From Magnetovibrio sp. (lineage in GTDB: Bacteria > Pseudomonadota > Alphaproteobacteria > Rhodospirillales > Magnetovibrionaceae): a stretch of 64,000 bases of DNA. The DNA is taken from assembly GCF_036568125.1 (NCBI RefSeq), contig NZ_DATCTF010000004.1:186001-250000 (forward strand), read 5' to 3'. Below the pieces are notes generated by a model. The model saw nothing but the letters and a program-made list of their open reading frames with translations. It was not told the DNA's origin and searched no databases. This document shows positions 1 through 64,000 of the stretch, piece by piece. The translations under genes were made by a program, and so were the position numbers. Positions within the stretch are counted from its first letter, which is position 1, and each line of letters starts with the position of its first letter.

Positions 1-740
1 CCGCGCTGCTGCCGTTGCTCAGCCGTCAAATCAAGGCCGGCGACGAGACGGCGGCGCTCGACAGTCAAAACCGCGCGGTGGAATTCGCGCTACTTCTAAC
101 GTTGCCCGCGGCGGCGGCGTTGTTCGTGATCCCCGACACCATCGTTTCTGCGTTGTTCGAACGTGGCGAATTTTCCGCCGAGGCCACCACCAAGACCGCC
201 CTGGCGTTGATGGTGTTCGCCTGCGGCCTGCCCGCTTATGTGTTAGTCAAGGCCTTGGCGCCGGGCTATTTCGCGCGCGAAGACATGTCCACCCCGATCA
301 AGATCGGGGCGTTGTGCGTGGGCGTCAACGTGGTCGTGGCGTTGAGCCTGATGGGTCCGCTGCAACACGTTGGCTTGGCGGCGGCGACGGTGATCAGCCA
401 ATGGCTCAATGCCGGATTGCTGGCGTTTTTCCTGGTGCGTCGCGACGAGTTTCACTTCGACGGCCGGTTGATGTGTCGGCTGTGGCGCATGGTCAGTGCG
501 GTCGCGATCATGGCCGCCGTGGTGATGGCGCTCGATTGGCTGTTGGTGGTTGAACTGGCGGGCTGGTTGGGCGGCGGCGGCACGGAAAAGGCCTTGAGCC
601 TCGCTGCGATCGTGTTCGGCGGCATGGCGGTCTACGTGATCGCGGCCCACGTGCTGGGCGCGGCGTCGCTGGGCGACGTCAAGGGCTGGATGCGCCGCCA
701 GCCTAAGCAAGGCCCCAAGCAGAGCCCCAAGCAATCTTGA
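1..740 (+). CDS. murJ: Lipid II flippase MurJ, C-terminal part (cut by window start)
   Basis: The reading frame is open from the first bases, so this is the 3' part of a gene that starts upstream. The roughly 245 visible residues contain several hydrophobic helices and the polytopic pattern of MurJ/MviN, the inner-membrane flippase that moves lipid II to the periplasm for peptidoglycan synthesis. Recognisable stretches are [17 protein letters not shown] and the loop around [15 protein letters not shown]. The C-terminus ends in a basic tail with a short repeated K-Q-x-P-K pattern, probably a cytoplasmic extension. trpS follows after about 100 bases, the usual alphaproteobacterial neighbour. 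The family call rests on recognition of the C-terminal half only. Confidence 0.88.
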
Positions 741-837
741 CCTGCTAAGGCGGGCGGTTCATAACCCTCACAGTCAATCAACACCGTTTCTCAACACCGG
801 CAATCACTCATCCGGTCCACACGGAAGGGCATTCCAT

Positions 838-1839
838 ATGTCACGCATCTTTTCGGGTATTCAATCCACCGGCAATCTGCATCTTGGCAATTATCTCGGC
901 GCGGTGCGCAACTGGGTGCAATTGCAACACGATTACGAGTGTCTGTTTTGCGTCGTCGACATGCACGCCATTACCGTGTGGCAAGACCCGGCAGCGTTGA
1001 AGGCCTCCACCCGCGAAGTCGCCGCGGCCATGATCGCGTCGGGCGTCGATGCGAAGAAGCACATCATCTTTAATCAAAGCCAAGTGCCCGCGCACGCCGA
1101 ACTGGCGTGGATCTTCAATTGCGTGGCGCGTCTGGGCTGGCTCAACCGCATGACCCAGTTCAAGGACAAGGCGGGCAAGAACCGCGAAAACGCATCGGTG
1201 GGGCTTTACGCGTATCCCAACCTGATGGCCGCCGACATCTTGCTTTACAAAGCCACCCACGTGCCGGTCGGCGAAGACCAAAAGCAGCATCTGGAACTGG
1301 CCCGCGACATCGCGCAGAAATTCAACAACGACTACGGCGTCGAAGACTTCTTCCCGTTGCCCGAACCGATGATCTTCGGCACCGCGACCCGCGTGATGAG
1401 CTTGAAGGACGGCACCAAAAAGATGTCCAAATCCGACCCGTCGGATTTGTCGCGCATCACCATGACGGACGATGCCGACACCATCGCCAAGAAAATCCGC
1501 AAGGCCAAAACCGACCCCGAACCCCTGCCCGACAACGCCAAGGGTTTGGAAGGCCGTCCCGAGGCCGCCAACCTGTTGGGCATTTACGCCGCGCTCAGCG
1601 ACACCACGCTGGACGAAACCATCGCCAAGTTCGCGGGCGAGGGCTTCGGCACCTTCAAGCAACACCTGGCCGATCTGGCAGTCGCCAAGCTCGACCCGAT
1701 TCAGGGGGAAATGCGCCGCCTGATGGCGGACATCGGCCATGTCGACGCGGTGCTGAAAGACGGCGCCGAGCGTGCCCGCGCCATGGCCGAGCCGATCATC
1801 GCCGAGATCAAGGAAACAGTGGGTTTTTTGAACGTATAA
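838..1839 (+). CDS. trpS: Tryptophan-tRNA ligase
   Basis: Class I aminoacyl-tRNA synthetase that charges tRNA-Trp with tryptophan in the cytoplasm. At 333 residues it has the normal bacterial length. The HIGH-type signature is visible near residue 15 in [13 protein letters not shown] and the KMSKS loop near residue 196 in [10 protein letters not shown]. The ATG is preceded by a purine-rich stretch (GGAAGGG) and follows murJ directly. A short GC hairpin at 1870-1885 lies after the stop codon but has no T-run, so it is at best a weak terminator. Nothing unusual was seen. Confidence 0.97.
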
Positions 1840-1947
1840 GATACCCACACCGTCGTCCGGGTTGATCCGGGGGCCATAAAGCCCCATATTCCCGGCAACC
1901 AAACAGATTTAACGCCCACAGACTTTTACATAGCTGAGAGAACGGAC

Positions 1948-2496
1948 ATGTTCATTCAAACCGAAGCGACCCCAAATCCCGCGACCCTCAAGTTCCTGCC
2001 GGGCACCCAGGTGATGGGATCGGGCACCGCCAACTTCACCGACGCGGCCTCCGCGGGCAATTCGCCGTTGGCGCTGCGTTTGTTCGACATCGACGGCGTC
2101 AGCGGCGTGTTTCTCGGCTCCGACTTCGTCACCGTGACCAAGGCCGACGAAGCCGCTTGGGACGTGGTCAAACCGCGTGTTCTCGCGGCGGTGATGGATC
2201 ACTTCACCCAAGGCGGGGCGGTCATGAACGAAGCCGAAGGCGAAAGTGAAAGCGGCGAAGGCGATTCCGAAACCGTCAAGCAAATCAAGGAATTGATCGA
2301 AACCCGCGTACGTCCGGCGGTGGCCCAAGACGGCGGCGACATCGTGTTCCGCTCGTTCGAGGCAGGCGTCGTCTATCTGCACATGCAAGGTGCGTGCGCC
2401 GGCTGCCCCAGCTCCACCGCGACGCTGAAAAACGGCATCGAAAACATGCTGCGCCATTACGTGCCGGAAGTTACCGAGGTCCGTGCGGTCAACTGA
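1948..2496 (+). CDS. Nfu-type iron-sulfur cluster carrier protein
   Basis: Two-domain Fe-S carrier of the Nfu/NFU1 type, which passes 4Fe-4S clusters to target enzymes. The N-terminal Nfu domain (about residues 1-90) begins FIQTEATPNPATLKF. An acidic linker rich in Glu, Ser and Gly follows near residues 93-107. The C-terminal NifU domain carries the cluster-binding CxxC in CAGCPSS at about residues 150-153. The length of 182 residues matches alphaproteobacterial NifU-family proteins found beside trpS or tsaB. A strong hairpin terminator sits about 40 bases after the stop, so the transcription unit probably ends here. Confidence 0.94.
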   Translation: MFIQTEATPNPATLKFLPGTQVMGSGTANFTDAASAGNSPLALRLFDIDGVSGVFLGSDFVTVTKADEAAWDVVKPRVLAAVMDHFTQGGAVMNEAEGESESGEGDSETVKQIKELIETRVRPAVAQDGGDIVFRSFEAGVVYLHMQGACAGCPSSTATLKNGIENMLRHYVPEVTEVRAVN

Positions 2497-2536
2497 CGAA
2501 TTTCACGCGAATCGGGTAAAACCGAACTTCTTTTGT

Positions 2537-2578
2537 CATCGCCCTCGACTGAATGAGTCGGGGGCGATGGTATTTTTT
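2537..2578 (+). terminator. Rho-independent terminator after the nfu gene
   Basis: A 14-bp stem with one G-T wobble (2537-2550 with 2556-2569) closes a 5-base loop and is followed by a T-rich tract at 2571-2578. Confidence 0.88.
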
Positions 2579-2855
2579 CAAGGCTTCTCAGAGACTTCTG
2601 AGTTGTGGAAAAAAGAGGCTGGCAAGGCCTCAAAAATTCACGTAGAAGAGCCGCCAGATTTCGGAAATGCCGACAGGCGAGAAGGTCAAGTCGGCGCCCG
2701 AAACACAGATCGGTCGATTAAGCGTCTCATCATAAGAGACGGATCGAGGAGGGGACGAACCCCGCGGCGGCACGGTGAAGGACGTGTCGGGCGAATGGGT
2801 TCTCTAGAGCCAAATTGGCGACCTTTGTTGCGGCAGATCGAGATAGTTAACAGTC
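2579..2855 (+). other. Non-coding leader region with two small hairpins
   Basis: Between the nfu terminator and the Bax-like gene I find no credible gene. A reading frame is open here but has atypical composition and overlaps the terminator and the next gene. Two adjacent hairpins are visible: CGTCTC/GAGACG at 2723-2741 and GGGG-ACGAA-CCCC at 2751-2763. They could form a structured 5' leader for the next gene, but no known RNA family is recognised. Confidence 0.35.
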
Positions 2856-3875
2856 ATGAAAACATTTCATTGGAGCTCTTTGGGCGCGGCGGCCTCTATG
2901 GTGGCGATTTTGTTCGCCACCGCATGGTTGATGCCGGCGCCGAGCGGCACCTCCGTCGCGCAGGCCAGCTTCTCCCTGGCCGACGAGATTTCCCAAGACC
3001 AACGCCGTGCGGCCGAGGCGCAAGCCCGCGCCGCGCTGCTGGGCGGACAAATCGGCGAAGACTTGACCGATATCGATGAGCTGGCGGCGATGGAAACGGC
3101 CTCGGGCCCGATCGATGGCGGTCTCGACTACGACCTCACCGCGGTCAGCCAGGGCTACGCAGGCGTTCCGCGCCTCAGCCTGATCAGCTTGCCGGAAAAT
3201 CTCGACCAAATTCGCGAAACCGAGCAACGTAAAGCGGTGTTCTTCAAATCCGTGCTGCCGTTGGTGTTGCAGGTGAACGAGCAAATCGTCGCCGACCGCG
3301 CCCGCCTTTGGGAGCTGCACGCGCAAAAGCAAAGCGGCTCCAAACTTAAGGCGCTGGATCGTTTGTGGCTGGCGGCGATGGCCGAACGCTACGGCACCCG
3401 CCGTGGCGACATCGCGGCGCTGCTGTCTCACCATGACGTGGTGCCGCCGTCGTTGGCGTTGGCGCAAGCTGCCACCGAAAGCGCGTGGGGCACGTCGCGG
3501 TTCGTGCGCGAAGGCAACGCCATGTTTGGCGAATGGACGTTTGAGGACGACCACAAGGGCATCGTGCCGAACGAACGGCTGGCGGGCAAATCGCATCGCG
3601 TGCGCGCGTTCGACAGCCTGTACGATTCGGTGCAGTCCTACGTCACCAACTTGAACAAGCACCGCGCCTACAAAGAGTTCCGTGCTTTGCGCGCGGAAAT
3701 GCGCGCCAAGGGCCAAACGGTCAGCGGCATGCGCCTCGCCAGTGCGCTACACCGTTATTCCGAACGCGGCGCGGCTTATGTCTCGGAACTGCATTCGATC
3801 ATCGCAGGTAATGATCTCAGCCTTCTGGACGGCGCACGGCTCAACGAAAACGGCGCTTTCGAGCCGGTTATCTGA
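2856..3875 (+). CDS. Bax-like exported glucosaminidase-domain protein
   Basis: Likely periplasmic peptidoglycan hydrolase of the Bax / mannosyl-glycoprotein endo-beta-N-acetylglucosaminidase family. The N-terminus has a hydrophobic signal segment (residues 8-25, AAASMVAILFATAWLMPAP). Residues 30-170 are poorly conserved and largely helical. The catalytic-type domain lies at about residues 190-325 and has the motif ATESAWGTSRFVREGNAMFG, whose Glu (about residue 209) is the likely catalytic acid. SLYDSVQSYVTNLNKH is also typical of Bax. The 339-residue length is longer than E. coli Bax because of the N-terminal extension. The gene stands alone, with its own terminator shared with the convergent deacetylase. 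Substrate is inferred from the family. Confidence 0.82.
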   Translation: MKTFHWSSLGAAASMVAILFATAWLMPAPSGTSVAQASFSLADEISQDQRRAAEAQARAALLGGQIGEDLTDIDELAAMETASGPIDGGLDYDLTAVSQGYAGVPRLSLISLPENLDQIRETEQRKAVFFKSVLPLVLQVNEQIVADRARLWELHAQKQSGSKLKALDRLWLAAMAERYGTRRGDIAALLSHHDVVPPSLALAQAATESAWGTSRFVREGNAMFGEWTFEDDHKGIVPNERLAGKSHRVRAFDSLYDSVQSYVTNLNKHRAYKEFRALRAEMRAKGQTVSGMRLASALHRYSERGAAYVSELHSIIAGNDLSLLDGARLNENGAFEPVI

Positions 3876-3893
3876 GCGCTCACCAAGCTCATC

Positions 3894-3931
3894 AAAAAGC
3901 CCGTCCTGGCGCATCGCCGGACGGGCTTTTT
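3894..3931. terminator. Bidirectional terminator between convergent genes
   Basis: The inverted repeat GCCCGTCC/GGACGGGC (3899-3906 with 3919-3926) is flanked by A5 on the left and T5 on the right. It can therefore terminate both the Bax-like gene and the convergent deacetylase gene. Confidence 0.92.
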
Positions 3932-3959
3932 GATGTCTTCGTGGTCTACGAGGGCCAGC

Positions 3960-5027
3960 TTATTTCACGTATAGAAGCATGCCGAACCACCGCCAGCGGC
4001 CCTCGCCCGCAGGCACGGTGCAGTTCAGCCGTGTGCGGCCTTGAGGCAGCTTCTGGGACATGCGTACTTCCATGCGCGGGCCCAGCCGTTCGATCTTGAG
4101 CTTGCCTTCGTGATTGGAAAAACACGCCATCTGTTCGGCGCGGGGTAGATCCTCGGGCAGGGTGAAGCCGATGTAGGGCGGATTGCCGTTGGGGTCGACC
4201 ACGGTGTCTTGGGGGATGACATCGCGCACCGGTACCGGCAAGGCGCCGGCGGCGGTTTTCAGGCGTGGCAGGTCGCCGTAGGTTTCGTTCATGGCGAAGC
4301 GCGGCAGGCGATAGACGTCATTGCGTTGGTTATCGCTGGCGCCGAACGCCCCCGAATGCTGACCGAACCCGGCGACAAATCCGGCGCGTTTGACGGTTTC
4401 GATCACGGCCTCGGAATACTCGCCATAGGGATAGGCGATCAGTTCGGGCACATAACCCAGCTCGGCGCGAAAACGCGCATTGGACGCATCGATATCGGCC
4501 ATGTTGGCGGCATCGGTATTGTCGATCATGTGCAGGTGGCTGGCGGTCTGGCTGCCGATGGTGACCAGCGGGTCGGCGGCCATCTCGCGGATTTGCGCCC
4601 ATGTCATATAGCGGCTCAGGCCTTGATCGACCGGCTGGGTGGCGACGAACAGGGTGAATGGAATACCGGCTTTTTTAAAACGCGGCCACGCTTCAGTGTA
4701 AACGGATCGATAAGCGTCGTCGATGGTTACGCCGACGGATTTGGCGGGAAAGGGTTTGCCGGCTTTAAGCCGCGAGACGATCTCGCCCAACGCAAGCACG
4801 GTGTACGATCCGCCATCAAGTTCGGCGATGTGGGCGTCGAGCTGCTCTAACCGCGTGTTGGTGGAGGGGTAATCGTCTTCGCCGAAGCGGTGATACATGA
4901 CGATTGACGCACCGTCATCAGGCGCGTACTCCTCCGCCCAGGCGGGGGGCGAAAGCGGGGCCGAAAGCAGACCGCACGCGTACAAAAACGCGCCCGTCCA
5001 GGCCGAAAATCGATACCGTTTGTACAT
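3960..5027 (-). CDS. Exported polysaccharide deacetylase family protein
   Basis: NodB-fold (carbohydrate esterase 4) protein likely to remove N-acetyl groups from an extracellular or wall glycan. Motifs seen are SIVMYHRF near the N-terminus of the domain, the metal/catalytic pair in VGVTIDDAYRS, the SQTASHLHM region in place of the classical SHT(H) motif, and AYPYGEYSE. A signal peptide follows a basic MYKRYR start (hydrophobic stretch ending near PPAWA). The ATG at 5027 is preferred because it begins right before the signal peptide and has GGGA upstream. An in-frame GTG 18 bases earlier is the alternative. The C-terminal 90 residues look like an added beta-rich domain with a Cys pair (MACFSNHEG, RLNCTVP). 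The exact substrate is unknown. Confidence 0.85.
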   Translation of the reverse strand: MYKRYRFSAWTGAFLYACGLLSAPLSPPAWAEEYAPDDGASIVMYHRFGEDDYPSTNTRLEQLDAHIAELDGGSYTVLALGEIVSRLKAGKPFPAKSVGVTIDDAYRSVYTEAWPRFKKAGIPFTLFVATQPVDQGLSRYMTWAQIREMAADPLVTIGSQTASHLHMIDNTDAANMADIDASNARFRAELGYVPELIAYPYGEYSEAVIETVKRAGFVAGFGQHSGAFGASDNQRNDVYRLPRFAMNETYGDLPRLKTAAGALPVPVRDVIPQDTVVDPNGNPPYIGFTLPEDLPRAEQMACFSNHEGKLKIERLGPRMEVRMSQKLPQGRTRLNCTVPAGEGRWRWFGMLLYVK

Positions 5028-5133
5028 CCTGTGCGTCCCATACACTTGATCTTATGCGCCATTGTTTCCATTTAGTGTCAAAGCTCAAGTGATATTCATC
5101 ACGCAGTCCGTTATATCTTGAGGGGTTTTTGTC

Positions 5134-5835
5134 ATGAGTTTCAAAAATAAACAGGTGGTCGTGACCGGCGGCACGGGTGCTTTGGGCACGGCGGTGGTCG
5201 GGCGGTTGCTCGATCAAGGGGCCACGGTGCACATACCGGTGTTCAATGAAGACGAAGTACCGCGCTTCGCCCACAACGAGCATGAGCGGGTGGTGATGGT
5301 CTCGCACATCGACCTCACCGACGAGCCGGTGGTCAAGCGCTTCTATGACGCAGTTGGCGAGGTCTGGGCCTCGATCCACATTGCCGGCGGCTTCGATATG
5401 TCGCCGATCGCCGAAACCAGCGCCGCCGCGTTTGACAAACAAATGGCGATGAACGCCAAGACCTGTTTTTTGTGTTCGCGTGAAGCGGTGCGGGCGATGC
5501 GTGGCCTGGGCATCGGCGGGCGCATTGTCAACGTTGCAGCGCGTCCGGGCGTGGAGCCGCGTCAAGGTGCGGGCATGGTGGCGTATAGCGCGTCCAAGGC
5601 CGCAGTGGTGGCGATCACCCAGGCGATGGGCGAAGAACTGGCGGGCGAAGGCATCTGGGTCAACGCCGTCGCACCGTCGATCTTGGACACCGCCGCCAAT
5701 CGCGCGGCGATGCCGGACGCCGATTTTGACGTCTGGCCCAAGCCTGACGAAGTGGCCGCGACCATCGTGCATCTGGCCTCGCCCGACAACGGCGCGGCGC
5801 GTGGTGCGGTGGTGCCGGTCTACGGAAAGGTCTAG
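5134..5835 (+). CDS. Short-chain dehydrogenase/reductase family oxidoreductase
   Basis: Classical SDR fold using NAD(P)H. The Rossmann glycine motif TGGTGALG is at residues 11-18, and the catalytic YxxxK is Y151-SASK155, with a basic/serine region just before it. The length of 233 residues is normal for the family. The substrate cannot be deduced. The gene is divergent from the deacetylase and ends convergently with the dipeptidase gene, the two stop codons lying on one CTAG (5832-5835). Confidence 0.88.
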   Translation: MSFKNKQVVVTGGTGALGTAVVGRLLDQGATVHIPVFNEDEVPRFAHNEHERVVMVSHIDLTDEPVVKRFYDAVGEVWASIHIAGGFDMSPIAETSAAAFDKQMAMNAKTCFLCSREAVRAMRGLGIGGRIVNVAARPGVEPRQGAGMVAYSASKAAVVAITQAMGEELAGEGIWVNAVAPSILDTAANRAAMPDADFDVWPKPDEVAATIVHLASPDNGAARGAVVPVYGKV

Positions 5836-6392
5836 GGCGCGGTCATCGGCTCACTGAGATCGCCGTCGCCGAACAGTTCGAAGTCACGGCTGTCGAACAG
5901 TTGATAGTGCCACCACTCATTGCGGTAAAAATCCCACCCTGCGGTGGTCATCAGGCCCATCAACAGCAGGCGGTTTTTTTGCGCAGGCACGCTGATCTCG
6001 GTGTTGCCGTGGTGGCTTTTGGGGGTGAAGGCGTCAAAACCGGTGCCCATGTCCAAGGCTGCGCCGGTGGCGGCGTCGACCAGCGTCAGATCCACTGCGA
6101 CGCCGCGCGAATGGGGCGAACCGCGCCGGGGATCGGCAAGAAAATCCGGATCGGGGGTGTGGTTCCACAGTTTCCACTGCGCCTCGGACGGACGAAAGGC
6201 GTCGAAAATGCGCAACCGATAGCCTTGAATTTCGGCCAGGTCGCGGGCCGCGATCAGCAGTTTTTCGGCCTCATGGTGCAAATAGCATCCGGCGCGACGA
6301 TAGATCGGCTGGCCGGTGAAATTGTCGGTGGTGGCGTATTTCAAATCGATCTCGACCCGGTGCGTGGCGGCGGTGATTTCGACCAAGGACAT
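5832..6392 (-). CDS. ddpX: D-alanyl-D-alanine dipeptidase (VanX/DdpX type)
   Basis: Zinc metallopeptidase of the VanX (M15D) family that splits D-Ala-D-Ala. In Gram-negatives without vancomycin resistance the role is usually scavenging of wall dipeptide. Zinc ligands of the family are visible as SPHSRGVAVD (H94, D101) and EWWHY (catalytic E159, H162), and the DAFRP motif supplies the transition-state arginine (R67). The 186-residue length fits, and there is no signal peptide, so the enzyme is cytoplasmic. No vanA/vanH or VanS/R genes are nearby, so this is not a resistance cluster. The upstream neighbour (tsaB) is divergent. Confidence 0.93.
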   Translation of the reverse strand: MSLVEITAATHRVEIDLKYATTDNFTGQPIYRRAGCYLHHEAEKLLIAARDLAEIQGYRLRIFDAFRPSEAQWKLWNHTPDPDFLADPRRGSPHSRGVAVDLTLVDAATGAALDMGTGFDAFTPKSHHGNTEISVPAQKNRLLLMGLMTTAGWDFYRNEWWHYQLFDSRDFELFGDGDLSEPMTAP

Positions 6393-6468
6393 GGGACGTG
6401 GGCTCCTAAACTGGCATCATGGATCTATGCAGAGTATAACGGGCGCTGTGATCTCAAAAGGACTAACC

Positions 6469-7179
6469 GTGAATTCCAAACCGCTTATCGTTCTCGCGCT
6501 CGACACCGCCACCACCGGCTGTTCCGTCACCGTATGGCGGAATGGCGAGGCGTTGGCCCATGACGCGCGCGCCATGTCCCGGGGCCAAGCCGAGGTGCTG
6601 TTGCCGATGGCCGTGGCGGCGTTGCACACGGCCGGGCTGACCCCGGCGGATTTGAGCGCCGTGGCGGTCACGCGCGGTCCCGGTGCGTTCACCGGCATGC
6701 GCATCGGTTTGGCTGCGGCGCGGGCGCTGGCGTTGGCGCTGGGCGTGCCGTGCATCGGCGTGACGACCTTGGAAGCCGTAGCCGGGGGCGTCGGCCTGGG
6801 TGAGCGTGGCGCGGGCGTGACGATCCTGGCCGCGGTGGAAAGCAAACGCGAAGACATCTACGTTCAACTTTTCAACGCCGAGTTGGCGCCGTTGTGCGAA
6901 CCCGTTGCGGTGGATGGCCCGGCGCTGGCGGCCCGGGTTGATCCTGATGCCAGCATCTTGGCGGTTGGCGACGGCGCGAGCCGGGCGCAGGAAATGCTGC
7001 AGGCCCAAGGCATCGAGGTGCGCCTCAGCGCCGCCTCGGCGTTGCCCGACACCCGCATCGTCGCAGAAATCGCCGCCGGTCGGTTCGCGCAAGCCATCGG
7101 TGCGCCGCCGCCCGAGCCGCTCTATCTGCGCCCGCCCGACGCCAAGATGCCGAAAAACGCCGGTCGGGCGAGGGCTTAG
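6469..7179 (+). CDS. tsaB: tRNA threonylcarbamoyladenosine protein TsaB
   Basis: Non-catalytic partner of TsaD in the complex that makes t6A37 in ANN-decoding tRNAs. The ASKHA-type N-terminus LIVLALDTATTGCSVTV, the GPGAFTGMRIGLAAARALA motif and a shortened C-terminal half are typical of TsaB/YeaZ. I chose the GTG at 6469 because AAAAGGA lies 6 bases upstream and the conserved fold begins within ten residues. An in-frame ATG at 6427 lacks such a site. rimI follows 4 bases after the stop, as in many alphaproteobacteria. Confidence 0.93.
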   Translation: MNSKPLIVLALDTATTGCSVTVWRNGEALAHDARAMSRGQAEVLLPMAVAALHTAGLTPADLSAVAVTRGPGAFTGMRIGLAAARALALALGVPCIGVTTLEAVAGGVGLGERGAGVTILAAVESKREDIYVQLFNAELAPLCEPVAVDGPALAARVDPDASILAVGDGASRAQEMLQAQGIEVRLSAASALPDTRIVAEIAAGRFAQAIGAPPPEPLYLRPPDAKMPKNAGRARA

Positions 7180-7183
7180 CTCC

Positions 7184-7654
7184 ATGATCGAGATGCCTGC
7201 CGCTTTTTATTTGGTCGCCCTTGGCCTCACCCATGCGGAGGTCCTGGCGGTTTTGCATGCGGAAAGCTTTTCCGACGGTTGGAGCGCCGCTTCGTTCGAT
7301 ACCACGCTACGCATGCCGGGCGCTTATGGGTTCATGGCGGTGCGCCATGGCGACGACGAACCGCTGGGCTTTGCCCTGTTTCGTGCCGGGGGCGGCGAGG
7401 CCGAGGTGCTCACCGTCGCCACGCGGCCGTTCGCGCGCGGCCAAGGCATTGCGAGCGCGTTGATGACCCAGGGTTTGAGCTTGGCCAAAGATCTGGGCGC
7501 AGAAACCATGTTTTTGGAAGTGGCCGCCGACAATGCGTCGGCGTTGCGCTTGTACCAAGCGCTGGGCTTTGTGCAGACCGGGCAACGCAAAGGCTATTAC
7601 GCCCGCGCCGAAGGCCCGCCTGTCGATGCGCTGGTGATGGCGCGCACGAATTGA
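7184..7654 (+). CDS. rimI: Ribosomal protein S18 alanine N-acetyltransferase RimI
   Basis: GNAT acetyltransferase predicted to acetylate the N-terminal Ala of ribosomal protein S18. Acetyl-CoA binding motif A is visible as RPFARGQGIASALM, followed by the FLEVAADNASALRLYQALGF signature that separates RimI from other GNATs, and the C-terminal RKGYYARAEGPPVDALVM. The ATG at 7184 gives 156 residues, the normal size. It is separated from tsaB by only 4 bases, so the two are probably co-transcribed. Confidence 0.92.
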   Translation: MIEMPAAFYLVALGLTHAEVLAVLHAESFSDGWSAASFDTTLRMPGAYGFMAVRHGDDEPLGFALFRAGGGEAEVLTVATRPFARGQGIASALMTQGLSLAKDLGAETMFLEVAADNASALRLYQALGFVQTGQRKGYYARAEGPPVDALVMARTN

Positions 7655-7658
7655 TTGC

Positions 7659-7931
7659 TCAACCGGATTTTTTCAACAGCAACAGATGAACGTCGTCGGC
7701 GCTAGCTGCATCGATGTCTTCGGGTTCCAAGGACAGGACCTCGTGGCCGATTTCGCGCACGCTGCGCGGGACGTTGGTCAGCGGCTCTGCATGCTTCAGT
7801 CGTACAAGCGCAGTTTGTCCAGGTTGCATGTTTTCGATCAACAATTTCGTGCGTACGAAGGTCATGGGACAAACATCGTTCGTAATGTCGAGAAAGTAAT
7901 CGGCATCAGTATTGAGTGTTGATTTAATCAT
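7659..7931 (-). CDS. TusA-family sulfur-carrier-like protein
   Basis: Small (90 residues) TusA/SirA/YedF-fold protein. The family's active-site Cys is present as DVCPMTFVRTKLLIENM near residue 21. The classical CPxP motif is replaced by CPMT, which marks a sub-branch distinct from E. coli TusA. By family it could take persulfide sulfur and hand it on for tRNA or cofactor thiolation, but this branch is functionally untested and the role is inferred. It ends 4 bases after rimI's stop codon, in convergent orientation, and is divergent from mucR. The upstream region is AT-rich. Confidence 0.82.
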   Translation of the reverse strand: MIKSTLNTDADYFLDITNDVCPMTFVRTKLLIENMQPGQTALVRLKHAEPLTNVPRSVREIGHEVLSLEPEDIDAASADDVHLLLLKKSG

Positions 7932-8058
7932 GATCGTTTTGTGACTTTTTCTTGCATGTTTACGTAGTCCCCATTTATATAAGCATCATCATTTACAAAA
8001 TAAACACTTCACTCCCGTTCTCACACGAACGTTTTAGAATTGGTTGAGAGAAATCATT

Positions 8059-8487
8059 ATGACCGAGAAATTGGAAACCACCGAGGCGCTCGAACTGACC
8101 ACCGAAATCGTCGCTTCGTACGTGAGCAACAATACCGTTGCGATTGGCGAGCTGCCGATGGTTATTCACGAAGTCTACAAAGCCTTGACCGGCCTGGATA
8201 CGCAGGTCGCTCAACCGGAACGCCCCAAACCTGCGGTGCCGGTCAAAAAATCGGTCATGCCGGATTACATCATCTGTCTCGAAGACGGCAAGCAGCTGAA
8301 AATGCTCAAGCGTCATCTCAAGACCGCCTACAACATGAGCCCGGAAGAATATCGCGAACGCTGGGGCCTGCCCGCGGACTATCCCATGGTCGCGCCGAGC
8401 TACGCCAAGCACCGCAGCGCGCTGGCGAAAAAAATCGGCCTCGGCACCAAGCCGCGCAAGCCGGCCACCCGCGCCCGCAAGAAATAA
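8059..8487 (+). CDS. MucR/Ros family transcriptional regulator
   Basis: DNA-binding regulator of the alphaproteobacterial MucR/Ros group, which controls exopolysaccharide, motility and cell-cycle genes by binding AT-rich sites. The zinc-finger-like module is ICLEDGKQLKMLKRHLKTAY, followed by NMSPEEYRERWGLPADYPMV and SYAKHRS. Compared with Agrobacterium Ros, the second Cys is Asp and the second His region reads AYN, so the classical zinc site is incomplete. Some MucR proteins fold without a full zinc site. Start: the ATG at 8059 after GAGAGAAA is preferred to the TTG at 8044. A strong terminator follows. The C-terminus is basic. Confidence 0.9.
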   Translation: MTEKLETTEALELTTEIVASYVSNNTVAIGELPMVIHEVYKALTGLDTQVAQPERPKPAVPVKKSVMPDYIICLEDGKQLKMLKRHLKTAYNMSPEEYRERWGLPADYPMVAPSYAKHRSALAKKIGLGTKPRKPATRARKK

Positions 8488-8543
8488 TTTACCCGACTTA
8501 ATCACTAAGGCTTTACCTTGGTGGATGAGGATGGAACTATATG

Positions 8544-8580
8544 CGACGGCATCCGGAAACCGGGTGCCGTCGGCTTTTGT
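8544..8580 (+). terminator. Rho-independent terminator after mucR
   Basis: A perfect-looking 13-bp inverted repeat (8544-8556 with 8560-8572, apart from a central T-G wobble) has a 3-base AAA loop and is followed by GCTTTTG. Confidence 0.88.
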
Positions 8581-8599
8581 CGGTCTTTAAGCGACCGAC
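8579..8599 (+). promoter_or_regulatory. Inverted repeat in the fur leader
   Basis: GTCGGTC and GACCGAC form a 7-bp inverted repeat with a 7-base spacer, about 45 bases upstream of fur. No T-run follows, so it is more likely an operator or leader hairpin than a terminator. Function is not known. Confidence 0.35.
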
Positions 8600-8642
8600 A
8601 AAGTCGCGCAGACAATAAAAGTAAAAGTTAGGGAGGCGGGCC

Positions 8643-9116
8643 ATGGGTTCTGAAACGCCGTCACGTATCGAAGAGCTCTGTCAGGAACAGGGCATGAAAA
8701 TGACCGGTCAGCGCCGGGTGATCGCGCGCGTGCTTTCGGCCGCGACCGACCACCCGGACGTCGAGGAACTGCATCGCCGCGCGGTCGCGGACGATCCCAA
8801 CATTTCCATCGCCACGGTCTATCGCACCGTGCGGCTGTTCGAAGAGTCCGGCATTTTGGAACGCCTGGATTTCGGCGATGGCCGAGCGCGTTACGAAGAA
8901 GCGGGCGGCGACCATCACGATCATCTGATCGATATCAATTCCAGCCGGGTGATCGAGTTTCACAATGCGGCGATCGAAGCGCTGCAAGAAAAGATCGCCG
9001 CCGAACACGGTTATCGCCTGGTGGGCCATAAGTTGGAACTCTATGGCGTGCCGCTGGAAGATGGCGAAGGCGTTGAGCAAGACGAAAACCCCGCCGAAGA
9101 TGCCGACGGCGATTGA
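8643..9116 (+). CDS. fur: Ferric uptake regulator family protein (Fur)
   Basis: Metal-dependent winged-helix regulator. The DNA-binding domain covers about residues 1-85, with MKMTGQRRVIARVL and ISIATVYRTVRLFEESG. The metal site signature GGDHHDHLIDINSSRVIEF is in the C-terminal dimerisation domain. The acidic C-terminal tail (EDGEGVEQDENPAEDADGD) is longer than in E. coli Fur. It lacks the CxxC zinc pairs. In alphaproteobacteria this ortholog may act as Mur (manganese) rather than an iron sensor. Which one applies here is inferred, since a separate Irr-type protein at 28.9 kb could handle iron. It lies between mucR and miaB. Confidence 0.88.
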   Translation: MGSETPSRIEELCQEQGMKMTGQRRVIARVLSAATDHPDVEELHRRAVADDPNISIATVYRTVRLFEESGILERLDFGDGRARYEEAGGDHHDHLIDINSSRVIEFHNAAIEALQEKIAAEHGYRLVGHKLELYGVPLEDGEGVEQDENPAEDADGD

Positions 9117-9175
9117 CGGCAAATGCCCGGCAACGCTTGACTTGCGCGTGCGGGGTGCTAATTTCGCAGAAATCT

Positions 9176-9203
9176 GGGGGCTTCGGCCCCTCTTTGCGTT
9201 TTT
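9176..9203 (+). terminator. UUCG-loop hairpin with T-rich tail between fur and miaB
   Basis: A GGGGC-TTCG-GCCCC hairpin (9177-9190, extendable by a G-T pair) is followed by TCTTTGCGTTTTT. It ends fur transcription or attenuates read-through into miaB, whose Shine-Dalgarno lies immediately after it. Confidence 0.7.
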
Positions 9204-9220
9204 GAGAAGGATTGTTTCGC

Positions 9221-10576
9221 GTGGCGAAGAAGCTGCACATTAAGACCTATGGCTGTCAGATGAACGTCTACGACTCTGAGCGTATCGCCGAGGTCTTGAG
9301 CCCGCTCGGGTTTGAAGCGGTCGATGACGCCGATGGCGCGGACATGGTGATTTTGAACACTTGTCACATCCGCGAGAAGGCCGCCGAAAAGGTCTATTCC
9401 GAACTGGGCCGGTTGCGGGTGCAAAAAGAGACGCTGGCCTCGCAAGGCAAGCGCATGGTGTTGGCGGTGACCGGATGCGTCGCCCAGGCCGAAGGCGAAG
9501 AGGTCCTCAAGCGCGCGCCGTTCGTCGACATGGTGTTCGGTCCACAAACCTATCACCGCCTGCCGCAGATGGTCGCCGAAGCGACCCGCGCCACCGGCCA
9601 AGTGCTCGACACCGATTTTCCCGAAGAAAGTAAATTCGACGCCCTGCCCGACAACCGCACCGTGGACGGCGCAACGGCGTTCCTCGCCATTCAGGAAGGT
9701 TGCGACAAATTCTGCACCTACTGCGTGGTGCCCTATACCCGCGGCGCGGAATATTCCCGCCCCGCCGCCCAAGTTCTCGACGAGGCGCGCAAATTGGTCG
9801 TCGCAGGGGCGCAGGAAATCACCTTCTTGGGTCAAAACGTCAACAGCTACCACGGCGAGGCGGCCGACGGCGGCGAATGGAACCTGGCGCGGCTGATCCG
9901 CGCAGCCGCCGAGATCGAAGGGCTGGAGCGGATCCGCTTCACCACCAGCTATCCCGCCGAGGTCGACGACGATTTGATCCAGGCTCACGGCGACGTGGAC
10001 AAACTGATGCCATATCTGCATCTGCCCGTTCAGGCGGGCTCGGACCGGGTGCTCAAGGCGATGAACCGCAATCACGGCGTCGACGAATACCGCGCGTTGG
10101 TCGACAAGTTGCGCGCGGCGCGTCCCGATTTGGCGCTGTCGTCGGATTTCATCGTCGGCTTTCCCGGCGAAACCGACGCGGATTTCCGCGCCACCATGAA
10201 GTTGATCGAAGACGTCACCTTCATTCAGGCCTATTCGTTCAAGTATTCGCCCCGCCCCGGCACGCCCGCCGCACTGATGGACTTACAGGTCGACGAAGCG
10301 GTGAAGGCCGAACGTCTGGCTGAGCTGCAGGCGCTGCTGAACGCCCAGACCTTGGCGTTCAATAAGCAATGTGTCGGCAAGACCATGGCGGTACTTTTGG
10401 ATCGCGCAGGCAAAAAGCCCGGACAGTTGGTCGGGCGCAGCCCGTACATGCAGGCGGTCGTCGTCGATGCGCCTGAACAATTGCTCAACCGCATCGTTGA
10501 TGTCACCATCACGTCGGCAGGTCCCAACTCTTTGATGGGCGCGCTGAACGTTGATAACCGGAAAGCCTGCGCGTGA
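9221..10576 (+). CDS. miaB: tRNA-2-methylthio-N6-dimethylallyladenosine synthase MiaB
   Basis: Radical-SAM methylthiotransferase that converts i6A37 to ms2i6A37 in tRNA. The UPF0004 N-terminal domain supplies three Fe-S cysteines (KTYGCQMN, NTCHIREKA, TGCVAQ). The radical-SAM cluster CxxxCxxC is in EGCDKFCTYCVVPYTRG near residue 160, and a TRAM RNA-binding domain occupies about residues 370-440. I prefer the GTG at 9221, which has AGAAGG 10 bases upstream, over the in-frame TTG 9 bases earlier. The stop overlaps the phoH start by 4 bases (GTGA), so the two are translationally coupled. Confidence 0.96.
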   Translation: MAKKLHIKTYGCQMNVYDSERIAEVLSPLGFEAVDDADGADMVILNTCHIREKAAEKVYSELGRLRVQKETLASQGKRMVLAVTGCVAQAEGEEVLKRAPFVDMVFGPQTYHRLPQMVAEATRATGQVLDTDFPEESKFDALPDNRTVDGATAFLAIQEGCDKFCTYCVVPYTRGAEYSRPAAQVLDEARKLVVAGAQEITFLGQNVNSYHGEAADGGEWNLARLIRAAAEIEGLERIRFTTSYPAEVDDDLIQAHGDVDKLMPYLHLPVQAGSDRVLKAMNRNHGVDEYRALVDKLRAARPDLALSSDFIVGFPGETDADFRATMKLIEDVTFIQAYSFKYSPRPGTPAALMDLQVDEAVKAERLAELQALLNAQTLAFNKQCVGKTMAVLLDRAGKKPGQLVGRSPYMQAVVVDAPEQLLNRIVDVTITSAGPNSLMGALNVDNRKACA

Positions 10577-11652
10577 GCAAACAACCCAGACTGAACACAA
10601 AAGCCAAGGCGAAGCCCAAACTGAAAATGGGCACCAAGAAGGAGGCTGGCGCGCAAGGCGTGGAAACGCGCACCGCCAATTTGACCTTCGCCGATAACAA
10701 GTTGGCGCAGATCCTGTTCGGTGCGCATGCCACTCATTTGGTACAGATCGAAGCGGAACTTGACGTCAGCATCGTCGCACGCGGCGCGGACCTGATCATC
10801 ACCGGCGGTCCCGGCGCGGTGGACATGACCGAACGTCTGTTGATCGGTCTTTACGACCGGCTTACCCAAGGCGGACACGTGACGGCGGATGAAATCGGTG
10901 CGGCGTTGCGTATCCTGCGCCAGCCCGGCGGCAAGCTGTCCGACGTCAATGTCGAGGTGCACACCCGGCGCCGGGTGATCTCGCCACGGTCCGCCACCCA
11001 GGCGGCGTATCTCAAAGCTATCGACGACTGCGAACTGGTGTTTGGATCGGGCCCGGCGGGCACCGGCAAAACCTATCTGGCGGTGGCTAAGGCGGTGGAG
11101 CTGTTGGTGCGTGGCGACGTAGACCGCATCATCTTGTCGCGCCCGGCCGTCGAAGCCGGTGAGCAGCTGGGCTTTTTGCCTGGCGACATGCAAGAGAAGG
11201 TCGATCCCTATCTGCGTCCACTCTACGACGCGCTCTATGACATGTTGCCTGCCGACCAAGTGGTCAAGCGCTTGGAAAACGGTGAAATCGAAGTCGCGCC
11301 GCTGGCGTTCATGCGCGGGCGCACCCTGGCCAATGCGTTCGTCATCTTGGACGAAGCGCAAAACACCACCGCGGTGCAGATGAAGATGTTCCTCACCCGC
11401 CTGGGCGAAAACGCCCGCATGGTGGTGACCGGCGATTTGTCGCAGGTCGACTTGCCGCGCGGCATCCGTTCGGGATTGCGTGACGCATGGGACATTCTGA
11501 CCGATATCGAAGGGGTGGCGTTCGTCGAATTCACCTCCGCCGACGTGGTGCGCCATAAAATCGTCACGCGCATCGTCAATGCTTACGCCGCAGCGGAAAA
11601 GCGCCGCCGCGCGGGAGCGCGTTACGAACACGATGATGCAGAGCGCGATTGA
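10573..11652 (+). CDS. PhoH-like ATPase
   Basis: P-loop ATPase of the PhoH family, whose ortholog next to ybeY is linked to RNA or ribosome metabolism. The N-terminal 35 residues are basic and low-complexity. A KH-like region (about residues 55-110) is followed by the ATPase core with Walker A GSGPAGTGKTYLAVAKA near residue 158 and Walker B AFVILDEAQNTT near 255. The 359-residue length fits the alphaproteobacterial form. It starts with GTG inside the miaB stop and is followed after 3 bases by ybeY, the classic phoH-ybeY pairing. Confidence 0.92.
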   Translation: MSKQPRLNTKAKAKPKLKMGTKKEAGAQGVETRTANLTFADNKLAQILFGAHATHLVQIEAELDVSIVARGADLIITGGPGAVDMTERLLIGLYDRLTQGGHVTADEIGAALRILRQPGGKLSDVNVEVHTRRRVISPRSATQAAYLKAIDDCELVFGSGPAGTGKTYLAVAKAVELLVRGDVDRIILSRPAVEAGEQLGFLPGDMQEKVDPYLRPLYDALYDMLPADQVVKRLENGEIEVAPLAFMRGRTLANAFVILDEAQNTTAVQMKMFLTRLGENARMVVTGDLSQVDLPRGIRSGLRDAWDILTDIEGVAFVEFTSADVVRHKIVTRIVNAYAAAEKRRRAGARYEHDDAERD

Positions 11653-11655
11653 ACC

Positions 11656-12168
11656 ATGAGCACCGGCCCCATTCCCGATCTGTGGATCGACATCAACGTG
11701 GACCGCGGTGCATGGGCCGAGGTTTTACCGAATTACGAACAAATCTGCCAGCGCGCCATCCAGGCCGCCGTGGCCAAGGGTGCGGTGTGCGAAGACGAAG
11801 ATGAAGCGCAGTGGGAAATCAGCGTTCTGCTTTCCGACGACGACGCGATCCGGGTTTTGAACCGCGATTGGCGCGGCAAGGACAAGCCGACCAATGTGCT
11901 GTCCTTTCCCGCCCCGCCGGACGAGCTGCCCGACGGTGCGCCGATCTTGTTGGGCGACATCGCGGTGGCGCTGGAAACCACCCAGCGCGAAGCCCTTGAG
12001 CAAGAAAAGTCGCTTGAGGATCATTTTTGCCATTTAATGGTTCATGGTATGCTGCATTTGCTGGGTTTCGATCACGAAACCGATGCAGACGCGGACGAGA
12101 TGGAACCGTTGGAAATCGAAATTCTTGCGGGTTTGGGCATCGACAGCCCGTACCCGGATCGCAATTGA
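11656..12168 (+). CDS. ybeY: Endoribonuclease YbeY
   Basis: Single-strand endoribonuclease used in 16S rRNA 3'-end maturation and ribosome quality control. The zinc-binding signature H-x3-H-x5-H is seen as HGMLHLLGFDHETDADADEME near residue 130. The conserved DKPTNVLSFP motif and LLGDIAVA region are also present. The 170-residue length is standard. The gene lies between phoH and corC with gaps of only 3 and 5 bases, so it is probably one operon. Confidence 0.95.
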   Translation: MSTGPIPDLWIDINVDRGAWAEVLPNYEQICQRAIQAAVAKGAVCEDEDEAQWEISVLLSDDDAIRVLNRDWRGKDKPTNVLSFPAPPDELPDGAPILLGDIAVALETTQREALEQEKSLEDHFCHLMVHGMLHLLGFDHETDADADEMEPLEIEILAGLGIDSPYPDRN

Positions 12169-12173
12169 GTGTT

Positions 12174-13214
12174 ATGGAAAAGGACGACCTGTTTCTGATG
12201 AACGACGAGTCATCGCCACCCAAGCCGGCCCAAAATGAGACTGCCGAGGCAGAGCAATTTCAAGACCTGGATGCGTCTCAAGACGGTCGGCGAGACAAAT
12301 CACCACTGAAATCCATGATCGATTGGTTGCGCGGACGCACCGGTGAAACGGCGCGCGATGTGCTTGAAGACCTGATCGAAGAAGCCGAAGAAGGCGAGGC
12401 CTCGCTGGGTGCGGACGAACGCCAACTGCTGCTCAACATTCTCGAACTCAAGGACCAGACCGTCGCCGACGTGATGGTGCCGCGTGTCGACATCATCGCC
12501 GCCAAGGCCGATGCCACGCTTGACGACCTGATCGCGTTGATCACCGAAGAAGCCCACTCGCGCATGCCGGTGTACCGCGAAACCCTGGACGACGCGTTCG
12601 GCATCGTCCACGTCAAGGACGTGCTGGTGTGGCGCGGGCGCGATGAAGATTTTTCCACCTCCGCCATCGTGCGCCCGGTGCTGTTCGTCGCCCCCTCGAT
12701 GCAGGTTTTGGAACTGCTTTTGGAAATGCGCGCCAAGCGCGTTCACATGGCTTTGGTGGTGGACGAGTTCGGCGGCATCGATGGGCTCGCGACCATCGAG
12801 GATCTGGTTGAGGAAATCGTCGGCGAAATCGAAGACGAGTTCGACGAAGACGAAAAGCCGGTGTTGGAAAAACGCGCCGACGGCAGTTGGGACGCGGGTG
12901 CGCGCACCCCGTTGGAAGACCTCGAAGCGACGTTGCAAATGGCGTTGTTCAGCGCCGATGAGCGCGACGAAATCGACACCCTGGGCGGGCTGGTGTTTTC
13001 CATCGCCGGGCGGGTGCCGTCGCGCGGTGAATTGCTCACCCACCAAAGCGGTTTGGAGTTCGAGGTCGTCGACGTCGATCCGCGCCGCATCAAGCGTCTG
13101 CGTCTGCGGGTGCCGCATTCGATGATGGATGAGGCGGCTGTTCAAGATCAAGCGAACACAGCCAACAACGGTTCCGCTCAATCTCCTCGCCCCAGCAAAT
13201 TCGGCGGAGCTTGA
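12174..13214 (+). CDS. corC: CorC/HlyC-type CBS-domain protein
   Basis: Cytoplasmic CorC-type protein with two CBS domains (about residues 85-210, including VADVMVPRVDIIA and HSRMPVYRETLDDAFGIVH) and a C-terminal CorC_HlyC transporter-associated domain (about residues 230-315, DTLGGLVFSIAGRVP). It has no transmembrane DUF21 part. Family roles are magnesium/cobalt efflux or, in this gene order, support of Lnt-linked envelope functions. The start at 12174 (ATG) is 6 bases after the ybeY stop. An alternative ATG at 12198 would remove eight residues. lnt follows directly. Confidence 0.88.
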   Translation: MEKDDLFLMNDESSPPKPAQNETAEAEQFQDLDASQDGRRDKSPLKSMIDWLRGRTGETARDVLEDLIEEAEEGEASLGADERQLLLNILELKDQTVADVMVPRVDIIAAKADATLDDLIALITEEAHSRMPVYRETLDDAFGIVHVKDVLVWRGRDEDFSTSAIVRPVLFVAPSMQVLELLLEMRAKRVHMALVVDEFGGIDGLATIEDLVEEIVGEIEDEFDEDEKPVLEKRADGSWDAGARTPLEDLEATLQMALFSADERDEIDTLGGLVFSIAGRVPSRGELLTHQSGLEFEVVDVDPRRIKRLRLRVPHSMMDEAAVQDQANTANNGSAQSPRPSKFGGA

Positions 13215-13217
13215 TCT

Positions 13218-14828
13218 TTGGGCTCAATGCATGCCGCGATCGCGTTAAGGCTGGCTTGGCTGCGCGCTTGGATGGGTGCGTTGAGCGTCTGGCAGGCGCG
13301 CTTGCTGGCGTTTGTCCTGGGTGCCGTGGCGGTGTTCGCCATGCCGCCGACGTATCAAATCTATCTGTTGATCCCCGCGTTCAGCGCGCTGTTGTGGCTG
13401 AGCGCCGATGCGCCGAGCCGCTGGCGCGCCTTCATGGTGGGGTGGTGGTTCGGCGCGGGATTTTTCGCCGCCGGGCTATACTGGATTTCGTTCGCGCTGT
13501 TGGTCGAGGCGGATAAATTCGCGTGGCTGATCCCGTTCGCCATTTTCGGGTTCGCGTTCGGCATCGGGTTGTTTTGCGCCGTGGCCGCGTTGGTCGTTCA
13601 TATGGCGCCCGGTCGATTGACGGCGCGCGCGCTGGTTCTTGCGGGCGCTTGGGCGTTGTTGGAATGGGTCCGCGCGTGGTTGTTCACAGGTCTGCCGTGG
13701 AATCCGGTGGGCAGCGTGTGGGCGGTATCCGACGCCGCGCTGCAAGGCGCTGCGGTGGCAGGCGTGTTCGGCCTAAGTCTGCTGACGGTCTTGGCCGCAG
13801 CTTCGGTCGGGGCGGTGGCGGACGATGCGCCCCAATTGCGTCGTGGGCCGCGTTGGTTGAGCGGCCTCGCGTTTCTCGGTCTGATTGCAATGTGGGGGTG
13901 GGGCGATCAACGGCTTGCCGATGCGCCGGATGCCACCGTGCCGGATGTGCGCCTGCGCTTGGTGCAGCCCAACATCGCACAAGTCGACAAATGGAAACCC
14001 GAACTGCGCGAAGTCAACATGATGGCGCAGATCGAATTGGCCATCGCCGCCCCGCGCGACGGTGAACCGCAGCCGACACATGTGATCTGGGCGGAAACCT
14101 CGGCACCCTTTTTTCTTGAAAATCACGGTGCTTGGCGACGTTTGGTGGGCGGCGCGACGCCGCCGGGCGGTCTGACCATTTTGGGCGCGCCGCGTGCGTT
14201 GCCACCGGCTGCGCCGGGACAAAGCCTGCGGGTCGCCAATGCAATGTTGGCGGTCGACGAATCGGGGCGGATCGATGCGACTTTCGACAAATTTCATCTG
14301 GTACCGTTCGGCGAGTATGTGCCGTTTTCAGACTGGTTGCCGTTGGACAAGATCACCCAGGGCCAAGGGGCGTTTACGCCCGGACCCGGGCCCACGACCT
14401 TGCGATTAAAGGGTTTGCCGCCGGTCAGCCCATTGATCTGCTACGAAATCATCTTTCCCCACCAGGTGACCGACTCGGCGGATCGACCACGCTGGCTACT
14501 CAACCTCACCAATGATGCCTGGTACGGAAAAACTGCCGGGCCTCATCAACATTTCGTGAGCGCCCGGATGCGCGCCGTCGAAGAAGGACTGCCCACGGTG
14601 CGGGTCGCGTTTACCGGCATATCGGGCATCATTGACGGTTATGGGCGGGTCGTTAAGGAACTCTCATTAGGCGAAAAAGGCTTTGTTGACGGTGACTTGC
14701 CTCAAGCGGTGGATGCTCCCGGGCTATATGCGCGCTTTGGCAATCTGGTGCCGGTCGTCCTGTCTGTACTGACATTGGGTTTCGGCCTCGGCTTTGGGTG
14801 GCGCGAGCGCAACTTTCGCGCCGACTGA
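13218..14828 (+). CDS. lnt: Apolipoprotein N-acyltransferase
   Basis: Inner-membrane enzyme that adds the third acyl chain to lipoproteins. About six N-terminal hydrophobic helices (residues 10-225) precede a periplasmic nitrilase-like domain with the catalytic triad: Glu in HVIWAETSAPFF (about 292), Lys in FDKFHLVPFGEYVPF (about 357) and Cys in PLICYEIIFP (about 408). A final helix lies near residue 512. The length of 536 fits. The TTG at 13218 has GGAG at the best spacing. An ATG three codons later is the alternative. It is last in the miaB-phoH-ybeY-corC-lnt run. Confidence 0.94.
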   Translation: MGSMHAAIALRLAWLRAWMGALSVWQARLLAFVLGAVAVFAMPPTYQIYLLIPAFSALLWLSADAPSRWRAFMVGWWFGAGFFAAGLYWISFALLVEADKFAWLIPFAIFGFAFGIGLFCAVAALVVHMAPGRLTARALVLAGAWALLEWVRAWLFTGLPWNPVGSVWAVSDAALQGAAVAGVFGLSLLTVLAAASVGAVADDAPQLRRGPRWLSGLAFLGLIAMWGWGDQRLADAPDATVPDVRLRLVQPNIAQVDKWKPELREVNMMAQIELAIAAPRDGEPQPTHVIWAETSAPFFLENHGAWRRLVGGATPPGGLTILGAPRALPPAAPGQSLRVANAMLAVDESGRIDATFDKFHLVPFGEYVPFSDWLPLDKITQGQGAFTPGPGPTTLRLKGLPPVSPLICYEIIFPHQVTDSADRPRWLLNLTNDAWYGKTAGPHQHFVSARMRAVEEGLPTVRVAFTGISGIIDGYGRVVKELSLGEKGFVDGDLPQAVDAPGLYARFGNLVPVVLSVLTLGFGLGFGWRERNFRAD

Positions 14829-14836
14829 AATAACAC

Positions 14837-14867
14837 TTGCCATACTAAAGATTGCATACCATATAAT
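14837..14867 (+). promoter_or_regulatory. Candidate sigma-70-type promoter for the xre gene
   Basis: TTGCCA (14837-14842) and a perfect TATAAT (14862-14867) lie 132 bases before the xre start. The 19-base spacing is longer than ideal, so support is moderate. Confidence 0.35.
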
Positions 14868-14998
14868 GTTAGTTATGGGCGATGAGGACACTTGACCGAC
14901 ACACGTGACGGGGGTAATAGATGTCACAAAAGCTAAATATAACTTAGCATCGTTGTAAAAAGCCCCTGACCTCTTGGATGAAAAGGACCCCCCTTTCC

Positions 14999-15466
14999 AT
15001 GACGACCTCAACAGCCCTCAAAGCCGAAGATCGCCCGCCGCTCGGCACGCCGCGTCCCGTTGACGTTCACGTCGGCGCGCGCCTGCGTCAGCGTCGTACG
15101 CTGCTCGGCATGAGCCAGGAAAAACTCGGCGAAGCCGTTGGTTTGACGTTCCAGCAGATTCAGAAGTACGAACGCGGCGCAAATCGCATTGGCGCCAGCC
15201 GCTTGTATCAACTGAGTAATGTTCTGGATGTTTCCGTCAGCTATTTCTTCGAAGAAATGCCCGGCGAAGTGCAGCGCACGCGTGGCGATTACGCCGCCAG
15301 CAACCGCGCCGACGACATCGAAACCGTGCAAGCCGGCGACCCCATGGCGCGCCGCGAAACTTTGGAATTGGTGCGCGCGTACTACCGCATCGAAGATCCG
15401 AAAGTGCGCAAGCGCGTGTTCGAACTGACCAAATCGATCGCAAACGCCGCCGGGTTCGAAGACTGA
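14999..15466 (+). CDS. XRE-family helix-turn-helix regulator
   Basis: Cytoplasmic DNA-binding protein with a Cro/CI-type HTH at about residues 20-75 (VGARLRQRRTLLGMSQEKL then FQQIQKYERGANRIG). The C-terminal 80 residues are helical and have no known effector domain. The same gene lies immediately before metK in many alphaproteobacteria. Its target there is uncertain, and autoregulation or control of metK is only an inference. The ATG at 14999 is favoured by AAAAGGA 11 bases upstream. An ATG at 14978 would add seven residues. Confidence 0.9.
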   Translation: MTTSTALKAEDRPPLGTPRPVDVHVGARLRQRRTLLGMSQEKLGEAVGLTFQQIQKYERGANRIGASRLYQLSNVLDVSVSYFFEEMPGEVQRTRGDYAASNRADDIETVQAGDPMARRETLELVRAYYRIEDPKVRKRVFELTKSIANAAGFED

Positions 15467-15512
15467 TCCGCGAACAGCAATTGCGTAAATGCGATAAAAT
15501 ATGCGACAAGAA

Positions 15513-15550
15513 CGAGCGCGGGGCTTGAAAGCTCCGCGCTCGTGCTTTAT
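15513..15550 (+). terminator. Hairpin terminator after xre
   Basis: A 9-bp perfect stem (15513-15521 with 15534-15542) continues inward with GCTT/AAGC. The T-run is poor (GTGCTTTATTT). It ends the xre unit just before the riboswitch of metK. Confidence 0.7.
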
Positions 15551-15570
15551 TTGCAGGAAGCCCTCAGGGG

Positions 15571-15627
15571 CCGTGGATGGATTTGGACCGCTTGCCACCA
15601 CGTAAAAAAAGGCTAAGTGGGTGCGGT
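15571..15627 (+). promoter_or_regulatory. SAM-II-type riboswitch upstream of metK
   Basis: S-adenosylmethionine-sensing pseudoknot, recognised by pattern. Stem P1 is CGTGG/CCACG (15572-15576 with 15598-15602). The loop holds the family's conserved GATTTG (15579-15584 or one base shifted) and GCTTGC (15590-15595). After P1 comes an A-rich linker and the conserved GCTAA (15612-15616) followed by GTGGG. ACCGC (15587-15591) can also pair with GCGGT (15623-15627). The target gene makes SAM, so feedback repression is the expected logic. It lies about 90 bases ahead of the start codon, farther than in typical SAM-II leaders. The AAGCTT-rich segment in between may form the expression platform. Confidence 0.8.
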
Positions 15628-15719
15628 ACGGCCTAGGACAGAAGCAATTTAAAGCTTGCGCCTGATTTCCCGCCCGCCCCGGGTCCAGTGGACTTAAACC
15701 AGATACGGGGAACAATACC

Positions 15720-16913
15720 GTGGCAAAAAGCAATTACCTGTTTACCTCTGAATCCGTTTCCGAAGGCCATCCCGACAAGGTTTGCGATCGCATCTCCGAC
15801 GCCGTTGTCGATGCTTTCTTGACCGCCGATCCGCAAGCCCGCGTGGCGTGCGAAACGCTCACCACCACCAACCGCATCGTGTTGGCCGGCGAAGTGCGCG
15901 GCCCGGCGCCGCTGGTCAACGCTGACGGCAGCGTCGACAAGGCGCGCATCGAAGAAATCGCGCGCGATTGCGTCAAGGATATCGGTTACGAACAAGATGG
16001 CTTCCATTGGAAAACCGCCGACGTCGCCGTGCACCTGCACGCCCAATCCGCCGACATCGCCCAGGGCGTTGACGAAGGTTCGGGCGTCGACACCGACGAA
16101 GGCGCTGGCGACCAAGGCATCATGTTCGGCTTTGCGTGCCGCGAAACCGATGTTTTGATGCCCGCACCGATCTATTTCAGCCATGAAATTCTGCGTTCGA
16201 TGGCCGATGCCCGTCACTCCGGCGCCGATGTCGGCCTGGGTCCGGACTCCAAAAGCCAGGTGACCCTGCGTTACGAAAACGGCAAGCCTGTCACCGCGAC
16301 CTCGGTGGTGGTTTCGACCCAACACAATGCCGATCTGACCCGCGACGACGTCGCCGCCATCGTCATGCCGCACATTCAGCATGTGTTGCCGGACGGTTGG
16401 ATGCCGCCGGAAGACGAAATCTACATCAACCCCACCGGCAAGTTCGTGATCGGCGGCCCGGACGGCGACTGCGGTCTGACCGGCCGCAAGATCATCGTCG
16501 ACACTTACGGCGGCGCAGCCCCCCACGGCGGCGGCGCGTTCTCGGGCAAAGATCCGACCAAAGTCGACCGTTCGGCCGCTTACGTCGCGCGCTATCTGGC
16601 GAAAAACGTGGTGGCGTCGGGCGTGGCGGACAAATGCACCATCCAGTTGGCGTACGCCATCGGCATTTCCAAGCCGCTGTCGGTCTACGTCGATACCCAT
16701 GGCGCGGACCGCGTGGACGAAGAAAAGCTGTCCAACGTGTTGCAAGAGCTTGTGGACCTGCGTCCCAAGGGCATCCGCACGCATTTGAAACTCAACCGTC
16801 CGATCTACGCCCGCACCGCGGCCTATGGCCACTTCGGTCGTTTGCCCGATGGCGACGGCGGGTTCTCGTGGGAAAAGACCGACATCGCCGACGCGATCAA
16901 AAAAGCGTTCTAA
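15720..16913 (+). CDS. metK: S-adenosylmethionine synthase
   Basis: Makes SAM from methionine and ATP, supplying methyl groups to enzymes such as TrmB, which is encoded next. Family motifs are [20 protein letters not shown] at the N-terminus, [16 protein letters not shown] near residue 125, and [19 protein letters not shown] near residue 270. The length of 397 is normal. The start is GTG with GGGGAA upstream. Expression is probably under the SAM-II-type element upstream. trmB begins 14 bases after the stop. Confidence 0.98.
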
Positions 16914-16927
16914 GCACCGCTTTTCCC

Positions 16928-17626
16928 ATGACCGCGGATCGCGATACCAACGAATCGGGTTATCTACGTTCTTACGGCCGGCGGCGTGGCAAAAAGCTGC
17001 GCCCCGGCCGCGAACGTTTGATGGACGATCTACTGCCTCGCATCTCCATCAAGCCGGGCACGCCGGTGACGGATCAATTTCCGTCCCGGCTGCGCGCATT
17101 GTGGATGGAAATCGGCTTTGGCGGCGGCGAACACTTGGCCGCGCAGGCTGCGGGCAACCCGGACGTCGGAATTATCGGCTGTGAACCGTTCTTGAACGGC
17201 GTTGCCAAGCTTTTGAGTCAAGTTGACGAGCAGAAGCTGGAAAACGTGCGCATTTACGCCGACGATGCCCGCGATATCTTTCCCGACATTCCCGACGGCG
17301 CGCTGGAGCGCGTGTTCGTCCTGTTCCCCGACCCATGGCCCAAAGCCAAGCATCACAAGCGTCGCCTGATCCAGACGCCGCTGTTGGACCAGCTGGCGCG
17401 GATGTTGAAGGATGGCGGTGAATTTCGCTTCGCCTCCGATCACATGGGATATGTGCGGTGGGTGCTGAGCTTCGCCCTCAAACACCCCGACTTCGAATGG
17501 ATGGCCGAAGGCCCCAGCGACTGGCGCGACCCGCCCGACGACTGGACCCGCACCCGTTATGAGCAAAAAGCGCTGGCGGGTGACATCATGGTTTATTTGC
17601 GCTTTCGCCGTAAGGCGCGGGCTTAA
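16928..17626 (+). CDS. trmB: tRNA (guanine-N7-)-methyltransferase
   Basis: SAM-dependent enzyme that forms m7G46 in tRNA. It has the SAM-binding motif LWMEIGFGGGEHLAAQA near residue 65, GCEPFLNGVAKLL, the catalytic-region motif VFVLFPDPWPKAKHHKRRL near residue 135, and the C-terminal DWTRTRYEQKAL. The ATG at 16928 starts 14 bases after metK, so co-transcription under the metK riboswitch is likely. 232 residues is normal. Confidence 0.96.
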   Translation: MTADRDTNESGYLRSYGRRRGKKLRPGRERLMDDLLPRISIKPGTPVTDQFPSRLRALWMEIGFGGGEHLAAQAAGNPDVGIIGCEPFLNGVAKLLSQVDEQKLENVRIYADDARDIFPDIPDGALERVFVLFPDPWPKAKHHKRRLIQTPLLDQLARMLKDGGEFRFASDHMGYVRWVLSFALKHPDFEWMAEGPSDWRDPPDDWTRTRYEQKALAGDIMVYLRFRRKARA

Positions 17627-17685
17627 CAAACGCTTGCATTGCGCCGGGCGCGGGTGTAAAACCACGCCAAGTTAACAGTCTCGCT

Positions 17686-17737
17686 GTCCACTTGATGGAC
17701 AATGAGGTGGGTCCCTTCCGGGAGCCCGCCTTTTTTG
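17686..17737 (+). promoter_or_regulatory. rimP-leader attenuator (hairpin plus intrinsic terminator)
   Basis: Two hairpins lie between trmB and rimP. The first is GTCCA-CTTGA-TGGAC (17686-17700). The second is GGTGGG/CCCGCC (17706-17711 with 17725-17730), with an inner CCC/GGG, followed directly by T6 (17731-17736). A terminator just 38 bases upstream of a gene's start, with no promoter visible between them, fits an attenuator controlling the rimP-nusA-infB operon, as in known rimP leaders. It could simply be the trmB terminator if a promoter hides nearby. Confidence 0.65.
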
Positions 17738-17774
17738 TTACCTAATGGCAGCGAAAAATAGGACCGACGCAAAC

Positions 17775-18272
17775 ATGGATCTGGCTAAGCGCATCGAAGC
17801 GATCATTGCACCCTCCGTCGAGGAGTTGGGCTTTGAAATCGTGCGCGTGCAGGTATCGGGGGCACAACACCCGCGCCTGCAGATCATGGCCGAACGCATG
17901 GACGGCACCGGTATCGATGTGGAAGATTGCGCCACCATCAGCCGCACCATTTCGGCGACGCTGGATGTGGAGGACCCGTTTAAGGGGGAATTCACCTTGG
18001 AAGTGTCGTCGCCCGGCATCGACCGACCGCTCACCAGGCTGAAAGACTTTCAAACCTGGGCCGGGTTTGACGCCAAGATCGAAATGCAGGTCGGTGTCGA
18101 AGGCCGTAAACGTTATACGGGCCGCCTGTTGGGGCTCGATGAAAATGAAATGATTCAGATCGAAAGCGAAGAAGGCGAACAATTCTCCTTGCCTTTCGAT
18201 GATGTTCAACGTGCGAAACTGTTGCTGACCGACGAATTGCTCGCGGCGGCCACCACGGAGCAGACCAAATGA
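17775..18272 (+). CDS. rimP: Ribosome maturation factor RimP
   Basis: 30S subunit assembly factor, first gene of the nusA-infB operon. Typical stretches are IEAIIAPSVEELGFEIVRVQ, the VEDCATISRTISATLDVEDP region, and LEVSSPGIDRPLTRLKDF before the C-terminal SH3-like domain. I prefer the ATG at 17775 (AGGA 11 bases upstream). The ATG at 17745 sits against the T-run of the leader terminator and has no Shine-Dalgarno. The stop overlaps nusA's ATG by 4 bases. Confidence 0.94.
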   Translation: MDLAKRIEAIIAPSVEELGFEIVRVQVSGAQHPRLQIMAERMDGTGIDVEDCATISRTISATLDVEDPFKGEFTLEVSSPGIDRPLTRLKDFQTWAGFDAKIEMQVGVEGRKRYTGRLLGLDENEMIQIESEEGEQFSLPFDDVQRAKLLLTDELLAAATTEQTK

Positions 18273-19840
18273 ACACTACGATGCACACCACCGGCGTTCA
18301 CGTGCGCCCTGAACTTTTGACCGTTGCCGACACGGTGGCCCGCGACAAGGGCATCGACCGCGACGAGGTTCTGGAAGCCATGGAACAGGCGATCCAGCGC
18401 GCGGGCCGTTCGAAATACGGGCACGAGCACGACATCCGCGCCCACATCGACCGCAACACCGGCGAAATCACCCTGGCGCGCTACCTCGAAGTGGTCGCCG
18501 ACGATGCGGAAATCGAAAACGAACACACCCAGCAGCCGATTTCGCGCGCCAAGCGCAAGAAGCCGGACGCCGAAGTCGGTGAGTTCATCATCGATCCGCT
18601 GCCGCCGATCGACTTTGGCCGCATTGCCGCGCAAACCGCCAAACAGGTGATCGTGCAAAAGGTCCGCGAAGCCGAACGCAAGCGCCAGTACGAAGAATAC
18701 AAAAGCCGCATCGGCGAAGTCGTCAACGGCATCGTCAAGCGTATCGAATTCGGCAACGTGGTGGTCGATCTGGGCCGTGGCGAAGCGCTGCTGCGCCGCG
18801 ACGAAACGATCCCGCGCGAACACTTCAACAACGGCGACCGCGTGCGCGCGATCATCATGGACGTGCGCGAAGAGCAGCGCGGCCCGCAGATCTTCCTGTC
18901 GCGCACCCATCCCGATTTCATGGTCAAGCTGTTCGCCCAGGAAGTGCCGGAAATTTACGATGGCGTGATTGAAATCATGGCCGCCGCCCGCGATCCCGGA
19001 TCGCGCGCCAAAATCGCGGTGATGAGCAACGACAGCTCCATCGACCCGGTCGGCCCGTGTATCGGCATGCGCGGTTCGCGCGTTCAGGCGGTGGTCGGCG
19101 AACTGCAAGGCGAAAAGATCGACATCATCCAATATTCCGTCGATCCCGCGACCTTCATCGTCAACGCATTGGCGCCCGCCGAAGTGGTCAAGGTGGTGCT
19201 GGACGAAGAAAAGAACACCATCGAAGTGGTGGTGCCCGACGATCAGTTGAGCCTCGCCATCGGCCGTCGCGGCCAGAACGTGCGCTTGGCGTCGCAGCTT
19301 TCGGGCTGGAACATCGACATCCTCACCGAGGCTGAAGAATCCGAGCGTCGTCAGAGCGAATTCCAAGCGCGTACCCAGTTGATCATCGATGCCCTCGATG
19401 TCGACGACGTGATCGCCCACCTGTTGGTCACCGAAGGCTTCACCTCGATCGAGGAAGTGGCGTTCGTGCCGTTGGACGAATTGGCTTCGATCGAAGGCTT
19501 CGACGAAGACGTCGCCGAAGAACTGCGCGCCCGCGCCCGCGGTTATTTGGAACGTCGCGGCGAAGAACTGAACGAAAAGCGCCGCGATCTCGGCGTTGCC
19601 GACGATCTGTTCGAAGTCGAAGGCGTGAGCGCCGAAATGGCTGTGGCGTTGGGCGAAAAGGGTGTAAAAACCCGCGACGATCTGGCCGATTTGGCCGGCG
19701 ACGAGTTGGTGGAAATGATGCCGCCGCTGTTGAAAATGAGCGAAGAGCAGGCCAACGAGATCATCATGGCCGCGCGCGCCCATTGGTTCGCCGACGAAGA
19801 CGCTGCGGCTGAAGACGCCGCCGAAGACGGGGCCGAGTAA
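18269..19840 (+). CDS. nusA: Transcription termination/antitermination factor NusA
   Basis: RNA polymerase-associated factor controlling pausing, termination and antitermination. Domain order is the N-terminal RNAP-binding domain (1-130), S1 (about 140-205, RIGEVVNGIVKRIEFGNVVVD), two KH domains (about 230-375, including RGSRVQAVVGELQGEKIDII and LAIGRRGQNVRLASQL), and two C-terminal acidic-repeat/HhH modules (about 385-510). The very acidic end (DEDAAAEDAAEDGAE) is typical of proteobacterial NusA. It is coupled to rimP by an ATGA overlap and followed by ylxR after 11 bases. Confidence 0.97.
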   Translation: MNTTMHTTGVHVRPELLTVADTVARDKGIDRDEVLEAMEQAIQRAGRSKYGHEHDIRAHIDRNTGEITLARYLEVVADDAEIENEHTQQPISRAKRKKPDAEVGEFIIDPLPPIDFGRIAAQTAKQVIVQKVREAERKRQYEEYKSRIGEVVNGIVKRIEFGNVVVDLGRGEALLRRDETIPREHFNNGDRVRAIIMDVREEQRGPQIFLSRTHPDFMVKLFAQEVPEIYDGVIEIMAAARDPGSRAKIAVMSNDSSIDPVGPCIGMRGSRVQAVVGELQGEKIDIIQYSVDPATFIVNALAPAEVVKVVLDEEKNTIEVVVPDDQLSLAIGRRGQNVRLASQLSGWNIDILTEAEESERRQSEFQARTQLIIDALDVDDVIAHLLVTEGFTSIEEVAFVPLDELASIEGFDEDVAEELRARARGYLERRGEELNEKRRDLGVADDLFEVEGVSAEMAVALGEKGVKTRDDLADLAGDELVEMMPPLLKMSEEQANEIIMAARAHWFADEDAAAEDAAEDGAE

Positions 19841-19851
19841 GGCCGCGGGAT

Positions 19852-20466
19852 ATGAGCGTGCGCACCGCGACCGAGCGCCGCTGCATCGTGTCGGGCGAGA
19901 CGAAAGACAGCGCGGAAATGCTGCGTTTCGTCATCGGCCCGGGCGACGAAGTGGTGTTCGATGTCGCCGGTAAGCTGCCGGGGCGGGGATTATGGTTGTC
20001 CGCGCGGCTGGATATGTTAAAAACGGCCGCAGCCAAAGGCGCATTTGCGCGTGCGGCTAAAGCCAGGGCCAAGGTGCCCGACACGCTGATCGACGACGTG
20101 ACGCGGTTGCTCAAGAGCCGCTGCCTCAGTCGTCTCGGTCTTGCCCGTCGTTCCGGCGATTTGGTGCAAGGCTTTGACAATGTCCGCGCCAGTTTAAAGG
20201 CGCACAAACCGGGCCTTCTCATCGAAGCCGCCGATGGCGGCGAGGATGGCCGGGAAAAGATTACGCGCCTGGCCCCGGACGTTCCGGTGGTGGCGCTGTT
20301 TACGGCCGAAGAGATCGGCCTCGCCATCGGCCGCGACAACGCGGTGCACGCGCTGATCGCGCCGGGCAAGATGGCGGAAGCATTTTTGCGAGACGCCGGC
20401 CGGTTGGCGGGTGTTTTGGACCAGCCGCTTGCGGGTAACGTGAACCCGGGCGGCACACTGGATTGA
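19852..20466 (+). CDS. YlxR-type RNA-binding protein (DUF448 plus L7Ae-like)
   Basis: Conserved gene of the nusA-infB operon. The N-terminal DUF448 domain (about residues 1-90) has ERRCIVSGETKDSAEMLRFV and the PGRGLWLSARLDML segment. The C-terminal half (about residues 100-190, LSRLGLARRSGDLVQGF) has a ribosomal L7Ae-like fold. The fused two-domain form is usual for alphaproteobacteria, whereas Firmicutes encode the parts separately. It is thought to act on nucleic acids or translation, but the exact role is not established. Confidence 0.88.
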   Translation: MSVRTATERRCIVSGETKDSAEMLRFVIGPGDEVVFDVAGKLPGRGLWLSARLDMLKTAAAKGAFARAAKARAKVPDTLIDDVTRLLKSRCLSRLGLARRSGDLVQGFDNVRASLKAHKPGLLIEAADGGEDGREKITRLAPDVPVVALFTAEEIGLAIGRDNAVHALIAPGKMAEAFLRDAGRLAGVLDQPLAGNVNPGGTLD

Positions 20467-20505
20467 GAGCCGACCAATTCGAGCTAAGCTCGAAAACGGA
20501 GTGAT

Positions 20506-23118
<2,613 letters not shown>

Positions 23119-23160
23119 GGTTGGACCCTCGCCGCACGCATTCTGTTTAGGGCATATGCT

Positions 23161-23616
23161 ATGACTCGTCACGGCCACCATCATTCGGCAAAAGGGCCGA
23201 GCCAACGCCAATTGCGCGTGGGCGAGGAACTGCGCCATGCGCTGGCGTGGATTTTGGAACGCGGCGAACTGCGCGATCCGGCGCTGGCGACCACGCCGGT
23301 GACGGTGACCGAAGTGCGCGTCAGCCCGGATTTGAAGAACGCCACCTGTTTCGTCACGCCCTTGGGCGGCGGCGACGCCGAAGCGGTGAAAACCGTCATC
23401 GACGCGTTGGGCCGGGCGCGCAAATTCCTGCGTCACGAAGTGGTGCGCAAGGTGAACTTGAAATTCGCCCCGCAACTGCATTTCGAACACGACACCTCGT
23501 TCGATTTTGCCGGTCACATCGACCAATTGCTGCACAGTCCCGAGGTTGCGCGCGACCTGCATCGCGATGACGACGCCGATATTGAATTCGACGGCGAAAG
23601 CGACGAGACCGCCTGA
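23161..23616 (+). CDS. rbfA: Ribosome-binding factor A
   Basis: Small KH-type 30S maturation factor needed for 16S 5'-end processing and cold adaptation. Key segments are [38 protein letters not shown], and [19 protein letters not shown]. The 151-residue protein has an acidic C-terminal tail. Its stop codon overlaps the truB ATG by one base (TGATG), a sign of coupling. Confidence 0.95.
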
Positions 23617-24554
23617 TGGCGCGTAAACGTAAGGGCCAGCCGGTTCACGGTTGGGTCGTTTTGGACAAAGCCAAAGGTCTCAGCTCGTCTCAAGCCGTGG
23701 GCAAGGTGCGGTTTCTGCTCAACGCGCAAAAAGCCGGTCATGGCGGTACGCTCGACCCGCTCGCCAGCGGGATATTGCCGATCGCGGTGGGCGAAGCGAC
23801 CAAAACCATGTCGTTCGTCATGGATGGCGCCAAGACCTATCGCTGCTGGGTGCGCTTCGGCGAAGCGCGCAGCACCGACGACGCCGAGGGCGAGGTGATC
23901 GAAACCTCCGCCAAACGGCCCACGGCCGCCGAAATCGAAGCGGTTCTGTCCGAATTCGAAGGTGACATCGAACAAATCCCGCCGGTCTATTCCGCGATCA
24001 AGATCGACGGTCAGCGCGCCTATAAGCTGGCTCGCCAGCAAGAACCCGGCGATCAAGAGATCGAGATGAAACCGCGCACCGTGCACATCGATCGGGTGTG
24101 TCTGGTCGAGATGCCTGAACCGGATCTCGCCGTGATCGATGTGGATTGCGGAAAAGGTACGTATATCAGGTCGTTAGCACGCGATTTGGCGGTGCGTTTG
24201 GGGACCGTCGGCTACGTCGCCGATTTGCGCCGGACGCGCGTCGGTCCATTTCGCGAAAATAGGGCGATTTCGCTGGATTCGTTGGAGTCTCTGGGGCATA
24301 GTGCGCGCCTCGAAGAAGCCGTGCTTCCGATTATGACCGCGCTGGACGACATCCCGGCGCTGGCCTTGACGGAAGCCGAGGCTGGAAACATGCGGCATGG
24401 CATGTCCGTTCCGGCGCTGACCGTTCTCAATCGCACACCCGATGTGAAGGTGTCCCAAGGGGAAACGGTCGTTGTCATGAACGGGGATACGCCGCTTGCT
24501 CTGGCCAGGATCGAAGGTGGAGATATCCGCCCGATCCGTGTTCTCAATCTCTAA
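23616..24554 (+). CDS. truB: tRNA pseudouridine(55) synthase
   Basis: Makes pseudouridine 55 in the T-arm of tRNA. The catalytic Asp lies in KAGHGGTLDPLASGILPIAVG near residue 47, with GWVVLDKAKGLSSSQAV at the N-terminus and the conserved IPPVYSAIKIDGQRAYKLAR. The C-terminal TruB_C/PUA-like region has a GDIRPIRVLNL end. 312 residues fits. It is the last coding sequence of the rimP-infB run before rpsO, which starts 15 bases downstream. Confidence 0.96.
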   Translation: MARKRKGQPVHGWVVLDKAKGLSSSQAVGKVRFLLNAQKAGHGGTLDPLASGILPIAVGEATKTMSFVMDGAKTYRCWVRFGEARSTDDAEGEVIETSAKRPTAAEIEAVLSEFEGDIEQIPPVYSAIKIDGQRAYKLARQQEPGDQEIEMKPRTVHIDRVCLVEMPEPDLAVIDVDCGKGTYIRSLARDLAVRLGTVGYVADLRRTRVGPFRENRAISLDSLESLGHSARLEEAVLPIMTALDDIPALALTEAEAGNMRHGMSVPALTVLNRTPDVKVSQGETVVVMNGDTPLALARIEGGDIRPIRVLNL

Positions 24555-24569
24555 ACACAGGAGTACACG

Positions 24570-24839
24570 ATGTCGATTACTGCAGAGCGCAAACAAGAGC
24601 TCATCAAAGAATACGCAACCAAGCCGGACGATACCGGTTCCCCCGAGGTGCAGGTCGCCGTTCTCACCGAACGGATTGTCAATTTGACCGAACACCTGAA
24701 GACTCACAAAAAAGATCACCACTCGCGCCGCGGGCTGCTGATCATGGTCGGTCAGCGCCGCCGTCTTCTGGACTACACCAAGAAGAAGGACCAAGCGCGC
24801 TACGAGAGCCTGATCAAGCGCCTCGGCCTGCGCCGCTAA
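24570..24839 (+). CDS. rpsO: 30S ribosomal protein S15
   Basis: Primary binder of the central domain of 16S rRNA. The 89-residue sequence has the standard S15 stretches [50 protein letters not shown] and KRLGLRR. AGGAG stands 6 bases before the ATG. It is followed by a terminator, then pnp, the conserved rpsO-pnp order. Confidence 0.98.
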
Positions 24840-24848
24840 GGTGCATAC

Positions 24849-24887
24849 GGCCAGTCCTCGAAACGGGGGCTGGCCGTTGGTCTTTTT
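24849..24887 (+). terminator. Rho-independent terminator after rpsO
   Basis: GGCCAG/CTGGCC (24849-24854 with 24870-24875) closes a hairpin with inner CC/GG pairs. A TCTTTTTG tract follows at 24881-24888. Confidence 0.87.
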
Positions 24888-24925
24888 GTCCGTCCATTGA
24901 TCTCCACCTCAGGACAAAAAGACGA

Positions 24926-24953
24926 GCCCCGTGCCGGATGGCCGGGCGGGGTT
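24926..24953 (+). promoter_or_regulatory. GC-rich stem-loop in the pnp leader
   Basis: CCCCG/CGGGG (24927-24931 with 24947-24951) encloses CCGG-ATGG-CCGG. There is no T-run, so it does not look like a terminator. In E. coli a stem in the pnp leader is cut by RNase III and is needed for PNPase autocontrol. This hairpin is placed similarly, about 65 bases before the start codon, but equivalence is inference. Confidence 0.4.
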
Positions 24954-25017
24954 AAGGCAGGAACTGTTGGCGGGCAAGAAACTAGGGCCTGCCGATTGAT
25001 TTGAAGGAAAGTTAAGT

Positions 25018-27147
25018 ATGTTCAAGGAATTTAGGAAAGAACTCGAATGGGGCGGCCGCACGCTGGTTTTCGAAACCGGTAAGATTGCGCGTCAGGCCTC
25101 CGGCGCCGTGATGGCGACCTATGGCGAAACCAAAGTGCTGTGCACCGTGGTGGCCATGGACTCCGAGCGTCCGGGTATCGACTTCTTCCCCCTCTCGGTT
25201 CACTACCAAGAAAAAACCTATGCCGCCGGTCGCATTCCGGGCGGCTTCTTCAAGCGTGAAGGCCGTCCGTCGGAAAAAGAAACGCTGACCTCGCGTTTGA
25301 TCGACCGTCCGATCCGCCCGCTGTTCGCCAAAGGCTTCAAAAACGAAGTTCAGGTCATCTGCACCGTGGTTCAGCACGATATGGAAAACGATCCCGATAT
25401 CGTCTCCATGGTCGGCACCTCGGCCGCTCTGTGCATTTCCGGCGCGCCCTTCATGGGTCCGATCGGCGGCGCGCGCGTCGGCCGCATCAACGGTGAGTTC
25501 GTGCTCAACCCGCACCTCGACGAGATGCCCAATTCCGACCTCGACCTGGTGGTCGCGGGTACCAAGGAAGGCGTGCTGATGGTCGAATCGGAAGCCAACG
25601 AACTCAGCGAAGAAGTGATGCTGGGCGCGGTGAGCTTCGGCCACCAGGCTTTCCAGCCGGTGATCGACGCGATCATCGAACTGGCCGAACATTGCGCCAA
25701 AGAACCGATGGCTCTGGCCCCGGCGCCTGCCGGCGTCGACGACGTCAAAGCCAAGGTCAAGGAATTGGCCGAAGCCGGTCTGCGCGATGCGTACAAGATT
25801 TCCGACAAGCTGGAACGTCAAGCCGCCGTGGCAGCCGCCAAGGATGCCGCCACCGCCGTGATCAAAGGCGAGTTCGACGCCGATCTTTTGGACTCGGTTC
25901 TGGCCGATGCGTTCAAATCGTTGGAAAAGAACATCGTGCGTATGTCGATCCTGGAAACCGGCGTGCGTATCGACGGTCGCGACACCAAGACCGTTCGTCC
26001 GATCGTCACAGAAGTCGGCGTTCTGCCGCGTGCACACGGTTCGGCGCTGTTCACCCGCGGCGAAACCCAGTCGATCGGCGTTGCCACGCTGGGCACCGGT
26101 TCGGATGAGCAGATCATCGATGCACTCGAAGGATCTTATCGTTCGCACTTCATGCTGCACTACAACTTCCCGCCGTACTCGGTCGGCGAAGCCGGTCGCT
26201 TCGGCGCCACGGGCCGTCGCGAAATCGGTCACGGCAAGTTGGCCTGGCGCGCCATCCACCCGGTGATGCCGAGCAAGGAAGACTTCCCCTACACCATTCG
26301 CGTGGTGTCGGAAATCACCGAATCCAACGGCTCTTCGTCGATGGCCACGGTGTGCTCGACCTCTTTGGCGCTGATGGACGCGGGCGTTCCGCTGAAGCGC
26401 CCGGTTGCGGGTATCGCCATGGGTCTGATCAAGGAAGACGCCGGCGTTGCGGTTCTGTCGGACATCTTGGGTGATGAAGATCACCTCGGCGACATGGACT
26501 TCAAGGTTGCCGGTACCGATCAGGGCATCACGTCGCTGCAGATGGACATCAAGATCACGTCGATCACGTCGGAGATCATGGAAACGGCACTGGAACAGGC
26601 GAAAGCCGGTCGTTTGCACATCCTCGGCGAAATGGGTCATACCATCGATCACGGTCGTGAAACCGTCGCTGCGACGGCACCGCGCATCGAAACGTTCAAG
26701 ATCAACAAAGACAAAATCCGCGACGTTATCGGCGCGGGCGGCAAGGTGATTCGCGAAATCTGCGAAACCACCGGCGCCAAGGTCGATCTGGACGACGACG
26801 GCACCGTCAAGGTTGCCGCCGTGGACGCGAGTGCCATGCAACAAGCCATCGATTGGATCAAAGGCATCGTTGCCGAGCCGGAAGTCGGCATGATCTACAC
26901 CGGTAAAGTGGTCAAGATCATGGACTTCGGCGCATTCGTGAACTTCATGGGTCCGCGCGACGGTCTGGTGCATATTTCCGAATTGGCGAACTACCGCGTC
27001 GAAAAAGTCGGCGACATCGTCAAGGAAGGCCAGGACGTGAAGGTCAAGTTGATCGGCATCGACGATCGCGGCAAAGTGAAACTGTCCATGAAGGTGGTCG
27101 ACCAGGAAACCGGCGAAGAAATCGCGCCGGAAAAGAAGGCCGACTAA
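25018..27147 (+). CDS. pnp: Polyribonucleotide nucleotidyltransferase
   Basis: 3'-to-5' phosphorolytic exoribonuclease of the RNA degradosome. Two RNase PH domains (about residues 10-225 and 315-545) flank the helical PNPase domain, followed by KH (about 555-615, [19 protein letters not shown]) and S1 (about 620-690, [21 protein letters not shown]). The second PH core shows [14 protein letters not shown] and the conserved [20 protein letters not shown]. 709 residues is standard. AAGGAAAG lies before the ATG. Confidence 0.98.
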
Positions 27148-27162
27148 CTCCATTCCAAGATT

Positions 27163-27207
27163 CGGGGCGGCCCTCATCGTTTTGAGGTGTCCGCCCCGAT
27201 TCTTTTT
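27163..27207 (+). terminator. Rho-independent terminator after pnp
   Basis: CGGGGCGG/CCGCCCCG (27163-27170 with 27191-27198) plus an inner CCTCA/TGAGG pair form a long stem. TTCTTTTTC follows. Confidence 0.92.
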
Positions 27208-27318
27208 CGCTACGTTTGTTGTATGATATGTCTCACAAGTGACTAATTTTTGTGACACATTCATGTATGCTTATGCTGTGGCCCCAATATGGATTGGAGC
27301 CATTGATCCGGAGGTTCC

Positions 27319-28716
27319 GTGAAAACGCTCAATTCCTATAAAATGTCCGGCAAGGACGTACTGCCCTTGGTGGAAGGCGGCAAAGGCGTTGCCGTATCCA
27401 ACGGAACCACTGCAGGCGCATGGGCCAAGGCCGGCGGCATCGGCACGTTTTCGTGTGTGAACCCGGACAGTTACGCCGAAGACGGCACGTACATTCCGCA
27501 GGTTTATCACGGCAAGACACGCTCCGAGCGGTTTGAAGAATTGAAGGCTTACGCCATTCGCGGCGGCATCGAACAGGCGAAAATCGCCCGCGATGTTTCC
27601 GGTGGCGAGGGCCGTATCCACATGAACGTGCTGTGGGAAGCGGGCGGCACGGTGCCGATTTTGCACGGCGTCCTCAGCGAAGTGGGGGAATTGGTGCACG
27701 GCATCACCTGCGGTGCGGGTATGCCTTACAAGGTTGCCGAAATCGCCGCTCAGTACGGCATCAATTATTATCCGATCGTGTCTTCGGCGCGTGCGTTCAA
27801 CGCCCTCTGGAGGCGCTCTTACAAAAATTACGCAGACCTTTTGGGCGGCGTGGTTTACGAAGATCCGTGGTTGGCCGGCGGTCATAACGGGCTGAGCAAC
27901 GTCGAAGATCCCAACGAACCGCAAGATCCCTATGGCCGCTGTCTCGAACTGCGCAAGGTGATGAACGGCTACGGCCTCAACCATGTGCCGATCGTCATGG
28001 CCGGTGGGGTGTGGTATCTGCGCGACTGGGAAGACTGGATCGACAATGAAGAGCTCGGTCCGGTGGCATTTCAGTTCGGCACCCGTCCGCTGCTGACTCA
28101 GGAAAGCCCCATCATGCAGGCGTGGAAAGACCGGTTGCTGAACCTCAAGGAAGGCGACGTCTACCTCAACCGCTTCAGCCCCACGGGCTTTTATTCGTCG
28201 GCGATTCGCAACCCGTTCCTCGACGATCTGGTCGGACGTTCCGAACGCCAAATCGAATACCGCACCAAACCGGAAGCGCCGTTCACGGCCGAGCTTCCGT
28301 TGGGTCCGCGCGGACGCATTCACTACGTCAAAGCCGAAGATTTGCCCCGCGCCCAAGCGTGGATCGATGCCGGTCAATCCGAAGCGATGAAGACCCCGGA
28401 CGACACCATGGTGTTCGTCACCCCGGAAAAATCCAAGCAAATCCTGCAAAGTCAGGCCGAATGCATGTGCTGTCTGTCGCAGTGCCGGTTTTCCAACTGG
28501 GCCGACAACGAAGAGGGCACCAACGGCAAGCGCGCCGACCCGCGCTCGTTCTGCATTCAAAAGGCGCTGCAGCGCGCGGCGCATGGCGGCGATCTGGACC
28601 AAAGCCTGATGTTCGCGGGTCACAACGCTTACAAATTTGCGCAAGACCCGTTTTACGCAAATGGCTTCATTCCGACCGTTAAGCAGCTGGTGGACCGTAT
28701 CCTCACGGGCGATTGA
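27319..28716 (+). CDS. FMN-dependent nitronate monooxygenase-like oxidoreductase
   Basis: TIM-barrel flavoprotein of the nitronate monooxygenase / 2-nitropropane dioxygenase family. Family marks are GTTAGAWAKAGGIGTFS near the N-terminus, HGITCGAGMPYKVAEIA, VPIVMAGGVWYLRDW (FMN phosphate region) and FGTRPLLTQES. At 465 residues it is longer than typical class I enzymes (about 320-360), with an extra C-terminal 100 residues containing ECMCCLSQCRFSNW, a tight cysteine cluster that could bind metal or an Fe-S cluster. The GTG start has GGAGG upstream. It is transcribed alone between pnp and irr. The physiological substrate is unknown. Confidence 0.82.
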   Translation: MKTLNSYKMSGKDVLPLVEGGKGVAVSNGTTAGAWAKAGGIGTFSCVNPDSYAEDGTYIPQVYHGKTRSERFEELKAYAIRGGIEQAKIARDVSGGEGRIHMNVLWEAGGTVPILHGVLSEVGELVHGITCGAGMPYKVAEIAAQYGINYYPIVSSARAFNALWRRSYKNYADLLGGVVYEDPWLAGGHNGLSNVEDPNEPQDPYGRCLELRKVMNGYGLNHVPIVMAGGVWYLRDWEDWIDNEELGPVAFQFGTRPLLTQESPIMQAWKDRLLNLKEGDVYLNRFSPTGFYSSAIRNPFLDDLVGRSERQIEYRTKPEAPFTAELPLGPRGRIHYVKAEDLPRAQAWIDAGQSEAMKTPDDTMVFVTPEKSKQILQSQAECMCCLSQCRFSNWADNEEGTNGKRADPRSFCIQKALQRAAHGGDLDQSLMFAGHNAYKFAQDPFYANGFIPTVKQLVDRILTGD

Positions 28717-28925
28717 TCGAGGGATTAATCAGGCGCTAAATAACCACACAAAAATTACTGTCTTTTGTTTTTGCGTGTGAAATCAAGTTATGCTTAACTG
28801 ACTGCAATAAGTCTAAACTGAAACAACCTCATAAGAGGTTGGTGGACCTCGGCTCTACTTGATCCATGTCAAGGACGGGGGCTGATCGGTTCGAGCAGTA
28901 TGAGGCAGATGTAATGGGAGTCACC
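28717..28925 (+). promoter_or_regulatory. AT-rich upstream region of the irr-like gene with an inverted repeat
   Basis: No gene is apparent. AACCTC-ATAA-GAGGTT (28825-28840) is a perfect 6-bp-arm inverted repeat about 85 bases before the start, a possible operator or leader hairpin. The stretch around 28735-28815 is clearly more AT-rich than neighbouring coding DNA. Confidence 0.4.
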
Positions 28926-29333
28926 ATGAGACCTTACGCACAAGTTCTTGATCAGCTTCGCACCGCAGGATTGCGCCCAACCCGCCAACGTTTGGCACTG
29001 GCGCGGTTGTTGTTTGAAAACGGCGCGCGTCACGTGACGGCGGAAATGCTCCATGCCGAGGCCCAGGACGCGACCATCAAAGTCTCGCTGGCGACGGTTT
29101 ACAACACCTTGCACCAGTTCACCGAGGCCGGTTTGCTGCGCGAAATCGTGGTCGACCCGACTCGCTCATACTTCGACACCACCACGCATGAGCATGGCCA
29201 CTTCTTCCATGAAGGCACAGGCCATCTGCAAGACATTCCCGGCGGCCAATTGCAGCTGGCGGCGATGCCGAACGCGCCCGAAGGCACGAAAATTTCCGGA
29301 ATTGACGTCGTCATTCGCCTGACAGAAAATTAA
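28926..29333 (+). CDS. Irr-like Fur family transcriptional regulator
   Basis: Fur-superfamily winged-helix regulator of the alphaproteobacterial Irr (iron response) type. The DNA-binding part shows QLRTAGLRPTRQRLALARLL, ARHVTAEMLHAEA and VSLATVYNTLHQFTEAGLL. The second half has the heme/metal region HEHGHFFHEGTGHLQDIP, resembling the Irr HxH motif rather than the HHDH of Fur. The N-terminal heme regulatory motif of Bradyrhizobium Irr is absent. I favour the ATG at 28926 (GGGAG 5 bases upstream). Longer starts at 28914 and 28866 are in frame. It lies upstream of the rubrerythrin operon, a plausible target because erythrin-type iron proteins are known Irr targets. Confidence 0.82.
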   Translation: MRPYAQVLDQLRTAGLRPTRQRLALARLLFENGARHVTAEMLHAEAQDATIKVSLATVYNTLHQFTEAGLLREIVVDPTRSYFDTTTHEHGHFFHEGTGHLQDIPGGQLQLAAMPNAPEGTKISGIDVVIRLTEN

Positions 29334-29352
29334 TTAGTAATAAAATCAATGT

Positions 29353-29385
29353 GATGGAGTTCTTTTTAGAAGAACTCCATCTTTT
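29353..29385 (+). terminator. Rho-independent terminator after the irr-like gene
   Basis: A perfect 12-bp inverted repeat (29353-29364 with 29370-29381) with a 5-base loop is followed by TTTT. The centre reads TTTTTAGAAGAAC, which also resembles part of an Irr-box half site, so a second role as an operator is possible. Confidence 0.85.
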
Positions 29386-29387
29386 GG

Positions 29388-29415
29388 TTGACCCTGCGTT
29401 TCAAGGGGCTATAGT
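29388..29415 (+). promoter_or_regulatory. Sigma-70-type promoter of the rubrerythrin operon
   Basis: TTGACC (29388-29393) and TATAGT (29410-29415) are separated by 16 bases, directly after the irr terminator and 76 bases before the rubrerythrin start. Confidence 0.55.
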
Positions 29416-29490
29416 TTGTCACCGAGCGGCGCAGTATTCAGCCGTCCGTCGTTATCTTTTTTTGCATTCATCTGATCAGAGGAGGCCACT

Positions 29491-29907
29491 ATGGGCTTGA
29501 AAGACAGCAAAACCGAACAAAACCTCAAAGACGCGTTCGCCGGTGAATCCCAGGCCAACCGTCGTTACCTGTATTTCGCACAAAAGGCCGACATCGAAGG
29601 TTACAACGACGTCGCCACCGTGTTCCGTTCCACCGCCGAAGGCGAAACCGGTCACGCCCACGGCCACCTGGAATTTCTTGAAGAAACCGGCGATCCCGCA
29701 ACGGGTCTGCCCATCGGCGGCACCGCTGACAACCTGAAGGCTTCGGTCGCTGGCGAAACCCACGAGTACACCGACATGTACCCGGGCATGGCCAAGACCG
29801 CACGCGAAGAAGGCTTCGACGAAATCGCCGATTGGTTCGAAACCCTGGCGAAAGCCGAAAAGTCTCACGCGGGCCGCTTCCAAAAGGCGCTCGACAACCT
29901 GGATTAA
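29491..29907 (+). CDS. Rubrerythrin-type diiron protein without rubredoxin domain
   Basis: Ferritin-like four-helix diiron protein likely to reduce peroxide or handle iron. Helix ligands are visible as [56 protein letters not shown] and [15 protein letters not shown] (E and ExxH motifs). At 138 residues it lacks the C-terminal rubredoxin iron site of classical rubrerythrin, so an external electron donor is needed. The Fe-S protein encoded next is an obvious candidate (inference). GAGGAGG stands 7 bases before the ATG. Confidence 0.92.
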
Positions 29908-29935
29908 TTTCCTCCCGGTTGAATGACATGAACGG

Positions 29936-29977
29936 CGCGGGGGGCTTTGTCGATAAAGCCTCCCGCGTTGTTTTTTT
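29936..29977 (+). terminator. Strong hairpin between rubrerythrin and the Fe-S protein gene
   Basis: CGCGGG-x-GGCTTT pairs with AAAGCC-x-CCCGCG (29936-29948 with 29955-29967) and is followed, after TTG, by T7 (29971-29977). It should stop or attenuate transcription, so the downstream genes are expressed by read-through or from a separate promoter. This could give excess rubrerythrin over its partner. Confidence 0.9.
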
Positions 29978-30018
29978 AGATATGTGTTTTAGCGATTGAA
30001 CAGCAGCGAGGTGGGGAC

Positions 30019-31362
30019 ATGAGTGAAGGCAGTTTGGACGCGCCGACGCGTCATCCGCTCAAATGGCGGGACGAAGATTTTTACAACGAAGACAAGATCT
30101 TCGCTGAATTGGAGCGGGTGTTTGACCTGTGCCACGGCTGTCGTCGTTGTTTCAATCTGTGCGACAGCTTTCCGCGCTTGTTCGACCTGGTCGACGAATC
30201 GCCGACCGGCGAAGTCGACGGCGTCGCCAAGGCTGATTACTGGAAAGTCGTCGATGCCTGCACGCTGTGCGATTTGTGCTTCATGACCAAATGCCCATAC
30301 GTGCCGCCCCATGAATGGGACCTCGATTTCCCGCATCTGATGCTGCGTGCCCGCGCGCTGCAGTTCAAGCAGGGCAAAACCAACAAAAAGCAAGACAAGC
30401 TGACCAAAATGGACAGCAACGGTCCGCTGGGTGTGAAATTCTCAGGCCTCGCCAACTGGGCCTCGCGGCGTGAAAACGGGCTGACGCGCTCGATCATGGA
30501 AATGACCCATGACGTGCACAAAGATGCCGAACTGCCGACCTTCGCTAAGAAAAAGTGTTCGGATCGCGCCAAGGCGGAACCGATCGAGGTTAACGCGAGC
30601 GCACCGGCGCACGGCAAGCGCAAGGCGGTGATCTACGCGTCTTGCTTCGGCGAATACAACGACCCCGACATCGTCATGGACACCCGCGCGGTGCTGGCGA
30701 AAAACGGCATCGCCGCCGAAATCGTCTATCCGGAATGTTGCGGCATGCCGCAATTGGAACAAGGCGACATGGCCAGCGTCGCCAACAAGGCAAAAACCAT
30801 CGCCAAAACGCTCAAGCCCTATGTCGACGACGGTTTTGACATCGTGGTTCCGGTGGCCAGTTGCGCGTTGATGCTGAAATTCGAATGGCCGCTGATCGAG
30901 CCTGACGACGAAAACGTCAAAGCGCTCAGTACCGCGACCTATGACGCTACCCAATACGTTGTCGATATTGCCGAAAAAGAAGGCTTGGCCGATGGGCTCA
31001 AGCCTCTTTCGGGCGGCATCACCGCGCATATCGCCTGCCATGCCCGCGCCCAAAACATGGGCCGCAAGGCGCAAGAGCTGCTGAAATTGATCCCCGAAAC
31101 GCAGACCACGGTTATCGAGCGCTGCTCCGGCCATGGCGGATCGTGGGGTGTGACCAAGGAATTTTTCGAAGTCGGCATGAAGGTCGGCGGCCCGGTGTTT
31201 CGCGATGCCGCCAAGGCCGACAGCGCCTATGTGGTGTCGGAATGTCCCTTGGCCCGCGATCAGATCGTTCAGGGCCTGGAACGCAAGGACAAGAAAGTCG
31301 AAGGCCCCGGCAAAGCGTTGCGCCACCCGGTGCAGTTGATTGCCCGCGCCTACGGATTGTAA
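30019..31362 (+). CDS. GlpC/HdrD-like protein with two 4Fe-4S sites and CCG domains
   Basis: Soluble electron-transfer subunit resembling GlpC and heterodisulfide reductase D. Two ferredoxin-like clusters lie near residues 38-100 (CHGCRRCFNLCDSFP and CTLCDLCFMTKCPYVPP). Two cysteine-rich CCG-type domains follow: the first contains VYPECCGMPQLEQG near residue 240 and the second ERCSGHGGSWGVTKEFF near 368, where CCG is replaced by CSG. FAD and membrane domains are absent, so it acts as a relay. With its neighbours it forms a recurring rubrerythrin / Fe-S / DUF3501 cassette. Passing electrons to the rubrerythrin is the natural inference. Confidence 0.87.
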   Translation: MSEGSLDAPTRHPLKWRDEDFYNEDKIFAELERVFDLCHGCRRCFNLCDSFPRLFDLVDESPTGEVDGVAKADYWKVVDACTLCDLCFMTKCPYVPPHEWDLDFPHLMLRARALQFKQGKTNKKQDKLTKMDSNGPLGVKFSGLANWASRRENGLTRSIMEMTHDVHKDAELPTFAKKKCSDRAKAEPIEVNASAPAHGKRKAVIYASCFGEYNDPDIVMDTRAVLAKNGIAAEIVYPECCGMPQLEQGDMASVANKAKTIAKTLKPYVDDGFDIVVPVASCALMLKFEWPLIEPDDENVKALSTATYDATQYVVDIAEKEGLADGLKPLSGGITAHIACHARAQNMGRKAQELLKLIPETQTTVIERCSGHGGSWGVTKEFFEVGMKVGGPVFRDAAKADSAYVVSECPLARDQIVQGLERKDKKVEGPGKALRHPVQLIARAYGL

Positions 31363-31382
31363 GTCGAAGGAGATACCCCCCG

Positions 31383-31976
31383 ATGCCTCGTGAAACACAC
31401 GAAATCACGCGCGCCGACATCATGCCTATGGCCGAATACGCCAAGGTTCGCCTCGAACGGCGCAAGGCCATGACGGAACTGAAAAAGAACCGCCGCGTTC
31501 ACATCGGCCCCGATGCCACGGCGTATTTCGAAAGCTTCGACACCATGTGGCACCAAGTCCACGAAATGCTCTACATCGAGCAAGGCGGCGACGCGCAAAT
31601 CGAAGACGAACTCAGCGCCTACAATCCGCTGATTCCCAAAGGCCGGGAATTGACCTGCACGTTGATGTTCGAAATCGACGAACCCGATCGCCGCGCGCGG
31701 TTCCTGGCGGGTCTTGGTGGCGTCGAAGAAACCGTCAGCCTTTCGGTGGGCGGTCAAAAAATCATGGCGGTGCCCGAAGACGACATCGATCGCACCACCG
31801 CCGACGGCAAGGCGTCTTCGATCCAGTTCCTGCATTTCAGCTTTACGGATGCCCAGGCGGACTTGATGAAGCAGCCGGGTTGCGAGGTTGTGCTCGCTAT
31901 CGATCACCCGGCCTACGGCCACATGGCGAAACTTCCCGATGCCGTACGCGCAGCTTTGGCGGCCGATCTGGACTGA
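31383..31976 (+). CDS. DUF3501 family protein
   Basis: Cytoplasmic 197-residue protein with the recognisable DUF3501 opening EITRADIMPMAEYAKVRLER, then HIGPDATAYFESFDTMWHQV and YNPLIPKGRELTCTLMFEID. No catalytic motif is apparent. The family regularly follows the GlpC-like Fe-S gene beside rubrerythrin, suggesting a role in the same peroxide/iron pathway, but the molecular function is unknown. The ATG at 31383 is preceded by AAGGAGA. A terminator follows. Confidence 0.85.
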   Translation: MPRETHEITRADIMPMAEYAKVRLERRKAMTELKKNRRVHIGPDATAYFESFDTMWHQVHEMLYIEQGGDAQIEDELSAYNPLIPKGRELTCTLMFEIDEPDRRARFLAGLGGVEETVSLSVGGQKIMAVPEDDIDRTTADGKASSIQFLHFSFTDAQADLMKQPGCEVVLAIDHPAYGHMAKLPDAVRAALAADLD

Positions 31977-32008
31977 TCTGCACCCAACGCACCTTTTAAG
32001 CGTTTTTG

Positions 32009-32038
32009 AAACCGGGGCGGCTGTGCGGCCCCGGTTTT
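32009..32038 (+). terminator. Rho-independent terminator after the DUF3501 gene
   Basis: AACCGGGGC/GCCCCGGTT (32010-32018 with 32028-32036) is followed by TTTTCG. Confidence 0.88.
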
Positions 32039-32461
32039 CGTTTGCGACGCATAGAACCAGGCGCATTAACTTTCGTCGTCGAAATGAGCCGCTAAACAGG
32101 CCGGGCGTGGGGTATGCAGTTCAACAGCTCAGCAAGGTTAAGGCGTCAACCTATTGTTATTGTGGGTGAAATGAATTGAAAGAGGGGGATATCCCGAGTT
32201 CGTCTACAGATGCAGAAATTCGTATCGGTTGAGAAATAGTCAGGGCCGAAAAGCCGTAAACATTAACAACGGCCTGTAGCCGATGGGCGATCCAGGTAGA
32301 TATTGATGGGTGCTGAGGTTAAAAATTTTGGATGTGTTACGCAGGTCGTGGTGCGGGTATATGCCCAAAAGTGGCTGTCAGGCTGCACGAATACAATTTC
32401 GCATTATATTTCAGATAAATAATGTCAATATTTATGGCTGAATAAAAATCATAAATAAATT
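32039..32461. other. Long AT-rich non-coding stretch between convergent genes
   Basis: No open reading frame of note on either strand. The right part (32380-32460) is very AT-rich. A small hairpin GCCGT/ACGGC is at 32253-32273. The flanking genes both end here (the DUF3501 gene on plus, the SH3 protein gene on minus), so no promoter for them is needed. The length may therefore reflect a small RNA gene, a lost gene, or an unrecognised element. Confidence 0.4.
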
Positions 32462-32959
32462 TTATTCAAACGCCTCTCCCTTAAGAATTCCCCAGAAATC
32501 TGCGCGATTCAGCCAGCCCTCAAAACCCTCGACTTCGACCCGACAGAACTCGGTTTGACCGGGGCAGGCGATGAGTTGCCCCGAAACGCCGGTTTGCACC
32601 CGGGCAACGGTGTGCGATTGCGGTTCGGCTTTAGCGCGGATGTCGCGGGTGCCGCCGGTGACGATGAAGCCGCGTTTGGACGACAGCATGGTCTGATGCA
32701 CCCAGCCTTGGCTGCCTTCCCAATCGCGGACTTTGCGCCACGTCTTGTATTCGGCAATCACTTCCAACGGCAGGCCGGATTTCCGGTACACCCATTCGAC
32801 CGGATATTGCACACCGGGACCGGTGCGCAGATTGACCTCGCCGGCGCGCAACGATACGAACCGCGGCAGGGGCAGTCCCGACCCGGAAACTTGGGCCAAT
32901 GCAACACTGGCGCCGAATACGGTGGCAATAATGAGGGCAAGCGACAGATAACGCATCAT
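32462..32959 (-). CDS. Exported SH3-domain protein
   Basis: Periplasmic protein with an N-terminal signal peptide (MRYLSLALIIATVFGASVALA) and two bacterial SH3-like modules: RAGEVNLRTGPGVQYPVEWV with WVHQTML (residues 35-95) and GFIVTGGTRDIRAKAEP with WLNRADFWG (residues 96-160). Such proteins often bind peptidoglycan or modulate wall enzymes. The family occurs commonly in alphaproteobacteria, in several of which it lies next to the 2-hydroxyacid dehydrogenase gene. No enzymatic motif is present. The start could be the second Met. Confidence 0.85.
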   Translation of the reverse strand: MMRYLSLALIIATVFGASVALAQVSGSGLPLPRFVSLRAGEVNLRTGPGVQYPVEWVYRKSGLPLEVIAEYKTWRKVRDWEGSQGWVHQTMLSSKRGFIVTGGTRDIRAKAEPQSHTVARVQTGVSGQLIACPGQTEFCRVEVEGFEGWLNRADFWGILKGEAFE

Positions 32960-33112
32960 CCAGCAGAACTCCCGGCGATATTCGAGAACGAATCAATCGA
33001 AGCGAATCGTCCCTATTAGAAGAGCCCCCGCCCACGCGGTCAATGCCCTAGCGTACAGTCATAAATCACGGACGAAGTTCGACATGCCATGGGCGGGAGC
33101 AATGTGCGGAGC

Positions 33113-33736
33113 TTAGGCGTTCGGGAAGCGGTCGATCACCACGACTTCATCATAGGGCAAACGTCCCATGCGGGGTGCGTCTTGGTCCGCTTTGGCTTTG
33201 CCGATGGCGACGAACATGGCCGTGACATGGCCCGAGGGCAAATTGAGCAGGTCTTGCACCGTCTCGGGCTCGAACAAATCCATCGGGCACGTCGCAAGGC
33301 CCATTTCGGTGGCGGCCAGCATCAAGGTTTGTGCCGCCAAACCACACGAACGCATGGCGTCGTCGCGCGCCAGCCAGTCGCGATCGGTATAAAAATCGAT
33401 CACCTTTGCGGCCAAAACCTCGGCGATGTCTTCGCCCACGGCATCGAAATAGCGCGCCGGATTGCGTTTCCAGGCTTCGAGATCGACGACGATGGCCACC
33501 AGCATGGCGCTGTCTGTAAATTGCGCTTGATTGCCCGCCGCCGCTTGCAGCGCTGCGCGTTGGGCAGGGTCTTCGACCAACACGAAGCGCCAATGTTGGA
33601 TATTCCACGCACTCGGCGCTTGCATGGCCAATGACAGCAGACGGCGTTTGTCGTCACCAGACATGATGAAGCTCGGGTCAAATGTGCGAATGGCGGTGCG
33701 GTTGTGAATGGCGGTCGAAACGGATAGAGCGTTCAT
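33113..33736 (-). CDS. Nitroreductase family FMN oxidoreductase
   Basis: FMN-dependent NAD(P)H oxidoreductase of the nitroreductase superfamily. It carries the N-terminal IHNRTAIRTFDPSF (FMN phosphate-binding Arg), LLSLAMQAPSAWNIQHWRFV (the PS/N-Q-W/R motif typical of FMN binding) and the C-terminal MFVAIGKAKAD. At 207 residues it is normal size. Substrates of this family include quinones and nitroaromatics, and the true substrate is unknown. A TetR gene is encoded just upstream on the same strand and a matching operator sits 20 bases before the ATG, so it is probably the regulator's main target. Confidence 0.9.
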   Translation of the reverse strand: MNALSVSTAIHNRTAIRTFDPSFIMSGDDKRRLLSLAMQAPSAWNIQHWRFVLVEDPAQRAALQAAAGNQAQFTDSAMLVAIVVDLEAWKRNPARYFDAVGEDIAEVLAAKVIDFYTDRDWLARDDAMRSCGLAAQTLMLAATEMGLATCPMDLFEPETVQDLLNLPSGHVTAMFVAIGKAKADQDAPRMGRLPYDEVVVIDRFPNA

Positions 33737-33755
33737 GTTAGGTCTCCAATTATTA

Positions 33756-33771
33756 CCTATCAGTAGGTAGG
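33756..33771. promoter_or_regulatory. TetR operator ahead of the nitroreductase gene
   Basis: CCTATC-AGTA-GGTAGG. It matches the palindrome at 34435-34450 (CCTACC-N4-GGTAGG) at 11 of the 12 arm bases. It lies about 20 bases upstream of the nitroreductase start codon, where a bound repressor would block transcription. Confidence 0.6.
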
Positions 33772-33827
33772 TATGTTAGTGAAAAGAAAACGGGCCGGAG
33801 CCCGTCGTCATGATTGGGCGACGGAAA

Positions 33828-34403
33828 TCAGCCGCCCAGGGATGCCTTGATGTCGTCGATGAGAGGGTCGATAAAATCGGCGTTTTTGCGGGTTTTTGCA
33901 ATCAATATGGCGCCTTCAAGCGTGGCAATGATGGCGTCGGCCTTAACCGATGGCTCGGCGCCGAAATAGAGCTGCCCGGATGCCCGGCCTTGGCGCAAAA
34001 CCCGCGTCAGCCACGTGTGTAAAATGGCAAAAAATTCGTCCATACGGTGCTGCATGGGGGTGGGTAAAGTCGAATACTCCGAGGCCATGACACCACCCAC
34101 ACACATCAAATCGCAGCTTTTTGCTAGATCTATAAAGGGCTTAAAGAAAGCATCGAGCTGCTGCCAGGCATTGAGGTTGAGCTGATCGACGCCTTGCAGG
34201 GCATCCAGGGCACGGTTGGCATGGCGTTCGGCAAGGGCCGTGCCTAAATCGGCTTTGCTGGGAAAATGATAATGCAAACTGGCTTTGCGAATGCCCAATT
34301 CATTGGCAATATCTTGGTAGCTGAAGGCATTGAAACCGCGCTGTTGCAGTAAGCGTTCGGCAATATCCAAGATCTGCGTTCTGGTATCGGTCGTTTGGGT
34401 CAT
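33828..34403 (-). CDS. TetR family transcriptional regulator
   Basis: 191-residue repressor-type regulator. The HTH covers about residues 10-55 (TQILDIAERLLQQRGFNAF, QDIANELGIRKASLHYHFPS). The C-terminal ligand domain has CDLMCVGGVMASEYSTLP, close to the TetR_C group that includes AcrR/YxaF-type proteins. The start at 34403 (MTQTTDT) is preferred: the upstream ATG would place the operator inside the gene. The base composition looks somewhat lower in GC than the neighbours. It probably represses itself and the nitroreductase gene downstream, via the two matching palindromes. Confidence 0.9.
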   Translation of the reverse strand: MTQTTDTRTQILDIAERLLQQRGFNAFSYQDIANELGIRKASLHYHFPSKADLGTALAERHANRALDALQGVDQLNLNAWQQLDAFFKPFIDLAKSCDLMCVGGVMASEYSTLPTPMQHRMDEFFAILHTWLTRVLRQGRASGQLYFGAEPSVKADAIIATLEGAILIAKTRKNADFIDPLIDDIKASLGG

Positions 34404-34434
34404 GACTGTGCCTGTCGACTTAAAAGTAGGCAAA

Positions 34435-34450
34435 CCTACCTCAAGGTAGG
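34435..34450. promoter_or_regulatory. TetR autoregulatory operator
   Basis: Perfect palindrome CCTACC-TCAA-GGTAGG, 32 bases upstream of the tetR start codon. An extra half site AGTAGG lies at 34425-34430. It is shared with the site before the nitroreductase gene. Confidence 0.65.
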
Positions 34451-34725
34451 CTTATGGTCAAGTCCTTCATTGCGCGCCAGATTGGTGACGGAGCGGTGAT
34501 AGACGTTTGAAGCGTCACAGACGTGAATGAGCGGTCTGGGAATCTCATGTGCGTATGCGACGGCTGGTACGAATTGAATCGAATTGGCGGTTAAGATAGA
34601 GTTCGAGGTGTGTTGGTTCTGGACAGCCATGGACATTGCTGATACCCAAATAATGACCGGCGTTTCTGGGAGGAGACGCCATTCCCCAGGTAGAGATGAA
34701 AGAACCCTGATAGGGGCGGGCCTTC
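34451..34725. other. Upstream region of the 2-hydroxyacid dehydrogenase gene with a hairpin
   Basis: No gene is seen. A leader hairpin GGCGTTTC/GAGACGCC (34659-34666 with 34673-34680, one wobble, loop TGGGAG) precedes the dehydrogenase by 45 bases. The promoter is not clearly identifiable by eye. Confidence 0.35.
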
Positions 34726-35712
34726 ATGAACACTTCCAATAAGCCCAAAGTCGTCGTCACGCGCAAACTTCCCGATCCCGTCGAAACCCGCATGATGGAG
34801 TTGTTCGACGTTCAATTGAATCTGGACGATGTGCCGATGACGCAAACGCAGTTGGCGGAAGCCGTGAAACACTGCGACGTACTGGTGCCGACCGTGACCG
34901 ACAATATCGATGCCGGGGTTTTGGCCCAGGCGGGCGAACAATTTCGGTTGGTCGCCAACTACGGTACCGGGGTCGATCACATCGATCTGGCCACCGCCCG
35001 TCAGCGCGGGATTTTGGTCACCAACACCCCGGATGTCTTGACCGAAGACACCGCGGATATGACCATGTCGCTGCTATTGGCCGTGCCGCGCCGTTTGGTC
35101 GAAGGTGAACGCGCTTTGCGTGAAGGACGCTGGTCCGGCTGGTCGCCGACTTGGATGCTGGGCCATCGCATTCACGGCAAGCGTCTGGGGATCGTCGGCA
35201 TGGGCCGTATCGGCCGTGCCGTGGCCAAACGCGCCAAGGGATTCGGCTTGTCGATCCACTATCACAACCGCAATCGCGTGCACAAAGATGTGGAACGCGA
35301 GTTGGAGGCGACCTACTGGGAAAGCCTCGACCAAATGCTGGCACGCATGGACATCATTTCGGTGAACTGCCCGCACACACCCGCGACTTATCACCTGTTG
35401 TCGGCCCGCCGCCTGAAACTGATGCAATCGCACGCCTTTATCGTCAACACCGCACGCGGTGAAATCATCGATGAAAATGCCTTGATCCGCATGCTCAAGG
35501 CAGGCGAGATCGCGGGCGCGGGCCTCGATGTCTACGAAAACGAGCCGGCCATCAATCCCAAGTTCCTCGATTTGAACAACGTTACCCTGCTGCCGCATAT
35601 GGGTTCGGCGACCTGTGAAGGCCGCATAGACATGGGTGAAAAGGTGCTCATCAACATTAAAACTTTTGCCGATGGGCACTCGCCGCCGGACCGGGTTTTG
35701 TTTGATATTTAA
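34726..35712 (+). CDS. D-isomer specific 2-hydroxyacid dehydrogenase (glyoxylate reductase-like)
   Basis: NAD(P)-dependent enzyme that reduces a 2-oxoacid such as glyoxylate or hydroxypyruvate. Visible are NYGTGVDHIDLATARQRGI, the Rossmann motif GKRLGIVGMGRIGRAVAKRA near residue 150 with an HYHNRNR segment suggesting NADP preference (Arg after the second strand), the catalytic Arg region FIVNTARGEIID, the Glu in LDVYENEPAI, and the catalytic His in LLPHMGSAT. 328 residues is normal. A terminator follows. Confidence 0.92.
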   Translation: MNTSNKPKVVVTRKLPDPVETRMMELFDVQLNLDDVPMTQTQLAEAVKHCDVLVPTVTDNIDAGVLAQAGEQFRLVANYGTGVDHIDLATARQRGILVTNTPDVLTEDTADMTMSLLLAVPRRLVEGERALREGRWSGWSPTWMLGHRIHGKRLGIVGMGRIGRAVAKRAKGFGLSIHYHNRNRVHKDVERELEATYWESLDQMLARMDIISVNCPHTPATYHLLSARRLKLMQSHAFIVNTARGEIIDENALIRMLKAGEIAGAGLDVYENEPAINPKFLDLNNVTLLPHMGSATCEGRIDMGEKVLINIKTFADGHSPPDRVLFDI

Positions 35713-35730
35713 ACGCAACAATTTAAACGA

Positions 35731-35762
35731 AACGGCGCGTCTCTTAAAGATGCGCCGTTTTT
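35731..35762 (+). terminator. Rho-independent terminator after the dehydrogenase gene
   Basis: AACGGCGC/GCGCCGTT (35731-35738 with 35752-35759) ends in T5. The loop region has further pairing (TCT/AGA). Confidence 0.88.
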
Positions 35763-35812
35763 CAATGAGTTATATGTGATCAGAAGTGATAAAATAGATA
35801 TATCAAAGAGAT

Positions 35813-36265
35813 CTAAATAAAAATGATTGCACCGTCTTTGTGGGCATCGTTTAGGAAAGTCACCACGCCACCGATCTCGATGGTGATGTCGGGGCGCAGC
35901 TCGCCACGCTTGAGATCGAGCGCTTTGAGGCCCATTTCACACACCATGAAGCGCACGCCGAGCTCACGGCAGGCGCTGAGCAGGGTCTCAAAATCGGCAA
36001 CGCCGCGTTCCACGAACGTATCGTTCATGTCGGCACCGGTTTCTAAGCCGCTGCTGGTGGGTTGGGTGGACCAGGCCGCTACATTGTCGACGCCCGGGCG
36101 CATCAGCGCGCGTGCCCCTTCCATAGTGAAAAAAAGAGTCACCGGGGTGTCGATGGCGGCGGCGGCGGACGCCATCACCAATGCATAGTGGACCTTGTCG
36201 AAATCGCCGGAAAATACCACAATGGACAACTTTTCGGGTCGTTCGGGGTTCAAAACTTCAGCCAT
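35813..36265 (-). CDS. DsrE-family sulfur-relay-like protein
   Basis: Small soluble protein of the DsrE/DsrF-like fold (about 150 residues). Typical is KLSIVVFSGDFDKVHYALVMASAAAAI, TLFFTMEGARAL, and the conserved Cys near the end in GVRFMVCEMGLKALDL. Members can carry sulfur as a persulfide or act as peroxiredoxin-like proteins. The start at 36265 (MAEVLNP) gives an 8-base overlap with the moeB-like gene upstream, a sign of co-translation. Its pairing with an E1-like enzyme and cysK suggests a sulfur-transfer role, but this is inference. Confidence 0.82.
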   Translation of the reverse strand: MAEVLNPERPEKLSIVVFSGDFDKVHYALVMASAAAAIDTPVTLFFTMEGARALMRPGVDNVAAWSTQPTSSGLETGADMNDTFVERGVADFETLLSACRELGVRFMVCEMGLKALDLKRGELRPDITIEIGGVVTFLNDAHKDGAIIFI

Positions 36266-37088
36266 GGCAAGGGTCGACCTGTGGTGCGGCATGGATGGAG
36301 AGGTCGGTAATGGTTGGATGATCGCCGCACAGGGGACAGCCGGGATCGCGCTTTACCTTGATGGTGCGAAATTGGCTCGCAAGGGCGTCATAGATCAACA
36401 ATGACCCGGATAGGCTTTCGCCGATGCCGAGCAGTTCCTTGAGGACCTCCGTCGCTTGCAAGGATCCGATGGTGCCGCACAACGCGCCCAAAACTCCCGC
36501 TTCGGAACAACTGGGGATTTGGCCCGGGGGCGGCGGTTCGCGGAAAATGCAGCGATAACAAGGCCCATCCTCATGCCCGCCGGGGAAATTCTTGAACGTC
36601 GCCACTTGACCGTCGAACCGTAAAATCGCACCGCTGACCAACGGTTTTTTGGCGAAGTAGGCGGCGTCGTTGATTAAAAAACGGGTGGCGAAATTATCCG
36701 ACCCATCGGTCACGAGGTCGTAATCGTTCAGGAGCGATTCGACATTGTCCAGGCTCAGACGTTCTTTATGCAGTACCAGATTGATGTCGGGATTGATGGC
36801 GCGCAGCGCCGTGGCGGCGCTATCGACCTTGGCGACGCCGATGCGTTCCGTCGTGTGCACGATTTGGCGTTGTAAATTGGAAAGATCGACCGAATCATCG
36901 TCAACGATGCCCAGGGTGCCGACACCGGCCGCGGCCAGATACATCAAAATCGGCGATCCCAAGCCACCCGCACCAACAACGAGAACTTTGGAATTAAGCA
37001 AAGTGCTTTGACCGTGGCCGCCAACCTGTGGCAACAGGATGTGGCGTGCGTATCGTTGAATTTGCTGTTCGGTAAAGTCCAAGACCAT
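36258..37088 (-). CDS. moeB: HesA/MoeB/ThiF-family sulfur-carrier adenylyltransferase
   Basis: E1-like enzyme that adenylates the C-terminal Gly-Gly of a ubiquitin-like sulfur carrier (MoaD or ThiS type). The nucleotide motif is LVVGAGGLGSPILMYLA near residue 37. The Arg finger region is FTEQQIQRYARHILLPQVGG. Zinc ligands are CYRCIFREP and CPLCGDHPT. There is no rhodanese domain (276 residues). No carrier gene is adjacent, so which carrier it serves cannot be told. The gene overlaps dsrE. A consensus DnaA box lies in its upstream gap. Confidence 0.87.
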   Translation of the reverse strand: MVLDFTEQQIQRYARHILLPQVGGHGQSTLLNSKVLVVGAGGLGSPILMYLAAAGVGTLGIVDDDSVDLSNLQRQIVHTTERIGVAKVDSAATALRAINPDINLVLHKERLSLDNVESLLNDYDLVTDGSDNFATRFLINDAAYFAKKPLVSGAILRFDGQVATFKNFPGGHEDGPCYRCIFREPPPPGQIPSCSEAGVLGALCGTIGSLQATEVLKELLGIGESLSGSLLIYDALASQFRTIKVKRDPGCPLCGDHPTITDLSIHAAPQVDPCHG

Positions 37089-37316
37089 TGACGGCGTTCC
37101 GATGTGGTTCAGAAATTGAGACGATATGAGATGAAAAAATAATATCTCAACTCGGATGCCAAAGGATTGACGAGCGCAAGATGATCACAAATGATAATTA
37201 ACCAATTGTTTTTGCAGCATTAATTAAGCTCCTTGATAAATGCTTATTAAAAACAACGAAAAAATAATTTGTGGATAAGGATCGAGCGACACATCTGGTA
37301 AGGCCGAAGAAATCGA
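37089..37316. other. AT-rich gap with a consensus DnaA box
   Basis: 228 bases without a gene, AT-rich, between cysK's end and the moeB-like start. TGTGGATAA (37270-37278) is a perfect DnaA-box sequence on the opposite strand. It is probably the promoter region of the moeB-dsrE pair, but no clear -35/-10 is recognised. Confidence 0.45.
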
Positions 37317-38288
37317 TCAGTCCTGGCCTAATCCTTCAAAAAGGGGCGTCGAAAGATAGCGTTCCGCAAACGAAGGTAGAATAACGACGATAACCTTATT
37401 CTCCATCTCGGGGCGTTGCCCCAATTCAATGGCCGTCGCCAATGCCGCACCGGATGAAATCCCGACAGGCAAACCTTCGATGCGTGCGGCCTTTCGTGCG
37501 GTGGCGAACGCCGTTTCGTTGCCGATCTGCACCACCTCGTCGATGAGGTCGACATCCAAGACTTTGGGCACGAAACCCGCACCGATGCCTTGAATTTTAT
37601 GCGGGCCGGGAACGCCACCCGACAGCACGGCGCTGTCTTCGGGTTCGACCGCGATCATTTTGATTTTGGGATTGAGCTTTTTCAACGCCTCGCCGATACC
37701 ACTGAGCGTGCCACCGGTGCCGACACCACTGATCACGAGATCGACCTTGCCATCGGTATCTTGCCAAATTTCCATGGCCGTGGTTTCGCGGTGGACGGCC
37801 GGATTGGAAGGATTGGTGAACTGCTGGAGCATCAAATAGCCTTTGGTTTTCGCCAATTCCTCGGCTCGGTCGATGGCGCCTTGCATGCCTTGCGCAGCCG
37901 GGGTCAGATCGATTTCAGCACCCAAAAAGGCCAGCATCTTTCGCCGTTCCGAAGACATGCTTTCGGGCATGGTGAGGATCAACTTGTAACCTTTTGCCGC
38001 ACACACAAACGCCAAGGCAATGCCGGTATTGCCCGACGTCGGTTCGACAAGAATATCGCCGGGCTTAATGCGCCCTTGTTTCTCGGCGTCTTCGATCATG
38101 GCCCGGCCGATACGATCCTTGACCGAAGCGAGGGGGTTGAAGAACTCGCACTTACCAAGAATGGTGGCCTTGCAGTTTTCGGCTTTAGCCAAACGTGACA
38201 GATTGACCAAGGGCGTCGCACCGATGGTGTCCAAAATGCTGTCATAAATTCGGCCCCGAAAATGGGGTTTGGTTTCTTGGCTGCTCAT
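37317..38288 (-). CDS. cysK: Cysteine synthase
   Basis: PLP-dependent O-acetylserine sulfhydrylase, making cysteine from O-acetylserine and sulfide. The PLP lysine is in [14 protein letters not shown] (K57 from this start), the substrate loop is [12 protein letters not shown], the PLP phosphate loop is [17 protein letters not shown], and the C-terminal SSGAAL is present. About 323 residues is normal. The ATG at 38288 has GGGAGGG upstream. A GTG at 38300 lies too close to it. The Rrf2 gene is immediately upstream on the same strand. Confidence 0.95.
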
Positions 38289-38427
38289 GATGTCGTTCAC
38301 CCTCCCGGACAGCGGCGCTGTACAATATTTGAATTGCGCACTTTATATGCTGTTCATTGGTATATGGTTTATCGTGCTTTTCGCCGATCAACAAGCTTGG
38401 CGTTACGTCGCAAACGTCACAGTCCGT

Positions 38428-38883
38428 TTAGATGATGAAATCGAGGCTCTTTCGGCCTTCGCTTTCGATCCCGGATTTGTGCGCGCGGTTGCACATATCA
38501 TCGATGCTGACTTGGTCGAGTTGCTTCATAACCTCGCCTTGCATTTCCAGCCATAACGGACGCACGACCTTGATGCCGAGTTCGGAACCGGCGGTATCTT
38601 GCAATGGGTCGTCGGCGGTTTCCATGCGCCGCACGGCGCGCACGATGTCGCCGATCGAAATCCGGCGGCGTTCTCGCGCCAAACGATAACCGCCACGCGG
38701 GCCGCGTACACCGATCAAAATGTCTTCGCGCACGAGCTGTTGCAGGGCTTGTTCCAAATAGCGCCTGGGGATGTCTTGACGCCGTGTAATTTCACGACTT
38801 TGCACAGGTTCGCTGCCGGCGTGATAAGCGATGTCGAGCACCGCTTCGATCGCAAACAGCATTTTTTTAGATAGTCGCAGCAT
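38428..38883 (-). CDS. Rrf2 family transcriptional regulator
   Basis: Winged-helix regulator of the Rrf2/IscR/CymR family. It shows MLFAIEAVLDIAYHAGSEPV, IPRRYLEQALQQLVREDILIG and VRGPRGGYRLARERRRISIG. The protein has just one Cys (MCNRAHKS), so it lacks the three-Cys Fe-S cluster of IscR/NsrR. Its position 140 bases before cysK suggests a CymR-like control of cysteine metabolism, which is inference. The start has AAGGAA 9 bases upstream. 151 residues is typical. Confidence 0.9.
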   Translation of the reverse strand: MLRLSKKMLFAIEAVLDIAYHAGSEPVQSREITRRQDIPRRYLEQALQQLVREDILIGVRGPRGGYRLARERRRISIGDIVRAVRRMETADDPLQDTAGSELGIKVVRPLWLEMQGEVMKQLDQVSIDDMCNRAHKSGIESEGRKSLDFII

Positions 38884-38907
38884 GACCAGTGATTCCTTAA
38901 ATAGGCT

Positions 38908-39435
38908 TTATTTTATGTTTGTTGAGTCCGGATTGACCGGGTGATGTGTCCCCGTCGACCCAAATCCGCCCGCACCACGCGCGGATGAACTTAAATCTTG
39001 GCTTTCGCGCCAAGTGACGAACGAAACCGGCGCCACCACCATTTGGGCGATGCGCATGCCGCGTTCGATGGTGAAGACCTCGTTTCCGTGATTGATCAAC
39101 AGCACGCAAACTTCTCCGCGATAATCGGCGTCGATGGTGCCGGGTGCGTTCAAAACGGTGACGCCGTGTTTGTTGGCGAGGCCCGAACGCGGTCGCACCT
39201 GGGCCTCGAAACCGGCGGGCAATTCGATGGAAAGGCCGGTCGGCACCAGCGCCCGCTGGCCCGGTTCGATACGCAGGTCTTGAGCCACGGCGGCGAGCAG
39301 GTCGACACCGGCGCTCAACGGCGTGGCGTGTTGGGGCAATGCCAAATCCGCGCCGTGATCCAATCGTTTGACGCCGATTTCGATGCTTTGGTCGCTCATC
39401 GCAAACGTTTCCTGTCTGTGTACGGCGTCATCCAT
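38908..39435 (-). CDS. dut: dUTP diphosphatase
   Basis: Trimeric dUTPase that removes dUTP and supplies dUMP. Motifs in order are SAGVDLLAA (motif 1), [19 protein letters not shown] (2-3), [17 protein letters not shown] (3), [12 protein letters not shown] (4), and the glycine-rich C-terminal [10 protein letters not shown] (5). The ATG at 39435 overlaps the coaBC stop as TGATG. A downstream ATG at 39399 (MSDQSIE) would drop twelve residues that are not part of the fold. It ends the coaBC-dut pair. Confidence 0.96.
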
Positions 39436-40682
39436 CAGGCGCGCTCGCCGGGTTTGCTGGCATCCGCGTGCGACGCGATGTGTTCGGCGATGCGTCCTGC
39501 CAGTTGTGCGGCCACGGCGGTTTTGGATTGGTTGGGCCAGTCTTCGACCCCGGTGCGCGTCACCAGATGCACGGTGTTGTCATCACCGCCAAAGGTTCCG
39601 GTTTCGGGCGAAACGTCGTTGGCGCAAATCCAATCGCAGCCCTTTTTGGCCAATTTGGCGCGGGCGTATTCGATGACATTTTCCGTTTCCGCAGCGAATC
39701 CGACCACCAGGCGCGGCCGATGGGGGCCTGGACGCGACACCCCGGCCAAAATATCGGGGTTTTCAACCATGTCGAAGCTGGGCGCGGTGCCACCCGCAGC
39801 GGCGATGGGGTCTTTTTTCAGCTTTTGCGTCGCTTCGCCGGCGACCCGCCAGTCGGCGACGGCGGCGGCGCAGACCGCGATGTCGGCGGGTAAATGCTCA
39901 TCGACGGCACGCTGCATGTCGCGCGCGCTTTCAACATGAACGGTCTTCACGCCAACCGGATCGGGCAAGTTGACCGGTCCCGAAATCAGCGTGACGCGCG
40001 CGCCAAGACGTTGCAGCGCCGCTGCGATGGCGTGGCCTTGCTTACCGCTGGAGCGATTGGCGATGTAGCGCACCGGATCGATAGCTTCGAGTGTCGGGCC
40101 GCTGGTGACGATGGCGGAAAAGCCGTTCAGGGGCGCGGCGGCGTCGAAATGGGCATTCAGCGCCATCACGATATCCTCGGGCTCGGCCATGCGGCCTTCG
40201 CCCCACTCACCGCACGCCATCTCGCCTTCGTCGGGGCCGATCATCTTGACGCCGCGCATCTTCAGCAATTCGACATTGGACCGTGTCGCGGCGTGTTCCC
40301 ACATCCGCACGTTCATGGCGGGGGCGGCCAGTACCGGCTTGTCGGTGGCGAGCAACAGCGTGGTGGCGAGATTGTCGGCAAGACCGTGGGCCATCTTCGC
40401 CAAGGTGTTGGCCGTTGCAGGAGCGACCAGCACCACATCGGCTTCGCGAGAGAGGTTGATGTGGCCCATTTCGTGTTCATCGGTCAGGGAAAACAAGTCG
40501 GTGTAGACTTTATCACCCGAAAGGCTCGCCAACGTCAGCGGCGTGACGAATTGCTCGGCACCTTTGGTCAGCACGCAACGTACGCTGGCGCCAGCCTTGG
40601 TCAGTTGGCGCACAAGGTCCGGAGTCTTATAAGCGGCGATACCGCCCGTGACGATCAAAAGGATACGTTTGGCGTTCAGCAC
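39435..40682 (-). CDS. coaBC: Bifunctional CoaBC (phosphopantothenoylcysteine synthetase/decarboxylase)
   Basis: Two steps of coenzyme A synthesis. The N-terminal CoaC flavoprotein (about 1-180) has [40 protein letters not shown], and [17 protein letters not shown] with the catalytic His/Asn. CoaB (about 185-405) has [29 protein letters not shown] and [17 protein letters not shown]. The GTG at 40682 is chosen because the fold begins three residues later. An upstream ATG would add about 25 residues with no similarity, overlapping a DnaA box. 416 residues is normal. Confidence 0.94.
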
Positions 40683-40728
40683 GGCCTGGGGAATCCAAAC
40701 TAAAGCTCTACGAATTACGAAAAATTGG

Positions 40729-40737
40729 TGTGGATAA
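40729..40737 (-). promoter_or_regulatory. Consensus DnaA box upstream of coaBC
   Basis: TGTGGATAA on the plus strand equals TTATCCACA on the minus strand, about 47 bases upstream of the chosen coaBC start. A single consensus box in a promoter region may be chance or a DnaA-controlled promoter. Confidence 0.4.
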
Positions 40738-40826
40738 GTTAAAGGCCCATAACCCACAGCGCAAGTGTTATTTAAAGGAAATTGCGTATATTGTGTGAAA
40801 TTAGAATAGCTACACTGTAGCGCGCA

Positions 40827-42362
40827 TTAAAAGGCGGTAAGGCCCAATATCGCGGCACCAATGGCGACCAGGACCACAGCCGGGGCAAACCAACCGTTGC
40901 GCTGGCGATTGCCGCGCAATTGCGCGACGGTGTCTGGATGCAGCTTGAGGCCGTGTTCGTCGAACTGGCTTAACGCGTTTTCAAGTCCTTTAACGACGGC
41001 AGGTAAGCGTTTCAGCACGTCGAGCGTTTGTTGCGCGGCTTCCTGCAGGCGCGCTTCGGGGCCGAGATTGGCGCGCATCCAGGCTTCGATCAGCGGCCGG
41101 GCGATCAGCCACATGTTGGCATCAGGCGCCAAGCGTCGACCCGTCCCTTCGGCCACCAGCATGGTTTTTTGCAGCAACAGCAATTGCGGCTGGGTTTCCA
41201 TTTCGAAAACCTCGGTGATCTGGAACAATTGACCCAACAAACGAGCGATGGAGATTTCATTTTGCGGGCGGTCCAAGATCGGTTCGGCGATGGACCGGCA
41301 CGCGTGGGTGAACTCTTCGATAGGTTGGTGTTTGGGGATCCAGCCCGCTTCAAAATGCACTTCGGCGGCGCGGCGGTAATCGCGGGTCAGAAACGACATC
41401 AACAATTCCGCCAGATGACGGCGCGAAGTGCGGTCAAGCCGCCCCATGATGCCGAAATCGACGATGGCTATAGCGCCGTCCGGCAGCACGAAAAGGTTGC
41501 CGGGATGCATGTCGCCGTGGAAAAAGCCGTCGCGAAACGCTTGGTAAAAGAACGTCTCTGCGGTTTTGCGCAAAACCTCGTGGGGGTTGTGCCCTGCGGC
41601 TTTGATGGCGTCGATGTCGCCGAACGGGATACCGTAAACGCGCTGGGTGCACATGATGCGCTGGCCGGTGCGCAGCCAGTCGATGGACGGCACAAAGACG
41701 TTCCCGTCGCCGGCAAAGTTTTCGCGCATCTCATCGGCGGCGGCGGCCTCGAAGCGTAGATCCATTTCCATTTCCACGGAACGCGCCAGCGTCGACACGG
41801 TTTCGACCGGTTTTAGGCGGCGCAATTCGGGACGGGCGCGTTGCAACAACCGCGCACCCCAAAAAAACAGCTCCAAATCGTTCTTGAACGCGTCTTCGAT
41901 GCCGGGACGCAGGATTTTCACCGCGACTTCTTCACCATCGGTGGTGACAGCGAAATGCACCTGGGCGATGGACGCAGCGGCGATGGCCTCGTCGTCGAAA
42001 TGGGAAAACAGATCATCGACAGGCCGACCGAATTCGGCCTCGATGGCGGCGCGAGCCTCGGCGCCGGAAAATGGCGGCAGCTTGTCTTGCAGCTTGGACA
42101 AGTCGGCGGCCATTTCTTCACCCAACAGGTCCGAGCGGGTCGACAACATCTGACCGACCTTGATGAAGCTCGGGCCCATGTCTTGGAACGCACGCGCCAA
42201 GCGCTCGCCGGGACGGCCGGGCGCGCGACGGCTGGAGATCAACTTGGCGAACAGCACCACCCCGGGGGCGAGTTGCAGGCGTTCGAGAATGAACAGCGCA
42301 TCGTGCCGCGCCAAGGTGCGCGCGATCGACAACAGACGAAGAATGTGACGGAGGGCTTGCAA
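40827..42362 (-). CDS. ubiB: UbiB-family ubiquinone biosynthesis ATPase/kinase-like protein
   Basis: Atypical ABC1/ADCK kinase-like protein needed for ubiquinone synthesis, anchored by C-terminal hydrophobic helices (VVLVAIGAAILGLTAF). Family KxGQ motif: GPSFIKVGQMLSTR near residue 70. Nucleotide-binding signatures are SIAQVHFAVTTDGEEVAVKILRPG, a GFFHGDMHPGNLFVLPDGAI segment (catalytic Asp/Asn) and VDFGIMGRLD (DFG-like). 511 residues is usual. It is encoded with ubiE 12 bases upstream. Confidence 0.95.
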   Translation of the reverse strand: MQALRHILRLLSIARTLARHDALFILERLQLAPGVVLFAKLISSRRAPGRPGERLARAFQDMGPSFIKVGQMLSTRSDLLGEEMAADLSKLQDKLPPFSGAEARAAIEAEFGRPVDDLFSHFDDEAIAAASIAQVHFAVTTDGEEVAVKILRPGIEDAFKNDLELFFWGARLLQRARPELRRLKPVETVSTLARSVEMEMDLRFEAAAADEMRENFAGDGNVFVPSIDWLRTGQRIMCTQRVYGIPFGDIDAIKAAGHNPHEVLRKTAETFFYQAFRDGFFHGDMHPGNLFVLPDGAIAIVDFGIMGRLDRTSRRHLAELLMSFLTRDYRRAAEVHFEAGWIPKHQPIEEFTHACRSIAEPILDRPQNEISIARLLGQLFQITEVFEMETQPQLLLLQKTMLVAEGTGRRLAPDANMWLIARPLIEAWMRANLGPEARLQEAAQQTLDVLKRLPAVVKGLENALSQFDEHGLKLHPDTVAQLRGNRQRNGWFAPAVVLVAIGAAILGLTAF

Positions 42363-42374
42363 CGGTCTACTCGC

Positions 42375-43187
42375 TTAGGTGCGCCATGCGCTGTGAATGC
42401 AGGCGATACCGCCGGTCAGGTTTTCGTAATTGACCACGTCCAGCCCGGCATCCTCGATCATCGCCTTGAAGGTTTCCTGATCGGGGAAGCGGCGAATGGA
42501 TTCGGCCAGATACTGGTAAGAATCGCGATCATCCGCCACCACTTCGCCGATTTTCGGCAACAGCGAAAACGAATAGGTGTCGTAAATCGCGCCGAGACCG
42601 GGAGCCACAACCTTGGAAAATTCCAAACACAAAAAATGTCCGCCGGGCTTGAGCACGCGGCGCGCTTCGCGCAGGGCGCGGTCGATGTGGGTGACGTTGC
42701 GGATACAGAACGCGATGGTATAGGCGTCAAACGTGGCGTCTTCGAACGGCAGTTCTTCGGCGTTGCCTTGCATCCACTGAATGCCGGTCAGCGATCCGCG
42801 GTCGATGGCGCGGTCGCGCCCGACTTGCAGCATTTCGTCGTTGATGTCGAACACCGTGACATCGTCGCCGCCGGCATCGAGATACTTGAACGCGATGTCG
42901 CCGGTTCCGCCGCCGACGTCGAGCAGCTTTTGCCCAGCGTGGGGACGCAGCTTTTCGATCAAGCGGTTCTTCCACAGGCGGTGCACGCCCATGCTCATCA
43001 AATCGTTCATCAAGTCGTACTTGGACGCGACGTTGTTGAAAACGCCGCGGACCATTTCGACCTTGTCCTCTTCACGCACGGTCTTGTAACCGAAGTGCGT
43101 GGTGGACTCGCCCGGCTGAATGGCTTCGGGCTGGATGATTTCGGGTTCGGGTGTTTTTTGTGTATTGGTGCTCATGCGCGGAACCAT
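42375..43187 (-). CDS. ubiE: Ubiquinone/menaquinone biosynthesis C-methyltransferase UbiE
   Basis: SAM-dependent methyltransferase acting on the demethylated quinone ring. Motifs include MNDLMSMGVHRLWKNRLIEKL, the SAM site KLLDVGGGTGDIAFKYL near residue 85, NAEELPFEDATFDAYTIAF and the C-terminal LTGGIACIHSAWR. The start at 43187 has TAGG before it. MSTNTQ four residues later (43175) is an alternative. It leads a ubiE-ubiB pair divergent from mutM. Confidence 0.95.
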   Translation of the reverse strand: MVPRMSTNTQKTPEPEIIQPEAIQPGESTTHFGYKTVREEDKVEMVRGVFNNVASKYDLMNDLMSMGVHRLWKNRLIEKLRPHAGQKLLDVGGGTGDIAFKYLDAGGDDVTVFDINDEMLQVGRDRAIDRGSLTGIQWMQGNAEELPFEDATFDAYTIAFCIRNVTHIDRALREARRVLKPGGHFLCLEFSKVVAPGLGAIYDTYSFSLLPKIGEVVADDRDSYQYLAESIRRFPDQETFKAMIEDAGLDVVNYENLTGGIACIHSAWRT

Positions 43188-43234
43188 ATACCTATATGGC
43201 TTTGTAAAAAAGCCTCAAGGTGATAGTGAGAAGC

Positions 43235-44080
43235 ATGCCTGAGCTGCCCGAAGTCGAAACCGTTCGCCGTGGACTGGCCCCCGTGATGGAAGGGGCCGTT
43301 TTCGCGCGCGTTCAGCTACGCCGGGCGGACTTGCGCATCCCGTTTCCCAAGGACTTCATCCAACGCCTGGAAGGCGCGTCGATCGTCACGGTGGGGCGGC
43401 GATCCAAATACCTTCTTATACAGACGCAAAAAGATACGTTGATTTGGCACCTCGGCATGTCGGGCCAGGTGCGCATCTACGCCCCCGGCGATACGGTCGC
43501 ACCGGTGGGCAAGCACGACCATGTGCAGTTCGACCTGAACACCGGCGCGCATATCGTTTTCACCGACCCGCGCCGCTTTGGTTTGATGGATCTGTGCGCC
43601 ACCGATGCGCTCGCCGATCATCGGCTGATCCGATCCATCGGGCCGGAACCGCTGGGCAACGCCTTTTCCGGCCCGGTCTTGGCGCAGGCGCTGAAAGGAA
43701 AGCGCGTGGCGATCAAGCAAGCCATCATGGATGCCCGGGTGGTGTGCGGGGTCGGCAACATCTATGCGTCGGAAAGTTTGTATCGCGCCGGCATTTCGCC
43801 CAAGCGCGCCGCGGGCACGGTCCAGGGCGGGCGGGCGGAAAAGCTCGCGACCGCGATCAAGGCCATTTTGAACGAAGCCATCCAGGCCGGTGGCTCGACC
43901 TTGAAAGATCATCGCACCACCGACGGCGGTCTGGGATATTTTCAACACAATTTCGCGGTATACGACCGTGCGGGCCAGGCGTGTCCGGGATGCGATTGTG
44001 ATGTTTCAAAGACAGGGGGCATTCAGCGCTTGGAACAAGGCGGGCGCTCCACCTATTATTGTCCGCGCAAACAACGCTAG
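43235..44080 (+). CDS. mutM: Formamidopyrimidine-DNA glycosylase (Fpg/MutM)
   Basis: Base-excision repair enzyme for 8-oxoguanine. The ATG at 43235 is required because the catalytic Pro must be residue 2 (PELPEVETVRRG), with Glu3. The catalytic Lys is in TVGRRSKYLLIQ (near 57) and the helix-two-turn-helix lies near YASESLYRAGISPKRAAG. The C-terminal zinc finger is unusual. It begins CPGCDCD rather than a Cx4C type, and the last cysteine of the terminal CPxC is Lys (YYCPRKQR). Zinc could instead be held by the extra Cys. 281 residues is normal. Confidence 0.95.
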   Translation: MPELPEVETVRRGLAPVMEGAVFARVQLRRADLRIPFPKDFIQRLEGASIVTVGRRSKYLLIQTQKDTLIWHLGMSGQVRIYAPGDTVAPVGKHDHVQFDLNTGAHIVFTDPRRFGLMDLCATDALADHRLIRSIGPEPLGNAFSGPVLAQALKGKRVAIKQAIMDARVVCGVGNIYASESLYRAGISPKRAAGTVQGGRAEKLATAIKAILNEAIQAGGSTLKDHRTTDGGLGYFQHNFAVYDRAGQACPGCDCDVSKTGGIQRLEQGGRSTYYCPRKQR

Positions 44081-44120
44081 GATCCGGATCCTGTCTCAAG
44101 GCGCGTAAGGTAGGCTATAA

Positions 44121-44486
44121 ATGCGATCGACGATTTTTTCTTTGGCTGCGGTGGTTGCGGTTGTGCTGGCGGTGTCCAGCCACGCCGCCGAACAATCACG
44201 CTTTTCCAGCGTTATCGACGACTTGCCGCTGATGGACCAGATGGTCGAAGCCGACGACGGCATGACCTTCACCACGCCCGCCGGGCGCATCGCCAACGTC
44301 GAGGCGACCACGACGCTCAGTCGTAAAGAGGTGCTGGACTTTTACGCCGCGACCTTGCCGCAGTTGGGTTGGACCAAAACCGCCGCCGCGACGTTCGTGC
44401 GCGAAGGCGAAATGCTCAACGTGACGTTTGAACAAACCGGATCGGCGATGACCGTGCGCTTCGCCATTTTGCCCTCCAAAAATTAA
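44121..44486 (+). CDS. Small exported protein of unknown function
   Basis: 121 residues with a clear signal peptide (MRSTIFSLAAVVAVVLAVSSHAAEQ). The mature part shows TPAGRIANVEATTTLSRKEVLDFYAATLPQLGW, a pattern of beta strands with one helix, and ends FAILPSKN. I do not recognise a named family. The arrangement (helix with FYAATLPQLGW) resembles small periplasmic proteins of unknown role. It lies between mutM and the enoyl-CoA hydratase, on the same strand and within 40 bases of both, so it may share their transcript. Confidence 0.75.
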   Translation: MRSTIFSLAAVVAVVLAVSSHAAEQSRFSSVIDDLPLMDQMVEADDGMTFTTPAGRIANVEATTTLSRKEVLDFYAATLPQLGWTKTAAATFVREGEMLNVTFEQTGSAMTVRFAILPSKN

Positions 44487-44512
44487 TGCCCCCTCAAACC
44501 GGAGTTTCATGC

Positions 44513-45289
44513 ATGACCTTCGAAAACATCCTCACGGAGGTTAAGGACAACATTGCCGTCATCACCTTCAACCGTCCCGAAGCCCTGAACGCGCTGAACG
44601 CCAAAATGGTCGGTGAAATGGGCCGGGCCCTGGATCAGTTCGAAGCCGACGACAATGTCCATGTCATCGTTCTGACCGGATCGGAAAAGGCTTTCGCGGC
44701 GGGCGCGGACATCAAAGAGATGGCGAACAAGACCTTTAACGACGCTTATCTTGGTGATTTCATCTCCGGCCCGTGGGAACGCATCGACAGCTGTCACAAG
44801 CCGGTGATCGCAGCGGTGTCGGGCTTTGCGCTCGGCGGCGGGTGCGAGATGGCGATGATGTGCGATCTGATCGTGGCGTCGGAAACGGCCAAATTCGGCC
44901 AGCCGGAAATCACCCTCGGCATCGTTCCGGGTATCGGCGGTACCCAGCGGCTGACCCGTGCGGTGGGCAAGGCCAAGGCCATGGACATGGTGCTGACCGG
45001 GCGCATGATGGATGCCCGCGAGGCCGAGTCTTCGGGCCTGGTGGCGCGGGTGGTGGAAAAAGACAAGCTGATGGACGAAGCCATGGCCATGGCCAAAACC
45101 ATCGCAAGCTTCTCGCGTTCGACCGTGATGATGGCCAAGGAATCCGTCAAACGCTCGTTCGAGACCACCCTGAGCGAAGGCGTGCGGTTCGAGCGACGCT
45201 TGTTCCACGCGTGCTTCGCCACCTATGACCAAAAGGAAGGCATGGCGGCATTTATCGAAAAGCGAAAGCCGAAATTCGAAAACCGCTGA
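44513..45289 (+). CDS. Enoyl-CoA hydratase
   Basis: Crotonase-fold hydratase, likely beta-oxidation of fatty acids. The oxyanion-hole motif is AFAAGADIKEM and ALGGGCEMAMMCDL. The two catalytic Glu are in FGQPEITLGIVPGIGGTQRL (and the earlier E in GGCEM). 258 residues is normal and closest to the short-chain EchA/FadB1x type. The ATG at 44513 has GGAG 8 bases upstream. No acyl-CoA dehydrogenase or thiolase gene is next to it, so the specific pathway is unclear. Confidence 0.92.
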   Translation: MTFENILTEVKDNIAVITFNRPEALNALNAKMVGEMGRALDQFEADDNVHVIVLTGSEKAFAAGADIKEMANKTFNDAYLGDFISGPWERIDSCHKPVIAAVSGFALGGGCEMAMMCDLIVASETAKFGQPEITLGIVPGIGGTQRLTRAVGKAKAMDMVLTGRMMDAREAESSGLVARVVEKDKLMDEAMAMAKTIASFSRSTVMMAKESVKRSFETTLSEGVRFERRLFHACFATYDQKEGMAAFIEKRKPKFENR

Positions 45290-45354
45290 ACCGGGCGTTG
45301 GATGCCCGGGGTTTACAGGAATGAAAAAGGCCTCAAAAACAGCTTCAATGGGGC

Positions 45355-45383
45355 TTGACGGGTGCGGCGGAGCCCTCTATAAA
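45355..45383 (+). promoter_or_regulatory. Sigma-70-type promoter of rpsT
   Basis: TTGACG (45355-45360) and TATAAA (45378-45383) have the ideal 17-base spacing, 46 bases before the rpsT start codon. Confidence 0.7.
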
Positions 45384-45429
45384 CCGCGCTTCCGTTCGAA
45401 CATGCGTTCAACGCAAAGGTTTTAAAAAA

Positions 45430-45693
45430 ATGGCAAATCACAAGTCCGCTAAAAAGCGTATCCGTCAAACCATCCGTCGTGCCGACGTTAACGGCGCGCG
45501 TCGTTCCAGCGTCCGCACCGCCATCAAGGCTGTGGAAAGCGCCATCGCAGCCGGCGACAAGCCTGCCGCCGAAGCCGCTTTGAAGGCCGCCGAACCGACC
45601 ATGATGCGCGGCGCCCAATTGGGCGTGTTCCACAAGAACACCGTCGCACGCAAGGTTTCGCGTCTCAGCGCAGGCATCAAAGCCCTCGCCTAA
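45430..45693 (+). CDS. rpsT: 30S ribosomal protein S20
   Basis: Ribosomal protein that binds the 5' domain of 16S rRNA. The 87 residues begin [17 protein letters not shown] and contain [19 protein letters not shown] and [16 protein letters not shown], all typical of S20. The ATG at 45430 follows the promoter and a purine-rich stretch. Its position ahead of dnaA is common in alphaproteobacteria. Confidence 0.97.
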
Positions 45694-45760
45694 GTCCGCG
45701 ACCTGAGGCGTTCGCCTCGCGCTATATCTTTTGCCGGACTTCGGTCCGCGCACGCAATTT

Positions 45761-45797
45761 AAGCCGCACGTCTGCCTGTCGGATGTGCGGCTTTTTT
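45761..45797 (+). terminator. Rho-independent terminator after rpsT
   Basis: AAGCCGCAC/GTGCGGCTT (45761-45769 with 45785-45793), followed by TTTT. A separate CGGAC-TTCG-GTCCG hairpin lies at 45735-45748. Confidence 0.9.
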
Positions 45798-46625
45798 GTG
45801 CTCGACATGAGCCGTCCGGATCTTTCGTTCGGCGTGCCGCTAACGTGTGAAAAGACGAACGCCGCATCGAGTCATACGCGGTGATTTTGTGAATAGTCCA
45901 AGTATAGTAAAAGTCTTCGCGGCTGTGTAGTCCGAACGTCCTAAGTCAATTGGTCAGCGCCAGCATATGGGGTGCATCTGGGTGGTTTGGTCCATATGTT
46001 GTGGGTTCAGAGGTGATTCCGCCACAAGGCGATTTTTCCTCAATTTACCGCAGTTTTCCACTCCCTGTGGATAGCGTGGATGGATTCCCGGGCGGTCTTT
46101 GAGTCAAGTTAATTTTTTTGCCTGTTCCCCTTTCGGTCTTGTTGAAACGTGCTCGAGAGGTCTCTAGTATCACACCTCGTCAACAGGGCGGGCAGACCCT
46201 GGTTCAGTAAATCTGGAAGTAGTTGATTGAAAAGAGGAATGAGGTTTCTTTGACTGTAAAACTCTTGCGGTCTGTAACTGACAAGGGAAAATCCAGAATT
46301 ACTTAAGCACTGAAGTAATTGACCCCCTGATACAAAATAAAAAAATATATGCTCTTGAGCCTGTTTAAGGGCCAGTTCGGCGTTTCAGTTCCGATGTTCA
46401 TCGGGTGCCGGCGGGGAAGAAACGTACTATTTTGAGGCGCCTAGTAAAAATGATGAAAAGTGAATCGTTGTCCGTAACATCGGCGTGTCCTGGGGGCGCG
46501 AATGCTGTCGGCACAGGGGCCGGGGCGCAAGAACGCCCGTTCCTAAGTTTGCACCGGGTCTGGACGAAAACCTCCGAGCCTCAAAATGATCAGTTGTTTT
46601 TGACCCAAGGCGGGGGAATTTATCG
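45798..46625 (+). other. Long non-coding region before dnaA, possible oriC/dnaA promoter
   Basis: About 830 bases hold no convincing gene. DnaA-box-like nonamers are TGTGAATAG (45888-45896) and TGTGGATAG (46066-46074), each one base from TTATNCACA in reverse. An 8-bp inverted repeat AATTACTT/AAGTAATT lies at 46297-46320. AT-rich tracts are at 46108-46120 and 46333-46350. GANTC sites occur at about 45869, 46014, 46083, 46101 and 46462. These fit a dnaA control region or an origin. An origin is not proven: alphaproteobacterial origins are often elsewhere (for example near hemE or parAB). Confidence 0.4.
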
Positions 46626-48146
46626 ATGACCGGGGGGAACCTTGACGCTCAGGTGACGGCGCAGTGGGATGATGTGCTGAGCAGCCTGCGTGATGAAATC
46701 GGCGAAGCCGCGTTTCAGAGTTGGCTGAAACCGATGACCGTGCGCGAAGTGAGCGACGGCTTGGTGCGCATTTCCGTGCCGACGCGTTTCATGAAAGATT
46801 GGGTCGTTGCCCATTACGTCGACCGGTTGGGCGAGCTGTGGAGCTCGATCAACACCGAAGTCCGTGATGTGGACGTATTCGTTCAAGCTGATTACGGCCA
46901 ATCCGATCTCGCCAAGTCAGACGAAAAAGCCAAAGCCGCGAAGTTGGCGTTGGATAAATCCGTTTCTGCGTCGCGGACCGGTTCCGTGCCGACCGGGTTG
47001 TCGAGCGCTCGCCAGGGTGCCCGGCAAAACCCCAGCGTCAGCGCCGGCATGCCGATGGCCCCGTCCCATATGGAGCCCGCGCAACTGGCCAACGTGCGCC
47101 CGGCCAACGACACCGCGTTGGAAATCAGCGCACCGTTGGACCCGCGTTACACGTTCAACAATTTTGTCGTCGGTAAACCCAACGAGTTCGCTTATGCCGC
47201 CGCCAAGCGTATCGCCGAAAGCCCGACGGCCCAGTTCAATCCGCTGTTTCTTTATGGCGGCGTGGGGCTTGGCAAGACTCACCTGATGCACGCGATTGCG
47301 TGGAACATCCGCGAAGTCGACCCCAACCGCACCGTCATCTACATGTCGGCGGAAAAATTCATGTATCGGTTCATCCGCGCCTTGCGCGAACAGAACACGG
47401 TGGATTTTAAGGAACAGTTCCGCAACGTCGATGTGTTGATGATCGACGACGTGCAGTTCATTTCCGGCAAAGATTCGACCCAGGAAGAATTCTTCCACAC
47501 CTTCAATGCGCTGGTCGACCAAGGTCGGCAGATCGTGATTTCCGCGGACAAGTCGCCGTCGGATCTGGAAGGCATGGAAGAGCGCTTGAAGTCGCGCCTC
47601 AACTGCGGCCTGGTCGCCGACATTCACGCGACCACGTATGAACTGCGCCTCGGTATCTTGCAGACCAAGGCGGAGCGCATGGGCGTCGATGTGCCGCTCA
47701 AGGTGATGGAATTCTTGGCCCACAAGATCACCTCGAACGTGCGCGAGCTCGAAGGCGCGCTCAACCGTGTCGCCGCGCATGCCTCGTTGGTGGGCCGCGA
47801 CATCACCGTGGAAACCGCCCAGGACGTCCTGCACGACCTGATTCGCGCCCACGACCGCCGCGTGACCATCGAAGAAATCCAAAAGAAGGTCGCCGCGCAC
47901 TTCAACATCCGCACCTCCGACATGCATTCGGCGCGCCGCGCGCGCTCGGTCGCGCGTCCCCGTCAGGTGGCGATGTATCTGGCGAAGCAGCTGACCTCGC
48001 GCTCGTTGCCGGAAATCGGCCGCAAGTTCGGCGGTCGCGACCACACCACCGTGATGCATGCGGTGAAAAAGGTCGAGGAGCTGCGCGAACGCGACGCCAC
48101 CTTCGCCGAAGACGTCGAACTGCTGCGGCGCATGCTGGAAGGCTGA
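46626..48146 (+). CDS. dnaA: Chromosomal replication initiator DnaA
   Basis: Binds DnaA boxes and opens the origin. Domain I covers about residues 8-85 (WDDVLSSLRDEIGEAAFQSWL), domain II is a variable linker to about 165, and domain III is the AAA+ core with Walker A GGVGLGKTHLMHA near 210 and Walker B VLMIDDVQFISGK near 270. Domain IV holds the DNA-binding signature GRDHTTVMHAVKKVEEL near 470. 506 residues is normal. It begins the dnaA-dnaN-recF-gyrB run. Confidence 0.98.
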   Translation: MTGGNLDAQVTAQWDDVLSSLRDEIGEAAFQSWLKPMTVREVSDGLVRISVPTRFMKDWVVAHYVDRLGELWSSINTEVRDVDVFVQADYGQSDLAKSDEKAKAAKLALDKSVSASRTGSVPTGLSSARQGARQNPSVSAGMPMAPSHMEPAQLANVRPANDTALEISAPLDPRYTFNNFVVGKPNEFAYAAAKRIAESPTAQFNPLFLYGGVGLGKTHLMHAIAWNIREVDPNRTVIYMSAEKFMYRFIRALREQNTVDFKEQFRNVDVLMIDDVQFISGKDSTQEEFFHTFNALVDQGRQIVISADKSPSDLEGMEERLKSRLNCGLVADIHATTYELRLGILQTKAERMGVDVPLKVMEFLAHKITSNVRELEGALNRVAAHASLVGRDITVETAQDVLHDLIRAHDRRVTIEEIQKKVAAHFNIRTSDMHSARRARSVARPRQVAMYLAKQLTSRSLPEIGRKFGGRDHTTVMHAVKKVEELRERDATFAEDVELLRRMLEG

Positions 48147-48172
48147 GGCGCTTTTCAGACGTTGAAATTTGC

Positions 48173-48207
48173 ACGATCCCCGTGGTCTTTCGACCCGGGG
48201 GTCGTGT
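48173..48207 (+). terminator. Hairpin after dnaA
   Basis: CACGATCCCC/GGGGGTCGTG (48173-48182 with 48198-48207, one T-G wobble) has an inner GGT/ACC. There is no T-run, so termination efficiency is uncertain. Confidence 0.5.
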
Positions 48208-48618
48208 CATTTCAGGGGGCGTTTTCAAGACGGCCGGTGAACTTTGCGAATCGGCGCTTCGCTCAATTTGTGCGTGCGCTCCTTCCGGCTGCCTTCGCAA
48301 GCCATCATATAGTCTGTAACCAATTGTTATTTAATGGTTATTAAGGTTAATTCCGGGCCAAGAAAAGGCTTCGGATTTGGCCTTGCTTTGTTATAATGAT
48401 TTCCCTTTTTCAAGGGGGGGTTCCTGGGGGCATTTTTCGTGCCTGATTTGAGCGCCGAGATTGCGGTGATTTTTGTGCGCCAAAGCGGACGACGAGCACG
48501 GACGATCGGTATCGCCCGGATCGTGGTTTGCACAATCCCCAGCATATCCTCCGGTAAAAGAATGAAGCAGGCAAAGATTTACGCGTAATCGCAAACGAAC
48601 GGTAGTGTTGGACGAGAT
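48208..48618 (+). other. Non-coding region between dnaA and dnaN
   Basis: About 410 bases with no gene. A TATAAT (48392-48397) lies 222 bases ahead of dnaN, but no good -35 is seen 17 bases before it. A perfect 10-bp palindrome TTACGCGTAA is at 48579-48588, 30 bases before dnaN. It probably contains the dnaN promoter. Confidence 0.4.
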
Positions 48619-49737
48619 ATGAAGCTGATCATCGAAAGAGCGGCCCTTTTGAAATCCCTGGGCCACGTGCAGAACGTCGTTGAACGCCGGAACACCATTC
48701 CCATTTTGTCCAACGTGAAGATGAGCGCCGGTGACGGCAAGTTGCGTCTGAACGCCACCGACATGGACCTCGATATTGTCGACGCCACCGCGGCGCAGGT
48801 GTCGGAACCGGGCGAGACCACGGCCCCGGCACACACGCTTTACGAAATTGTACGCAAGCTGCCCGATGGTGCGGATATCGAACTCGACGCCACCTCTGGC
48901 GACGGGCAGATGGTTTTGCGCTCGGGCCGGTCGCGTTTTTCGCTATCATGCCTGCCCGCCGGTGAATTTCCGGTGATGTCGGGCGGCGAACTGCCGGTCA
49001 GCTTCGATCTTGCTGCGATCGAGCTCAAGGCGTTGATCGACCGCACCCGTTTCGCCATTTCCACCGAGGAAACCCGCTACTATCTGAACGGTATCTATCT
49101 GCACGCCGCCGAACAGGACGGCGCGCCGGTTCTGCGCGCGGTCGCCACCGACGGTCACCGTCTGGCCAGCGCCGAAACCGCCTTGCCCGAAGGCGCTGAA
49201 TCGATGCCCGGCGTGATCGTGCCGCGCAAAACGGTGCAGGAACTGCACAAACTGATCGAAGAAACCGAAGCCGAAATCCGCATCACCATGTCGGATGCGA
49301 AAATTCAGTTCTCGTTCGACGGCGTGGTGCTGACGTCCAAGTTGATCGACGGCACCTTCCCCGATTACGAACGCGTCATTCCCCAGGGCAATGACAAGGA
49401 AATGAAGGTCACGCGCAAAACCTTCGGTGACGCGGTGGATCGTGTGTCCGCCATCTCGACGGAAAAATCGCGCGCCGTGAAGCTGACCTTGGACAAGGGC
49501 TCGTTGGTTCTGTCGGCGTCCAGCCCCGAAAGCGGCAGCGCGACGGACGAGCTGGAAACCGATTACGCGGGCGAACGCTTGGAAATCGGCTTCAACTCGG
49601 CCTACTTGCTGGAAATCATGCGCCAGATCGAAGGCGACACCATCACCATGTCGCTGTCCGACGCTGCCTCGCCGACCATCATCCGCGAAGACGGCGACGA
49701 CAGCGCGCTGTATGTGCTGATGCCGATGCGGGTTTAA
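48619..49737 (+). CDS. dnaN: DNA polymerase III sliding clamp (beta subunit)
   Basis: Ring-shaped processivity factor. The 372-residue protein has the usual N-terminal MKLIIERAALLKSLGHVQNVVERRNT, TRFAISTEETRYYLNGIYL in domain 2 and the C-terminal YVLMPMRV end, and three repeated clamp domains of about 120 residues each. recF follows closely, as in many bacteria. Confidence 0.98.
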   Translation: MKLIIERAALLKSLGHVQNVVERRNTIPILSNVKMSAGDGKLRLNATDMDLDIVDATAAQVSEPGETTAPAHTLYEIVRKLPDGADIELDATSGDGQMVLRSGRSRFSLSCLPAGEFPVMSGGELPVSFDLAAIELKALIDRTRFAISTEETRYYLNGIYLHAAEQDGAPVLRAVATDGHRLASAETALPEGAESMPGVIVPRKTVQELHKLIEETEAEIRITMSDAKIQFSFDGVVLTSKLIDGTFPDYERVIPQGNDKEMKVTRKTFGDAVDRVSAISTEKSRAVKLTLDKGSLVLSASSPESGSATDELETDYAGERLEIGFNSAYLLEIMRQIEGDTITMSLSDAASPTIIREDGDDSALYVLMPMRV

Positions 49738-49800
49738 GGGGCGCGTTTGATCGCCACATACGGTCTGAACCGCCAGCCTCAACAGGACGAAAGAGCAGAC

Positions 49801-51081
49801 GTGACGCAAAGCCAGGCTTCAGTTGCTTTCAACGGCCCGGATCTGAGAGGAAACGACCTGTCTCGGAACACCTCATCTTGCGACGATGGCGCGGCCGTGC
49901 CTGACGCGGCCGTGAACGATGTCGGGCGGTTGGCGTGTGCGCGCCTGACGTTGAGCAATTTTCGCTGTTATGAGCATTTGCGCCTCGAACCGGGCCTCAA
50001 TCCGGTGGTGCTGACCGGGGCCAACGGCGCGGGCAAAACCAATATTTTGGAAGCGCTGTCGTTTCTCGTTCCCGGCAGCGGCTTGCGCCGCGCCCGCTTA
50101 AGCGACGTGGGGCGGCGCGATCTTGGCGCGGATCAGGGCCGAGCCTGGGCGGTCGCCGCGGATATCAAAGGCGGCGCGTTCCCGGTGTCGGTCGGCACCG
50201 GCATCGAAACCGCCGCCAAAACCGCGGCCGCGGCGAAGCGGGTGGTTCATGTGGACGGCGCGCCGCAACGCGCGCTGTCGGTGCTCAGCGAACATTTCGC
50301 GGCGCAGTGGCTGACGCCGCAGATGGACCGATTGTTTTTGGACGGCAGCCAGGAGCGCCGCCGCTTTTTGGATCGGTTGGTGTTCGGTTTCGATCCGGCC
50401 CACGCCGGACGCATCAATGCCTATAACCATGCCCTGCGTGAACGCTCGCGTCTGTTGGCCGACGGCAAGAACGACGATGCGTGGTTGAGCGCGTTGGAAG
50501 ACACCATGGCGACACGCGGTATGGCGGTGGCAGCGGCGCGTTTGGGCGTTGCGGAACGCCTGGCCGGGGCGTGCGCGCATATGAACGGGCCGTTTCCCGC
50601 CAGCACGCTGGCCATCGACGGCTTGGCCGAAGGCTGGCTGATGGACCATCCGGCGTTGGCGGTCGAAGACCGTCTGCGTGCGGCGCTGAAACGATCCCGC
50701 GCGGCCGACGCGGCGCACGGCGGTGCGGGCAATGGCCTCGACGGCCGCTTGCCGCACCAAAGCGATTTGCTGGTCACACATGCCGCCAAGGCCATGCCTG
50801 CGGGGCAATGTTCCACCGGCGAGCAGAAAATGCTGCTGGTCGGTTTGGTGCTGGCGGCGGCGCGCCTCAGCGCCAGCGACGAAGGCCGTACGCCGGTGTT
50901 GCTGCTGGACGAAGTCGCGGCGCATCTGGACGTTCGCCATCGCGACGCGTTGTTCGACGAAGTCCTGACGCTGGGCTGTCAGGCCTGGTTCACCGGCACG
51001 GATGCGGAGCTGTTCGCACCGCTGTCCGGCAAAGCGAAATTTTACAGCATCGACGACGCTAAACTTGCCGAAGGGCACTAA
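49801..51081 (+). CDS. recF: DNA repair and recombination protein RecF
   Basis: SMC-like ATPase that loads RecA at gaps. Walker A is LTGANGAGKTNILEALSFL near residue 75, the signature is QCSTGEQKMLLVGLVLAAA (ABC-type) and Walker B is PVLLLDEVAAHLD. From the GTG at 49801 it has 426 residues, about 50 longer than E. coli RecF because of an unconserved N-terminal extension of about 40 residues (rich in Ser/Asp). A TTG at 49747 would lengthen it further. The true start could also be nearer RLACARLTLSNFRCYEHL. Confidence 0.92.
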   Translation: MTQSQASVAFNGPDLRGNDLSRNTSSCDDGAAVPDAAVNDVGRLACARLTLSNFRCYEHLRLEPGLNPVVLTGANGAGKTNILEALSFLVPGSGLRRARLSDVGRRDLGADQGRAWAVAADIKGGAFPVSVGTGIETAAKTAAAAKRVVHVDGAPQRALSVLSEHFAAQWLTPQMDRLFLDGSQERRRFLDRLVFGFDPAHAGRINAYNHALRERSRLLADGKNDDAWLSALEDTMATRGMAVAAARLGVAERLAGACAHMNGPFPASTLAIDGLAEGWLMDHPALAVEDRLRAALKRSRAADAAHGGAGNGLDGRLPHQSDLLVTHAAKAMPAGQCSTGEQKMLLVGLVLAAARLSASDEGRTPVLLLDEVAAHLDVRHRDALFDEVLTLGCQAWFTGTDAELFAPLSGKAKFYSIDDAKLAEGH

Positions 51082-51126
51082 CGGCGTTTTGGATGCACAC
51101 GAAACTGAAGACACCATAGCCAATAG

Positions 51127-53607
<2,481 letters not shown>

Positions 53608-53619
53608 GGTTGGTGACGT

Positions 53620-54879
53620 TTAAGGCTGAGCTGGATCGTCTTCCCGATTTGCGGTCTCGACCACTTGGGCCGCCATCTCGAGGGCCTGGGCGGTGGTCCG
53701 CGGCAGGCCGATGAAGTCTTCCTTGTCGGCGTTTTTCACCGCGTGCCCGAAATACAGGCGCTTGAGGGTGAAGGCGAGCAGCGCGATCGCAACCGCGGCG
53801 TTGAAATAAAACAGCCCCGGCGCGCCGATGGCGTCCATCGCCGCGCCGCCGACGAACGGCCCCACCACCGCGCCCATGGCGTAGAGCAACAGCAACGCGC
53901 TGCTGGCGGGCACGAAGTCGTCGATGTCCAGCACGTCGTTCACGTGGGCGATGGAAATGGCGTAAAGCGGAAACGCCATCGCACCGAACACCCAGCCCAA
54001 AGTGAACATGATCTCGTGGGACACGCCGCCCCAGGTCGCGATGCCCAGGCTTGCCGCAGCGGTGGCGGCGGCGAGGCCGGCCAGAACCCAGCGCCGGTCG
54101 ACGTGATCCGACAGTCGGCCCATGGGCCATTGCGATATGATGCCGCCCAATACCACCATCGCCATGAACAGTGAAATGCCGCGGGTATCCAGGCCTGCGG
54201 TGTGGGCGTAGACCGCGCCCATACCCCAAAAGCTGCCGTTGATCAGGCCGGTGGAAAAGCACCCGACCGCGCCCATGGGGGAGCGTTCGAACAGTTTGCG
54301 GATTTTCATCCGCGCGGTGGGTTGCAAGGTCGGCACGGTGCGCGACGACAGCGCCATCGGTACCAACGACACCGACACCAGGACCGACACCAAGATGAAC
54401 AGCATCGTGCCGTCCACCGGCGCGACGTTGAGCAGCAATTGGCCCAAGGCCGTCGCGCCCAGACTGGTGACCATGTAAACCGATAGAATGCTGCCGCGGT
54501 TGGTGTTGGTGCTGGCGTGATTGAGCCAACTTTCCGCCACCACCAACAACCCGGCGACGCAAAACCCGGTCATGACGCGAAACAGTACCCACGTCGGCGG
54601 GGTGACCATGACGGCGTGCAGCAGCGCCGCCGCGCTGGCCAAGGATGCCAGGGCCGCGAACACACGAATGTGGCCGACCGTTTGCACCAGGCGCGGCGAC
54701 AACAACGAGCCGACGATGTAGCCGGCGTAATAGATCGCCATGATGAAACCGGTCACGGTGACGGGAAAACCCTCGATACCCGCACGCACGCCAAGCAGGG
54801 TCGCTTGCAGGCCGAAACCCAGGCTCATGGCGAAAACGCCCGCCAACAATGCCGAAATACTCAGTAAGGTGCCGTACAT
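53620..54879 (-). CDS. MFS transporter, YcaD-like
   Basis: Twelve-helix inner-membrane transporter. The N-terminal half with GLQATLLGVRAGIEGFP, ITGFIMAIYYAGYIVGSLL, GFCVAGLLVVAESWLNHAST and NRGSILSVYMVTSLGATALGQLLL is characteristic of YcaD-type MFS proteins. 419 residues fits. The substrate is unknown. A TetR gene is divergent, 98 bases away, with a palindrome in the shared upstream region, which suggests substrate-induced expression. Confidence 0.9.
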   Translation of the reverse strand: MYGTLLSISALLAGVFAMSLGFGLQATLLGVRAGIEGFPVTVTGFIMAIYYAGYIVGSLLSPRLVQTVGHIRVFAALASLASAAALLHAVMVTPPTWVLFRVMTGFCVAGLLVVAESWLNHASTNTNRGSILSVYMVTSLGATALGQLLLNVAPVDGTMLFILVSVLVSVSLVPMALSSRTVPTLQPTARMKIRKLFERSPMGAVGCFSTGLINGSFWGMGAVYAHTAGLDTRGISLFMAMVVLGGIISQWPMGRLSDHVDRRWVLAGLAAATAAASLGIATWGGVSHEIMFTLGWVFGAMAFPLYAISIAHVNDVLDIDDFVPASSALLLLYAMGAVVGPFVGGAAMDAIGAPGLFYFNAAVAIALLAFTLKRLYFGHAVKNADKEDFIGLPRTTAQALEMAAQVVETANREDDPAQP

Positions 54880-54951
54880 GAAGTCTCCCGTGCCGAGGGC
54901 GCATTTGACGCGTGCCAGGACGATATTGCAAGGGCGCGTTCGCCGTGTTAT

Positions 54952-54967
54952 GTAAGTGATCGTTTAC
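54952..54967. promoter_or_regulatory. TetR-type operator between MFS and tetR genes
   Basis: GTAA-N2-GATC-N2-TTAC imperfect palindrome (GTAAGTGATCGTTTAC), 10 bases before the tetR start codon and 73 bases from the MFS start. Its position allows repression of both genes. Confidence 0.55.
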
Positions 54968-54977
54968 TAATAGAGGG

Positions 54978-55550
54978 ATGACCATGCGTTCAGGCGAAGC
55001 GACACGGGAAAAAATCAAGCGTGCGGCACTGGAACTGTTCGTCGACAAAGGCGTCGACGGCGGCGGCATGCGCGACATCGCCAAGGCCTCGGCAATCACC
55101 GAAGGCGCGATCTATCGTCATTTCAGCAGCAAGGACGAACTGGTGTGGACGTTGTTTCGCGACAACTTCACCAATTTCGCCGCCACGCTGAGCGTACTGC
55201 AAGCGGGCGAAGTCAGCACTGCGGCGAAAATCGAGGCCATGGTGCAGGGTTTCTGTCAGCTGTTCGATCGCGACGAAACCTTGTTTCGTTTTCTCTTGCT
55301 GGTTCAACATGGCCAGCTATCTAAAATCACTGACGACATGGCCAACCCCATCGATGTGGTGCAAAACGTGATCCAAACGGGCATCGACGCAGGTGAAGTC
55401 GGCCATGCGGATGCGACCGAGGCCACGGCGTGGGTGTTCGGCATCGTGCTGCAAACCGCGACGTTTCAAATCTATGGCCGGTTGCCTGGCCCCTTGTCGC
55501 CGCGCGCCGATGCCCTGGCGGGTGCGTGCTTGGACGCGTTGGGTTTATAG
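54978..55550 (+). CDS. TetR family transcriptional regulator
   Basis: 190-residue regulator. HTH: REKIKRAALELFVDKGVDGG then MRDIAKASAITEGAIYRHFSSKDELVW (about residues 10-60). The C-terminal ligand-binding domain is helical (FRFLLLVQHGQLSKITDDM). The ATG at 54978 has GAGGG upstream. It probably represses the divergent MFS transporter and itself. The inducer is unknown. Confidence 0.92.
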   Translation: MTMRSGEATREKIKRAALELFVDKGVDGGGMRDIAKASAITEGAIYRHFSSKDELVWTLFRDNFTNFAATLSVLQAGEVSTAAKIEAMVQGFCQLFDRDETLFRFLLLVQHGQLSKITDDMANPIDVVQNVIQTGIDAGEVGHADATEATAWVFGIVLQTATFQIYGRLPGPLSPRADALAGACLDALGL

Positions 55551-55593
55551 ACGTTCATACATCCTTCAGAGCTGATATGGCATAACCCCGTTT

Positions 55594-57543
55594 ATGAGCA
55601 AAAAGAGCGATAAAGACGCCTCGTTTCTCGACGAACAGGATGGCAAACCGCGCAGGCGCTGGAAACGCATCGCCTATTGGACGGTGGTCGCCGGGGTGTG
55701 GGCGACGATCTTGCTCGGCATCGGGGTGGCTTACATCGCTTGGGACCTGCCCAACATCGACGAAGCCATCGCCGCGACGCGTAAGCCCACCATCCGGGTG
55801 GTGACGCGTGACGGCATCGAATTGGCGCGCCGCGGCGACCGCTACGGGGCGCCGGTACGTCTTGATGAATTGCCGCCGGAATTGCCTCAAGCCATTCTCG
55901 CCACCGAAGATCGGCGCTTTTACGACCACTGGGGGGTTGATCCCATCGGCATCGCGCGCGCCATGTGGGTCAACGTGCGCGCCGGCGGAATTCGCCAGGG
56001 CGGTTCGACCCTGACCCAACAGGCGGCGAAAAATCTATTCTTGTCGCCCAAGCGCACGCTCAAACGCAAACTCCAGGAAGTGGTTTTGGCGTTGTGGCTG
56101 GAAGCGAAATTCAGCAAGGATCAAATCCTCACCATCTATCTCAACCGGGTTTATTTCGGCCAAGGGGTCTATGGCGCGGAAGCCGCGGCGCAGTACTATT
56201 TCGGTGTGCCGGCGCGCAACATGTCGGCGTATGAAGCGGCGATGTTGGCGGGCATGCTCAAAGGCCCCAACAAATACAATCCCATGATCAATCCCGACTT
56301 GGCCCGCGAACGCACCGATGTGGTGCTCGCCAACATGGTCGCGGCGGGCTATCTCAGCGAGGCCGACCGCAAGACCATCACCCAGCCGCACAATTGGTGG
56401 CGCTACGAAAAAAGCACCACCAAGCCGCTGGCGCACCACTACACCGACTGGGTGCTCGATCAAGTCGGCGATTATGTGACCTTGGATCAAGACGTCACGG
56501 TGATCGTAAGCCTCAATGCGCGCATGCAGCGCGCGGCGGAAAAATTGATCAAGACCACGATGAAAAAGGGTGGCGCGGCGGACAAGCGTGCTGTGTCCGA
56601 AGTTGCCTTGGTGGCACTGGCGCCCGACGGCGCGGTGCTGGCGATGGTCGGCGGCGCCAATTATGCGCAAAGCAAATTCAACCGCGCGGTGCAGGCCAAG
56701 CGCCAGCCGGGCTCGGCATTCAAGCCGGTGGTGTTCCTGGCCGGGTTCGAGGCCGGATTGGCGCCTGAAACGGTGATGCGCGACGAACCCGTCACCATCG
56801 ACGCGTGGTCGCCGAGCAATTTCAAAAACGAATATCTCGGCGATATCACCCTGACGGATGCGATGACGCGTTCGATCAACACGGTGGCGGTCAAAGTGTC
56901 GGAAGCGGCCGGGCGCGCACGGGTCCAGGACATGGCGCGCAAGCTTGGCATCACCGCCGACCTGACCGACGAGCCGTCGTTGGCGCTGGGCGTCAGCGAG
57001 GTCTCGTTGCTGGAAATGACCGCCGCATACGGTCCGTTCGCAACCGGTGGACTGGGGTTGTGGCCCTATGCCATCAGTGAAATTCAAGACAGCGCCGGGC
57101 GGCCCCTGTATGTGCGTTCCGGCGGCGGGCCGGGCCGGGTGATTCCGGCGGCTTACGCCGGGGCCATGAACGGCATGCTGGCCAACGTCATCGCCAGCCC
57201 TGACGGCACGGGCAAGGGTGCCCGCCTGAAGCGTCCGGCGGCGGGCAAGACCGGCACCTCGCAAGATTATCGCGACGCCTGGTTCATCGGCTACACACCG
57301 GACTTGATCGCCGGGGTGTGGATGGGCAACGACAATGGCCGGCCGATGCAAAATGTTACCGGCGGTTCGTTCCCCGCGCGGCTGTGGCGCGATTTCACCA
57401 CCGCCGCGTTGGCGCAAACGCCGGCGAAAAACCTGCCGGTCGAGGTGCTGACGACGCCCAAGGACGGACCAACGCCGGAAAATCGGCCCAACCCGGTCGA
57501 GACGTTCATCAAAGAATTTTTCAAATCGGTGTTCGGCAACTAG
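55594..57543 (+). CDS. Class A penicillin-binding protein (transglycosylase/transpeptidase)
   Basis: Bifunctional peptidoglycan synthase with an N-terminal membrane anchor (about residues 28-50). The transglycosylase domain has ATEDRRFYDHWGVDPIGIAR and RQGGSTLTQQAAKNLFL (residues 100-155). The transpeptidase active-site Ser is in QPGSAFKPVVF near residue 372, the second motif is SIN (near 428) and the third is KTGTSQD (near 551). 649 residues is compact compared with E. coli PBP1a/1b. The gene is downstream of the tetR gene by 43 bases and ends convergently on a shared CTAG with the Bcr-type gene. Which paralog (mrcA or pbpC-like) is not settled. Confidence 0.93.
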   Translation: MSKKSDKDASFLDEQDGKPRRRWKRIAYWTVVAGVWATILLGIGVAYIAWDLPNIDEAIAATRKPTIRVVTRDGIELARRGDRYGAPVRLDELPPELPQAILATEDRRFYDHWGVDPIGIARAMWVNVRAGGIRQGGSTLTQQAAKNLFLSPKRTLKRKLQEVVLALWLEAKFSKDQILTIYLNRVYFGQGVYGAEAAAQYYFGVPARNMSAYEAAMLAGMLKGPNKYNPMINPDLARERTDVVLANMVAAGYLSEADRKTITQPHNWWRYEKSTTKPLAHHYTDWVLDQVGDYVTLDQDVTVIVSLNARMQRAAEKLIKTTMKKGGAADKRAVSEVALVALAPDGAVLAMVGGANYAQSKFNRAVQAKRQPGSAFKPVVFLAGFEAGLAPETVMRDEPVTIDAWSPSNFKNEYLGDITLTDAMTRSINTVAVKVSEAAGRARVQDMARKLGITADLTDEPSLALGVSEVSLLEMTAAYGPFATGGLGLWPYAISEIQDSAGRPLYVRSGGGPGRVIPAAYAGAMNGMLANVIASPDGTGKGARLKRPAAGKTGTSQDYRDAWFIGYTPDLIAGVWMGNDNGRPMQNVTGGSFPARLWRDFTTAALAQTPAKNLPVEVLTTPKDGPTPENRPNPVETFIKEFFKSVFGN

Positions 57544-58736
57544 GCCGATGGATCTCCACGCCGCGCGACGCGTTGCGCGAACAACCACGCCAATGTCCCG
57601 GTGACGGCGATCACCGCCATCATCGGTAGCGCGGTGCCGTCATAAAGATGGCCCACCAACGCGCCGCTGAACGCCGCCAACGCCATTTGAACGAAGCCCA
57701 TCAGCGCCGACGCCGTGCCTGCCATGTGGGGAAACGGTCCGATGCCCCCCGCCATGGTGTTGGGCATGATGATGCCGAAAGATATGTTGTAGCAAAAAAT
57801 CGGCACGATCACGGCAAACACCGACGGCGGCGCCAGCCAGACCGTAAGCAATCCGGCGATGCCGGCGACCAGCGCGATGCGCCCGCCCAATCCGACCACG
57901 TATTCCAAGGAACGGTTTTTGAGCAAGCGAACCGATACCTGGGTGCCCGACATGTAACCCAAAACAACCACGGCGAACGCGAAACCGAAGGTTTCCGGCC
58001 GCATCCCCAGGCCGTCGATCAAAATGAAACTGGAACTGGAGATAAAGCCAAACAGCCCGGCGAAGCCGAAGGCGTTGCTCAAGGTGAAATCACGAAAGGT
58101 GGCGTTCTTCAGCAAAGTGGAATAGTTGCGCGCCATGCGGCGCACGGATAGTGCCAAAGGATCGGGTTGGGTATGGGTTTCGGGTAAGGCGATGACGCTC
58201 AACACCAACATCAACGCGCCGATGCCCGCCAGCACGACAAAGTTGGCTTGCCATCCATAGCTTGCTGTTAGGTGGCCGCCGATCAGTGGTGCAATCAGCG
58301 GCGCGGTGGCCATGGCGGTGCCCATATGGGCCAGCATGCGTGCGGCATCCTTGACGCCGTGAATGTCGCGCACCACCGCGCGGCTGATGGCGGTGCCGGC
58401 GCACGCGCCGACAGCCTGAAACAGCCGCGCCACGAGCAGCATCGTGATGTTGCTCGCCAGCAAACATGCGATCGAGGAGATTACAAAGATCATCAATCCC
58501 GCGAGCAGGACCGGCCTGCGGCCGAAACGGTCCGAAAGCGGCCCCAAGATCAGCTGGCCGCCCGCGAACCCGATCAAATAGGCGCTCAGCGTCAGTTGCA
58601 CCATACCGGCATCGGCTTGAAGGTCGCGTCCAATGGCGGGCAACGCAGGCAAATACATGTCGGTCGAAAGCGGCGCGACCGACACCAGCGCCGTCAGCAA
58701 TATGGCCATCGAAAACGATTGAGGCTGAAGGCGCAT
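57540..58736 (-). CDS. Bcr/CflA family drug-efflux MFS transporter
   Basis: Twelve-helix H+ antiporter of the Bcr/CflA group. Signatures are LSTDMYLPALPAIGRDLQAD, FAGGQLILGPLSDRFGRRPV, a motif-C-like ACAGTAISRAVVRDIHG and GIIMPNTMAGGIGPFP. 398 residues is normal. Possible substrates (bicyclomycin, chloramphenicol or others) are inferred from the family only. It ends on the same CTAG as the PBP gene, and hldE lies upstream on the same strand. Confidence 0.93.
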   Translation of the reverse strand: MRLQPQSFSMAILLTALVSVAPLSTDMYLPALPAIGRDLQADAGMVQLTLSAYLIGFAGGQLILGPLSDRFGRRPVLLAGLMIFVISSIACLLASNITMLLVARLFQAVGACAGTAISRAVVRDIHGVKDAARMLAHMGTAMATAPLIAPLIGGHLTASYGWQANFVVLAGIGALMLVLSVIALPETHTQPDPLALSVRRMARNYSTLLKNATFRDFTLSNAFGFAGLFGFISSSSFILIDGLGMRPETFGFAFAVVVLGYMSGTQVSVRLLKNRSLEYVVGLGGRIALVAGIAGLLTVWLAPPSVFAVIVPIFCYNISFGIIMPNTMAGGIGPFPHMAGTASALMGFVQMALAAFSGALVGHLYDGTALPMMAVIAVTGTLAWLFAQRVARRGDPSA

Positions 58737-58780
58737 CGGGGAAGTCCTTCGCGCCGCGCACCAAGTGCGGGCCGCGTGAA

Positions 58781-60247
58781 TTAAGCGTTCATGCGCTTGA
58801 TGGTGTTGGTGGTGCTATGCCCGTCGAGCAATTCGGCAAGCACCACCCGCCCGCCGAAACCGTGAACGATGTCCGCGCCGACCACCGTATCGATGGTGTA
58901 GTCGGCGCCCTTGACCAAAACATTGGGGCGCAAGGCTTCGATCAGGTTGATCGGGGTCTCGTCGGAAAACAGCACGATTAAGTCGACCGCGGCCAGCGCG
59001 CCCAGGACCGCGGCGCGCGCGGCTTCGGATTGCACCGGGCGGCTGTCGCCCTTGAGCCCACGCACGGAACTGTCGGAATTGAGCCCTACGACCAGACGGT
59101 CGCAAGCGGCGCGCGCTTGGCTGAGCAACGAAATGTGTCCGGGGTGCAAAAGGTCGAAACAGCCATTGGTGAAACCGACCTCAAGCCCTTGTTCGCGCCA
59201 TGCCGCGACTTTGGCGACGGCGCGTTCCAGATCCGAAAGTTTGGCTTCGGCGTTGCCCAAATCCTGGTGGTGCAAGGCGCGGGTCAGTTCGGCGGCGCTG
59301 ACCGTAGCGGTGCCCGCCTTGCCGACCACGATACCGGCGGCGGTGTTGGCCAGCGATGCGGCCACGTTTAAATCCGCACCACCCGCCAAGGCCAAGGCCA
59401 AGGTCGCCACAACGGTGTCGCCGGCACCGGAAACGTCGAACACTTCGCGCGCTTCGGCTTTCAGGTGCAACGGCGCGCGGTCTTTGATCACCAAGGTCAT
59501 GCCGTCTGCGCTGCGGGTCGCCAACACGCCGCCGACGCCGCAGGTTTCGATGAGGTGATGGCACGCCGCGACCACGTCGTCGTCGCTGTGCGCGGGCATG
59601 GCGGTCGCGTCCATCAATTCTTTTTTGTTGGGCGTGATGATATCGGCACCGCGATAGCGGCTGTAATCGCACCCCTTGGGATCGATGATGACCGGGATAT
59701 TTGCTTTGTGCGCTTGGGCGATCACCCCTTGGACCACGGTGTCGCTCAACACGCCTTTGCCGTAATCCGACAATACCACCGCGCCGATGCCCGGATCGGT
59801 GATGTGGGCGATGCGTTCAAGCACCGCAACCTGCGTCGCGGTGGACAGAGCATCGGTGCTTTCGACATCGGCGCGCATCAATTGCTGATTTGCGCCGACG
59901 AAACGGGTCTTCAAAGTGGTGCGGCGATCGCTGTCCGTCACCAGATCTGCGCGAATGGATTGCAGTTGCGCCAACAAGCGCGCGATTTCGTCACCGCCCT
60001 CGTCTTCGCCGGTTACGGCGACGAAGGTTCCGCCGCCGCCCAATGCGGCGACGTTGCTGGCGACGTTGCCCGCGCCGCCCAGCATCGTGGTTTCACGTTC
60101 CACGCGCAGCACGGGGATCGGTGCCTCGGGAGAAATGCGCTGCACGTCGCCCATGACGTATCGATCGAGCATGACGTCACCCACGCACAGGATGCGCGCG
60201 CCGTTCAATCGTTCGATCCAGTCCGCGAGATTGGACAATGTACTCAT
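58781..60247 (-). CDS. hldE: Bifunctional heptose-7-phosphate kinase / heptose-1-phosphate adenylyltransferase
   Basis: Two steps of ADP-heptose synthesis for the LPS core. The N-terminal PfkB-type kinase (about residues 1-320) shows MLGGAGNVASNVAALGG, DYGKGVLSD and the catalytic FDVSGAGDTVVATLALALAGG. The C-terminal nucleotidyltransferase (about residues 345-488) has VGFTNGCFDLLHPGHISLLSQA and VKGADYTIDTVVGAD. 488 residues is the normal fused size. It indicates a Gram-negative envelope with heptose-containing LPS. Confidence 0.97.
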   Translation of the reverse strand: MSTLSNLADWIERLNGARILCVGDVMLDRYVMGDVQRISPEAPIPVLRVERETTMLGGAGNVASNVAALGGGGTFVAVTGEDEGGDEIARLLAQLQSIRADLVTDSDRRTTLKTRFVGANQQLMRADVESTDALSTATQVAVLERIAHITDPGIGAVVLSDYGKGVLSDTVVQGVIAQAHKANIPVIIDPKGCDYSRYRGADIITPNKKELMDATAMPAHSDDDVVAACHHLIETCGVGGVLATRSADGMTLVIKDRAPLHLKAEAREVFDVSGAGDTVVATLALALAGGADLNVAASLANTAAGIVVGKAGTATVSAAELTRALHHQDLGNAEAKLSDLERAVAKVAAWREQGLEVGFTNGCFDLLHPGHISLLSQARAACDRLVVGLNSDSSVRGLKGDSRPVQSEAARAAVLGALAAVDLIVLFSDETPINLIEALRPNVLVKGADYTIDTVVGADIVHGFGGRVVLAELLDGHSTTNTIKRMNA

Positions 60248-60438
60248 GGTGCCTCCCAGGGGCCGTCGCTGTAAGCGTATCGCGTTTCAACTCTTGTAAC
60301 GCGTTCGCAGGCCAGCGCCAAGGCGAACGCAGCAACATATTGGAATTGAGCGAATGTTAACACCATGTCTGGTACTTTAATCATTAATCGATGGCTCTAT
60401 GAGGTAAGGCGCGAAAGCGTCGGTTAAGGTGAGTTAGC

Positions 60439-60897
60439 ATGCTAAACGGAGAGAAGATTCTGAGGCAGTTTCGACTGGCCACGAGCATGGCAGTGATCAG
60501 CGGCATCTATTTGCTTGTAACCTTGTACTATAATCTTGATGTTTTCGAAGAGTTTGGCAGGGCATTTAGCGCATTCTTGCATGTGGTTGAACCTTACGAA
60601 GGCGACGAAGTGATCCCCGTGCTGGTGTTGCTCGGCTTCGGTTATGTGGGCGATTTGCTTCGTCAGCGTCGCCAAGTGCGTTACGAACAAGAGATCTCTG
60701 CACAGCGCCTTGCTGCGACGCAGGTCATGATGGGGTCCGTTCAAGACGTGGTGAACAATTTTTTGAACAATATGCAGTTGTTTCGGTTCGAGGCCGAACG
60801 CACCGGCGCCTTGGGCGGTGCAGACTTGCAGCATTTCGACGATTTGATCGCCCAAACGGCGCGAAAGCTCAAAGAGATAGAAGCCAAACAATCATGA
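60439..60897 (+). CDS. Small membrane protein with histidine-kinase-like helix, no kinase domain
   Basis: 152 residues. Two hydrophobic helices (about 13-35, ATSMAVISGIYLLVTLYY, and 55-75, VIPVLVLLGFGYVGDLL) flank a short loop. The C-terminal half is a long helical region with QVMMGSVQDVVNNFLNNMQLFRFEAE, which resembles the dimerisation helices of some sensor kinases, though the phosphoacceptor His is absent and no ATPase domain follows. I do not recognise a named family. It is divergent from hldE, and the region before it (60248-60438) has no obvious gene. Function is unknown. Confidence 0.7.
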   Translation: MLNGEKILRQFRLATSMAVISGIYLLVTLYYNLDVFEEFGRAFSAFLHVVEPYEGDEVIPVLVLLGFGYVGDLLRQRRQVRYEQEISAQRLAATQVMMGSVQDVVNNFLNNMQLFRFEAERTGALGGADLQHFDDLIAQTARKLKEIEAKQS

Positions 60898-60957
60898 ATC
60901 GCAAGCCGATACAGAGCGATTATTGATTAACGACCGGCAAGGTCCGCGCCAACGTGT

Positions 60958-61683
60958 CTATGTCGACAGAAACCGGCGTTCTTTCCCTTCCAAAACCAAC
61001 GCGGTGAGGGTCCCCGACGCCCACGCGCGGGTGTCGATGGCGATGCGGTTGTCCAAGACGTCGGGCACGTCGACCGGGGTGTGACCGTGCACCACCACGG
61101 CGCCAAAATTGCGCGTTGCGTTGAGAAAACGGGCGCGAATCCACAAAATATCCTCGGCGCGCTGGTGCTCCAAATCGACCCCAGGACGTACGCCCGCATG
61201 GGCGAACGCGTAATCGCCTTCGCGGTGCATCAGCGATAACTGCGCGATAAAACGCCGATGACGTTCCGGCACACGCGCTGCGGCGTCGCGGGCGGTCCAG
61301 TTCGCGCCGTAGCTTTTGAGCGTTTGTTCCCCGCCGCATCCCAGCCACATGCGGCCGTCGTCGCGCCCTTCGAGAAAGTGCTCCATCAGCAGCTCGTGGT
61401 TGCCTTTGAGAAAGCGCAGCTCAAATTTGTCGAACGGGGCGTTCCAGTGCAGGTTCGAGAGCCGCTCGATCACGCCTGCGCTATCCGGCCCGCGGTCGAC
61501 ATAATCGCCCAGCGTCACCAAAACCTTGCGCTGCGGAGCATCGGCGGCGTCTTCGGAAATGATGTCGAGCAAGCGATTGAGCAGGTCCAGGCGCCCGTGG
61601 ATGTCGCCAATGGCGTACACCCGCGTATCTTCGGGCACGCAGGGGGCTTGAGTGGTGAAATCGCGGCTCTGAATCTCGTTCAT
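60958..61683 (-). CDS. Metallophosphoesterase, protein-phosphatase (PPP) type
   Basis: Cytoplasmic dimetal phosphatase of the PPP/calcineurin-like group. Metal motifs in order are YAIGDIHGRLDLL (GDIHG), LVTLGDYVDRGPDSAG (GDxxDRG), FLKGNHELLMEH (GNHE), YAFAHAGVRPG and VVHGHTPVD. 241 residues resembles bacterial serine/threonine phosphatases (PrpA/PrpB, Stp). Substrate is unknown. The gene is divergent from the EAL-like gene, 94 bases away. Confidence 0.9.
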   Translation of the reverse strand: MNEIQSRDFTTQAPCVPEDTRVYAIGDIHGRLDLLNRLLDIISEDAADAPQRKVLVTLGDYVDRGPDSAGVIERLSNLHWNAPFDKFELRFLKGNHELLMEHFLEGRDDGRMWLGCGGEQTLKSYGANWTARDAAARVPERHRRFIAQLSLMHREGDYAFAHAGVRPGVDLEHQRAEDILWIRARFLNATRNFGAVVVHGHTPVDVPDVLDNRIAIDTRAWASGTLTALVLEGKERRFLST

Positions 61684-61777
61684 GGTGGTCTACATGTGAG
61701 TTTTGCACTCAAAACGCAAGCACATAAGGGCAATCGGCGGATTTTCGGTCATTGCCTATTAACCACTTATCCGTACC

Positions 61778-63082
61778 ATGTCAGAATCGGATTTTTTTGG
61801 AGGCCCAGCGTCGCTTATGGCGGATTATTCCGAGGCATTCAGCGCCGGACAAGAGCACAACCCGCCCAGCCAGGAGAAAAGGCTGTTGGATGTGCTCGGT
61901 CGCATGCGCAACAACATGGCAGGTGTGTTCGCCGTGCATTTGCACTTGTCCGAACTGCGCCCCAGTCACCGCCAGCCGCATTTTTTGCGCATGGTGGGTC
62001 GTTCGCTCGACAGTTTGGCCTCGAAGCAGGACGTCCAGGTGTTCAATTTCACCAACGCCGACGTGGCGCTGTTGTGCCGCAACACCCCAGTCGACGATGT
62101 CGATGACGCGGTGTTTCGGGTTCGCGCGCTGTTCAACGAAGACCCCTTGACCTTGACCGAGGACGGTTCCGCCGAGGACCGTTTTTCGACCTGGTACGAT
62201 CTCAGTCAGCCCAAGGACGTCAAGGATTTCGTTGACGCCGTGGCCGACGCGTTGGCGCACCGCGAAGAAGTCAAAAATCAGCAAGCCGAAAGTGTGTCCA
62301 CCGGGCGCGCGTCCAAGGTCATGACCGGCGAACCGTTGGTTCCGACGATGCTGCAAGGCATTGTGCAGAAGCTGTTGGAAGCGCGCGTCGGCGACCTGGT
62401 TCACCGCCAGCCCGCCGTGGTGGTGACGGCCGGGAAATCGCAACAGTTGGCGTTTCGCGAACACTTCGTCGCCATGGAAGAATTGCGTGCGCGCATTGCC
62501 GCCGACATCAATATTTTTTCCAGTCACTGGCTGTTTCAGTATTTGTCCGAAACCATCGATGCCCGGGTCCTGGAGGTTTTGGCGCGGCTGGATTACGTCA
62601 ACATGGACGTGCCGTTAAGCGTCAACCTCAACATTTCCACCATCATGACCCGGCCATTTCAGAACTTTCACGCCCTGATCGGCGAAAACACCCAAAACGT
62701 GATCGTCGAAATTCAAATCATCGACGTATTCGCCGACATGGGCGCTTACGCATTTGTGCGCGATTGGTTGCAGGATCACGGATACAAGGTCTTGATCGAC
62801 GGGCTCAACCCGCTGACCTTGCATTTTTTCGACCCGTCGCTTTTAGAAGCGGATTACATCAAGATCACGTGGGGACCCGAGGTGCGCGGCGGCGTCGGTC
62901 AGGAGCAGACCCGCAACATTCGCGCGGTGGTGTCGAACATGCACGAAGGCGGGGTGGTGCTGTCGCGGGTGGATTCGGAAGAGGGTGTAAGCTGGGGCCT
63001 CGATCTTGGCATCCGGTGCTTTCAGGGGCACTTTATCGACAAGGTTGTCGAGGCGATGGCGAGCAAGGGTTTGATCAAATGA
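61778..63082 (+). CDS. Degenerate GGDEF/EAL-like protein, first of a tandem pair
   Basis: 434 residues, no signal peptide. Residues 30-150 look like a decayed GGDEF-type fold (FAVHLHLSELRP, VQVFNFTNADVALLCRN where GGDEF would be). Residues 200-430 resemble an EAL fold: HRQPAVVV in place of YQPIV, WLFQYLSETIDARVLEVL, LSVNLNISTIMTRPFQNF (like VNLSxxxL), VLIDGLNPLTLHFF where DDFGTG would lie, ADYIKITW where KID would lie and CFQGHFID like the QGY end. Key metal/catalytic residues are largely gone, so it is probably not a phosphodiesterase. It may bind c-di-GMP or a protein partner. The downstream paralog starts 36 bases after its stop. Confidence 0.8.
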   Translation: MSESDFFGGPASLMADYSEAFSAGQEHNPPSQEKRLLDVLGRMRNNMAGVFAVHLHLSELRPSHRQPHFLRMVGRSLDSLASKQDVQVFNFTNADVALLCRNTPVDDVDDAVFRVRALFNEDPLTLTEDGSAEDRFSTWYDLSQPKDVKDFVDAVADALAHREEVKNQQAESVSTGRASKVMTGEPLVPTMLQGIVQKLLEARVGDLVHRQPAVVVTAGKSQQLAFREHFVAMEELRARIAADINIFSSHWLFQYLSETIDARVLEVLARLDYVNMDVPLSVNLNISTIMTRPFQNFHALIGENTQNVIVEIQIIDVFADMGAYAFVRDWLQDHGYKVLIDGLNPLTLHFFDPSLLEADYIKITWGPEVRGGVGQEQTRNIRAVVSNMHEGGVVLSRVDSEEGVSWGLDLGIRCFQGHFIDKVVEAMASKGLIK

Positions 63083-63118
63083 GCGCAGGGTTAACCATCG
63101 AGCGAGGAGCGTGCTGAC

Positions 63119-64000
63119 ATGGCTGTCCGGCCTTCATCCTCACCCACGCACATGCACCGCCGCACCCAGGAACAGTTGTTGCTGGAATACCTGCGCCGGC
63201 TGGAAAATCGCCGCGAAGGGCGCAAGGCGGTGCGCATCAACATTTCCAGCCTGATGCCCGCCAACCGCCGCGAACACCATATCCGCGCCGCCACCAACAG
63301 CTTCGAGGCGTTGGTCAGCGACTTGATGGGTCAACTTTTCGAACTGAAAAATCTCGACCTGTTTTTCGTCTACAAAGCCGAAGCCCACACCCGCGTCGAA
63401 GACACGGTGCAGAAGGTCAAGTTCCTGTTTTCCGACGATCCGCTGTTTGACGAAAAATCGCGCTCCGAAGCCGATTTCGTGACCTGGTACGACGTCGAAA
63501 CGGGCTACGACCAGTTGATCAAAATGGTCCGCGGCATGAGCGAGGACGGTGAAACCACCAAGCGCCCGGCAACGCGCTCAAACGTGCGTGCGGCGTTGAA
63601 GGCGCGCCAAGATCACGGCGAGCCGTTGTCGCCGGAAATTCTCGGCCGCGCGGTCAAGGCGTTGCAGCGCACCGACCTGACCAGTCTGGTGCGCCGCCAG
63701 TTTGTGTGCGGGGTGAGCAAGAAACTGGTGCCGGAACCGATTTTTTCGGAGCTCTATATCTCCATCATGGATCTGCGCGAAACCATGATGCCGGGCATCA
63801 ATCTGACCTCGAACCGGTGGCTGTTTCAATATCTCACCGAAAGCCTGGACAAGCGCGTGTTGTCATTGCTGTCGAAAACAGACCGCTTTTCGATCACCGG
63901 CGATATCAGCTTCAACGTCAATGTCTCGACCTTGATGAGCCCTGAGTTCATGGCCTTCGACGACGGCATTTCCGCCGCACGGCGCGGCTCGATGGTGTTG
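63119..64000 (+). CDS. Degenerate GGDEF/EAL-like paralog, cut by window end
   Basis: The frame is open from the ATG at 63119 (GAGGAG 10 bases upstream) to the window end, giving at least 294 residues. It is a paralog of the preceding gene: the first domain has VRINISSLMPANRREHHI, LKNLDLFFVYKAEAHT and FLFSDDP with TWYD, all matched in the first protein (FLFSDDP/LFNEDP, TWYD). The second domain has RRQFVCGV, WLFQYLTESLDKRVLSLL and ISFNVNVSTLMSPEFMAF. It lacks a GGDEF motif, and the EAL position reads ELY. The end of the EAL-like domain is outside the window, so late motifs cannot be judged. Co-transcription with its paralog is likely. Confidence 0.82.
   Translation, partial: MAVRPSSSPTHMHRRTQEQLLLEYLRRLENRREGRKAVRINISSLMPANRREHHIRAATNSFEALVSDLMGQLFELKNLDLFFVYKAEAHTRVEDTVQKVKFLFSDDPLFDEKSRSEADFVTWYDVETGYDQLIKMVRGMSEDGETTKRPATRSNVRAALKARQDHGEPLSPEILGRAVKALQRTDLTSLVRRQFVCGVSKKLVPEPIFSELYISIMDLRETMMPGINLTSNRWLFQYLTESLDKRVLSLLSKTDRFSITGDISFNVNVSTLMSPEFMAFDDGISAARRGSMVL

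Follow-up and report, generated by a model that had tools for sequence, protein, structure and literature searches.

The window analysed here, a stretch of 64,000 nucleotides at G000:C4:186001-250000 of a Magnetovibrio genome whose close relatives include Magnetovibrio blakemorei MV-1, ends at its right edge with two adjacent genes on the forward strand, referred to as A and B. Gene A (61778..63082, +) is an open reading frame for a protein of 434 amino acids, and gene B (63119..64000, +) starts 36 bases after it. The first 294 of the 428 residues of B lie in the window; the gene runs on for 405 bases to L002:6405, equivalent to window position 64405 (L002 positions are window positions minus 58000), and its complete copy was read from the window's own genome (L002:5119-6405). 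Each protein combines a degenerate GGDEF-like domain with an EAL-like domain, as assigned from the reading frames, Pfam EAL matches (for B, on the complete protein) and Foldseek, and no further domains were found in either. In A, the N-terminal GGDEF-like domain (approximately residues 30-175; 61865..62302, +) was delimited by profile comparison with GGDEF domains, and the EAL-like domain (approximately residues 186-434; 62333..63079, +) by the Pfam match and the conservation of pocket residues. In B, the N-terminal domain (approximately residues 15-145; 63161..63553, +) was recognized by its homology to that of A and by its fold, and the EAL-like domain, which begins at about residue 165 (63611..64000, + within the window), by its conserved pocket residues. 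Sequence comparison identifies A and B as paralogs (32% identity over 382 amino acids, E 7e-70), which bears out the preliminary description of two adjacent tandem genes, the second incomplete in the window, sharing the motifs that it quoted.

The C-terminal halves of both proteins exceed the curated Pfam cut-off for EAL (36.1 bits for A and 39.6 bits for B vs 31.3; PF00563), profile comparison of this domain with EAL gave an E-value of 5.5e-10, and the predicted models of A and B adopt the EAL TIM-barrel fold, matching many EAL structures with a Foldseek probability of 1.00. Pfam, NCBIfam and PHROGs hold no dedicated family for A or B beyond generic EAL, in keeping with the earlier remark that the pair could not be assigned to a described family. 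PDB sequence searches with A alone and with an A profile returned no matches, and the B profile alone reached EAL structures, including the EAL domain of PA0861. The AlphaFold2 models have pLDDT values of 84.0 (A) and 82.6 (B) and pTM values of 0.59 and 0.58, so that the relative orientation of their domains is uncertain. At full length, the best Foldseek match of A was MorA (E 2.9e-14; LapD, 1.9e-12) and that of B was the PAS-GGDEF-EAL structure of PA0861 (E 9.8e-13; LapD, 4.4e-12). Dual-domain GGDEF-EAL structures (MorA, PA0861, LapD, PA0575) aligned over about 420-460 columns with E-values of 1e-14 to 1e-10, whereas EAL-only structures gave weaker matches (E about 1e-8 to 1e-9), which indicates that the N-terminal domain contributes to the fold match. 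Whole-chain TM-scores between the models and GGDEF-EAL structures reach only about 0.3-0.45; such low values would follow if the domains of A and B were oriented differently from those of the reference structures.

Neither protein matched PF00990 in the Pfam search, as would be required of a diguanylate cyclase, and the GGDEF motif is replaced by N-x-D (in A, N93-x-D95 aligns with the motif). When the profile of the 107-sequence family alignment was compared with the 24 GGDEF domains of the same genome, the N-terminal domain scored 25.7 (E 9e-4, collinear over 136 columns), vs 18.0 for the reversed profile and at most 17.3 for 40 column shuffles; the N-terminal domain of B is homologous to that of A (hhalign score 252). 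With the predicted models taken into account, the N-terminal domain is best read as a remote, degenerate GGDEF relative, for which sequence support alone is weak. The GGDEF-EAL layout and the loss of the GGDEF motif noted in the preliminary description are thus confirmed by full-length Foldseek matches, profile comparison and domain searches; the lack of a fold match, which it had named as grounds for abandoning the idea, was not observed.

The EAL pocket was mapped on PA0861 and on EAL domains of the same genome, and conservation was counted in 107 sequences (37 A, 37 B and 33 single-copy relatives). The equivalents of RocR residues Q161, E175, N233, E265, D295, K316 and Q372 are essentially invariant, the assignments of Q161, E175 and R179 having been made by strand topology and spacing. 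In A these seven residues are Q211, E228, N283, E311, D341, K362 and Q416; in B, Q194, E211 and N266 lie in the window and the remaining ones beyond it. K316 and Q372 presumably have roles in the EAL pocket of RocR. Q161 and R179 serve in substrate binding, and E175, N233, E265, D295, D296 and E352 in metal coordination (PMC7911125). Four of the six metal-coordinating positions, namely the ligands of the first metal, are therefore kept and essentially invariant, and with the equivalents of Q161, K316 and Q372 also retained, the earlier view that most EAL metal and catalytic residues had been lost does not hold. The D296 position is mostly Gly and the E352 position Ala, Cys or Ser in nearly all of the 107 sequences, and the E355 position is mostly Asp. 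At the R179 position, four positions downstream of the Glu in the EAL motif, nearly all sequences have Ser or Ala, and the Arg expected of a FimX/LapD-type receptor is missing. In TBD1265, the substitution E703A, at the E352-equivalent residue, abolishes cleavage, and the E355 equivalent is not essential (PMC12943098). With D296 and E352 replaced, the complete catalytic set of an EAL phosphodiesterase is not present, and since R179 is replaced as well, cleavage of c-di-GMP by A and B is predicted to be lost. Six of the nine catalytic positions are invariant, far above the domain-wide invariance rate (p 2e-6 for A, 1e-4 for B), so the pocket is not decaying and, to judge from this pattern, is under selection. 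Nearly all relatives also keep an Arg where the AEGVE motif has its Gly (R380 of B).

The pair is widely conserved in the order Rhodospirillales. In a first set of 60 genomes, the window's own included, 55 had a match and 51 of these carried two adjoining matches, so that the conserved pair suggested earlier as a check does exist in other members of the order; among the four exceptions, G028, G030 and G050 are contig-end or fragment cases and the copies of G045 are unlinked. Among 225 genomes of the order, the B profile matched 201 (188 of 212 if only good genomes are counted), and among 387 genomes sampled from the class it matched 107; as this profile also finds A-type proteins and distant relatives, these counts describe the family and not the pair. 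In a midpoint-rooted tree of 107 proteins, the deep branches of which are poorly supported, the A clade has a support of 0.998. Seven tandem pairs come from genomes outside the order, and each of them has one protein in the A clade and the other in the B clade; single-copy relatives fall mostly on the B side. The simplest reading of this tree would be that the A-B duplication is older than the order. Outside the order, B-type genes also occur alone, and B thus does not always need A. Plasmid records gave distant Azospirillum matches only (at most 27% identity, unannotated or labelled 'hypothetical'). Some genomes of the order have a further distant relative away from the pair (about 23-29% identity, frames of about 420-470 amino acids; G043:C7:181771-182421, G018:C44:20655-21311, G031:C454:23983-25044 and G045:C6:449495-450148, loci L072-L075), in some cases with a stop within the matched stretch. 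The window's genome itself holds a degenerate EAL-like gene at G000:C19:83712-84134 (L132), with a 392-amino-acid frame scoring 26.2 bits, below the Pfam cut-off.

Upstream of A, and divergent from it, lie a calcineurin-like metallophosphoesterase (60958..61683, -; PF00149, 55.1 bits) and an HldE-type ADP-heptose synthesis enzyme (58781..60247, -; NCBIfam rfaE_dom_I and rfaE_dom_II, both above cut-off), which synteny identifies as recurrent neighbours. In the order, the pair is often divergent to the metallophosphoesterase and a block comprising a nucleotide-sugar epimerase/dehydratase (SDR), an AsnB-type amidotransferase, a two-part oxidoreductase, GmhA and HldE; it is in relatives that GmhA and the epimerase/dehydratase join HldE. 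Downstream of B, an ABC-2 exporter pair is found in about half of the loci, followed by cobalamin genes, and in the window's genome the exporter starts 4 bases after B. Both the phosphatase and a membrane protein had been pointed out as nearby genes: the former is indeed a recurrent neighbour, but the latter, a small predicted membrane protein (60439-60897) with no family match, is poorly conserved even among near relatives and, beyond the window's genome, matched in one listed locus only, and it was rejected as a part of the module. One clade from outside the order has the single-copy relative next to polysaccharide export genes of the Wza, Wzc and WcaJ types. RegB/RegA-type genes are close by in 10 of 40 loci outside the order; this redox pair (ActS/ActR, PrrB/PrrA) lies near the single-copy relative in L133, L134, L135, L141, L142 and L146-L150, and an exporter of the same ABC-2 type also occurs in some of these loci. 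In other genomes from outside the order, about 2 Mb in size (L157, L159, L162), the pair adjoins an AIM24-GYF protein and lies near what appears, as judged by eye, to be an obgE-proB-proA-nadD block. The gene neighbours point weakly to envelope or surface polysaccharide as a possible target; within the order the neighbourhood is inherited vertically and hence is not independent evidence.

Genomes without the genes are depleted in GGDEF domains. The median number of GGDEF domains is 2 in 20 genomes of the order without a match vs 10 in 19 kin with the genes (p 1e-4), in a comparison where genomes were picked by kinship and some of those 'lacking' the genes are incomplete drafts. The depletion persists per Mb (p 3e-4) and in 12 genus-matched pairs (p 0.002), with genome size, which also differs between the two sets (p 0.0014), as a partial confounder, and all five zero-GGDEF genomes are without the genes. 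At least one genome is a counterexample, G169, which has 35 GGDEF domains and no pair. The depletion points to c-di-GMP. A main link to flagella is unsupported: FliG is absent in 6 of 20 genomes without the pair vs 1 of 19 with it (p 0.09).

On these grounds, A and B are very probably dead GGDEF-EAL proteins, which would have arisen by an ancient duplication and of which neither would make or cleave c-di-GMP. Adjacent pairing kept across most of the order, together with a mostly intact pocket, suggests a two-part signal receptor. In the scheme that we propose, the EAL-like pocket would still bind a metal, c-di-GMP (or a related nucleotide) or both, and would relay a change of conformation to a partner or to the GGDEF-like domain, A and B would act as a heteromer, and the output may be the control of surface-polysaccharide synthesis or export. 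The confidence that these steps deserve is uneven. That the pocket still binds a nucleotide is slightly more likely than not. The heteromeric regulatory module envisaged in the preliminary description is plausible given two ancient clades kept in tandem, and we consider the chances that A and B do form a heteromer to be about even. Polysaccharide as the target is doubtful. Taken as a whole, a dead GGDEF-EAL pair acting as a joint c-di-GMP receptor or scaffold in the manner of FimX and LapD has, in our estimation, an equal chance of being right or wrong. The most far-reaching version, in which two dead GGDEF-EAL proteins would form a nearly obligate heterodimer throughout the order, bind c-di-GMP in a single-metal pocket and control alphaproteobacterial envelope polysaccharide, seems unlikely.

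The loss of the R179 substrate contact in both proteins speaks against the receptor reading and could indicate instead that the pocket now takes a different ligand and the proteins no longer belong to c-di-GMP signalling, serving for instance as an adaptor that responds to redox state or to a metabolite and is linked to the RegB/RegA or cobalamin genes. The RegB/RegA-type genes near single-copy relatives in the loci outside the order, and the cobalamin genes that adjoin the pair in many genomes, are consistent with such a shift, but the GGDEF depletion of genomes without the pair and the retention of the polar pocket residues make it improbable. An unusual but active phosphodiesterase is another candidate, in which single-metal or shared-site chemistry would operate and either the Arg at the AEGVE Gly or a partner would supply the missing group. 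The invariance of the four first-metal ligands and of the K316 and Q372 equivalents, and the maintenance of R380 (B), seem beyond the needs of a mere binding site; however, all three groups have other residues in place of D296 and E352, R179 is gone, and TBD1265 cannot do without its E352 equivalent (PMC12943098), and we regard activity as very unlikely.

If catalysis is lost, as predicted, the two proteins might also be pure scaffolds, with the conserved residues being structural and the function residing in protein contacts alone. Degenerate GGDEF and EAL domains acting as adaptors are known, and the degenerate EAL adaptor YcgF of E. coli presumably works by protein contacts only. For A and B this explanation is not a likely one, as the invariant residues coincide with the pocket beyond expectation (the probabilities given above for each protein) and structural need hardly explains why E, N, E, D, K and Q have all been spared.

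The receptor proposed here is not new in kind, since FimX and LapD are well-known examples of receptors with degenerate GGDEF-EAL domains (PMC7288161). FimX of Xanthomonas and Pseudomonas resembles A and B in being a non-catalytic c-di-GMP receptor with both domains degenerate, and its EAL domain matches both models (Foldseek E about 1e-8 to 1e-9); unlike A and B, it is not part of a tandem pair, and an Arg taken to correspond to R179 persists in its pocket (R481 in X. citri; PMC7288161). A and B have Ser or Ala at this position and retain the first-metal ligands. LapD, likewise a degenerate GGDEF-EAL receptor and a full-length structural match to both models, is a transmembrane protein, whereas A and B stand in tandem without a further recognizable domain. 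The GGDEF-EAL enzymes PA0861/RbdA and MorA are the best structural matches, but A and B carry other residues at the D296, E352 and GGDEF positions. PelD, which has a degenerate GGDEF domain and acts as a c-di-GMP receptor in the synthesis of Pel polysaccharide (PMC7288161), offers a working analogy only, as a non-cyclase GGDEF protein tied to polysaccharide genes; it is a membrane protein without an EAL domain. A literature search, with subscription journals mostly outside its reach, found no description of the A-B pair. What is distinct about it is that two ancient genes standing in tandem across the order are combined with an unusual pocket, in which the first-metal ligands are kept, whereas the second Asp is lost along with the essential Glu and the contact made by the Arg.

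If the proposed function is correct, one of the c-di-GMP-type proteins most widely retained in a large alphaproteobacterial order would be a paired receptor and not an enzyme, and counts of GGDEF/EAL proteins based on domain hits would either take A and B for enzymes or miss them.
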